Below, piece after piece: positions 1 through 64,000 of a DNA stretch of 64,000 bases. Under the pieces are notes generated by a model. That model searched no databases. It was not told where the DNA came from and saw only the letters and a program-made list of their open reading frames with translations. How positions within the stretch are numbered: position 1 is the stretch's first letter; each line of letters begins with the position of its first letter. This stretch comes from Rhizophagus irregularis (lineage: Eukaryota; Glomeromycota; Glomeromycetes; Glomerales; Glomeraceae): NCBI RefSeq assembly GCF_026210795.1, contig NC_089440.1, positions 3,410,001-3,474,000 on the forward strand. The letters are read 5' to 3'. Position numbers and translations under genes: made by a program.

Positions 1-2
1 TT

Positions 3-764
3 ACTGAAACTCAAGGATTTTTAGTTAAATTAGAACGCGAACTTCGCCCTCAACCTCAATTTTATGCTTTAACTGGACCAGGAACTCATCCAGGATTTTA
101 TGGTGCTGGCAAGTTTGAAACACCGGATCCAGTTATTGAATATATTAGAAGTAATTGTAGTCCATTTAAAGAAAACGAGGAACATAAAGAAATAATCGTT
201 GATATAGAAAATAAAGTTGAGAAAGAATCCAAAAAAGAAAAGAAACAAGCTAAACAAACTAAAACTAAACAGACAAAAATAACCAATTTTACTATAAAGT
301 CTAATAGAAAATCTAATTATGAAGAAAAATCTGATAACAATGGAGAAGCTTCTCAAAAAAACACTAGAAAGAAAAGTTTATCAACATCAGAGTCATCCTC
401 AAAGAAGAGAATAAAGACTAATTCAGGAGCCGAAGATGAAGCGGCAAAATTTCCAGATGATGATAACTCTGAAAATAAACGCGATGTTGAAAGACCGAAA
501 AAGAGTTCAGGCAACAATAGAGGTCGACCAAAAGGTTCATTGAATAAAAATAAAAAGGATTCGATTACAAAGAATCGGAAAAGTGAAGTTGATTCTCTTT
601 CAACCTCTGGTTCGACTTCAACTTCGCCCAAAAAATCAACTACGTCACCAATGATTCCCACAAGAGAAGGTGGTTTAGGAATGATATTGAACACAGATAA
701 TTTTATTGTCAATACTGCAGCAACAATGAGTTCTGCTATGGCTATTACGGCTTCTTCGCCCTGA
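3..764 (+). CDS. 3' part of an AT-hook, lysine/serine-rich nuclear-type protein (5' end outside window)
   Basis: The open frame runs from the window edge to a TGA at 762-764, giving 253 residues with no start in the window. The first ~50 residues look globular (a stretch with LTGPGTHPGFYGAG and a downstream IRSNC). Then comes a long charged Lys/Glu/Ser/Asn-rich region with several possible nuclear-localisation clusters. An AT-hook-like core RGRPKG lies near residue 174, followed by a Ser/Thr-rich tail. The AT-hook and basic clusters suggest a DNA- or chromatin-associated nuclear protein; this is inference. I do not recognise the N-terminal globular part and give no name. ATG codons inside the frame (e.g. 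540) are internal Leu/Met codons of the longer frame, not starts. The stop is followed by a gene-free spacer of ~700 bp. Confidence 0.75.
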   Translation, partial: TETQGFLVKLERELRPQPQFYALTGPGTHPGFYGAGKFETPDPVIEYIRSNCSPFKENEEHKEIIVDIENKVEKESKKEKKQAKQTKTKQTKITNFTIKSNRKSNYEEKSDNNGEASQKNTRKKSLSTSESSSKKRIKTNSGAEDEAAKFPDDDNSENKRDVERPKKSSGNNRGRPKGSLNKNKKDSITKNRKSEVDSLSTSGSTSTSPKKSTTSPMIPTREGGLGMILNTDNFIVNTAATMSSAMAITASSP

Positions 765-1480
765 ACAAGAAAATTGGTGTCACGTGACACAAACAAGTTT
801 CTTCGAATAATAACGGATAAACATTCCACTTTAGTTAGATCTTATAGATGATTGATGCATAATAAAAGAATTAAAATTTTATTTTTGCTTCTTGCTAAAT
901 ATTCGTATTTCTCTCTTTTGTTGATGTCATGTGATAAGATAAAATGCACCATTACATAAGTTTCAATTTTTCCGATATAATGGAAAACGAACGAGTTCAT
1001 TAAAAAACAATACTTTATAGAGGACGAAGAAAACCCTGCATAAAAAAATATTTCATACAAATCAAAAAAAAAGGATTTCACAATGCTTTTCAAGTGTAAC
1101 CAGCATGATTCTGATTCAATAAAAAAAAACCTTTTTATTTAATTTGTGAAATATAAAATATTAAACTTTTTCCGTCTTCATTTATTTCATCCTTTACAAA
1201 GAAAATAAATACTCCTTTATAACAAGCTTTTATTCTCTCCATATAAGGTTTCATTCAAAAACAATAGATAATTTTTAATTCTTTCCAAATGGAAAATATT
1301 TTTTTTTTACTATAATAGAAAATTCGCATGAACTTTTTTCATTTTTTCCTTCGGAATTACGGAACTACATCGATCGTCTATCCAACCACGTGCTAATGTA
1401 ACCTGCGACAATATAACGAAAATAAAAATACACACAAATAACTTCACAAATAATAATACAGATAAATTTCAAATTTGCGT
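765..1480. other. Intergenic spacer with upstream region of the nuclease gene
   Basis: No convincing coding frame. It is AT-rich with A/T homopolymers and must hold the terminator of the upstream gene and the promoter of the nuclease gene. I see no specific motif I would defend. Confidence 0.5.
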
Positions 1481-2704
1481 ATGTTTCGACGAACGGTTGA
1501 ACGTATTTCTTTTGTTATTGGTGGTGCACTTTTAGGGGCAATTGGATTGTACGAGTATGAAAAGTTAGGACCTAAACTTCCAGCTCCACTTCCAACATTG
1601 AAGCCGCCGTTGACGTCAATAGTACCGGAATTTCCTTGGACTGGATGGCGTGACACTGGTAAGTTCTCATTGTGGTAAGAACACTGTACCATGAAATAAA
1701 TATATGCACACACAATAATACGAATAACTTTTCCTTATTTCAATACCCTTTTTTTACAAAAACGTAGCAATTAATGATTTATTTGAAAGAGATGCATACA
1801 TTACATCTTATAATCGACGATTACGTCACCCAAATTGGGTAAGTTCATTAAAGACAAATGTATGTTGGCTTGTGAATAAATTTAAAAAAATTTTGTTTAA
1901 AGGTATTAGAACATCTTACAGAAGAATCATTGAAACGAGGGGAAGGAGTTGATCGTAGTAAATCTCGATTTCTAGAAGATCTAGATATACCAGAAAAATT
2001 TCGTGCTAGATTAGCCGATTATGTTAAATCAGGATATGATCGTGGTCATATGGCACCCGCTAGTGATGCTAAATTTTCACAAGTAGCTATGGATCAAACT
2101 TTTCTTTTAACTAACATAGCTCCGCAAGTTGGTAATGGATTTAACAGGGATTGTATGTAAAAATAACTAATTCAGAAATTTAATATCATTTTAAGACAAT
2201 TGATATATACACTTTTTATTAGACTGGGCACATTTTGAAGAATTTTGCAGGAGATTGATTTATAAAGAAGGTTTTGAAAACGTTTATGTATTCACAGGAC
2301 CAGCATATTTACCAAAGAAAGAAAATGATAAGTGGTATGTAAAATATGAAATGATAGGTAGTATTGCAGTTCCAACACACTTTTATAAAGTGATCTTGGC
2401 AGATAGGGCAGATAAGGATGATCCAAAAAAACGCTTTTATGCTTTGGGTGCTTTTCTAATGCCAAATGAACGCATAAGCGATACCACACCGTTGCAAGTA
2501 TATAATGTTACTCTTGATAGTTTAGAAAGAACAACAGGGTTAACTTTCTTAAATCAAGATATTGTAGATAAATCCGTTCCTCTTTGTAGTGTAGAAGCAT
2601 CAAAATGCATCATTGTTGCTAATCCAAAACACATTAAAGAAGAACTGAGGTCTGTTTTGCCAGAACCTTTAAAGGATAAAAGTGAGACAAAAGTTAATAT
2701 TTAA
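1481..2704 (+). CDS. NUC1: Mitochondrial nuclease, EndoG/NUC1 family (beta-beta-alpha metal nuclease)
   Basis: Four exons: 1481-1658, 1768-1838, 1903-2152, 2223-2704, joining in frame to 326 residues, about the length of fungal NUC1. The reading uses the ATG at 1481; an in-frame TTG at 1475 was not chosen. Exon 1 encodes an Arg-rich amphipathic start and a hydrophobic segment (residues ~8-25), as expected for targeting to and anchoring in the mitochondrial inner membrane or intermembrane space. The DNA/RNA non-specific endonuclease signature DRGHMAPASD spans the end of exon 3, with the catalytic His in DRGH; the metal-binding Asn motif NGFNRDYW spans the exon 3/4 junction, which confirms that splice. 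Family members degrade mitochondrial and nuclear nucleic acids and take part in cell death; that role is known for the family, not shown here. All introns are GT-AG, 64-109 nt. Confidence 0.95.
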
Positions 2705-2904
2705 ATAACAAAACATTTTTGATATATGCAAAACATAAATAAAATGATTTTTTCTTGAGCTTATTCGTATTAATTAAATACAAAAATATAATTACATTGA
2801 TGGAAGAGAAAAAAAAATTGAATTATAAAAAAAAATAAAAAAAAATAAATAAGGTGTCGTTTGCTTATATTTAAACAAGCCACAGACTAGCCGATAAAAG
2901 AACT

Positions 2905-4176
2905 TCATATTTTATGTCCAATAATGTTGAGATCACCCATCTCATTGGTTACTGTATCTTCATATGTATTCTGTGGTGATGGTTGTAATCTCCAGTGAAC
3001 GTAATTTGCATATTGTACAATAAAATCCACTTGTCTATCATAAGATAAATAGAACGTAAATACGTGATTTTATAAAAAAGGAGTACTAATCGAAACAAAC
3101 GTACTGCATAGTTTCAATAGCTTTTGGACTTCGTCTCATCCTTACTAAACGAATTGCACGATCAGCGTCAAGACAAAATCGTCTCTTAAGTAACCAACAA
3201 CACGCTACTAAACCGGCACGTCCAACTCCTAAAGAAATAAAATAGATTAATTTGGTAAAATATAATAAAGGAACAAGGTCATAATTAATACTTGCCACCG
3301 CGGCAGTGTGCCAAAACTTTTCGACCCTGCTGTATATTTCGATCTATTTGTGTTACTACAGAATCAATTTGTTCTAATGTATCTGGACAACCACCTTCTA
3401 TCATTGGAATCCTATAATTATTTAAAATTAAATTAAACAATTAAACAATTATAATTTTGAGATGTAATAATAAATACCTAATAATTTGAAGATTATGTTT
3501 TTGTGCTAACTCGCTGTATTTCGGCCATGATGCACCCAAAAATGCCAATTCATCGTCATTAAGACAACTAAAATAAATGTATATAATGTATATATAAAAA
3601 TAAAAATAACCTATAAATATATAGTCAAAAATTATCATGTGTGGAATTTATAACGTAACGAGAAGTTTACCATACAACCATCGATATATCTAAAGATTTC
3701 AATCTTTGGAAATCTAAATCTAGATCGCGATCGATTGTTGCTCTGCCTCTTACAGGCCCACTGAGCCTGACTTTTTTACCAGGACATGAACTTAACGCCA
3801 GGTTACCAAGTGTTGTTGAACGAGAAACTCCATAGCCAGAGTGTGCACGTTTATGTACTTGGTCATAATAATGTTTGTAAAGAGAAGTTGTAGTATATAT
3901 ATCAAAAAGGTCTGTCGATGGTGGTAGTGGATCTGAAGTAAGTCCGTCAATTAATTCTTCTGGTACTATCCAACTGATGCTGGAAAATTTTGGGTAAAAA
4001 GATTATATTAAACTATTAAACACGGTTGTGTCTATAAACTTTTCTATCCTACAGTTATGTCACGTAGTGTGGCTTTAGACTTACTTGATGGGGTGGGTTA
4101 TTGACGTTTTGAGATTGGTCCGAGGTGGCGACACGGTAGTTCTATAACTAGGAACTGCCTCTGATGTCGAAGTCAT
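2905..4176 (-). CDS. Dual-specificity protein phosphatase, CDKN3/KAP-like
   Basis: Six exons on the minus strand: 4176-4085, 3979-3671, 3567-3478, 3411-3296, 3228-3105, 3034-2905, giving 286 residues. The Cys-phosphatase P-loop HC(x5)R is HCRGGVGR at residues 199-206 (catalytic Cys200, Arg206). It is formed across the exon 4/5 junction, so the splice there is well constrained; that intron starts with GC, not GT. Upstream, a segment with CLNDDEL and a downstream KHNLQIIRIPM resembles the layout of cyclin-dependent-kinase-inhibitor-3 (KAP) type phosphatases. After the P-loop follow GLVACCWLLK and an Arg-rich helix ending AIETMQ, as in the same group. The N-terminal ~130 residues are Ser/Thr/Pro-rich and not conserved by eye. 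The substrate is unknown; a cell-cycle or general protein phosphatase role is inference. Confidence 0.88.
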
Positions 4177-5750
4177 ACTTATAATAAATAATTGTGTATA
4201 TTGAAATGACAAAAAAAGTTTCTCAGTGTAAGTTTTTGGTTTATTTCAACAATTTATATCAGAAATGAGGGTAAGACCTGTCATACTTCAATCAGCGCAT
4301 ATCCAAATTTAACTTTGGCTGACCTATTATCAATAATAATAGCCATTAACCGCAAATGTTTTAAACACATTCTCTTTTTGTACGCCTACAGATAAAAAAT
4401 TTTCTAATTTGTTTCATCAAATCGACGTAATTGTCAGAGGCGAAATTTAATGCACATTATACATTATCCTCCGGCACATCTATGACATCTATGTGTATGG
4501 TAGTTACGCTTTTACTTTAAAAATTTATTTATCTCAAAAAAATTGTTTCGGTATATAAAATTCCAACAAATAAAAATTATGGCGTAAAAGAGAAAGACAT
4601 TTAATATTAGTATTTGTTTTGAATAACGAAATTAATATCGAAATTTCATAGAAACATGCATAACCTATCACATTTTTTTGTGAACCCGGATTAACTTCTC
4701 AATTTTAAGAGAAATTATGCACTTTTGTAGATCGATTATCTTAATAATTATATAATTACGATTCTTTTCATGCACTTTGTTTCCATAGGAAATTCCGAAA
4801 TTTTATTACTTTATTTACACAAACAACTGTTCGGAAATTTATCGAATTCCAAAAAATAAACAAATTATATAATTTACTATCAACTATTCGTGATTGATTT
4901 TTCATTTTACTCTATTTGGCACTTTCACGAATATTAACACATGACAAATAAATCGACAATTTGGTTATTAATGCTTCCGTGACCGTGAGACTTACCGGTT
5001 ACATGTTAGTTGTGATAGTTATTATCAACAATTATGTATATTACATAAGTATTGGTCACATGCACCACATGCACTCTTAACGACTTCGAACGTGTCAAGA
5101 CGTTTTACGTGACTTACCTCAGTAAGATCAGCGGGATCATAGTTTACTTACATTGTTAACATTGTTAACGTCGCGGTAGCTTTCTTCTCCTATAAGAAAA
5201 GAAGTATTTGTGAATATAATGATGCTTTTTGTAATGCATCTATCATAATTTCCTATCCGTTATTTGCTTTCTAATCAGAAAATAACGTCCACAATTATTT
5301 TGAATTGTAATTAATTCCGGATTAAGACTGTATTAAAATTCTCGAAAAATAGACAAAAAAAAAATATTTCAATTCATCTGATAAGATATAAGATATATCA
5401 TAACACTAATACTAATATTCTAATGTATAATATAACGCTAATCTTATGGCAAAATAACAAAAGAGCAGATATTTCTATAAACAAACAACGGCATATTGCA
5501 GAGATATTCTATGCCAAAGCATTCATATATATTATTTCTAATATGAATTCATCAGAATATTTCGTAAAATGTAATCCATATTTATTTCCTCCTGTATCAA
5601 TTTTTAAGCCATCCTTGATCAACAAGTCATCGAAAATAAGTTCTGATGCGTATTTAATAAATTTTTATTCCTCAAAAATTGTGATAGTAATGATCAATTA
5701 CTATTAGTTATTCATTTGTTTTTTGCTCCTTTTTTCTAGTTGTACTTACT
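4177..5750. other. Intergenic region between two minus-strand genes
   Basis: About 1.6 kb with no credible gene. Open frames such as the one at 5423-5707 have no conserved motif and AT-driven composition. It holds the promoter of the phosphatase gene (just above 4176) and the 3' flank of the next gene. Confidence 0.5.
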
Positions 5751-8127
5751 TCACATCGTGTTGAATTGATACTGACTCAATCCGATGTTGCCCTGTGCAT
5801 CTCGTATAATCACACCTTTAATGACTCCAAGTACATCGTGTGGTTCTGGCATTGATAACCGAGGTGCGTTACTTGGTCCAGACATAAAGTCCCTTTTAAT
5901 TGAACATAATTAATAATAGAACAAATTAATCTCTTAATATATATATATATATTATTCATTGAAATAATTTAATGAAATAAATAACTTACGTCGGAAGAGG
6001 TATCGCAGTATGTCGTCCAGGTTGATTATAGTTAAAAGAAGTTAACTGAATTGGCGGCATAGATTGAATAGGAGTGGATTGAGAGTCCCAACCAGTTGAT
6101 GACGAGACAGAAGGATATTGATATGGAGGATCTGCGTGCCCATTTACTTGCGAATCTTGGTATGACCCGTAATAATTTGAATAACTTGGTGAATTATATT
6201 CAGATGTATATCCTGGTCCTAACAATGAGAATAATAAGGTTAAGCACTAAGAAATTGAAATAATATAATAAATTGAAGTATTACCAGGTGGATATTGTGA
6301 ATCATGTGGATACTGTGAATAATCATAAGTAGGCTGAGGAGGAGGCAATGGTGGATTTGGTGGTCCATTGGGCGGCATTGGAGGCATAGGGGGGGCTTCA
6401 TAAATTGCCGGAGAAGCTTTAGGATGAGGGTGCTGTTGCGGTGGGCCACGTTGGTCTCTCGGATGCCTATCATCTGGTCTACGTTCATATGAATTTCTTC
6501 TTCTGTCATCATAATTACGATGGTAAGAATCATCCCGTCGACCCATTGGGGGTCTCTCTCGGTTGAAATTTGGTGCGGGAATAGGTGGTCCGCGAAATTC
6601 TTGTCTACGATCAAAATCCCTTCGAGGATAATCTTCGCGACGATCCCTATAATGATCATCCTGACGCCTTTCTCTAAATTCTCTATCATCTCGCGCTCCC
6701 CAATCACGAGAACGTCCTCCTCTACTAGAATAAGGTGTATGTCGTGGGCCACCTCGTTGTGACCAATATCCTCGATTATGCCCTCTACCACGGTTTCGAT
6801 GTTGATCGGAATGATTTATGTTGGGTATTCCCAAAAAATCATTTTTATTGTTTTGTTCCCACAGCCGAAAAATTCGGCCAAGTGCTGAAAAATATATATA
6901 TATATAAAAATAATTAATATATATATAGTTTAAAATTATCAAGAGAAATTCTATACAACAATTACAGTTCGTATCTTCCAAAGGTTCATTGGACTCATTT
7001 TCTCCACTTAATTTCTCTTCAGCATTAACATCAGCCGAGGCAGGATTTTGTGTTTTAAGTTCTTCTATTACGTCAACAAAACTTCTATATAGTGCGGGAC
7101 CTTCTCCAAATTTCGACTTTATAATCTAAAGCCATTGTTATAATAAGAATTTTGACTTTATATAGAATTTTGACTTTAGATAGTCAAAGTAGGTAAATAA
7201 ACGATATAAAATCAAACTATACTCACATCTGATTCTGGGCTAATATCTTTCAAACTTTCTTTGTCGTTCTGCCATAATATACGAATGCTTTAGAAAAAAA
7301 AAAAAAGATTTATTAGAGAATTAGAATTTTTATCCTTACTTCTTCTAATTCGTTCAAAATTCGATCCCTTGCAGATGCTAGCACAATCTCGGTGCAATAA
7401 AGTTGAAAATCAGAATGCATTTTCTTGCGATCGTTGAATATCTCTTTTGTATCTTCTTCAGTTTTTGTAGTTAGATGTCCAGTGATATACTATAACAGCC
7501 ATTCAACGATGATATTTTTTTTTTTCAGTTTTGCATATATTAAGCACCATCATTATGTTTTGCCTGAGCTATCTCAGAAAAAAATTTATTATTATTTACC
7601 TCTTTAAGACATTTCCGAAGTAACAAATAAATTGGCTGTAACGGCTTTTTGGGTAAATGTTTTTTTGGAGTCGAAACTTGAGAAGTAGGAGTTGGAGGTG
7701 TAGTTGAAGCCACAACAGCTGGTTTGGACGACGTAAAAGTTTCACCTTTTGAGGTTATTAATGAACTCGAACTAGCTTGAATTACGTGAAATTGTGGTGG
7801 CGGTGTCGCATCAATTTTGTTCGCAATAAATTCTGGAGGACGTGTCAGTAATTGTTGTGGTGTCGATAATCCTGGAGGTGGTGGTTGTGATTGTACTTGT
7901 CCTGGAGGTGGTGGCTGCAAATGTGACTGTGGTTTTTGTTCGGGAGGAAATTGAGATGCTACATGTGACTGAAATTGTTGATATTGAGTTTGTTGTAGAT
8001 TTGAGATGGATTGTTGTATTGGCGTTTTTTCCCGTTGACTATACTTATTATCCTGAGGCGAGGAATCGGGAAACTGTTCATTAGAACGTTCGATTGGAGA
8101 AGTTGGCTGAATAGTTGTTTCTGCCAT
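5751..8127 (-). CDS. Low-complexity Pro/Gln/Arg/Tyr-rich protein, possible CTD-interacting RNA-processing factor
   Basis: Seven exons: 8127-7600, 7489-7340, 7268-7227, 7125-6966, 6884-6285, 6218-5990, 5892-5751, all frames closing to 616 residues. The start is the ATG at 8127; an upstream GTG in frame was rejected. Order of regions: Pro/Gln-rich (1-150); a helical, charged region (165-305) ending in LGRIFRLWEQNN; an Arg/Asp/Tyr-rich, RGG-like stretch (310-420); a run of Pro/Met repeats such as PPMPPMPPNGPP; a Tyr/Ser/Gln-rich segment (490-570); and a short conserved-looking C-terminus with DVLGVIKGVIIRD. This order (Q/P region, helical domain ending in a Leu-Trp-Glu helix, then RD/RS and proline) recalls CHERP/SCAF-type splicing factors with a CTD-interaction domain, but I could not confirm such a domain. 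An RNA-binding or condensate-forming nuclear role is inference. It shares a 208-bp promoter region with the divergent gene at 8336. Confidence 0.8.
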
Positions 8128-8335
8128 GTTTTGCTTCACACGAAAAGAATTTTTTTTTTGAACTTTAAAAAAGATCCAGATTAAACTGTATATAGTTGAA
8201 AATCAAAAACCGTACATTAAAAATGAATAGTAAAATTCAATCGGAGATTCTCGTGTAACAGGTAACTACGAATCAAAAATTAATTAACTAAATATTTCTA
8301 TTTTTTATTTGATCAATTCCTTTCCGCCAACAAAG
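8128..8335. promoter_or_regulatory. Divergent (bidirectional) promoter interval
   Basis: Only 208 bp separate the start codons of the minus-strand low-complexity protein (8127) and the plus-strand TXNDC9-like gene (8336), so both promoters and 5' leaders must lie here. AT-rich, with no clear TATA element that stands out from background. Co-regulation is an inference from the geometry. Confidence 0.55.
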
Positions 8336-9374
8336 ATGGCAGACATACACACCGATAAACAGTGTGTTATTTTAAATATTCTTTTGTGTTTAGCGCATAA
8401 ATAAGATAGTGAAGTTTTATAACTCTTAACTTTTTAGAATAAAGGAACCTGTTGATGAACGGGTTCAAGAAGTGCTTGAAAAAGTTATAGAAGCAAAAAA
8501 TAATAATATTGGCGAAGAGTTAGATGATGACGAATTATTTGAAGAATTAGAAAAAGATGATGATTTTGCTTTGGCGAGTTTCCGTGAACAAAGAATGGAA
8601 CAATTAAAAAAAGAGTATGTATTGGATCATTCCGAAAAGCTAATTTTTAAGATATTAATTATAAATCGGACCTTCTAATGAAAAATAGGATGGTAAAATT
8701 ACAAGAAATGAGCCAAAATGAACACGGATTATATACAGAAGTTGCAAACGAAAAAGAAATACTCAAAATAACTACAAATGCTAAATTATGTGTGGTACAT
8801 TTTTTTCATAAGGAGTTCCGTAGATGTCAAATAATGGATAAACATCTTTTGGTATGTTATTATTAAATTTAGCTAATGCGTTTTAATTTTATGTTAATGT
8901 TGATTTATTTTTGTTATATGATTAGGAAATCGCTCGTCGACATTTCAAAACAAAATTTGTAAAAATTAATGTAGAAAATGCCCCTTTCTTAGTAGAAAAA
9001 CTTCATATTCAAGTATTACCCTGTGTCGTCGCATTTGTGGATGGAATTTCGGTTGATCGGTAGGTGACTTATATGCGAAAAAAAATTTTTTTTCATTATA
9101 TATTAATTTTATATTTAGGATCATTGGGTTTGAGGAACTCGGCAATACTGATGATTTTACAGCTGCAATTCTCGAATTTCGATTATCTCAAAGTGGTAAA
9201 GTTCAAAATATTATTCTTTATAGATAGAATTTATATAAATGAATTGGGTTTTAAAATGAATTCTTTATAATAGGAGTAATTACGAAACAGGAATCAACAA
9301 AGAAAGAAGAACGAAAGTCTATACTTGGATTTGCGGAAGGAAATGATGATGATGATGATGATGATTGGGATTAA
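8336..9374 (+). CDS. PLP1: TXNDC9 / phosducin-like protein (PLP1), thioredoxin fold without CxxC
   Basis: Six exons: 8336-8361, 8438-8614, 8689-8851, 8926-9059, 9119-9195, 9274-9374, giving 225 residues, essentially the family length. The first exon encodes only eight full codons (MADIHTDK). An acidic N-terminal helix (LDDDELFEELEKDDDFAL, then FREQRMEQLKKE) is typical of the group. The thioredoxin-like domain follows (residues ~85-200): CVVHFFHKEFRRCQIMD replaces the redox CxxC, FVKINVENAPFLVEKLHIQVLPCVVAF forms the core and cis-Pro strand, and FEELGNTDDF follows. A C-terminal poly-Asp run ends DDDDWD. Family members are co-chaperones that act with the CCT/TRiC chaperonin on actin, tubulin and G-beta folding; by family this is cytosolic. 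Confidence 0.95.
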
Positions 9375-10828
9375 AAAACAATATTTAGTTAATAATTTTT
9401 GGTTATTTATAAAAATCATAATTTTAATTTTTTCAGTAATGCGCATGATACCTTAATTGTAGATTAATACATACTAAATTATTGAATTTTCATCAAATCA
9501 CATGCTTTAATATACGAGAGAATTATTGCTCAAAAATATGGAATAATTTAATAATTTTTTATAATTTTACGCTAGTAGATCTTTACATAAATCATGAAGT
9601 ACCGTAGTATTACAAATATGGCGTTAGTTATTCTTGATTTTGTAGAAGTTGTGAGAATGATAAGCTTCATAGCGAAAGTTACAATAAATTAAGAACGCTG
9701 TGTCCTACGCTTTAAGAAATTCTACATCACCGGATTTTTGATATAATTTTCTTTCCACTTGACTTACGTGGCGCGATTTATTTCTCTCTTTTTCTCTTTT
9801 CACGTCGAAATAATTTTATATTGTTATACATGTAAGTGCTCTTTTCTCTCGTAATTAAACGCGTATTTTATAGTTTTATAGTATTAATTTTATTAATTTT
9901 AATATTTTATCTTTTCAAATTTATAGCGTAATTTCAGTACTTTGGTTAAATAAAATAGGTCTGAGAAGCTTAAGTAAAGTCTCAGCATATATAGAATTAC
10001 CCAAATATTAGTTTTTATCAAAATAGTTTAATTCTTGATCCACGAGTCAACTGCAGAAAATGGGAATCTGGCGTGGCGTCAAATAAAAGTAAAAAATTAT
10101 GTGAAAAAATTTATTGTAAAAAAAAAACTTTGGGATAAATAATATTATGTATTGGTGTTGAATGGGTCATGGAATAATCAATTTTTACTAAAGATTTTTA
10201 AATGTAAAAGCGATATTTTTTAAATGGTTTTATTGTAAGAAAATATTTGTCTGTTTTTTTTTTTAAGATAATTTTATAAGCCAATCAAAATTTAGACGCC
10301 ACAAAATCACGTGGAGAGGTAAATCGATTTTTGAGAATCTTATGCAAAGTACCCGAATATTCTAGTAGGGAGATACCGAAGTCAACTCGCTCTTAGTGCA
10401 CCCATAATGAAAATTTGAAAAAACGTGAGGGTGTGCATTTAGAGAGAGAAAATTTATATGATCTCTATATACTTGGGACTAAGTAAGAGGGTGTATTTAG
10501 AGAAAAAATATATAATACGTGCACTTAGAGAGAGTGTGTGCACTTAGAAGGGCATATCCTTGGAGTGGCACGTTGAATAAAAGTTGTACCCAAAGTTTCC
10601 AGGCCTTGATTTATTATAAATAATGTCTTTTTCCAAAGAAATAAAGTATCCAGGTATTATATCAGATATACCGATATTTTAAAAATCCAGTACCCACCCT
10701 TGTATGTCTACTATAATGTACCGATACCAGGGTAAAATGACCCATGATGTACGAGTAGTTATACATCACGTGCATTTAAATATATTATCATTTATCAGTG
10801 ATGAGCATGATGAAAAGAACTTAACATA
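9375..10828. other. Intergenic region with a decayed small repeat
   Basis: About 1.45 kb without a gene. The stretch 10390-10560 contains several GTGCAC-type motifs in both orientations (e.g. 10399, 10521, 10540) and GTGTGCA/TTTAGAGA repeats that resemble the ends of the TA-flanked repeat at 50606-50802, so it may be an old relative. The remainder is AT-rich spacer plus the promoter of the next gene. Confidence 0.4.
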
Positions 10829-13177
<2,349 letters not shown>

Positions 13178-13706
13178 ATTTTAATCTTTTAATTATACTG
13201 TAAATGTTTATTATTTAAAATATATGTAAAATTAAATTAATTAACAATTATCAGCTAATTAATAAATTATTGCCTTATAAACATAATTTTAAAATAATGG
13301 AATTTCCATAACATATAAGCAAGTGTGAACTATTTTACTATACAAATAAATTACAAATACTAGTATAATGATGTAAAATATTATAAATAAAAAATTATTT
13401 GCTTTTAATTAATTTGGAATATTCAGCAAATAACTCAGATAGCTTTTATAATTTAATATTCTGATTTGACTTAATTTATAATCCACTGCCTAATTTTATT
13501 TATATTATAATTTGCTAATAGAATTTTTTTTAACTTTAATTTTTATATAATTATTAAAATTAGTTTTTTAAAATTATAATTTTTATAAGTATAGTGTTTA
13601 AATTATTTACATATAAAAATATTTCTATTATTAGCTATAGACTAAATTTACAAATTTTAAATTTTAAAATTTATTTTATCAAATTTTAATAATTTTGATT
13701 CTTTAT
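13178..13706. other. Convergent 3' intergenic region
   Basis: About 530 bp between two stop codons of convergent genes; more than 80% A+T by eye and no coding signal. It must hold both polyadenylation regions. Confidence 0.55.
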
Positions 13707-15420
13707 TCACCGGAAATTAGAAATATCCTTTTCTTCTTGAAATCTTGCATTTACTAAATTTACAATATCAGGAGAATAATACTCTTCAGGGTTTACAGTA
13801 AGTTTATCATGAGTATCTGCTTCTTTTTTAGTCATAACAACACAATTTTGCGGATTTAATGGCTGGTCTTTATGCCATTTAACAATAGCAGGTTTCTCAA
13901 CTGAACCTGAAATAGCACTTTTACCTCTCCAAATTTCTTCAAAAATATATCCAACTTCACGTGCATCTAGCGGAATTGCCCTAGAATTTGAATTTCTTTA
14001 AATTAAACGATCCATTTGGAACAAAGATAAGTAAAATTTTGACTTACTCTTCTTTATTATTCCTCCTTTCTCTGTTTAATAAGTCACGATGCATTCGTGA
14101 ATATAATCCATCTCGATTCTTATTTGGTAATGGTTCAATATGATGCCCAGCAATCTTGGTTACAATATATGTGGCAATTGACATACCAAATATAGCGGGA
14201 ATCGTACCTAAAATTACAATTTATGTAAGAAACTATATATCATAAACGATGAATAAATGAATCTAAATTAAATCAAGTTGATCTTCACCTAATACAGGGA
14301 GGATTCGGGATCTGAAGTCTGGTAAAGTCGCGTAATCTCCTGCATTTTGTACTTTATTTTCTTCTGCATAAATATATATATACAAGAAAAGAGATCGTAG
14401 AATAAAACAACACTAATACATATATATATATATACTACCATAATAAGTTTACGGGAAAACAAACCTAAAGGCAATAACTTAACATTTGGTTTCTCAGTTG
14501 AATAAACAACAGTGATTCCTGAATCAACTCCCATTTTCTTTAATCGACGTCTAACAGTTCTTGCAAGTGGATCCTCTATGAAATTGAATTATTATATTCA
14601 GTAATGAATTATGCGAACTCGCAAAAAAGAGGAGGGTTAACATTACCAATGGTGATACTAATATCACTCATCTGAATACGTGAAGGATCAGCTTTGGCTC
14701 CTGCACCCATTGAACTTATGATCTAAGAATTATTTGTTTTAGTAATAAAGGTCTTATTTATCATTTTTTTAGTACCAAATATTTAAACAATTATAAATAT
14801 ACCGGTAATTTTTTATCATGACAATATTTAAGTAAAAATAATTTTGTATCAATATTATCAATAGCATCAACAATAAAGTTAGCATCACCAGATAATAATT
14901 TAGTAGCACTCTCTTTTGTAAATAATTCAATAATAGGTTCAACTTTTGCCCAAGGAGCAATTTCCTTTAAATGCTTTTGTAATGCAATTACTTTTGGTGT
15001 ACCAACATCAGAATGTGTTGCTACCGCGTGTCTATTTAAGCTACTTAACGTTACTTGATCAAAATCAATTATTCTAATATGTGAAACTCCCGAGCGAATT
15101 AACATAAGTGCAGCCCAAGAACCGACGCCTCCTATTCCTACAATAATTACAAAAGATTTTCTTAATTTTTCTACACCTTCTTCTCCTAAAAAGGCAATAT
15201 TTCTTGCCAATTGTTCTTTGATCAGTGATTCATCAAACGCTACTTCGCCATTTAAATGTATATTACGAGTTGTTTTAGGTATTAAGCTAACTTCCTTTTT
15301 AAGCGCTTCAGCTCTTATTCTTCTTTTATGATCTTGATAGGAAAGTATCGCTATTCCTGTTGCAAGACTTGCTCCTAAAGCAGTCAAAGCAAATTGCAAT
15401 TTAACGTTAGACAAGTTCAT
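13707..15420 (-). CDS. TCD1: tRNA threonylcarbamoyladenosine dehydratase (TCD/TcdA family, E1-like)
   Basis: Six exons: 15420-14803, 14722-14647, 14575-14465, 14339-14289, 14207-14048, 13980-13707; 429 residues, matching the size of fungal TCD proteins. An N-terminal hydrophobic segment (residues 9-27) followed by basic residues fits the mitochondrial outer-membrane anchor known from yeast Tcd1/Tcd2. The E1-like Rossmann domain has the ATP-binding loop GIGGVGSWAA (95-104) and the acidic strand end IRIIDFDQV (117-123); then NRHAVATHSDVG, IVDAIDNIDTK, MGAGAKADPSRIQMSDIS and DPLARTVRRRLKKMGV follow in the order seen in TcdA. The enzyme turns t6A37 of tRNAs into the cyclic ct6A form using ATP. 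Paralogue choice (TCD1 versus TCD2) cannot be made here. The C-terminal ~90 residues (exon 6) keep an IFEEIW motif and are otherwise less conserved. Confidence 0.93.
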
Positions 15421-16830
15421 TTTTTTTGTCGAATTTCAATTCCGAAAAACATTGAATTCATGATTTCATCGATCGTGATTGGTCGATTATAAAGCTAAAA
15501 AATTGATTATCAAAACATTAATAAATTTTTCGTTTGAGAATGCGATCAAATAAAGTTAGCATATAGTCATATACTATATATTGGTACTCAAGAAGAAATC
15601 ATTTCCTCTATAGTTGCAACTTAAAAAAAGCGAGGATAAAGGATAAAGTGACTATCACGATGAAGGAAAAGAAGAAAACTTAATAATAGGAAATATTCAT
15701 ATCAAATAATAATAACAGTAATGATAATAAAGAAGCACCTAATGAAACAAAATATAATTGGCTATAAAGAAAGAAATAAAATGGGTGAAGAAAAGAAGGA
15801 AGTAATAATAGCTCAGAAGATAATTAATATCGAAGAAAATTTAACAGAATTATTAGTAATATGAATATATAAAGTACTAATAGATTCAAACATAAAAGGA
15901 AGGGGAGTCTTGTTATTAGCAAGGATGATTATTCTACTATAAGAAGGAGTGAAATATTAAAATCAAAAAAAAAATTCAATTTGTTATTCTAAATGGATCT
16001 CCTTAAAGGAATTGATAATAATGAAGAATCAGAAATGAAAGTGAGAGCAGTAGTATTTATTCCATGTTTTAGATAGTAATCAAATTTGTTGTTACTTATT
16101 TATGGCATGTTATTTTTATTAGAGATTTCTGTTGTTGAAATAAATGAAACAGGTAATAACAATTATAGTAACTTTAAATGATAATGACTTTAATTTTAAA
16201 CTTTCTAATGATCAATTTTTCATCCATATCGAGAATAAGAATGATTGAACTAGCTCTTCAGAGCAACATGGAAAGAACATTTAGGTGGAACGCGTATTAA
16301 TAGATTAGAATTTAGAAGCCAAAAATTTTAATTTAAAGCAAGAATATAAGCAATTAAGAAAACAGTTTAATAGTTCTTTATCATGTAATATAGAGAATCC
16401 TCAAACGGAGGAATAGTTCTCGACTAAAGTGTCGATGGTTAGTTTTTGGACTATGATTAATTAATCACTATCGTGTACAAATTCTTTAATTTAATAATTC
16501 ACAAAATCGCAGTCACGTGATCGATTTGCTGATCCTTTCCAAAATGGATGATAATCCACCGTTTTTATTTTTCAAATAAAATTTAGTAAAAGTACTATAT
16601 AGATTCTATAGATTCTCCAGAATCAAAATCTATATGCAATTTTGCTTTCTCTGCAAGTTTACTTAGAGAAGTTTGAGGTTTTGAATACTAATTTTTTTAA
16701 TAAGTTAATTTTTATATAATCAAATAGAAGTCAAAAAATGGCATATGTGAACTCTTTCCACCAATCACATGGACCATTTTTTTTATGAAATTTCAGCAAT
16801 AATATTTTGATGAAAAATATAATAAAAAAT
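15421..16830. other. AT-rich spacer with decayed coding-like remnants
   Basis: No open gene. Short purine-rich stretches (15600-15960 and 15992-16050) look like remnants of lysine/glutamate-rich coding sequence broken by many stops. The first ~100 bp upstream of 15420 must include the TCD promoter. Confidence 0.4.
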
Positions 16831-16833
16831 GAG

Positions 16834-18184
16834 TTCTAATGCTACCAACTTAGTTAGAAGACATGGGAATATTTCTCAGTCTCATAGATGATGAAAGTTT
16901 TGCTTTTTTGCTCAAAAAAATACTGCTTAATTACCATTTTATTAGTATAACTGGTATTTTTCAAACTATCTCAGAACTGGAACCTGTGATATACAAGTGT
17001 TTAGAGCACCTACAAAATAGTTTCAAGGATGAACTTCAGGAACTGGGTATATCTAAAGATATATTTCAAAGTTTTGTATTTCTTTTCTATACCTTCAAAG
17101 ATCTATGGTTAGAGTTTTTTTATGGAATATGAAAAACTTTGTAGGAAAAAAAGGAAAAGATATCATGTGAGTAATAAACAATAATAAATGCATCCAATAA
17201 GATCCAGATTTTAATCTACAAAAATGGAAATTTTTAAAGAATCTAAATGTATAAGCTCAGCCATATACTTCAAGAGGAAAAAAATGTGTTACTTATGTCA
17301 AGGTCATATCAGGTCTAGTTCTGATAATTTTTAGCCTACGTCACCATTTCCTTTGAAAAACTAGAATAGTAAGAATACTCAAAAAACTTTGATGAAAAGT
17401 AGTACAGTAAATAAACTGCAGTAACAAAGGACTAAGAAGTTCAAACTTACATTAGAGAAAAAGATTTTGACTGTTATAACTGGATATACATTACAAGATA
17501 AAACTAATGTTTAGGAAATAGTTATTTATAATATCCCTTCCACCATGCTACAACTTGATATTTTTATGAACTTAAGAAAATGGGATCAAGTAATTGCATT
17601 CAAAATCAAAATGTAAAAGAAGTATTTGACAGTAACTGTATCAATAAATTTCAATGAGTGAGCTTTGCTGAACTGGAATAATGGAATTTGAACAGCTCTA
17701 TTTGAAGGAATATCTGTATAATAATTTCCTACATCCTGGATTTTGAAATAGCATAAAGAATGCAAAAGATTTCAGGCTATAATAATGGATTTACCGAAAT
17801 CTATTACTAATAATGTTGTTTATAATATGAAAAATCCTACCCAATTTATACTATTGTAACTAGATGATACTTTAGCTTTCAAGATTATTCAAGATCGTGG
17901 ATGTAGAAAGTTGATTAGGTATTCTAATATATGGGCAAGTTTAAATAAAACATTCAATACAGAATTCAACTTCAAAGAATTTAAAGGTGTTTGTACAAGA
18001 TATTTTTCGTCCACCTTAAATTGGTCTAGAAATAAGCCACCAAAAAAGACAGATTCTACTCAGAACTCAGAAGCAGAACTAAAACAAGAATCTGAATGTT
18101 TTGCAAAAGAACTTAGATAAATAGAAACAGAAGGGAAAGTCTTTAGAAAAAAAAAAGCAATTTACTTCAAAAAATAAAGGCTTT
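16834..18184 (+). pseudogene. Decayed retroelement-like ORF (ORF1/gag-like), 5' portion before an inserted element
   Basis: In all three plus frames this stretch gives pieces of one protein broken by stops and frameshifts: an opening with SSNATNLVRRHGN, a longer frame 16863-17132 (ELEPVIYKCLEHLQ), a short Cys/His piece CYLCQGH (~17285) that could be a degenerate zinc knuckle, pieces with TMLQLDIFMNLRKW, then CKRFQAIIMDLPKSITNN (~17760), and an open stretch 17911-18120 with YSNIWASLNKTFN and a Lys/Glu-rich tail. The pattern resembles multi-copy retroelement ORFs that I recall from arbuscular mycorrhizal fungal genomes; I cannot verify this by search. The frame ends in NKGFDG, then the inverted-repeat element at 18193 begins; coding-like sequence resumes right after the element. 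Confidence 0.45.
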
Positions 18185-18192
18185 GATGGTAA
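18185..18192. repeat. Left copy of 8-bp target-site duplication (GATGGTAA)
   Basis: GATGGTAA directly precedes the inverted-repeat element; the identical octamer follows its other end at 20547-20554. Confidence 0.8.
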
Positions 18193-18654
18193 TAAAGTTG
18201 CCTGCTAAAACTCTACAGGCTATTGTTGAAATGTCGAAACTAAAACCTGTCAAAATGCTGAAATGCCAAAATAGTTTCGACATGTTGAAATTGTCAAAAC
18301 CTAAAAATATTACATTTCATGTAATAACTCGACATCCAATGATCGTAGAAAAATGCACTATAGCTCATTAAAATTATCTCATAACGATGAGTCGAATGGG
18401 GTTAGATCGTCTTTCTACAATCACTGGATGCCAAGATATTAAGTAAAACGTCAAAAATTGGCATTTTGTATTTTGCGATACTGTGCCATTTGATGTTTCA
18501 CATAATAACTCAGCATCCAATGATCGTAGAAAGATGCACCATAGCTTATTGGAATCATCTCATAACAACGAGTCAAATGGTGGTTAAATCATCTTTCTAC
18601 TTTGCTATTGTTTATGGCCAGGACCACCCACTCCTCTTATAGCAGTACGAGGTC

Positions 18655-19051
18655 GATATCCTATCATCTTCTAGGGCAACCATTATACCAGTACTTAATT
18701 CCATGCGGGTAACAGCATCGCTATTAAAGACATCCTTCATCAGGCCACTTTTAAGGCTAATCTGAAGCTAGGAATACACCGCCTACTCATCCTATACCCA
18801 TTGCATGATACTGGTATAAATCATTTTTCTACTTTCATAAAGTTTACGCTAAGCTTTCCCTCTACTTCTTACAAGATCATCGGACTAGTATCCTATCATC
18901 CCCAAGGGGTAACCATACCACTGAGTACTTATTGTTCCTCAAGCAGACAGCACCAAATATGAGGACATCCCCATCGGGCCACATTTAAGGCTGATCTGAA
19001 GCTAGAAATATACCGCCTACTCGTCCTTAAACCCATTGCATGATACTGGTA
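18655..19051. repeat. Two diverged direct copies (~165 bp) inside the element core
   Basis: Copy 1 (about 18655-18816) and copy 2 (about 18885-19051) share in order TCCTATCATC, GGTAACC-like, CAGTACTTA/GAGTACTTA, GACATCC, GGCCAC(A/T)TTTAAGGCT, ATCTGAAGCTAG, ACCGCCTACTC, CCCATTGCATGATACTGGTA. The spacing is ~232 bp, so it is a tandem-type duplication within the GC-richer core. Confidence 0.7.
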
Positions 19052-19719
19052 CTCAATTTATTTTACGACCTTTAGAAAGCACCTACTTTCATGGAGGACT
19101 TTCGACAGGTAGCATCAACTATCTAGTACCCTTCCATACCATCATTTAGGTACGATATCACTCAAAGTGCCACCATACATGGACGATTACCCAGCACGAT
19201 AGTACGGTTGTTTGCAACCTGGTATACTTATGTAGTGACCACTCAGATAGGAAGTAGCAGGCATCTGTCCAGGATCACCCCTTAGGTGGTATCAACCACC
19301 AGGATCACCAACCAGGGATCCAAAGAAAGAGGTAAATCAACCCCATAACCATGCTACCTGTCCCGCGCATAAACACCTGATTGGTCTAAGACCTAACAGA
19401 AGGTCAAACTACCACTAAGACATTGCACCCTCAGCTTTACTATCTAGGATGACCATCTAGCCATTACTGACCCCAAGTGGTATCGTAGAGTGACCATCCG
19501 GACAGGAAGTCCCCCCAAGGCATAGTAGTGATTTCAAGGACATGACTGCACACATGCCAATGGCCTCATAGGGAACGTTAGAAGGACATCATAACCCTTA
19601 GTTGAAATATGCGGCCTAACCATACACACTAATTCACCATGATGCAGTCCAACTACGCTAATCCCTGTACCTTCATGCTATTGGTTGTAGCGTCCGCAGT
19701 AAAAATTCGTTTAATTTCC

Positions 19720-19808
19720 GTGATCAGCAGAATTGAACCTGCAACCTCACCATACTCAGGCTTAATGAGGGTCTCAGTCACTTACCACTGAGAAAGGGTG
19801 ATCAACCT
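19720..19808 (-). other. tRNA-like (SINE-head-like) segment with pol III A and B box matches
   Basis: On the minus strand, TTTCTCAGTGG matches an A-box at most positions and GGTTCAATTCT, 45 nt further on, matches a B-box except for its last base. The spacing is that of a class II (Leu/Ser-like) tRNA. The outer ends both contain TGATCA, which could pair. However, the T-arm does not fold into a proper 5-bp stem, so this is not a functional tRNA gene; a tRNA-derived SINE head or chance match are both possible. Confidence 0.3.
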
Positions 19809-20546
19809 CCATAAATCATCTTTCTACGATTACTGGATGTTGAGATATTGAGCAAAATGTCAAAAATTGGCATTTTGTATTTTGCAATATTGCGCTGTTT
19901 GACGTTTCGCCTATTATCTCGGCATCCAGTGATCACAAAAAGATGATTTAACCACCATTCAACTCGTCGTTATGAGACGATTCCAACGAGTTATGGTGCA
20001 TCTTTCTACGATCATTGGATGCCGAGTTATTAAGTAAAACGTTAAACGGTGCAGTATTACAAAATACAAAATGCCAATTTTTGACGTTTTGCTTAATATC
20101 TCGGCATCTAGTAATCATAAAAAGATGATTTAACCACCATTCGACTCGTCGTTATGAGACGATCCCAATGAGCTATGGTGCATCTTTCTACGATCATTGG
20201 ATGCCGAGTTATTACATAAAATGTCAAATGGTGCAATATCGCAAAATACAAAATGCTAATTTTTGACGTTTCGCTCAATATCTTGGCATCCAGTGATCGT
20301 AGAAAGACGATCTAATCACCATTTGACTCGTCGTTATGAGACGATTCCAACGAGCTATGGTGCATCTTTCTACGATTATTGGATGCCGAGTTATTACGTG
20401 AAATGTAATATTTTTAGGTTTTGACAATTTCAATATGTTGAAACTATTCTGGCATTTTGACAAATCAGAGAGCCAATGTCAAAATGTCAAAATAGTTTCG
20501 ACAATTTTGATATGCTGAAACTCCCTAATTTTGGCAGGCAACTTTA

Positions 20547-20554
20547 GATGGTAA
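20547..20554. repeat. Right copy of 8-bp target-site duplication (GATGGTAA)
   Basis: GATGGTAA follows the right terminal repeat directly. When one copy and the element are skipped, the coding-like frame of the host retroelement remnant continues (KGFDG then NDKLTLLAKIKELL), which supports true insertion. Confidence 0.8.
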
Positions 20555-20720
20555 TGACAAACTTACACTTTTAGCTAAAATTAAAGAGTTGCTTAGATTA
20601 CTGACTAACTGATAGGAGTCTAGGCCAAATAGGAGTTTTTGGAATGTTAGAGTACTTATAGGACCCTTAAAAATACTGATACAACTCACATTTGAAAGGC
20701 TAACAGTCATTTTATTAGTC
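20555..20720 (+). pseudogene. Continuation of the decayed retroelement-like ORF after the inserted element
   Basis: Directly after the duplicated octamer the plus strand reads NDKLTLLAKIKELLRLLTN before a stop, in frame with the sequence left of the element. The rest is broken by stops. Confidence 0.4.
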
Positions 20721-22259
20721 AATTATAATTTTGTTCAATCAAAATACAATGAAAAGAAAAGTAATTAAATAAACCTAAAACAAAAAGAAATAGTCGCACA
20801 AATTTGTATATATAGAAAAGTAAATTAAACTATAAATCTCAAACTTGTATATCCCAACTTTAAACCTTAAAGAGCAAAGTTTCAGATCAACTACCCAAAT
20901 CCAGAAAATTCTACCTGATCTTACAAACCGCCAGAATATGATTCCAGATGACTCTTCAGAAAACCCAAGAGGTGATGAAACCATGAGTATCGTCGGTTAA
21001 AGAAGAATGGAGCCAATTAGATTTTTGTATCAATTTCAGTGTAGAAGGATAGATTTCCAGAGAAATAATATTGTAATATGAAATATATAATTATTTATTT
21101 AATCAAAAATATGCTTCAATTTTAGAACTTTTTGGATAATTGTGTATAAAAACATGATTAGAAAATGTAGTTATTAATAAAAGGATGTTATTGAACTTTC
21201 CTACATTATTGAAAAAAAAATATTACTTTCAGCAATGGTTATTCCAGCCATTTTTATTGTTTTAAAGCAAAAGAGGTTTGTTAAGTGAATATAATAAATT
21301 TTTAATATACTACTTACCATCCAAAAAAATAGTTCCTTTTAAATAAAACCAATTACAGACCAATTTCTGACAGGGTTTGAGATACTAATGATTGGTTTAA
21401 ATATAAAATTATCATTATGTATAATCTGTTATTATCACTTTTTTCAGGTTATTTTGATTAGCATGTTAATTATAATTCATATTTATCACTAAAATTAATT
21501 AGTGATAAGAGACAAATCAGCCCATATAAACTTTCATATAGGACATGATTTATTTTATCTAAATGAAACTTTAGGTCTCACTATATTCTACACTTGATAC
21601 AAGGCAAAGAATAAAAAAGAACTAAGATTTGTAAGTATTCTGAATCAGTTTTTTTTTAATACTATGAAATGGTTATTAATGGTTCTTTTTCTTTTTTTAT
21701 AACTTTTGGATGAGTTTCTGAAAAACAAAAAAGAACTAAAATTCATAAGTATTTTAAATAATTTTTTTTTTTTAATATTATAGAATAGTTTACTAAGTTG
21801 ACCATTTTTCTTTTTTTTTTTATAGGTTTTGGGTGGGCTTCTAAAAAATGTAAAAAATGAAAAAAACTAAAAATTTATAAGTATTACAAATCTTTTTTTA
21901 TTTTTTTTGTATTATGGAATGGTTATTATTCTTTTTTTTTATAGGTTCAGGTCAGTTGTTTTTAAATAGTTTACTAATCATTTTATTCCTTTTTTTTGTA
22001 AAGTTTGCTCTAGTCATTTTACGGTCTGAAGTATAATTAGTCCCATAAAATCATAATTGAGATTTTTATATACATAATAATTTAGGCCGAAATTAGAAAA
22101 TTTTCCTAATTAGGCCGTAATTTTTTTAATGAATTATATCACTTTAATTCCTGCCAAATTAATGGTAATTCCTGCCATATTTTTTACCCAGGTTGTGTAT
22201 GATAAAAATAAAATTTTTTATTAAAAAATAAAACCTTTATTATTTTTATTTTTTTCTTT
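20721..22259. other. AT-rich spacer, no gene seen
   Basis: Apart from the diverged tandem repeat at about 21600-21985 this is AT-rich unique sequence. Its end must include the 3' region of MCM5. Confidence 0.45.
21600..21985. repeat. Three diverged ~115-bp tandem units
   Basis: Each unit has the order: AAAAAGAACTAA-like, a (T/C)ATAAGTATT motif, a T-run, TAT(T/G)ATGGAATGGTTATTA-like, a second long T-run, TATAGGTTTTGG-like. Units begin near 21610, 21728 and 21850. Units are strongly diverged, so the array is old. Confidence 0.65.
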
Positions 22260-25969
<3,710 letters not shown>

Positions 25970-26892
25970 TTTTATAATATATTTATATGTATATTTATCG
26001 ATTGAGGTATTAATATTACGGATAACCACGAAAAACACGAAAAAAAAAGCTTTCAAAGAAGTTATAAAAGTTGTTGAACGAACGCGACTCATGCAAGTAT
26101 ACCTAAAATGGTTAATACGAATTTTGTAACACAAATCACGTTAATATTTATCGCGTACCCTTCGGCCCTTAGTTTTTTTTGCACATTACATACGAAAATG
26201 TGGAAGTGTTTAAATTGTGATCTATACTACCGGTATTTGAAGAATTATGGAGAGTTTCCAAATAAACAAATAAATAATTTCAAATTTTCAAAATAATTCC
26301 AAATTTCCAAATAATTCTATATTTCAAATTTTCAAATTTCAAATAATTCCAAAATTTCTAATTGTCGGGAAGCAGGATAAGAAAAATGGAAACAGAAAGC
26401 AGATTGAATTAGAATGGGAAGAAGCTAGCAGAATTAGAATAGAAAAAGATTTAAAAAATAAATTGAATTATCCGATTAAATAATTGAATTATTTAATTTT
26501 TACCGATTTTTATAATTGTTTTATAATATTAAATAGTTTAACTTTTACAAAAAGAAATTTTTTTAAAAAAAAATCGTAAAATATTTGATGATTAATTCTC
26601 TTTAATAAAACGGTTTACGTAATGAAATTTTTCTACCCAAAAGTTACTGATTCTACATTGTGATTTCTTTTATAACTGGTTAGAAGTAACCTTTTTTCGA
26701 TTTAACGTGAAAAAGTTTCCCATTTTCCATATCCACTTCCATTTCCCATTCCCATTCCCAATTTCCTGTTTCCGTTATCAATTTCCCATTCCCAATTCCT
26801 GTTTCCATTTCCCATTTCCCATTTCCCATTTCCATTCCCAATTCCTGTTTTCCATTTCCCATTTTTCACATTTCCATTTTTTCCTTTTCCCA
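25970..26892. other. Intergenic region between MCM5 promoter and the next minus-strand gene
   Basis: No gene. About 26270-26345 is made of short AATTTC/TTTCAAAT repeats; 26710-26890 is the polypyrimidine repeat listed separately. The MCM5 promoter lies just above 25970. Confidence 0.45.
26716..26892. repeat. Polypyrimidine/polypurine minisatellite (CCATTTCCCATTCCC-like units)
   Basis: One strand is almost pure pyrimidine broken by single A or G residues, with units such as TTTCCCATTCCCA, TTCCTGTTTCC and CATTTCCCATTT repeated about ten times. It ends exactly at the stop region of the ADCK2-like gene. Open frames across it on both strands are artefacts of the repeat. Confidence 0.8.
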
Positions 26893-29683
26893 TCACATAT
26901 CAGGCCACGAAACATTTCTATGAAATAATAAAGAATAATAATTCCATGAAGCATTATCAACCCATTCTCTAGCTTCTAACCAAAACCAAACTTTTAACCA
27001 CCAAGCATTACCACCTGGAATATCTTTTATACCTTCCAAAACACCTTTACCAGCACCTTTAGAACCTAATTTACGTAATATAGGTAAAGCACTTTTTAAT
27101 AAATCCATAGTTGGATCTAATTGTCTACCTATACCTTCTAATAATAATATAGAAATTATAACATTAACGAAATCACCTTCTAATTTAACATGATGTTGTC
27201 TAACCATATGTAATACGTTAACCAAAATATCCGAAATTTTAATTTTACCTAATTGTAATGTTAAAGATTTAATTGTTAAAATTAAATGTTGCATTTTTAA
27301 TGCATAAATTTCTCCATCTATAACTAAATTAGGAGTTTTACATCTATTAATCATTAATTTACCAGCTTCATAACCATTAAATTCTGCTATAGCACGAAAT
27401 AAATCTAAAAAATTTCTTCGATTTTCATCATTTAAACTTGTAACTAAACCTGTATCTAAAAATATTAATTGTGGTAAATATCCTTCTTCACATAAATTTT
27501 TTAATTCATCTAACCAAAGTGTTTTATCATTTCTTTTTGATAAAAGTCTTTCTATTGCAATATCTGATTCTCGATCATAATATCTTCTAATTTTCGCTTT
27601 TTGTTCATCTGATGATGTATAATTTCTCCAAAATTGTTTTAATACATTATAAGTATTTTGTTTTGTAAATTTAACCATTATGTTCCCAGGATGTAAATCA
27701 GCGTGTACAAAATTATCAAGAATAAGCATATGCTATAAAAAAAAAAGAATATTATTAATAAAAATAAATAATTGTTGTTATTGTTCAGTTATTGTTCAGT
27801 TATTGTTCAATTATTGTTCAGTTATTGTTCAGTTATTGTTCAGTTATTGCTCAGTCGATTAGGAATATACTGATTACGACATCCAATATTGTAAATAGTA
27901 TTAGTTCTATTGGTCACCGCAATATTCCTAATGACCGAACTATAACAGTTATTGGAGATATCGGTCGAAGAACGATATCTCTATTCCACCATCCAATAAC
28001 TAGAAATGATAATAATTGTTTTCAACTTACCAGAAAAGCATCAAGTCCTATAGGTAATAAAATAAACAAATAAAAAATATTTAATAAATAAAATAACATA
28101 TTACAAAACCAACAAATAAACACAAAACCAACAAATAAACATATATTGACATATTACAAAACAAATAATAAATATTTACCCATATTTGCAATCATATGAT
28201 CAAATATTCCAGCTCCATTATCAAGAAATAATTTAATATTTATCCCTCTTTCATATTCTTCAATTAACATATTCTTTGTAGTATATAATATTAAAGGTTT
28301 AGGAAAATTTATACTACTTCGATTATTGAAATTTTTTTGAAATTCTAATAAATTTGTTGCTTCAATTCTTAAATCTAATTGTTTTTGCATCATATTTCCA
28401 AACATTTTAACTTCTTCTGGAAATGAAAGCCATTGCATTGTAGGAATTACATTAATTATCTTTGCAAATACCATCAAAATCTTTAAATCTCTACGTATAT
28501 TATTTTCAGAAGAAGGATGTAAAATTTTTATGGCTACCATAGGAGGACGAGATTCATCAGATTCATCAGAATCATCATTAAAAAAAGAATTTGGAAGAAC
28601 TTCAGATCGGATAACAGCTTTATAAACCTAATTAAAGAATTTATTTAATTAATCGTTGAAAATTCATAATTAAATCTAAAAAAAAAATAAAATTTTTTTT
28701 CCTTGCCTGTGCAATAGCACCTATTCCAATCGGATCCATATCAAAATTAATAAAAATTTCTTCAAAAGGTCTATTAAATGCTTTCTCAATAACCCTTTTT
28801 GTTTCATGAAATGGATGTGGATCAACGGCAGAATGAAGTTTTGATAAACGAATACACATCTCTTGAGGAAATATATCAGTTCTTGAAGCAGCCCATTGTC
28901 CCAACTAATTTAATATTTTTTAATTAAAAAAAATTGAATAATCATGATATTAATATATCATGATATTAATATCAATTCTTACGGGCCATCACAAACCTTG
29001 ATAAATGTTGGCCCGGCCATTTCCATGCTTCTCATCAACTTATTGTACCACCAGAGAGTTCCTGTTCTTTCATCATTACATTCAGGAACTCTTTTACCAA
29101 AAAATATTAATGGTGAACCAATGATCAAAGGTAAAAATATACATAATAAATAAGTAAATCGACATGATATTAATATAGGTTCGATAATATAATCAGATAT
29201 AAAATTATAAATATAATTTAAACATTTTTTTATTAAATTAGGGGAAGATTCTGTATGATTTATAATTTGTACTTCATTTAATTCTTTCGCTTCTTTAGAA
29301 GTATCAATCTCAGATTTATCCAAAAAAATTGGTAAAAAACTAAAATGAAAAGGTACTATTGAAAGGATACGATATGAATTTTCTATCCTAAATATTCTAA
29401 GCCAATTTTTTATTATAATTGAATCTTTTTGATAGAAAAATTTATTCGTTTTATATCGAAATGAATCATTTGTATTTCGATTAAAATTATTAAAATGATT
29501 AAAATTATTATTAAATTTATAATTTTTTTTAGGTGACGTAAAATAAAATCTTGTATATTTCAAATAATATTTTTTAGAAAGGTAAAGGTTTGAATTATGA
29601 ATATGTCCCGAAGGAAATGATACCTTTATAAAATACTGGATACATTTTGAATTTTTAAATAATTTTGAATTCATGAAATTCAT
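26893..29683 (-). CDS. ABC1/UbiB-family atypical kinase, ADCK2-like
   Basis: Five exons: 29683-28997, 28904-28707, 28627-28180, 28047-28031 (a 17-nt microexon), 27732-26893; 729 residues in frame. The ~200-residue N-terminus is Asn/Phe/Tyr-rich and basic, with hydrophobic segments around residues 105-115 and 170-200, in line with mitochondrial import and membrane association. The family's KxGQ motif is KLGQ (229-232), formed across the exon 1/2 junction, followed by WAASRTDIFP. The Ala-rich loop is GIGAIAQVYKA (289-299), the VAIK lysine is ~K329, the catalytic-loop-like motif is FVHADLHPGN (458-467) and the metal-binding motif is FLDTG (~D543), separated by a ~75-residue insertion as in ADCK2. 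Such proteins support coenzyme Q homeostasis in mitochondria; the substrate is unknown. Intron 2 uses a GC donor. ADCK2 rather than COQ8 is argued by the VHADLHPGN context and insertion. Confidence 0.9.
27733..28030 (-). repeat. Intron 4 of the ADCK2-like gene: seven 11-bp tandem repeats plus nested inverted repeats
   Basis: 27778-27854 is TTATTGTTCAG repeated seven times with only two substitutions. Beside it lie two hairpins: an 11-bp pair 27858-27868 / 27922-27932 and a 9-bp pair 27947-27955 / 27993-28001 with an inner GAGATATCG/CGATATCTC pairing. The intron is 298 nt, long for this gene set. It could be a small foldback insertion. Confidence 0.75.
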
Positions 29684-29959
29684 GACAAAGTTTTATACAA
29701 TGTGTATGGTATATACATACGCCAATCTATTTATTTAAATATGATTTTCAAGGGTGATACAAAAATATCGTAATAAATAATCATGATTTACCCGCAAAAT
29801 ATGGAAAAGAATAATAATAAAGAATAAACAAAAATACGAAAAAAATACATACGCGTTAAAATCCTGAAATTCTGGATTCTGAATACGTATTTATGATATC
29901 TATATACCTTTGTGTAACATGATGTTTTTTATATATATGTTCTCTATGTTCTCAAATTT
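29684..29959. other. Upstream region of the ADCK2-like gene
   Basis: AT-rich, no gene, contains the promoter of the minus-strand gene that starts at 29683. Confidence 0.4.
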
Positions 29960-30965
29960 GAAATTCGGTTAACCAGTCGACAATTGACAATCGTGATTAT
30001 TAGGTTTTCTCAAAGAAGTGAAGGTCTAAAAAATATATATATAATGTGATGTAAGTAATAATCAATTGAATTTGGTGTTCTAATTTGAAATTCGGACAAT
30101 CGACAATCGTGATTATAAGATTTTCTCAAAAAAGTAAAGGTCTAAAAAAAATAGATGCAATCGGATTTGGTGGTCTAATTCTAGGAAAATCGAAATTTGA
30201 AATTCGGACAATCGACAACCGTGATTATAAGGTTTCCTCAAAAAAGCAAAGGTCTAGACAAAATAGATGCAATTGGATTTGGTGTTCTCAATTCTAGGAA
30301 AATCGATTTGAAATTCGATTATTCGACAATCGTGATTATAAGGTTTCCTCAAAAAAGCAAAGGTCTAAAAAGAATATATATAATGTGATGGTGTTCTCAA
30401 TTCTAGGAAAATCGATTCGAAATTCGGTTATTCGACAATCGTGATTATAAGGTTTCCTCAAAAAGCAAAGGTCTAAAAAAAATATATAATGAGATGCAAT
30501 TGGATTTGGTGTTCTAATTCTAGGAAAATTGAAAATTGAAATTCGGTTATCGACAATCGTGATTATAAGGTTTCCTCAAAAAGCAAAGGTCTAAAAAAAA
30601 TATATAATGAGATGCAATTGGATTTGGTGGTCTGATTCTAGGAAAATCGAAATTTGAAATTCGGTTGTCGACAATCGTGATTATAAGGTTTCCTCAAAAA
30701 GCAAAGGTCTAAAAAAAATATATAATGTGATGCAATTGGATTTGGTGGTCTAATTCTAGGAAAATCGAAATTTGAAATTCGGTTATCGACAATCGTGATT
30801 ATAAGGTTTCCTCAAAAAAGCAAAGGTCTAAAAAGAATATATATAATGTGATGGTGGTCTAATTCTAGGAAAATCGAAATTTGAAATTCGGTTATCGATT
30901 ATAAGGTTTCCTCAAGAAAGCAAAGGTCTAAAAAAATATATATAATGTGAATCAATTGGATTTGG
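29960..30965. repeat. Minisatellite: about nine copies of a ~107-128-bp unit
   Basis: Each unit starts GAAATTCGG and contains TCGACAATCGTGATTATAAGG, TTTCCTCAAAAAAGCAAAGG, TCTAAAAA...ATATATAATG, ATGCAATTGGATTTGGTGGT and CTAATTCTAGGAAAATCGA in this order. Unit starts: 29960, 30087, 30199, 30311, 30418, 30536, 30655, 30773, 30881. The outer copies (first and last) are the most diverged; inner ones are near-identical, which suggests recent unequal exchange. Open frames at 30085-30388 are repeat artefacts. Confidence 0.9.
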
Positions 30966-31019
30966 TTTTTTTTGTAAGATTCTACTTCTATAATTGATTT
31001 TTAGTAAAATTCGTATACA

Positions 31020-31155
31020 TGTAAGTACGTACATAAGAAGTAAGTACGTAAGAAATAAGTACGTAAGAAGTACATAAGAAGTAAGTATATGAGAAGTAAG
31101 TACGTAAGAAGTACATAAAAAGTAAAGTACGTAGGAAGTAAGTAGGTAGGAAATT
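31020..31155. repeat. Short tandem array of AAGTACGTAAGAAGTA-type units
   Basis: Alternating GTAAGTACGTA, CATAAGAAGTA and GTAAGAAGTA blocks over ~130 bp. Confidence 0.75.
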
Positions 31156-31687
31156 TTAACAAATATCAATAGAATGATACCTCGAAAAAAGAACAAAGGA
31201 AACAAAGTAGAGTTAAAGAAAATGGGTAGAGTTAAAGAAGAAAATGGCTTTTGCTTATTTGATGACATAATTTTGCATAAATAAAAAAAAATAATAATAA
31301 ATAATGGAGGAACGGACTTACTTGAACCCACATTTAATAATACCTCCTAAATCGTACACTAACGCCATACTTAATTACCCCAAACTTGGATTTTCTACAC
31401 AATAATAACAAATCAAGTATAATTTCCCCAATTCATTAGTAAATCCCGATCCATACATACAAAGTACATTAATGTACATTAGTATGGTATAATTTAACAA
31501 ATTGTCCTAACCATAAAGAAAATTTTTTGATAAAGTAATATTACGTCATAAAAGATGCCGATACCCCAGATCAAAATCATCACGTAACATGTACATGTAT
31601 CGATTGTATCGTTTTCACAAATGAATCAAAACATATGCCTATAATTTTTTCAATCGAAATTTCAATTTCACAAAAAATGATGAAAAT

Positions 31688-31945
31688 ATTACTAACCTTA
31701 TTGACATTACTTATTGACATTATTGACATTACTTATTGACATTAATTGACCTAAATTCTACCTATTATCCAATATTTTACTCTATTATCCAATATTTTAC
31801 TCTATTATCCAATATTTTACTCTATTATCCAATAATTTACCTATTATCCAATAACTTATTATCCAATATTCTACTATTCTACCTATATTCTACCTATTAT
31901 CCAATATTTTACCTATATTCTACCTATTATCTACCTATTATCTAA
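31688..31945. repeat. Two adjacent tandem arrays (TTATTGACAT units, then 20-22-bp CTATTATCCAATATTTTA units)
   Basis: 31688-31750 holds about five TTATTGACAT-type units. 31757-31945 holds about eight CTATTATCCAATATTTTAC-like units, the last ones shortened and shuffled. Both are non-coding. Confidence 0.85.
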
Positions 31946-32965
31946 TTAACCATAAACTAATCCGATCAAGAATATTAGAATATTCCAAATATCAAAGATC
32001 CGATTGTCCTAAATTATAAATACCAATAATTAATCACACCAATAAACTTAAAGTTACCGCGCTTTCTTTTACAAGTGACCTCAAGTGACCAAGAAATAAT
32101 TACCTTTTTAAGTTTAAGCTGTCAGGGAAAAAAAAAAAATCAAACCTTCAAATTCTACAGAGTAACACCAATAAGTAGGCTCGTGCTCATGCTCTGATGT
32201 TTGTTAAAATTTTGTTTCACAAAAAAAAAATAATAAAAATAGATGAATGGCGTTTTTTATATTGCATAAAATATTAAAATAATGTAAATCTTCAAATGAT
32301 AAATATGATTATACTTATCTTACATATCACATCCCAAGATAAAGAAGAATTAAAATTTCCTGGTAATTGGTAATTAACATAAACTAATAGTAATTGATTG
32401 ATGCGCTGATTTTCATGTTGGATTTGGTAAAAGTAATATAACTGAATAAAGAACAATAGATAAAAGGAACAATTAAATCAATTATTATAAAAAAACGAGT
32501 TTTTTTTTCTTTTTTTAAAAATATAAAAAAAAAAACTTAAAGGGGGATAAACTTCATAATCGGCAAAAGTTACCCCACACTTTTTTTTTTCGTCTCTCCC
32601 CCGCGTTATGATGTTCTGCAACTCTCATACACAAATAAAATATACCTGTTGATAACAATATTTATTACAAATATTACAATCCATAAAAAAAAAAAAAAAA
32701 AAACTTTATATTTATATAATGTATAAATATTATATTATATTAATGTCTTACCTTATCCCAACCCCCCCCCCTTCATTGATCAGCAGCATATAAATATTTC
32801 TAATTAAAAATTACTAACATAAATTAAAAAAAATCTCACACCTAAAACTTTAAAAAAAAAATCATATATAAAAATAATTACCCACTTACCATGATTGTAA
32901 ATCTCGCATGTTAAACAATCGTAATTTTTTGACTTTTTTAAATAAGATTATATGTAAATTAATCA

Positions 32966-33265
32966 TCATAAAAACCTTACTTTTAATAAACAAATCAGTT
33001 TAAAGTGTTGAAAAATTCCACTCACCAATTTAATTATTCCACGTGCATCATCATTTGAACAAATAAATAGGTTATTCGTAACCTTATGACATAATTTAAT
33101 AGACGTAATGTTTAAATATTTTGCATAAATATTTTTGTTCAGCCCAAAAAATTGAATCTGATGGATTTGTGAATTTGAGACAAGGCTTTTAAGAAGAATA
33201 CGATGATTGATAATTGTTTTCAAATGATAATATATATACGGTAATATGATGAATTCAACCAACAT
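32966..33265 (-). CDS. Possible short hypothetical protein (99 residues)
   Basis: From an ATG at 33265 the minus strand is open for 99 codons with mixed composition (HRILLKSLVSNSQIHQIQ, SNDDARGIIKLVSGIFQH), unlike the poly-Phe/Lys frames nearby. I recognise no domain, no signal peptide, and no splice partners. The frame is open further upstream into a GA/AAAC microsatellite, which warns that it may be chance. Confidence 0.2.
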   Translation of the reverse strand: MLVEFIILPYIYYHLKTIINHRILLKSLVSNSQIHQIQFFGLNKNIYAKYLNITSIKLCHKVTNNLFICSNDDARGIIKLVSGIFQHFKLICLLKVRFL

Positions 33266-33366
33266 GATTTTCTTTTTTTGGAAATAATTAATAAATGATG
33301 ATTGCAGGGGGCGAAAACGAATGATGAACGAAATTAAACGAAATGGATTGATTGGAGTGGGAAAGA

Positions 33367-33432
33367 AGAGAGAGAGAGAGAGAGAGAGAAGAAAAACAAA
33401 CAAACAAACAAACAAATAAATAAATAAATAAA
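33367..33432. repeat. Compound microsatellite (GA)n-(AAAC)n-(AAAT)n
   Basis: GA repeats from 33367 to ~33390, then AAAC units, then AAAT units to 33432. Confidence 0.9.
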
Positions 33433-35272
33433 GCGATTTAATAAACTAATTGGATAATCTATAAAAGACACAATGTTTTTTGTTAACAATGTTTTATTAA
33501 TAATGCATTTTCTTTTTTTAAAAAAAATAAAAATAAAAATAAGTAAATGAAAAAAAACATAATAATTTTTACAAACCAATAATAAATAAACAATATCTAT
33601 TGTATAATTAGTTGAATATTGTTCTAAATAATTTAGTTAACTTTACGCGCAAAAGGCCATCCTGGTTGAGAAAGCGCAAAGCAAATAAGCAAATATAAAT
33701 ATATAGTTTTTTTTTTTATAAAAATTTTTAATTATTATTGATTAACCTGGTCATTTGACCATTAATTAATACCTTAAAACATAAACCAATGAAATGAATA
33801 ATTTTTAATGATGAAATAACGAAGAAAAATAAAAAAATAATGAAATTAACGAAAAAAAAAAAGTAGAAAATAAAGAAAGAGAAGGGAATTTACGATTTAC
33901 AAAAAAATTTTTTTTTTTTTTTTTTTTTGTAATTTAATCACATTAAAAAAAAAAAGGATTACGAAATCTTTTTTAGAGATTGTTTACCTAACGTTATCAT
34001 TTTAGATGCTACCAAATTTGATCAGCTTTTAGTAAAAATAAAATGGCCAACCATATTTGGACATGTGACCTCAATGACCCCACTTGACCCCATACATTTT
34101 TTTTAAACAATTTTTCTAGAAGTCTATTTACGGTTCTATTTAAAGTTATGTTTAAGCAACGCTTTAAGCAAGACCCTGCATATGAAAACTTACATTTTTA
34201 TTCTCTTATCAAGTACGATAACGAGTATTTCTCTAAAGCACACACATTTTTTTCCCCACATCTGAAAAGAAAAATTTTTTTTCATTGTGAAACTGATCTT
34301 CGAAAAAGCTAACCACTTCAAGAGAGGAAACCTCATAGGAGAATACATGCAATGTTAATGGAGGATCTTTTCGTCTGCCGTGATACATAATGCAACCTGA
34401 TAAAAAAAAAAAATAATAATTTCCATATATATTTTATTTATCGTATCACATTTTATTTTATTTTTTTTAAACAATTGATCGTAAAAGAATAATATATAAC
34501 GTAAATTAAATATTTTTTTTTTTTTTTGTGCTCCTTAGCCGTCAGAAACATGTCAAAAAAATAAGATAATAAGGAAAAAAAAAACGAAAATTTTTTTTTT
34601 CTCCGGGTTTAAATAAAATTTAACTTAGCCTTATAATTCATTTAAAAACATGAGTACAAGTAAATAAGAGTAATGAAAGAAAAAAAAAAAAAACAAATAA
34701 TGATTGTAATTATTTATTGTTGTAAATATTTATCTCGTTACACCACGGTTATAAAGTACAATGTAATATGGCGTTTTTTTTTATTCCGTGCATATTTTAT
34801 GTAGAAAAACAACTTAATTGTTTATGATGTGGTGATGTGGGGGATACGCAAAAAAAAAACGCCCTTGATAAACAGTTGAAAAAATTTTTTTAAAAAGAAA
34901 TATATTTTTAAATTTATTGTAAGTTATTTTATGTAACAGAAATGTAATAATAATAGATTAATAGATTGTAAAAATTAAGGTTCATTGAAGATCTTTTTAA
35001 AATGTCTTTTGACCGAGGAAAAAAAAAAAAATATATTTTTTTATCTTTTATTTAAATGGATACCCAATATCAGATTATATGTGGGGAAACCATCTGATGC
35101 CTTTGCAGCTGAAAGATGGAATTATATCCAAAAATAAGAAAACTTTTTCCTGGAGATTAAAAGCAAAGGGGAACAGATGGGCAGCATATGTTTGAAGTTG
35201 GATATGGGACCTATGACCATTAAAAGAAAGATTGGTAATAAAATAAAGAAAGATTTTCTTAATTGTTTTCGA

Positions 35273-35329
35273 TTTTTTTTCTCCTCATTCAATTCAATTT
35301 CCCAAATAATTGAATGAGGAGAAAAAAAA
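35273..35329. other. Perfect 22-bp inverted repeat (hairpin) ending in poly(T)/poly(A)
   Basis: The arm 35273-35294 (T8 followed by CTCCTCATTCAATT) is exactly the reverse complement of 35308-35329, with a 13-nt loop. Non-coding surroundings. Confidence 0.8.
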
Positions 35330-38300
35330 ATAATAATAATAATAATTACGCCCTCCGCATATTCTTTTTTGTGTGGGGTTTAATTAAAGAAAGGTAATAG
35401 ACGCGGTGTAATTATAAACAAAGTCCCAGGCGTAAGTTCCTTTTTTTTTTCTCTCAAAATTATTACAATAATGTCAATTTGGCGTGTGAATTCATGTAAA
35501 GAAAATTTAAAAAAAAAATTTTTTTTTTTTTCTTGGGATGATTACATAATAAAATTACATTATTGACTTGCATTCTCTGATATATAGATTGACTAAGATA
35601 ATATCCTAAATTGTAGATTATGAAATTGATTATAAAAAAAAATAATTTATCTAATTAAAGAAAAAACCAAATTTTTTTTTTCTTTCTTTTTTTTTCTCAA
35701 ATTAACAAGATTTTGAAAATAAAAAAAGACCGTGGAAAAATAACAAATTTTTAATTGAATAACTTTAAAAAAAAAAATAATAATAATAACTAATAATTTA
35801 AAAACATTCATCTCCACAAAAGTCAAATCAAGATTTTTAATTATTTTATTAAAGTTTTAATTGAAAAAAGAAAGATATTATCCAAGTATGGTTGTTTATA
35901 ACTGTGGGGTAAAACTGTAATTATTAAAATAAACAAAAAATATATATATACTATTTTTTTTATACATTTTTTTATTAATAATCTATTTTTTTGTTTACGG
36001 TATTAGGTAAAATGTTTATATAAATGTTTACTTTTCTTAACTTTTTTTACAAAGAAAAAAAAAAGGAACAATTTAACGCCGAAAATAATAAAAATAATAG
36101 AAAAATTAAATTGCGCGTTCGCTAAACATGGTTGAGTTTTATGATTATGAATTATATATACTGTATATGTATATGCATGTATGTATGTGTATATATAATT
36201 AAAAGTATGTGCGAATAAAAAAAATTTTATTTTATTTTTTTTTTTCTTACAATTTTCCAATTTGTTTAATTTTATTTTCGCGTTTTATCTTCTTTTTCTT
36301 TTTTTTTAGTGATCAACAAATGATTAATGATTGGATGAACTGGATGAACCAGGTCAGACCTCTGTCTAACAATGCGCAGAAAAATTTTTTGTCGATTAAA
36401 TTTGATTTATCTCTCTTTTTTTCTGATAATCTTTTTTTTTTTTGTAACCCTTGTAACCCTAAAAGAAATTAAACGATCTTTGATATATTATAATTGATAT
36501 GTTTAAACGTTTTAATTATGTTAAACGTTTGAAACAATGGTTTTTTCATAAGAGTCGAATTAAAATTTTTGTAATTTTTGTGATAATTTAGATAATTTAA
36601 AAAATCAAAACATCACAACTACGATAACTACAGACATCGCGTTCTTATTTTGGTAAATAATGTATGTTAAGGTTTTAAAAAATTCGCAAGAACATAAATT
36701 CCCTAAATGTTTAATATGATCGAGATATCACGTTAATCTATCACTTTTATATATAAGTGAAGAGTAAATCTTTCCATATAGCTTTGATCCTTAAAATATC
36801 TCTAGTACTTTTTCTCCACGACTCCGCGTGCACAAAGTCGATCTTTTAAGTTTCTGCATCAAGTTCACCTGCATATTAAATAGAATTTAAAGTTTAAAAA
36901 ATATAAAATATTGAACTTGCCTAAAATAAATATTAAATAATAATTTAACATCTAATACATCTATAATACATATACATAAAAAAAAAAAATCTTAAATTTA
37001 AATTTAGTGTCATTTTAGTTTAATTTACATGTGAGATGTGTTTCCATTAGAAAGAAAAAAATGTATTAGAATATCTTACTTAAAATATATTTATTTATTA
37101 AAAAAATCACAAGGAAAAATTCTCATAATTTTTAATGAAGTTAATAAAAGGAAATGTGTCGGTTTATATTTTATGATCATTTTAGGTAATTTAGTAAGAA
37201 AAAGTATTGTCATCTTGCATATATATATACATATATACTGATATGTTATATATCCCAAATTTTTTTTTTTTTTGTTACATTTCGGTACATCGATACAGGA
37301 CCCGGGAATATAATACATTTTTGTGATCACTGTGATCACAGATTTTTTGGAACCTTGCAATTTTTCTTTTATCATTATTCCCTATAAATTGACTTTATTC
37401 AGTAAAGTTCATTTAATCATTTATGTGATTTTCCATTGTTTCTTCTTGTTTTTTTTTTTTTCACTTGTTTTACTTTTTTTTCCTATTTATTTTTTTTTTC
37501 TACTTGTTTTACTTTTTTACATTTTTTTTTTTTTTTTTTTTTTTTTACTCACCCCTTTATCAACAACATACATGTACAGTACATACAATATCTACATATA
37601 ATTTTTTTTTTTTTTAGGTTTTATTATTTTATTATAACTTGATATTCAAATAATATTCAATAATTCTATAATAGTGTTTATTATGTAGATAATAATAATG
37701 GGTGCGTTTTGAGGGGAAAAAAAAAAAATTTTTTTTTTTTTATCATATTATCATTTATCTCTTATTATATATATTATATTTTTTTTTTATATATACCCTA
37801 TGAAAAATATGCACGGACGCTTATACGAGAAATGATTGTAGATCCTAATAAAGATTTTCGTGGAGAAAAAAAAATAAAATAAAATAAAATAACCAAATAA
37901 AAATTAGTTAAAAATTAGCCTAATAATTATTTATAATGTAAGTAAAAAAAAAGAAATTAATTAATTAACTAATTAATATTAATAAAGTTTAAATGTAGAA
38001 ATCAAATGTATGTGGCGTGATGTTACGTGTGTAAGTCGTGAGGGAAATTTTGGAGATTTTTTTTTATTATTAAGTTAAATTTTCGCGCGTTTTGTGCATC
38101 ATAGAACATAAGGCATTAATTAATTATGGGTGATGAATGGTAACAGATTTTAATTTAAAGTAAATAAGGAAATATTTTTATGCAAGTACAGATAATTATT
38201 TTTAATCTTAATTTTTTTAAAAAAAAAAATATTTTTTTTTTATTTTATTTTATTTTATTTTTTATTATTTCTCGCGCAGAAAAAAAAAAAACCAACACTC

Positions 38301-40116
38301 ATGACACTTTATGACACTCATGACACTCAATGACCAATATCATTTTAATGTAGATCATCAATAATCATCAATCATCATCAACAATCTAATCACGCGTTCG
38401 TTAAAAAGATTACGCCATCGTCCTTTGGAATTTAATTTAACGGGTAATTTGTTTATGCTTGTTTCAGATACGCGCATTTATTTAATGTTTTACAAAAAAT
38501 AATGCTCTTTCATTCTTTCCAAATTCTTATAATATATTAAATACCCCTAAAAAAAGTGATAAAAAATTAATCGTAATTTACCATAAAAGGAAACATCGAA
38601 TGGTCCGTGTTTACGAAAACAAGTTCAAATACTGGATAGAAACACGATTAATTAATTTAGTACCACAACATTATTAATATTTATCGTGACACGAATTTTC
38701 ATGAATTTTGCCTGTAAAGTATCTAATAGAAAGGAGACAATGGATTTCCTTTAAAAAAATAAAAAAATTATTTTTTTTTTTAATAAACATTAAACAATGA
38801 TTTCCAAAATGTTTTTTTTTAAAAAAAAAAAGCGCGGAAGAAAAAAGATTTGATAGATTTGATAGATTTGATATTTTTATCTTATTTTATTTTTATGGCG
38901 TATTAACTTAAATAAGTAGACGACGCGCTACGGCGTATTTAAAAAAAAAAACCGAATATTTGAAGCTTATTAAAATAATATTGACATCATAACATATGAT
39001 TTTTAGGTTAGGTTTCTTGTAAGTTTCAAGTATGTGATCATTAAGTAAATAATAATATAACATAATGATTATTCTCGCGAATGAAATAATTTGATAATGA
39101 ATGAATTATGCAAGTCGGCTTTTTTTATTAAAAATTTGCATACCTTATGACATTCCTTATATGTTTTACTAAAAATCTAAACATGTCATTGTTTTCGTTA
39201 ATCTGTTTGGAATACAACATGAAGCCACATACCAAAAAATTTTACCAGAAAAATAGACGAAAAAAAAATATAGAGACAATGAGAAAAAAAAAAAAATAAT
39301 AAATTTTTTTTCTCTCTTAAAATTATTTTATGCAGTATTAATAATCTTTTTTCTCTTTGTTTCCATTTGTATTTATTTATTTTTTTATTGACATATTCGG
39401 AGTAAACGCCGTAAAAAAAAAGAAGAAAAGATAGGGAAATTTTTTTTTAACAAAAAATATTTTTTTTTTTCCTGTTACAGAAAAAAAAAAAAAAAAAATT
39501 TTTTTTTCTATTACTTTGATAGGATATTTTTGATAAAAGATTATGCAACAAAGAAAAAATCATTCATTGATTACTCGAAAAGTTAGTTTGACGCAAGACA
39601 AAAAAAACCAGAATTTAAACAAGTTTTATTTATACATTAATATATTCGGATTTTCGGATATTTCTGTAATCTTTTGACTCGGTTCTAATCAGGTGGTCTC
39701 ATGTTGTGCATTCTTTTCTTTTTTAAAATCCTTTTTTTTAAATGATTCTAACCAAATGGGGACAAATATTTACATATAAATAATATAAATAACATAAATA
39801 TTATATTATTTTCACTGCGGATTTATATAAGAATTTTTAGGGTTTTATTTACGCGGTTCAACAAAAAAAAAAAGCATAAACTTAAAAGATTCTATACTTT
39901 AGATGGTAAATAAAGTAATTTCCTTAAAATATAATAATTGTTTTTTTTTTTTTTGACACAATTTTGACATGTCTCCGTAAACATCTCTCATAAATAAGCC
40001 TTCAAACCTAAATAAGGACAGAATGCATTTAAATTAAAATGTAAGATTCGGTAAAGTCGGTAAAAGGTCAAGATTTAGATGTAATTGTTTTTATGTTTAC
40101 CTGTTAGGTTGTTACT

Positions 40117-40326
40117 ATATGTTTACTATGTCATGTTACTATGTTTACTATATTATGTTTACTATGTATGTTTACTATGTATATTTACTATGTTTACTAT
40201 GTATGTTTACTATGTTTACTATGTATGTTTACTATGTTTACTATGTATGTTTACTATGTTTACTACTACTATGTTTACTATATGCTTACCATGCTTACCA
40301 TGCTTACTATGTTTACTATGTCTACT
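40117..40326. repeat. Tandem array of TATGTTTACTATG-type units
   Basis: About fifteen units of TTTACTATG with spacers ATG or none over 210 bp. Frames through it read as repeated Tyr/Val/Phe/Thr/Met and are artefacts. Confidence 0.9.
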
Positions 40327-40629
40327 AAATTTTTTTAAAAAAAACGAAATCTAGAAATAAATAAGAACGCTGCAAATACGCAAATACGATAACAATAATA
40401 AATAAATAAATACGCGAAAACATATAAAAATTATGTTACTTTTTTGTATGTAAATTATGTAAATGATATGTAAATGATACTTTTCTGTATGTATTGATAG
40501 TATGTAATGTATGCAAAAGAATCAATGTTGATATATATTATGATGTAGATCTCAAGATATCTTGTCTTATCTATAATGATGATAATAAAAGATAATGATT
40601 TTTTTTTGTGGATACGGGTTTATATGGTT

Positions 40630-40790
40630 TATATATACTGTTTATATACTGTGTATATAAGTGTGTATATAATGTGTATATAATGTGTATATAGTAAAGT
40701 GTATATAATATAATGTATATAATATAATGTTTATTATTCAGATAATGTTGTTGTTCAGATAATGTTGTTCAGATAATGTTTATTTGTTTA
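40630..40790. repeat. GTGTATATAAT and CAGATAATGTT short tandem repeats
   Basis: Two neighbouring arrays: GTGTATATAAT-type units (40655-40725) followed by TTCAGATAATGTTGT-type units (40736-40785). Confidence 0.75.
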
Positions 40791-41956
40791 TTTTTTTTTA
40801 ATAATTATATAATGTTAATAATATCATAATTGTCTTTTATATGTTCTGTTATGTCATAGTGTATATTGTTCTTTGATTGTAAAATCATTTTTGTTGATTA
40901 AAAAAATTACCAAAATACCAAAAAAGTTATTTACAAAAAAATTATTTATTATTTCCAAACAAGTTTTTTTTAGAAAAAAAAAAAAATTTTTTTTTTTTTA
41001 TTATTATTGGATCGAATGCAGATTAATTATTTATGCATAATAATAGATTTGATTGTCCATTTGATTGATTGATGATTTTTTTTTTTATAATAAAAAATAG
41101 GGCGTTTCAAATGTTCAATGCGTTCACACATTTTTTAAATGAACTCTAATTCTGTTAAAGGTAAATTACGATATCAAAAAAAATAATTTATTACTTTTTG
41201 ATAAAAGGGCTTAACTATTACATACCTTACTATGCATACCGCATTATTTACTTTATATTAGAATTAAAAATTGTAATATTGTTTAATTATTGATTGTGGA
41301 TTGTGGATTGTGGATTGTGGAGAAAATGGAGAGAATTGAGAAAAAAAAATGCCGAATTAATAATTTATTTGTTTATTTATTATTTTTTTTTTCTCTCTCT
41401 TTTTCTTTATGGGGAGATTATTATTATTTTTACTGCGGGAAATCCCAAAAAAAAAAAAAAAAAAAGGTGGTATAATGGTTATTGATCGTTAAAAAAAAAA
41501 AAAAAGCTGATCACATCTCACAAAATCTCATAAATCTCACACATCAAATAACGTTTTTGCATAAACGGCATAAACGGCGTTTTTTTTTTTAACTTTATAT
41601 ATATATAATATTTTACCCCCCTTTATATATATATAATTATACCCTTTATATATATATATATATATTTACGTATATTTACATATATTTATATATTTATATA
41701 TTTATTTATATTTTTATTTATTGTTTATTAAAAAAAAAAGTGATTTACCCGTATTTTCTTTAAAATTGAATGTTTTACGGTTTACGGTTTTACCGCTTTG
41801 CTCTATTCAAATTCATATCGTACCGCTTTTTACCATGTGCATGTGAGATTAATAGATGATCTTAAAAAAGATTTATTATTATTAAAAAAAAACAAAAAAA
41901 AAAAAAAAAAAAGTTTTTTTTTTCCTGCTAAATGTAAATCTTTTACTTTGTGGAGA

Positions 41957-41989
<33 letters not shown>

Positions 41990-43139
41990 ACTTTAAATAA
42001 AATTCAGGAAATTTTATTGTCGTACAATCGAAAGTGATTGGTGACAGTCGAATAAAAAAAAACTAAGTAAGGATATGAAAATCATGGGGAAAATAAAAAA
42101 TGTATGAGATGTTTTAGAAAAAAAAATAACTCGTTCAATATAATTATATAAAATTATTGAAAGAAAGAAATTAATATTAATTATATTTTGATGATAACCA
42201 TTCTTTTTTGTTATTAATCATATTAATCATATTAATCATCAATGTTATTCATCATTATTCATCATGATTTGAAAATTGATTAATTGATTATCAAAAAAAA
42301 AAAATCATCCCGATTAAAATTCAAACGTGCCAAAGCCCTCAAAAAAATCATAAGATCTAAAAATTGTAAAAAAAAAAAATTTTTTGAAAAAAAAAACATA
42401 AAAGAAGGGAAGGCGCAGCAAGGAACCAAAAATTAAAATTTATACAATGAACTTGATACCAAAAAAAAAAAAAAAAAAAAATTTTTTTTTCAAACTAAAC
42501 CAATTTTCTCCAATTCATTCACGGTCCAGTTATTATAATTATCATCCGGATGAAAACACCCTTTTATGGTACATTATGTGCGGGGTTGTGATTATTCAAG
42601 ATTTTAAACACTTTTCCTTTTATGGGATTTTGACATATTTGACGTTTAAACAAATATAAATAAAAAATCTTCCATTGTAAAAAGCATAATGGAAGATTGT
42701 TTGAAAAAAAAAATAAATAAAAGATGTTGATTTATATCACGTGAATCAAGATCTAATTCTTACCAAAATTGATTCTAATTCCGGCTAGAATTGATTATGT
42801 ATCACCTATTCAATGTGAATTTGTTTTTTGTTGTCACAGCTGTCACCGCACAGTTCAGTTTAATAATATGTAAAATTTTTTTGGGGTGCATGTTTTTTTT
42901 TTTATTTATATTATTATAAAATATTTATTTTATTAAATTATAATATAATATATATTTATTTCTTTTCATATTTTTCATTTTAATTTAAAATAAAAAAAAA
43001 TTTTTTTTTATTTGTAGTATTGTATAGAGAAAAAAAATAACACAAAAAAAAAAATTATATAATAATTATAATTGGCTGACCCAACTGAAAAAGATGTACT
43101 CTTTTGTGTAATTACATTATATGTGTAAAATTTTTTTTA

Positions 43140-43142
<3 letters not shown>

Positions 43143-43180
<38 letters not shown>
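43143..43180. repeat. (TA)n microsatellite
   Basis: Almost uninterrupted TA dinucleotides over ~38 bp, 450 bp upstream of the homeobox gene. Confidence 0.85.
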
Positions 43181-43625
43181 AAGATTTCGTTTAAAATTTA
43201 AAGTTAATATAATATAATATAATTTACATAAAATTTTTTTTTTTTTACATATATAATGGCCTCAAGGGAACATCAAAATTATATTTTTTTTTTTTAAACG
43301 GAATACAAAAATAAAAAACAAAATTGTAGCGACACACTTTCCGCTTTAACTACTCTACCAAAATTACGGACACGCCTTTCTAAGACATTTTTTTCAACCG
43401 GTTTTTATTGTCTTGTGTGTTCTTTACCTCTATCTCCCCTTTTAACAAAAACTCTTTTTACCCTCTTTTCCTTCAAAAAACGCAAATTTTTTTAAATTTT
43501 TTACGTCTTTTTTTTTACGACTTCAAACGCCAACAAAAAAAAAAAGCTGTAAAGTTGTCGCAAAACAATTTTGTACAAACACTATTCTTTATTTTAAACT
43601 CAATCTCAATCACTCCGAAATAAAG

Positions 43626-44763
43626 ATGAGTCGAATTATTTCACCAAAAATTAATCCCTCTTTCCCCTCCTTAAAACAGGATAAGGTAAATTTCTTCCCC
43701 CTTTTTTTTTTGTATTATTTAACCCCTAATGTGTATGTTATGATTGTTGATCGTTTTTTTTTTTGTTTGTTTGTTTGATCTAAACCCTTTTTTTAAAATT
43801 AAATTAATAGCTCAGGACCTTTACGCCGATTATTCTTTTTCATGAGCATACATATAAGGATGTCAATGCGAATTCAGTAGAATGCGTACGTATAAATCAA
43901 AATGACGAACACCATGGGGAATTTCTCAAATCCGTGAAGGAACGAGTCGACAATATGCTCCGTGAAGGCAGTCAGAATTGGCTAATTATCTCATCTAATT
44001 CAAAAGGTAAACAAATTCATCTATATAATATAATAAAATAATTAATAAATAATAATAATAATTATTATTATTATAAATAATTATTAATTATAATTATAAT
44101 TATTATTATTATTATTATTATTATTTCTCTCCTTGTTCTCTTTTCTAATAAAATATATTTATTTTTTAGAATATTATAGTCGAGAATTAATGAATTGTCA
44201 TAGGCAAACATTGCCACCTTCCCCACCAATACAACAACTCGCCAACACAATTTATTCCCATCACCCACAAGATCAGCTCGAAAATTTGACCATGAAACCT
44301 AAAAGACGCCGTGGAAATTTGCCAAAGGCTACAACAGCACTTCTAAAAGAATGGTTGGCCGCTCACAAAAAACACCCATACCCAACCGAGGAAGAGAAGC
44401 ACCATTTGGCTTCTTCCACTTCTTTATCGCTGCAGCAGATCTCCAACTGGTTCATAAATGCCAGGAGGCGGCATTTGCCTCACCTCTTGGAGTCTGATTT
44501 TGTAGGCAATAAAGTTTCTCAAACTCATGAATTAGACATTTTCCCCTATGAAGGATCAGATAATTCTGCTGGTAATTTATATATAAATCGATCATTGGTC
44601 TAGTATTTTATTTCGTTTTTTTTTTAAAAACTTTTATTATTCATTTATAGAAGACTCTGATAACGGCATTATGAGAAGACATGTTTCAAAATGTTCCGCA
44701 AGAATAAACAAGGCTGGTGGAATAAAGAAGCCTTATATTAGAAAGAGAAAGACATCCGTATAA
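43626..44763 (+). CDS. TALE-class homeodomain transcription factor
   Basis: Four exons: 43626-43685, 43811-44006, 44170-44571, 44651-44763; 256 residues in frame. The homeodomain covers residues ~130-192: basic KPKRRRGNLPK at its start, then helix 1 with LLKEWLAAH, the three-residue TALE loop extension with HPYPTEEEK, and recognition helix 3 with QISNWFINARRRH. Ile in the WFINARRR context is typical of TALE proteins (PBX/TGIF/CUP9-like and HD1-like fungal factors). Upstream, exon 2 encodes a mixed helix region (FLKSVKERVDNMLREGSQNW). Exon 4 adds a basic tail (IRKRKTSV-like). Reading through the last intron would add GNLYINRSLV and stop at 44603, so retention would still give a full homeodomain. 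A nuclear DNA-binding regulator; targets unknown. Intron 2 (44007-44169) holds an AT-only (ATT)n/(AAT)n self-complementary stretch. Confidence 0.9.
44045..44125. repeat. (AAT)n/(ATT)n self-complementary repeat inside the homeobox gene intron
   Basis: About 80 bp of AAT and ATT trinucleotides that can fold back on themselves, within intron 2. Confidence 0.85.
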
Positions 44764-47700
44764 AAAAAAATCGGCTTTTTGGAGAGGGATTAGAATCTCC
44801 CGATATTCAAAAAATATTTTATTTTTTCTTTTCCCTAAACCCTCCCACATTTAAAACCAATTTTTTTTTTTATGAACTTTTAACGTTTTTTTTTCTTTTT
44901 CGAATTTCCAACTTTTCGATCGTGTTATACATACTGGGTGAAAAAAAATCAAAAAAAATATATGACGGGGCAAATTTAATACAATATAGAAAAATTAATT
45001 TTTTTACCAACAAGGGGGGTTTTAATAAGATTTTATGTCCTTTTTCTTTTTTTTCTCTCTCTCTCAGTTTTCAAATTAAGGAATAATCATTTCCAAAATT
45101 TCCCATTTATTTAAGAGAATTTTTTCAGACAGACTGGAAAAAAATTTATTTAAGATCAATTTTTAAATTATATATACAAATTGAATTATTAAGAGGCTTT
45201 TTAGTCCTCCTTTATGTAATATAAAATACTATTTTTTTATTTATTTTTTTTTTTAAAAAAAAAAGAATCGTCAAATTTGAAATTTAACGTAAAAAAAAAA
45301 CCGTTTTTTTTTTTGACGATTTATTTTTTTTTTCTTCTTATGTATATTTTCATTTTTTGTAAGTAAATTAGTAAATTTTTACATATATATTAACTCTTCC
45401 GTCTCTCTCTTTTTTTCTTTTTTTTTTGTTGATAGTTTATAGGAGAGCATACAATGAGAAAGGGCATTAAAAAAAAAAAAAAAAATTAATAACCGTTGGT
45501 AAAAAAAAAAAAATTAAATTAACAAAAAAAAACAACGTCGTATATATTTATATATATAAAAAAAAATATAAAAACAAGATTTATATTATGCCCCTGTACA
45601 AAAAAAAAAAATTAATTAAAAAAAAAAAAAATACTTTAAAAAAAAAAGTTTTTTTAAAAAAAAGAATTATAGAAACATATTATTATATTTATTATTTTTT
45701 TTTCGAATAGTTTTTTTTTTTCACTCAGTCAAACTGTATATATATATATATATAAACTTTTTTTTATTTTTTTTATATTTTTTTTATTATATTTATTTTA
45801 TACTTCCTTCATCTTCCCTTCATCTATATAGCAAAAACCAAATCTTTTTTCTTAAAAAAAAAAAAAATTTTTTACAAAAAAAAAAAAAAGGAATCATAAT
45901 TATTATTTATATTATATTATAGCTAGCTATATTATTAAAAAAAAAAATAATCCAATTCTTAAATATATATCATCATCTTTAATTTATTATATTTTTTTTT
46001 TGTAAAACCATATACATTATTATTATTATTATATATAAAAAAAAAAAGAATATATATTATATATATATATATATATTCTTTTTTTACGCTTATTATTAGA
46101 GAAAAAAATCTCATTCTTCTTATTATTTTTTCTTAAAATTGACAATTTTTTAAACAATTAAACAATTAGACTTTTTTTTTCTTGATTGATTCGATTGATT
46201 CGCGTAAAAAAATTGCGAATTTTTTGAATTGAGCGAAAAGAAAAGAAAAAATTACGAAAAATTACGATTGTCGCGAAATTATTTTTTTTTTAGATCCGAG
46301 TAAAATTCCGTATAAATCCGAATAATTGAGAAAATTACGTGTATTAATTTAAATGTACTAATTAAGATTATCTAAAATTTTTACGGAAAAAGAAAAGAGA
46401 CATATAATTAAATGATTTTGCCTAAATTGAACGAATTTACGTGAACCGAAAGTAATGAAAGTAATTAAAGTAATTAAAGTAATTGAAGGCGAAAAAAAAA
46501 AATTAAAATTATCCATAAGATTTTCAAAAAAAGCGGAGATTTTGTATTACACGGATTATTTTTTTTTTTTGCGCACGGACCAAGATCTTTAAAGAATTAC
46601 CATTTTAGAAGAAACAAAAAAAAAAAATAAATCAAATAAAATAAAATAAAAATTACATTTTAAAAAATATATATATTTTACTAGTAAAGATTTGGTAAAA
46701 TATATATATATATGTATAAAAAAAAATATATTATATATATATTATACACGTTTACATATACATATATTATTATTATTATTCTTAGTTTAGTTTTTTTTTT
46801 TTAAATGGTAAAAAAAAACTAGGTTTAAACTAAAACAAGTTATTTTAGTTAAAAAAAAGGGGGTAACGGGAGGTGAATTTTTGATTTATTTTTTTGCGAA
46901 GTCGTTAATAAAATTATCATCGAAAGATAAAAATATTTTTTTAAAAAAAAGAAAGGGACAAAGGAAACGCGCCATTAAAAAAAATTTTGATTAAAATTTG
47001 GTCCATATTTATAATTCTTTTTTTTTCAATAAAAAAAATTTAAATGATTTTTTTTTTATTGATCAACTTTTAAAATGAAAAAAAAAACACAAAATCGAAT
47101 GATCATGAGCGACGATTGATCAATATTTACAATGGTATTTACAATACAATAATGTACATAATATATAATATTTTAATTAAATTAATAATGTTGTATTTCA
47201 TAAAATTTGTTAATAATTGTTAAAAAAGAAAACGTGGTCGTAGGCTCATGATTTTGGCGCGTATTTCATCATATCATGTTTATTAATTTTACAAAAAAGG
47301 ATAATAAAAAAAATTTTTTTTTTTTTCGGAAAATTTTTTACATTATTATTATTATTATTCCCAAATATTACAAATATTACAAAACCAGAAAAAAATAAAA
47401 TTTTAAAAAAAAAGATGAAAAAAAAAGATTTATTTATTATTTATTATTTATTATTTATTATTTGATCTTGATCAAAAGAATTCAAAAAAAGAAAACAAGT
47501 AAGTTAATTTTAACCGTTTAATTAAAACCGTCATTTTTGATGCGATCAAATTATTATTATTATTTTGTTTTAGTAAAAAAGTTATTTTTCTTGTATCTAG
47601 TCTTTTTTTAAAAAAAAGCGGGGGAATGGATTTTCCTCTCCGAATAAAGTAAACAAAAAAAGCATAATGTGAAAAAAAAAATGTGTATATAAATGTGTAT

Positions 47701-49600
47701 ATAAATGTGTATATAAATGTATTTAAAATGTAAATGTATATATAAAATGTATATATAAAATGTATATATATATCCATATAATGTATATTATAATTATTCT
47801 AATTTCAATGAAAAGAAGAAAAGAAGCGGGAATCGATTTTTCCTATCCAAAAAAAGTGCCTTAATATTTCTAATATTTGAAAAGAATAAATAAAAGATTT
47901 TCCCAAAAATAAAAAAAAACGGGAAACGGTTATTCCCCTCCTAAAAAAAGAAAACGTTTTTTTTTAACAATCTGACGTTTTTTTTTTAAAAAAAAAGGTG
48001 GATTCCCTATGTAACAAACATTGGTTATTACAATCATTATTTCATAATGATAACAGATAATAATAGATAATAACTTATTATACGTTTTGTTTATCATTAA
48101 TTCCTATTATTCCCTTCATTGGTTTATAAATTTTAACGCGATTTTTTTATTCAAAAAATTGTATTTTATTTTATTAGATCATCTTCGTCTCCAAAGATCA
48201 TCGAAAAAAAAGAAAAAAAGAATCACTTATTTAAAAACTATTAAAATTCATTTTTTTTACGTAATTATTAATTATCCAAATTTGTTAAATGAAAAACGTT
48301 TTTTTAATAAATATAAAAGGGAATATATAAAAAAGGTTGGGGAATATTTTTTCTTTTTCTAGAAAGATACCATATCAACATACTAAATTATAAATTCTTG
48401 TTTTCTTTAAAGGATTAATGTGTTTATTAAAATGTCATCTAATTGGGTAGTAAGTATCTCAATGATTTTGGGGATAAAAAAAATCCCGCAGTTTCAGATT
48501 TTATACCCCTACAAAATTTAAGGGGTTTTTCTGGTTCTTTTTACATTTTTACGCCATATTCGTATGCTTCTTTTTGTAATTTCCTTTTTTTTTTTATTCA
48601 TCAATGATTTTACTTTTTTTTTACTTTTCATTCTTTTTCATTCTTTTTTTTTCATAATTTTTATTTTTTCCTTATGTGGACTTGACAAAGAAAAATCCGA
48701 ATTATATTCATTGATTATCCATATTTATTATATTTATTCAAAAAACGTTTTAAACTTTTAAATTAGCATGGATATCGCGTAATCAATTTAGTAATGATTC
48801 CCTAATTTTTTTTTTTTATAAAGTAAACATTAAACATTAACATAAGAACTTTTTATTTACCGGTAAAGAATAAAAAAAGCAAAGCAGTCCGAGAATTTTC
48901 GTACAACATTAAAACATTGGCTGAAAAGCATGAACCGTTTTTTTTCTTTTCATGTATGATTTTGTAATTATTAAATGTACTATATGTACTGTAATATACT
49001 ATAATTATGTATATTATATGTTAGTTTTTTTTTAAAAAATTTACCAATAAAATTATTTTGAATTTTTTTTAAAACTCCCAATAAGATATTTTTAATTCAC
49101 AATAAAATATTTTTCAATTTACAATAAAATAATTTTCAATTTGTTATTTAAAAAAAAAATATTTTTTTCTCCCCAAATATTCGGTTTATTCGGTTAAAAA
49201 AAAAAAAGATAAAAAAAAAACAGCAAAAAAAAACACAGACCATTGCTCGGAAATTATAATATAAACATTACGTATAATATAAATAGAAACACAAAACTTA
49301 CCCGGACTAAAGTATCCGTCTTTGCATGTAAACAATTGAAAAATAAAAGAAAACTTAGATTTTATCATATTCACATGTTCTTATTTATTTTATTTTTTTT
49401 TTTTGTACGAATTATAAAGAAACATATATTCACGTTTGATTTTATAGAGATGTAACCGATCACTTTTTAATTCGGGTTTTTTTTGTACTGCAATGATCAC
49501 TTTGATAACGTACAGTATGTTTAAAACTCTTTTTAGTTTATTGTTTGTTGAACCACATAAAAGTCTAGAAGAATTTACATGCATTTAGATTTCGAATTCT
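44764..49600. other. Homopolymer-rich desert downstream of the homeobox gene
   Basis: Same texture as the upstream desert: long A and T runs, AT microsatellites (45540-46100, 46670-46760, 47680-47770) and no gene. Open frames at 47472-47777, 48087-48362, 48564-48761 and 49186-49455 are low-complexity and not supported. Confidence 0.5.
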
Positions 49601-52039
49601 TTTTAAAGTCAAAACAACTACGCAAATTCCAAATGCATCTCAGAGAGGTCAAACAATTAATATGAAGCGCATCTTTGGAGGTCCAATAATAAAATGCGTT
49701 TGATGTAATGTATATACATTTAACAGGTAAATTAATTCAAGATCACGTGAAAATATCCAAAAAAATCATGTAAATAGCTCTTATATATTATTTTATTATG
49801 ATTATCAATTAGCCATATAGGTTCGTAATTTGATCATCTACAGTATATTACTCATTTATTTAACATAATGTACAAAATGCAAATTAAAATGGGAAAAACT
49901 TAACAAAATAAGTAGCAAAGATAAAAAAAAAAAGTACCAAAAAGGTTGGTTACAGATCGTTATATAAATCGGTTATAGAAAATAAATGTGATAATATGGA
50001 CTGATTTTTGATTATGCAATTAAATGTGGTAGTTCTCTTGATCTATGGTTAGCTTGAATGGATTCGAATATTACTCCTTTTAAGATGATCTATCTGTACG
50101 GTGACTGGTCAGGTCTCGTTCCTTAGTAGTAAAGGGGTATTTTGTTTCATATAGTTATCTTAAATAGTTTGTAGTAGACTTAAGTTTAAACTATAAAAAA
50201 TATTATTGATGCAGCAACATTGTTTTCTTATACATTAGTAAGTAGTTATAAATATATTTTTTTTTTGTTTTAATATTTTATCTTCAATTATTTATAAAAC
50301 ATAGGAATCCATTTTTAAAGTGCAATAAAGATATAATACATGAAGAAAAAAAATGATAAATATAACTAAACTGATCAAACTTAAATTAAAAAAATTATAT
50401 TAAAATAACAGGATTAATAAAAAGAAAAAAAAAAGACTTTTACTAGAATTTCACTATACTGGTAAAAGGATTCTGATTTGACTTTACTAATAAACTGAAA
50501 ACAAGCAAATTTAAAAAATTCAAAAATCTAATTATTTTTTTAAAAATTGTATTTATAATAAACTTTACAAACAAAAAAATATTTATTCAAATCTAATTAG
50601 TACTACAGTGACATTTCTATAAGTGCACCCTCTATAAATGCACATACTATATAAATTCTTTTAAATGCACAATGTATCTAATCCTAACTTATAAAAGCTC
50701 TTAATATTTTACTCTCTATAAATGCACACCCTCTTTAAGTGCACATTCTACTATTTTTTTTATTATGATTCCAAGAGGAATGCACTTGAAAAGGTGTTAC
50801 TGTAAATACTAAGATAATTATAAAAAACTAAGAGTAATTAATTTTAATGCAAATCAATTATAAGTTATATATTATATTATTATTACTATTTGATATATAT
50901 AAAATAAATTTATTTAAATAAAAATTTTTTATTTAATAAAATTCATAAGATATATTTGCAGGTGGGTAGGATATAATTGTATAAATTATTTAATATAAGT
51001 TTAATTCATATAACTTTTTCTTTAAATAAAAAATACTACTTTCTTTAAGTATAATAATAATAAAAATAATAAAATACAGTATAAATATTAGAAAATAAAC
51101 ATATTAAATTTTAATTAATACATTAATAAATTAATAAAATTGCAAATTTATTATAGTATATATATATCACTTTTAATACTAAAATACTATAATTAATGGA
51201 TATTTAATATACTGATTTATGCTAAAATTAATATTTATTGCTTATTTTAAATCTAGTAAGTTATCAATTTGTTATTGTAATTTTTAATTTAACACTTTAT
51301 ATTATATGTGTTGTAATAATGTATTATGAGATATATAATTACCATTCTTATTATATAGAATAGTAAAAGAGATAACTGACTTTAATAATCTATCATATAT
51401 TATATTTTATGTATTTATACCAATTCATTTTTTCTGATATAAGTAATAAAAGTCAAAAATTTTTATATACTAACAATCTGATAATTATTTATCTCACAAT
51501 GCTTAAAAATAAGTAATGCATTAGATTTACAATAATAAACTAAATTGTATCAAAGTACGACAATTAAAGTAACTTTAATAGGATCTTAAACATTTTTATT
51601 AATATAACTTATAGATAATTAGCATAAATTTATTATAATTTTATGCAATTGTTTTTAATTAGAAATTCTATACAATCTACAATTTTAATTTAAAAAATAA
51701 TTCAAAATACACAAATCTAATACTTTAATCAAATTAAAAATTTGTGATTTATTTTTTCTAATATATATATATGTGTGTATAAAATTTAGTTTTTATTTAT
51801 AAATACAAACCATATTCTAATCTTTATTTATTACATTATCTTTTATTAAATTAGTCTTAAACTATTGCTCTTTTTATATTTTTACAATTAAAATAATTAT
51901 ATACATTCTTTTCAAAACTTTTTAAATTTAAAGAATTTTTGGTTACAATAACATTTTATATCTTGTACTTGCAAAATAATATATAATATTAATATTAAGA
52001 CAGTAAAAACTAAAACTCATACTATTTTTTTTGTAAATA
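49601..52039. other. AT-rich region without long homopolymers; one MITE-like repeat
   Basis: No gene seen. Very AT-rich but made of mixed A/T words, not runs. Contains the repeat at 50606-50802; the rest looks like decayed repeats. Confidence 0.45.
50606..50802. mobile_element. 197-bp MITE with imperfect ~24-bp TIRs and TA duplication
   Basis: The left end CAGTGACATTTCTATAAGTGCA and the reverse complement of the right end, CAGTAACACCTTTTCAAGTGCA, agree at about three quarters of positions; both ends are bordered by TA (50604-50605, 50803-50804). Internal GTGCA(C)CC and TCTATAAATGCAC blocks repeat. CAGT ends plus TA duplication place it in the same broad class as the MCM5-intron element, but the sequence differs. 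Confidence 0.65.
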
Positions 52040-52494
52040 GTTCAGAAGAAGCTGAAAAAACTTTTTTATATAGGTAAAAATTATTTTGTCTTATATTAGT
52101 TAATAATTATATCTGATATATATATTATATATTAATTTTAATTTAATTATATATATATATATATATAGCAATTTATTTGCAAAAGTCTGTTTGAATAAAT
52201 ATATTGCTCTTGCTGTAGCATCTTCAAGTATTGCTGCTTTTCTTTTACCAGATAGCTGAATAGTATATTCCTATTTTAAATACCTCTTAAAAATTGAAAT
52301 ATATAAAGATTCTATCTATGTATGCTATAAATAAAGTTCTAAATAAATTAAGTCAGGTTAGATTTATTAATAAATCTGATCTGAAATTTTTTTGGATCAG
52401 GTCAGGTTAGGTTATATCAGATTATTTGTTTAATCTGACTTAATCTGAAATCTGAAAAATTTTGGATTAATCTAAACAATTTTTATTAAATTAT

Positions 52495-53232
52495 TGAAAA
52501 AAATGGTGTGAAATGTTTTTTTTAATATTACATTATAAAAAAATGTTTTTACAACATTTTTAAATAAAATATCAAAAAAAATGTTACAAACCATTTTTTT
52601 AATATAATATACATGCCATTCAAATTATTTTAAATTTGTCGTAATTATAAGTAAAATCCCAAATTTAATTATAACATCCCAAATTATTTTAGCACTTTAC
52701 ATAGTAAATTATATATAAATTGAATGAATTATGGCATCTCAAATTATAATTATGCCATCCCAAAATAATTTGGACAGCATGTATATAATATAATATTATA
52801 GAAAAATATTTTTATAATGTTTTTAATAAAATATCAAAAAAATGGTATAAAACATTTTTTCTAATATAATGTTATAGAAAAAACGTTTTCACAATGTTTT
52901 TAATAAAATATCAAAAAAAAATGATGCAAACCACTTTTTTCTAATATAAATTTATAGAACAGTAAAATATCAAAATATATTGTGAAATGTTTTTTTAATA
53001 TAATCTTATAAAAAAACATTTTTGCACCATTTTTTAATAAAATATCAAAAAAACTATTGTGAACTATTTTTCTAATATAATCTTATAGAAAAATGTTTTT
53101 GCAACATTTTTTAATAAAATATTAAAAAAGTTGTTACAAAATATTTTTTCTTATATAATCTTATAAAAAAACATTCACAGCATTTTTCAATAAAATATCA
53201 AAAAATATTGCAAAATGTTTTTTTTTTTTAAT
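52495..53232. repeat. Diverged ~80-bp tandem repeats (about nine units)
   Basis: Units alternate TTTTTAATAAAATATCAAAAAA with TTTTTTCTAATATAAT and TTATAGAAAAA(T/C)GTTTT. They fill most of the inserted element. Confidence 0.75.
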
Positions 53233-53487
53233 TGTAGCAGGACCCAGAAATATATATATATGGGTCAGGTGATAAAAAAAATTTTTTACTATGAGCTGTA
53301 CGCATTTTTTCAGAGCCAGAATTATGATAATGTCAGTCAAATACTATAATAGGAAATAAAATTCTGACCAGCATTATCAGAAATTATAGAAATTATCTAA
53401 AAAAGGAAAGATTTTTATGATTTTTTTAGTTCAAAATACGCAAACTCAAACCTGACCCTTTTATATATATTTTTGGGTTCTATCGCA
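53233..53487. mobile_element. 255-bp MITE-like repeat with ~38-bp TIRs
   Basis: The left end (53233-53270: TGTAGCAGGACCC, an AT stretch, then GGGTCAGGT) is matched by the reverse complement of the right end (TGCGATAGAACCC, an AT stretch, then GGGTCAGGT). The centre contains a second inverted pair around 53330-53390 (AGAATTATGATAATG with CAGCATTATCAGAAATT). No target duplication could be read. Confidence 0.65.
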
Positions 53488-55149
53488 GCGCATTTACAAT
53501 TTTATTAAAGTAGATAAATAAAATAAAAAATATAAATACAAAGTATTATTCTAAAAACTACTCTAATATAATTAAACTACAAACCACTCGTCATATGTAA
53601 AGTACCCCACATGTGCACTGTCAAGTGATCATTAGACTCTGTAAGTAGATTACATTTGTAATGTATCATCTTAGCTTTAAGGCCCTATCTTCTATATCAG
53701 GTAATCATAGGACTCACAAAATGTTTTTTTTAATATATTATTATAAATAATAAAATATTGGGTTTAAATTAACAGATCATTCAGGTTATATTAATATTAC
53801 AACCTGAACTGATGCAATTGCTAAACCTGAACTGATAAATTCAGGTCAACCTATCAGATTACCTGAATTTGGTTAACCTGTTTAGAACTCTAATTGTAAA
53901 ACATGATTTTGATTTAGCTTCACTTTTGCAAATTACACAACTTATCATTTGGGATGAAGTTCTAATGGTTCATTAACATGTGTTTGAAGTTGTAAATAAA
54001 ATGTTAAGAGATATTATAAAAACTGTAGATTTATCTTTAGAAAATAAACCATTTGAAAGTAAAGTAGTGATATTTGAAGGTAATTTTTGCTAAATACTTC
54101 CAGTAGTAATAAAGAAAAATTGTAAAGAGATTGTAGGATTTTGCTTATAATGATCAGCATTGTGAAAACATGTAAAATTAATGACATTAAAAACTAATAT
54201 GTGTCTTTTTTGTACTATAAATGAACCAGATATTATTGAACAAAAAGAATTTGCCAATTGGTTATTAAAAGTTGAAGATGATCAAATTCCTACTATTGAT
54301 AGATCAGCAAGTAAGATTATTTAACTTCCAAATAATATTGTTTTATAATTACAAGACATCAATAATTTTATTCAATTAATTTATCTAAATCTACTATTTA
54401 TTAATTCAAATTATAAATATTTGGTTAAATGAACCATACTTGCACCAATAAATGTGGATGTATATTCTGTTAACCAACCATTATGAATCAATTTCCTGGT
54501 AAAGCAGTTGCAATAGAAGAACAACTGAATTAAATTTAGAGTATCAGTATCCTATTGAATATTTAAATTCCATAACAATTGGTGAACTTCTACCTCATAA
54601 ATTAGTATTAAAAAAAGGATTTCCAACTGAATACTATTATTATGAAATATTAATTCATCAGATGGCCTGTATAATGGGACAAGGTTGGTTTGTTGTTCTT
54701 TTCAGAAAAATGTTATTGAGGCAGAAATTATTACTGGAAGACATGCTGGAAAACATGCTTTTCTTCCACATGTTATTCTGTCTCCTACAAATGCTACTTT
54801 ACCTTTCACTTTTAAGCATTGTCAATTTCCAATACAACCAACTTTTGTAATAAATCACAGGGTCAGACATTAAATTGGGTTGGATTGTATCTTCCAACTC
54901 CTATGTTTGCCCATGGACAATTCTATGTTGCCTGTTCAAGGGTAACAACAAAAAAATTTTTAAAGATCATTACCACTAAAGATGATAATAAATTGTACTT
55001 ATAATATTCCAGAAGTTTTTCAATAGCTAGAAATTATAGAAATAAATGTAAATTTATTTATGTAGTTAGTTTATTATTTTTTATATATAGATTTATTTTA
55101 CATTACAATTATTATTTTATATAAAATAAAGCATAGAATGTTAATGTAG

Positions 55150-55425
55150 TCAACAGGTACTACTAGTTAATATAAAAAAGTGAATTCCAATAACTAGGCT
55201 GTGTTGCAACGTCAACAACAACTCGTTCCTGCTTGATTTTCCCGACATCACAATTGAGTTCTGCATGAGTTTAGCCTTTACTTTATCACTCTGCTCTAAT
55301 TTTGCGAGTCTGGCCTCATTCTCCTCCATAGCCTGCCTTAGCTTAGCATTTTCAGCTTTAACCTCGGCATTCTCGGCCAGGAGCTCGATGACGCGTTGTT
55401 TCAATGAATCAAGTTCGGATTGCAT
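55150..55425 (-). CDS. Short coiled-coil protein or fragment of one
   Basis: 91 codons from an ATG at 55425 to a TGA at 55150-55152; an in-frame upstream GTG at 55437 was not used. The first ~60 residues form a strong coiled coil with heptads (DSLKQRVIELLAENAEV, KLRQAMEENEARLAKLEQSD), then the sequence loses the pattern and becomes hydrophobic (HSLVIGIHFFILTS). Its G+C content is well above its surroundings. This coiled coil resembles N-termini of multi-copy proteins that I recall from arbuscular mycorrhizal fungi, so it is probably a truncated copy carried by a repeat; I cannot confirm that. Confidence 0.45.
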   Translation of the reverse strand: MQSELDSLKQRVIELLAENAEVKAENAKLRQAMEENEARLAKLEQSDKVKAKLMQNSIVMSGKSSRNELLLTLQHSLVIGIHFFILTSSTC

Positions 55426-55437
55426 ATTCGATAACAC

Positions 55438-56151
55438 CCTTCATATAGAACGCGATTTATTTAAAATGCATTTTATCCAAGTGGGACTTTAGGTTTCACT
55501 TTTTTATCACAATACGTCTCCATATCCCACGAAAAATATATTTGATACAATGTATAAATTCTTTATTGATGTAGTAAATAAATTACAAGCGAAACGATGT
55601 TTCTACTTTCTACATTAATTCTAAATTATCTATACTAACATATTATTCATAATCCGGTTTCTTTTGGATAAAATAACTTGGTCGTCGGTTACGATATATA
55701 TTTATGAGAAATGCAGTGTCGGAAATAAATTAAAATTAATTTTAGTGGAGCCCTCGACAAAAAAAAGCCACATTTTTGCGCAGTTATCATGACTGATACA
55801 CCATTTACTTTATATAGTAATCTGCAGTATTACGTAATCGTGAAATACCAAATAATATATAATCCTCGCGTGTATACAATAATTTTCACCTTTTTTTCTA
55901 AAACTGACTAAAATGGATATTGAAACCGCAAGGTCCGAATTAACACTTTAAACTCTAGAAATTATGGGCTACACGAATTATTATTGGAAATAAGCGAAGA
56001 GAATGAAAGTGTACTGGGGGAAATGGTAGAACATTTATGAAAAAGCACCAGATGATCTTGCAAATTCTATAGTTGTCCTAAAGAGTCATGCGGAACGATT
56101 AATTAAAATAATGAAAGAACAAATTCTATCAATAAAAGTGTTTTTATTTTA
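55438..56151. other. Spacer with broken coding traces
   Basis: Plus-strand traces such as MDIETARSELT (55915) and LEIMGYTNYYWK are cut by stops and seem to belong to the same decayed gene as the open frame that follows at 56152. Confidence 0.35.
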
Positions 56152-56601
56152 ATGGGTGAATTATTAAAAATATTAGAAAACAAAAACGCCTTAAGTGACT
56201 ATCGCGATTGGATCACGTATTTTAATCTTGCATTAGAAACGAAGTTAGAACCAAAGATATGGTCAACAGTAAAGTTTGCCGTATATAGGAAAGTTACGGA
56301 TGAAAAGGAGAATTGCGCTGAAAGGGAAAAAGAACCTATTTCACAACTGGAAAACGTTTTAAAGGGTGTCAACATGTCAATTTATGAATACGAACTGTTA
56401 ATATGGATGAAAGATAAAAGCAACCGCGAATTCCATAAAGATAAACGGCAAACTCGAAAACAGGCGGAACTTCAACTTAAAGAATCTTTTCCTAAAGACA
56501 TGATGGTTTTAAAGGAACCTTTACAAAAGGGTTTGACGCTCTCAATGTCTGGGATGAATAAGGAGAAAAACTTTTTAAACATTACTTATCACTCAATATA
56601 A
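56152..56601 (+). pseudogene. Hypothetical protein fragment (149 codons), probably 5'-truncated by stops
   Basis: Open frame of helical, Lys/Glu-rich sequence (LSDYRDWITYFNLALETKLEPKIW; SQLENVLKGVNMSIYEYELL). Coding-like sequence upstream (55915-56150) is disrupted, so the ATG is likely internal. No domain recognised. Composition is coding-like in contrast to the AT-rich flanks. Confidence 0.4.
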
Positions 56602-57038
56602 TAATTTCACACTGTAGAAGCACAATATTTGCATTCGTGATGTATATCTGATTCACACATCAACATAGATTAGATACATCATAAACAAGCTATATCTTTT
56701 TTTACTTATTTATTTCTGTACATGTAAGCTTATTCTTTCTGCATTTTTATCCAACAAATAAAACAAAATTTATATTTGCAAATTATAACTCTTTATTATA
56801 AAAATGAATAAAAAAATGATGGTGTTCAAGGGTCCTAAATTACATGTCTCAGTAGACTTTAAATTATATATTTAATTACTACAACTACAATGCAGGTGTG
56901 ACTACGAGTACATGATATCACGTACTTCCACATAGTCATGGATGTCACGTAGTCATAGACTCATGTAATCACAATAACTGCAAAGCGACTACATACAGTA
57001 AATCATAATAACGTAGATCCTTTTTATTTTTACCTTTT
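56602..57038. other. Spacer
   Basis: AT-rich; a cluster of short TCACGTA/GTAGTCA motifs at 56885-56995 (ATGATATCACGTACTTCCACATAGTCATGGATGTC-like) repeats imperfectly. No gene. Confidence 0.35.
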
Positions 57039-57521
57039 ATGAAAATCTATACCTCGATCAAAGGAATCTCAAAATTAGAATGGCCTTGCCAGGGTGAATA
57101 TGATGGATATATACGTGCTCGACCATTAACTCATTTTGGAGAATGGAACAATTTTTCGTCATCACATGTAGTCAAACTTTGGAACACGTCTCTTCGCCAA
57201 CCTCAACCATCAATATCTCAATATACTACTCCGGAAACCCATTGGACTATGTCAATTGCAGTAGAATCAGGCAAGCTGATTGGCATATATATATCTAAAT
57301 TGATAAAATTGATGATTATTTTTCAAATATTCTAGATCTAATAGAAAAGGACGCTGGTAATGTAAGATAGGATGATTGCTCAAAGTATGCATGATGAGCT
57401 ATTAAAATACGTTGAAGCTGGTGAACTTGAAGAAGAGGACATCCCAAAAGCCAATACCATACAAAATTGGATAAATACATATGCCCGCGTTTTTAAAGAA
57501 AGAGCTACTGAGCACGATTGA
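57039..57521 (+). pseudogene. Two-part gene fragment: tryptophan-rich piece and helical piece
   Basis: 57039-57280 encodes a compositionally normal piece (GEYDGYIRARPLTHFGEWN, HVVKLWNTSLRQPQP, ETHWTMSIAVESGKL). After an AT-rich stretch, 57372-57521 reads MIAQSMHDELLKYVEAGEL then EEDIPKANTIQNWINTYARVF and a stop. The second piece looks like the N-terminal motif of a multi-copy family that I associate with repeats in these fungi (recollection, unverified). No splice set joining both in one frame is convincing. Confidence 0.35.
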
Positions 57522-58579
57522 CTAATGTGTGTGAAAAAGTATTGAGTTTATCAGAATAGAAGTTGTTACAACTTAAAATAAAGTAAATATGCACAAAAGT
57601 TTGGTGAAATATAAAAAAAAAAATTTTTACGCTTTGGTGGCTTTGAAAAATAAAAGTATGACGTTTACTTTATTGTTTGTTGCTATTTTAGTAAAATATG
57701 TAAATATGTTTTGCCAAAATCAGTGTATTACGACAAATTAGTAAATGATCTGCGTCAAATTTAGACGTAATTTTCTCGTTTTAACTGTCTTTTCATCGGA
57801 AAGATCACTATTTTCCACTTTATTTTTCTCAAGATAAGCTATAAGTTTTTGTAATGTAAATATAATCGCAGTCTGTTATAAAAAAATTGACAATAAGTTA
57901 CTAGATTCTTAAAACACACATTCTTAAAAATACCTTAAAGTTAACAACGAATAGATTGATGGATAAATTGTCTCGGTTGATACTACAGATGCAGTTGGAA
58001 CTCAATCACATTGGGATGGGCCGTATCACAACTGAGTTATAACTAGTTATAACTCTTTACTTTAGGCAAATTGGAGCTGGTAAATGCGCCGTAGCTGCTG
58101 GTGTATGTGCCGTAATTGGTATATGTTGCCGCAACTGGTATATGTGCCGTAAATAGTCACTATAACTTGTGTGTAATATTTAATTTTCTTAAACATATTT
58201 ATTTACATACTTTATTTTATACTTTATAATATATCATATCATTCTAATTATTCATTCTTTTTCTCCTTCATTATTATTAAAATTATTGTTCCATGAAATT
58301 TATAATCAAAGAAGTTATTTAAAATCAGTATGGAAACTTTAAATTTTTATAACAAATTCGGAGAGATTTAAAAAATTATACTGTTAAGCCATATATACTA
58401 TTAAACTATTTTATGCTATCTACTTAGACTATTTATACTCTACGGCGTCATTGGCCACAGTAAAAGTTACGGCATTAATAATAATAACATTAACGGCACA
58501 TTTGGTTCACACGGTTTTGCCAATTCATTGGGAACTGCATCACTAGTTGATACCATATGTAATGGTATAGTTGCTCGAG
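57522..58579. other. Spacer, no gene seen
   Basis: AT-rich. 58060-58160 has three GCCGTAG/AATTGGTATATG-like imperfect repeats (tandem ~25 bp). Confidence 0.4.
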
Positions 58580-58839
58580 TTAACAGAGGATACCGTGTTC
58601 CATATTCATGCTGTAAATCCTTAAATCATCTCCTAAAAAATATTTCTCATAAGAATATATATAATAACGAATTAATTTACATTACACATACCTGCGACAA
58701 TGATAGAAAATATTGACAATAGATTACTTAATATAAGACATGCTCTCGCGTAATCCATTGAATTTTTACTAAGACGTGCCAACTTTAAACGGTCTTGTTC
58801 TTGTTTTCGTTTATGAGAATTTGGGCGACCCGTTTCCAT
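58580..58839 (-). CDS. Possible small membrane protein (66 residues, two exons)
   Basis: Exons 58839-58692 and 58632-58580 join with GT-AG. A basic N-terminus (METGRPNSHKRKQEQDRLKLARLSK) precedes one hydrophobic segment (ACLILSNLLSIFSIIVAG) and a short tail. No family recognised. Alternatively, reading on without the splice gives a stop after five codons. It may be the 5' end of a decayed gene. Confidence 0.3.
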
Positions 58840-59031
58840 GTTCAGAATATTTACTCTTTCGTTATTCACGTATGCAATAAGTTTGAAGTCCGGTCTGCGC
58901 TACCTTTTGCACAGCATCAGGCCCAACTAGTATCAACAATAATTTTTCCAAAGTACTGTATACTGCGGTTCATCTAATCATTTAAATATGTAATATGACA
59001 TAATTTTAAATCAATAAATGTCTATCCAAAC

Positions 59032-59116
59032 ATTTTTCTCATCCAACCATTTTTTTCTCATCCAACCATTTTTCTCATCCAAACATTGTTTTCTCACCCA
59101 AACATTTTTTTTCTCG
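59032..59116. repeat. Tandem repeat of ~20-bp TCATCCAACCATTTTT units
   Basis: Five units of CCAA(C/A)CATTTTTTTCTCA(T/C) in a row, progressively variable. Confidence 0.8.
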
Positions 59117-59308
59117 TCAAAAGATTACCAATGGAATGTCAACAAGGTCAACAACAAATCGTAACTTTACAACAGCAACAGTGGTTCGTAACTTTAAAAT
59201 GGTAGTTCAAAACAATAACTGGTAAAAAAGTGTTTCTGTACCGTTTTTTTTCTAGTCAACATATCAATAAATCTGTATATTATATCTTTAGATTTCGTTA
59301 GTTTTTTT

Positions 59309-59675
59309 ATGAAAGTCGGTGGAATCATTGGATTTCTTGTATCGATGATATCATTAGTAATTTACTCAATCCGAATAAATTACGTATGTACAGTAACTAC
59401 CTTAAATGATGCCACCTGTTCATATAATAACATCTTGATTTTTTAGGAAATCAATATCATGAACGCAAATTTAAGAAAAGACATTAATTCAGGGTTCGAA
59501 AGGATCGATAATAGATTCGATCTTATCGATAGAGAGAAATGCTGTAATAAATAAAGAAATGTCCAATATTAATAGTAAAATTGATATACTTAATTATGAA
59601 ATTGATAACAAGATGAGACTAAGTCTCCCTTCAAATTTTTCAATCAATGCAACTTATAATAGAAGATGGTGGTAG
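59309..59675 (+). pseudogene. Small membrane-anchored coiled-coil protein with a frameshift
   Basis: Exon 1 59309-59383 encodes MKVGGIIGFLVSMISLVIYS, a single membrane anchor. A GT-AG intron (59384-59446) leads to exon 2, which reads NANLRKDINSGFERIDNRFD and stops at 59554. One base near 59536 shifts the frame: skipping it continues a polar heptad-like sequence (EMSNINSKIDILNYEIDNKM) to a stop at 59675. So either a 60-residue protein or a pseudogene of a longer one. No family recognised. Confidence 0.4.
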
Positions 59676-62600
59676 GTAAGAATTTGTGAGTCATATTGAA
59701 TAATTTTGTTGTTTGATTAATCTAAATTATGTCAGTTTTATTAATTTACACCCATCACTCTCCAACATTTCTCAACATAATTATAGATAATTTAGACAAT
59801 ACTCCATCACATATAAACAATTCTTATTCAAATCATTGACTTATAATGCATACTACTTTTTTTTTTTCTTTTAATTAATTATTAGATTTGCTTTTTATGT
59901 AACTGTATAAACAAATATTTTATATTCTTTTGACCTTGACTTCTAGCTATATTTGATAATATTAGAAAAAAAACTTTTTTATACTACTACTCAAATATTA
60001 TAATTATTGCTTCCAAATATTAATACTTAATAGTAATATTAACTTAATTATTGAGTAATTTCTTAGAGTTTTAAATTCACAAGGATTCTATAAATTGCTA
60101 TAAAACCTTTAAGGATCTCCAATTTTATGAATTTCTTAAAAATCTTTTAATAAATTTTAAGGATCTGATTTTGCAAATTATTGAATTCTTTAAAGTTCTC
60201 TAAAGAAAAAACTTTAAAGAATCCTATTTTTATAAATTGAACTTTATATTCATAGGGGTACAGTAAATACTACCTCCACTTTTAATATCAAATTTTTTTG
60301 AAGTAGACTCATTGGAAACTTTTGATATATCATATACATATGAACAATTATTCATACTGATTACTTTTTGAGATTTGGTTAGTTTATTAGTATAAAGGTT
60401 TATTATATTCTGAAATTATCCCAATTTTATCTAACCCTATTCCTTTAAATAATGTATAGATATTTTGAGTTTGAGTTTTTTAAGTCATTTTATGCAAATA
60501 TTCTCTCTTAAAACCATATTATTTTATTGTAAATCTGTGTTTTTGCTATCTAATTACTAATATTATTTTTCAAAACTAATAGTTATAACCCTTTTTCATA
60601 TTTTTTACTATAATAATACTAAACTAAATAAGGTATAGAACCTAGCATTTTCCACAATTTCCCAGCATTTTCCAGAATTTATTTGCTAGTCATAAAATTT
60701 GGTAAAAATATATATTAAATCTTGTTTCACTTTTTGATTATAATAATTTTTTTGGATGGAATGTTTTGCTTATATATTTTTAGAAGATAATTTCAACTTA
60801 TAGAATATTACTGACTCTGCAAATAATTTCTTTAAAATCAATACTTTGACTATCTATTCTGAAAAAATTACAGTTCAGTATTAGTCATAAAGAAATTTGT
60901 TATACAACTAGTATTAATTACTGGAAATAATTCCTGGATAATTAATTCATCTTAAAGTTTTTTTTTCTGCTTTTTCTGCCTAATATCATCATTAACCTTT
61001 TTCTTATACATCTTATTTAGAAAAGCATCCATTTTTCTATTCTTTAATAATTCCTTTACTTATATTCTAATAATTTTTATAAAATGCTTAATTTATTAAA
61101 AGTTAAAAGAAATGCAACACCTTTTTTTTTGATAGAATGCTATTTTATAAGAAAACTATTTAATTAATATATGTTAGAATTTACATTTTTATAAATTATA
61201 TAATAAATAATTTACATATTAAATTTAATTCAATATTATATATAATTAATGATTAATAATCAAAATGTTATGTTACTTTTGATATATAAATTTTTATTGA
61301 GTATAATATTAAAACTGCAATATTTTTACTATTTTACTAAAATTAATTTTAAATTAACAAATTATTCAGATTATATTGATATTATAATTTGAATTAATAT
61401 CAAATTGCAATTGTTAAATCTAAATTAATAAATTCAAATATTATTTTTAATATTTTTGATAGTTTATAATTTAAATGAAAAATATTAAATCTTATTTAAA
61501 TAAAGAATAAAATATAATAATAAAATAAATTATAAATTATGTAATAAATTATATAATTAAGAAAAGTATAATTATAAAAGAAGTAAAAAACAGTAAAAAC
61601 AAGTATTTTAAATTTGATTAGTTTATCCTATTTTATATAAACTGAATTTAAGCCTTTTTCTTTATTTTATAAATTAATTCTTTTTTAATGTAATATTTTT
61701 TAGAGATCTTGCCTATTATTAATAAATATCATTGTAGAAAATTTAAACTTTTATATAAAACCTTACCTTAGAATTTGCTTAAATTCTATTGGTTAATTAG
61801 TTAAAAGAAAAAAAATTACAATAATAATATAAAATTTTCTTTTATAGTAGGATTTTGATTTTCAATAAATTTTATATATAAACTTTACTTTAAGTTTAAA
61901 GATGATCTATCTTAGAAGTAGATAGGATCCTATTTTTTTTTAAATTAAAATCTAATTATAAAATTAAATTTTATTTAAATTTTAGATTTTTTTTTTTTTT
62001 TTTTGCAAAGTAGTGTAATTCATGAGTTTATTAGTTATATGAAAGTACAGGAATGTCTGCTAAATGTATAACTAATCTATTAAAACTCTGAACCAGTTCC
62101 CCATCCTATAGATTGCTCCTGTGCCCTACCATCACCAATAAAATTTTAGATTTTTTATTATAATTGTAATTATTTAATATAAACTATTCTAAGTATATAA
62201 TTATAAAAAAAATTAATTAACTACTGTATATCATAGGCTATATATAATATATCTCAAAAAAAAGTCACAATAATCCAGCAAATATTTTAAGTATGATATA
62301 TAATAATATTTTAATTATTTTATAAATTTAAACATTCTCTATTAATAGTAAAAATTCATATAATAGGAGGGATACAGAGTTAAACTTCTGAAATTTGCAA
62401 GATACTTAAGGTACTGTGATTTGCAATATATGGTATATAAAATTATATAAAATTTAGCAATTTTAATTAAATAATCTATTCAAAATTTAATAATTTTTAA
62501 TTAAATAATCTATAATTAATTATTTTAATTAATTGTTTTTTTTTTTGGCTGCATATTTAGATATTTTATTAGATAAGAAAAACATATAATTTATTATACA

Positions 62601-63794
62601 TTTATATAAAAATTAAACAATTAATCTAATTAATTAAGTACCAAACCACCTGTTTATTTATAACAGAATAACTATGTGTATACTGTCAGTTGGAATTCTA
62701 GGTTAGAGAAGTAACATTTTAATTATTTTTAATTAAAAATATTAATTAAAATAATATAATTTATATAAAAATAATTACTAATTGTTTATAAATTTTTTTT
62801 ACTAATTATTCTATTGTAAATTCTTTAATAATTGCAAGAATTGTTATATCTAATAGTTTAAAATGAATTATTTTATATGTATTTTACTTGTATAGGAAAA
62901 TTTGATTAATTAATAAGGTATATATAGCTATGTAGAGTCTATTTTAAAGGATGTTCTGTTTAAGAATAATTTTTTTTTAAAAAAAAAATTAATATAAAAT
63001 TTAAACTTTTAGGTATACATTTTAAAAAGTTAAACTATTCAAAAATAAGCAATGTTTTAATAAAAATATGTTACTTATTTTCAGAGGAATATGGTATTTA
63101 AATTATTTAATTAATTTAGATATCTAAAATCTTTTTATTGATAAATTCTTAATAAAAATCTTTTTTATTAAATTAAAAGAAGTATTGGAATACTAATTTT
63201 AAAAATCTGTTAATATTTTATTCATATTATTAAATAATAGTTAATATATTATTAATATTATTCCTTTTGTATTAACAGGTAAATTTAGAATATAACAATA
63301 ACTTAACTTTGGAAAGATATAATTCATAATTACAAAAAAGTAATATAGTAATATATATATATATTTAATAATAAACAAATTTAAGAAAATCTTTATAGTT
63401 TTTTTAACATCCCTACACTTTATAATAGTAAAATGAAACTATTAGACCAAGAATTTTCCAAGAGTAAATAATAGCAAGACCATAATATTCGGATATCAAC
63501 AATATGATTTGATAAAAATTTTATATATTTGTGAATTTTATATTTTGAATAAAGTTTTGAAAACTTTTTTTTATTATTCTAATTATCTAATTATAGCAGA
63601 CAATATTAAAATTTTTTTTTAAAAAAAAAAGATTTTTACAATCTTCTTACTTTTGTAAATTATATATTACAATATTAAAGCTTTTACCAATTAGTAAAAT
63701 ATTTAGAAACATAAAAAATTAGGTTTAGATGACTGTTGGAAATCTGAATGAAAATAAATAAATAAGAATAAAAATATTAATTATGTCAACCATT
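59676..63794. other. 4.1-kb AT-rich region, no gene seen
   Basis: No open frame of note. A 15-bp inverted pair around 60182-60220 (ATTCTTTAAAGTT with AACTTTAAAGAAT) and a patch of more balanced composition at 62020-62145 are the only landmarks. It resembles the graveyard at 49600-52000 and not the homopolymer desert. Confidence 0.5.
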
Positions 63795-64000
63795 TTAACG
63801 AGGTTTAAATATAAGAATAATAATAAGTCCAAAAATTAGTAACAGTAAAAGTAGGATTATTTTTCGATTTCTAGTTTTCTTTTGGTATTGTGCACCCTAA
63901 AAAACAATAAAAGAAAAATGAAAGGTTAGGGTTAGATTTATCCATAGTTTTTTTTATTAAAAGAATCTTCTTACCTTATCTAACTCTCTGACAGCGGATT
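63795..64000 (-). CDS. C-terminus of a syntaxin-type t-SNARE (5' part outside window)
   Basis: Two exons: 64000-63975 (cut by the window edge) and 63896-63795, with a GT-AG intron of 78 nt. Read together they give SAVRELDKGAQYQKKTRNRK followed by a hydrophobic tail of ~20 residues (IILLLLLLIFGLIIILIF) and KPR-stop. This is the end of a SNARE helix (ELDKG, then YQKK before the membrane) and a C-terminal tail anchor, as in syntaxins of the SSO/PSY1 type. Membrane fusion role by family; subfamily cannot be set from 42 residues. Confidence 0.75.

Follow-up and report, generated by a model that had tools for sequence, protein, structure and literature searches.

The foldback-like element in the 64-kb stretch of Rhizophagus irregularis DNA analysed here (the window) very likely consists of two nested mobile elements, a foldback DNA transposon and, within it, a site-specific retroposon. 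We consider it reasonably probable, in addition, that the inner element is a new, site-specific and tRNA-headed SINE-like retroposon dedicated to the palindromic monomer of the foldback. By recreating its target with each insertion, such a retroposon would turn a foldback arm into tandem arrays or satellites and spare the host genes. The features of the two elements are collected in Table 1.

Table 1. Features of the nested elements, in window coordinates
Feature	Position	Strand	Evidence
Left 8-bp target-site duplication (TSD), GATGGTAA	18185..18192	.	
5' terminal inverted repeat, TAAAGTTGCCTGC...	18193..18210	+	Inverted-repeat pair with 3' end; genome-wide end matches
Left arm: end segment and a portion of the array of 182-bp palindromes, ending with the retroposon target site	18193..18600	+	Also present at other copies
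Target-site copy TAAATCATCTTTCTAC, 3' side of truncated retroposon copy	18585..18600	-	
Retroposon copy truncated at the 5' end, corresponding to positions 764-980 of the L048 unit	18601..18816	-	Alignment to L048
Target-site copy TAAATCATTTTTCTAC, between truncated and full copy	18817..18832	-	
Full-length retroposon unit, ~980 bp	18833..19811	-	87% to L048 over unit 3-922
tRNA-like head: A-box-like and B-box-like segments, acceptor-like stem	19719..19811	-	Head comparison; scored on the L048 copy
Target-site copy TAAATCATCTTTCTAC, 5' side of full retroposon copy	19812..19827	-	
Right arm: 182-bp palindromic monomers and end segment	19828..20546	+	TRF, inverted repeats, folding
3' terminal inverted repeat	20529..20546	-	Inverted-repeat pair with 5' end
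Right 8-bp TSD, GATGGTAA	20547..20554	.	

Structure of the outer element

An earlier note on this DNA had claimed a complete foldback-like element with an exact 8-bp TSD, long inverted arms in which palindromic subunits are repeated in tandem, a core richer in G+C than its surroundings, and no transposase. All of this held. Both GATGGTAA copies and the inverted ends were located, and the element between them extends over 2354 bp (18193-20546). Its terminal inverted repeats are 94% complementary over 18 nt. In the right arm, TRF detected a tandem repeat with a 182-bp period (2.8 copies at 19898-20403), and the three longest arm pairs, of 139-198 nt, were 87-90% complementary. Folded as single-stranded DNA, one 182-bp monomer reached -39.9 kcal/mol, compared with a mean of -17.5 for shuffled sequences (z = -7.66). 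The core (18601-19811) has a G+C content of 0.444, as against 0.353 for the arms and 0.259 for the remaining window, where single 1-kb bins ranged from 0.129 to 0.403. All stop-to-stop frames in the outer element were shorter than 90 amino acids. The element therefore shows what defines a foldback: long inverted arms built up from internal repeats in tandem, a TSD and the lack of a transposase.

Rfam microRNA matches in the arms were dropped, as they scored far below the gathering score and their hairpins are made by the palindromes. Elsewhere, at L057:746-832, a long hairpin of CAGGT/ACCTG repeats also gave Rfam matches to microRNA precursors below the gathering score. The window further contains a ThiF-family gene, an MCM gene and, at 30082-30966, a tandem array with a 118/236-bp period and 86-88% matches.

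Copies of the outer element and their target duplications

The genome that was searched comprises 146.7 Mb in 32 contigs. The 13-base end of the element matched it at 547 places with at most one mismatch; the reversed pattern, used as a control, matched at 74. To these matches we add a test of the TSD in 14 element pairs for which both ends lay in the retrieved sequence, with the nested group described below counted once. The 8-bp duplication was exact in seven pairs and had one mismatch in four more, so that 11 of 14 carried it with at most one mismatch; it was absent in three (L019, L067 and L068). Among 182 mismatched pairings of left and right flanks, there was no exact 8-bp match and one near match. 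The nested-group members L060, which has lost one TSD copy, and L061/L062 were excluded. Two larger elements fell outside the 14-pair test: L044:2082-7276 (5195 bp) has the exact TSD GTCCTATT, and the TSD of L043:1938-7041 (5104 bp) has one mismatch. The flanks of six elements were compared with one another and did not match; for the remaining elements, independence is read from the differing duplications only. These data agree with the expectation in the earlier note of many copies with different flanks; neither a lack of other copies nor a lack of 8-bp duplications, which it had named as grounds for giving up the element, was found.

Using the 5' 138 bases of the element, we retrieved 30 loci (40 matches scored). 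One was the window, four were located at other places and had a partner end, four had no partner in the retrieved stretch, and 21 formed the nested group. These 21 copies have the common TSD ATTATAAC, in some with one base changed, and common host flanks; their left flanks are 96.6-99.4% identical to that of L020. We accordingly rejected them as independent insertions and counted them once: they represent one insertion within a host repeat that has been amplified, and the number of monomers varies among them. Their lengths were 533 bp (two copies), 715 bp (four), 896-897 bp (four), 1078-1080 bp (four), 1233 bp (two), 1260 bp (four) and 1441 bp (one). Steps of 182 bp fit 19 of the 21, the exceptions being the two copies of 1233 bp. 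Such a ladder in near-identical copies is a natural experiment on how foldback arms grow and shrink. The amplified host repeat itself (L020 and 20 further loci) extends ~950 bp to the left and ~505 bp to the right of the foldback. In most of the copies that were seen, its ends are constant, ACAAGTTAACATT... and ...CTTTTAGTGTTTTAA; no clear target duplication was found there.

The joined flanks of the window element were used as a query for the empty site, and the best 40 of 57 candidates were scored. Twenty-six ran uninterrupted across the junction, 12 were one-sided and two were the window's own halves. The paralogous empty site reads GATGGCAA at L101; the paralog on C3 reads TTTGATGGCAATGACAAAC, that is, a single copy of the target with the insert absent. 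Since so many matches cross the empty junction, the flank of the window element is a dispersed repeat. The proposal that the host is a retroelement ORF gained no support, as neither of two left-flank pieces matched Pfam at a score above the cut-off.

Mobilization of the outer element

The outer element is best explained as a non-autonomous foldback DNA transposon, with ends of 13-18 bp, an 8-bp TSD and arms of 182-bp palindromic monomers, that would be moved in trans by a hAT-type transposase. The length of the TSD and the end motif make such an enzyme the most likely mover. The terminal pattern of hAT elements is YARNG. We take the end of the outer element, TAAAG, to fit this pattern, which is weakly specific. 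Positions 2/7 of nine exact TSDs, a small sample, were T/A 11 times out of 18 (p = 0.03, one-sided).

Shorter relatives of the element also occur, in which the end is identical or a variant but the interior is another. A 432-bp relative at L100 has the exact 8-bp TSD AGTCAAAC (read by eye). A 244-bp relative at L049 lies inside a retroposon unit and has the variant end TAAGGTTGCTTG and the exact 8-bp TSD GTGAGGTC; uninterrupted retroposon units represent its empty site. Several further types of end were seen in 200-base samples. In another retroposon unit, at L044:4823-5100 (C14), lies a short element of another kind, with the inverted-repeat ends TAGGGATGGCAAC and the exact 8-bp TSD GCTACAAC, which looks hAT-like.

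P elements have 8-bp TSDs, which counts for a transposase of the Mutator or P type in place of a hAT enzyme. In the same direction, the majority of foldbacks are apparently members of Mutator, and Galileo a member of P, according to the available part of PMC4079207. We nevertheless regard a Mutator- or P-type mover as rather unlikely: an exact 9-bp duplication was present in none of the 14 pairs and an exact 8-bp duplication in seven, the TAAAG end fits the hAT pattern, and hAT domains are abundant in the genome (835 PF05699 candidates, of which 150 were listed).

To pair the hAT-type mover with the element, we compared, by eye, these 150 of the 835 candidates with 100 listed exact ends, which makes for a weak search. 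Among the matches listed, a hAT match lay within 5 kb of an end and in the right orientation in two cases, in one of which the end belongs to a 432-bp element that has its own second end. In the other, at L099 (C20:34880-40400), a foldback 5' end and a fragment of a retroposon head are located just upstream of a hAT gene whose domains are BED, RNase-H and dimerisation; the 5.5 kb examined contained no second end. Two further hAT domain searches, again evaluated by eye, gave no clear new pairing with the ends. The larger copy with a transposase, for which the earlier note had proposed to look, was thus not found in this limited search of the matches listed.

The core is a separate element, probably a retroposon

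Judged by its sequence, the G+C-rich core is an independent mobile element, represented in the window by a full and a 5'-truncated copy of a non-coding retroposon of ~980 bp. Each copy is bounded by the 16-bp TAAATCATCTTTCTAC or a variant of it that differs by one base. The core matches arrays at other locations in the genome, and in 17 of 20 stretches it occurs without the ends of the outer element within the reach of the stretch. We therefore rejected a single transposon with a "foreign core". Of the composite architecture that the earlier note had described, the arms stand; the core does not stand as a part of the same element and appears to be a second mobile element at a fixed site of the monomer.

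Full units, read on the minus strand, start with (A)GGGTT-GRTCACCC and finish with ...ACTWGCAAA, or close variants of these. The copy at L048, which served as the reference, has a G+C content of 48% and no stop-to-stop frame longer than 89 amino acids. Neither a poly-A nor a microsatellite tail was seen in the units. In being non-coding, flanked by TSDs, subject to 5' truncation and fixed at its 3' end, the retroposon resembles a SINE, its ~980 bp being long by the standards of this class.

A fixed target site in the foldback monomer

The genome-wide counts place the retroposon at one fixed target position, as is characteristic of site-specific insertion of the non-LTR type. The retroposon tail had 293 matches with at most one mismatch, and the tail followed by the target motif had 272 with at most two; as the mismatch limits differ, the second number is not strictly nested in the first. 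The reversed control gave no match in either case. Junctions from the monomer into the target motif numbered 493 (at most two mismatches; control, one); unoccupied sites contribute to this number, as do occupied ones with their left sides. The tail ran into the same type of monomer at 31 places (at most three mismatches; control, none). In the retrieved loci the target motif stood in 169 distinct contexts: 98 were empty monomers, 18 lay between units, 12 led from monomer to unit, 17 from unit to monomer, and 24 were of other kinds, many of them truncated units or misses of the search pattern.

Mode of insertion

To see how the units are bounded, we analysed 73 unit alignments in 22 stretches. 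Among the full-length units, 34 had the target on both sides, and in four it was found on one side. A further seven copies with the target on both sides were truncated at the 5' end (in one of these, L055, the 5' target is degenerate), and no copy so bounded was truncated at the 3' end. The remaining 28 alignments were pieces: the unit was interrupted by internal changes or by a subsequent insertion, or the stretch came to its end. The truncation points adjoining the target were 764, 911, 909, 754, 535, 444 and 315. As read, the 3' junction is fixed, the 5' junction contains a few variable bases and the length of the duplication varies, the target duplications around the retroposon being about 15-18 bp. 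In two loci a private variant of the target recurs on either side of an insertion (AAAAAGATAATTTAAC in L043, GACGATTAA in L046); in L049 the motif differs by one base between the two sides.

An excess of bounded copies truncated at the 5' end, seven to none, is what target-primed reverse transcription predicts. By sequence criteria, a fixed 3' junction, a variable 5' junction and matched target variants together are the signature of this process with a fixed nick. The ~980-bp retroposon with its tRNA-like head would thus insert at one exact position of the monomer by target-primed reverse transcription, served in trans by what we infer to be a sequence-specific LINE enzyme. Each insertion duplicates ~15-18 bp of target, as the repeats on its two sides show, and a later copy could then settle next to an earlier one with the same orientation. 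Because the target is duplicated at each insertion, tandem arrays result; in the window, the full copy lies beside the 5'-truncated one. Some tandem units may be duplicates produced by unequal crossing-over rather than separate insertions.

The fixed site, the common orientation, the near-identical short direct repeats and the head-to-tail arrays would also be expected of a cassette that a site-specific (tyrosine) recombinase integrates via a circular form with a ~15-bp site, repeated integration yielding the arrays. Yet such a cassette does not account for seven site-bounded copies truncated at the 5' end and none of the opposite kind, nor for a 5' junction and duplication length that vary while the 3' junction is fixed; moreover, no recombinase is encoded, the longest stop-to-stop frame of the L048 copy being 89 amino acids. 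We consider this origin of the core very improbable. Hardly more probable is a single ancient insertion of the core that then spread only with the host element and by unequal crossing-over. Many loci do have common flanks (two or three flank classes), and part of the copy number is therefore passive. Against a single insertion stand the several units of L043 that occupy different monomers of one element, as well as the seven different truncation points next to the target and those private variants of it that agree across an insertion. Differing truncation points and matched private variants require separate insertion events.

Relation to known elements

To our knowledge, only one comparable nested pair is known, from a frog. 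In Tx1D/Tx1L of Xenopus laevis, a non-LTR retroelement occupies one site inside a DNA transposon that contains tandem repeats. We regard Tx1D/Tx1L as the closest nested pair and Tetris of Drosophila virilis as the closest foldback. Tx1L codes for its own proteins. The unit described here, by contrast, lacks coding capacity, is short, carries a tRNA-like head and is arranged in head-to-tail arrays. The non-autonomous hAT elements and MITEs have short inverted ends, an 8-bp TSD and no coding capacity. The outer element shares these features; unlike hAT MITEs, it has long composite palindromic arms, and no linked hAT transposase was found.

Tetris, in the available part of its description, has long inverted arms with internal tandem repeats of ~220 bp whose number varies between copies, and TSDs of 8-10 bp (PMC4079207). 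Like the present element, it is non-autonomous, and there its autonomous partner was not found. The differences here are the 182-bp palindromic monomer, the TSD of 8 bp, the end that suggests hAT, and an inner part that is a separate retroposon landing on the monomer. Tx1 is listed as target-specific in a review (PMC3747384, available in part), and Utopia is a target-specific non-LTR retrotransposon of U2 snRNA genes (PMC4640811, likewise). The retroposon resembles Utopia-type elements in its fixed target within a multicopy sequence, and in these, too, tandem insertion at the target occurs occasionally; it differs from them in that its target is another transposon instead of an RNA gene and in being non-autonomous.

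A limited literature search gave no retroposon-in-foldback pair and no SINEs in MITEs; among the matches listed, "site-specific SINEs" appeared only in the usage of RNA editing, and there were no foldbacks of Glomeromycotina. In R. irregularis, two-thirds of the transposable elements were unclassified; a curated library, which includes hAT and SINE families, raised the classified share (PMC11075540, available in part). Either element may already be in that library under some name.

If our reading is true, a non-coding retroposon can be strictly site-specific and find a safe haven in another transposon. With target monomers numbering in the hundreds, the spread of a parasite's parasite could be tested, and the nested pair would link two types of repeat in R. 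irregularis.

The retroposon head

The head of the retroposon contains A-box-like and B-box-like segments. We compared 48 heads chosen by the B-box-like pattern (51 rows, three of them out-of-register repeats). The stem was TGGTCA/TGACCA in 29, TGATCA with GATCA in 13, and a broken pair in six. The two stem types may reflect a single switch between two lineages. Scored against the Rfam tRNA clan, the L048 head reached 15.2 bits (E = 0.87), which is below threshold, and ARAGORN found no tRNA in the head. At this score, and with no ARAGORN match, an origin of the head from a tRNA is no more than possible. In the L048 unit, a second exact B-box-like segment, GGTTCGATTCC, is present at position 469 besides the one at position 71, which hints at a dimeric tRNA-like origin.
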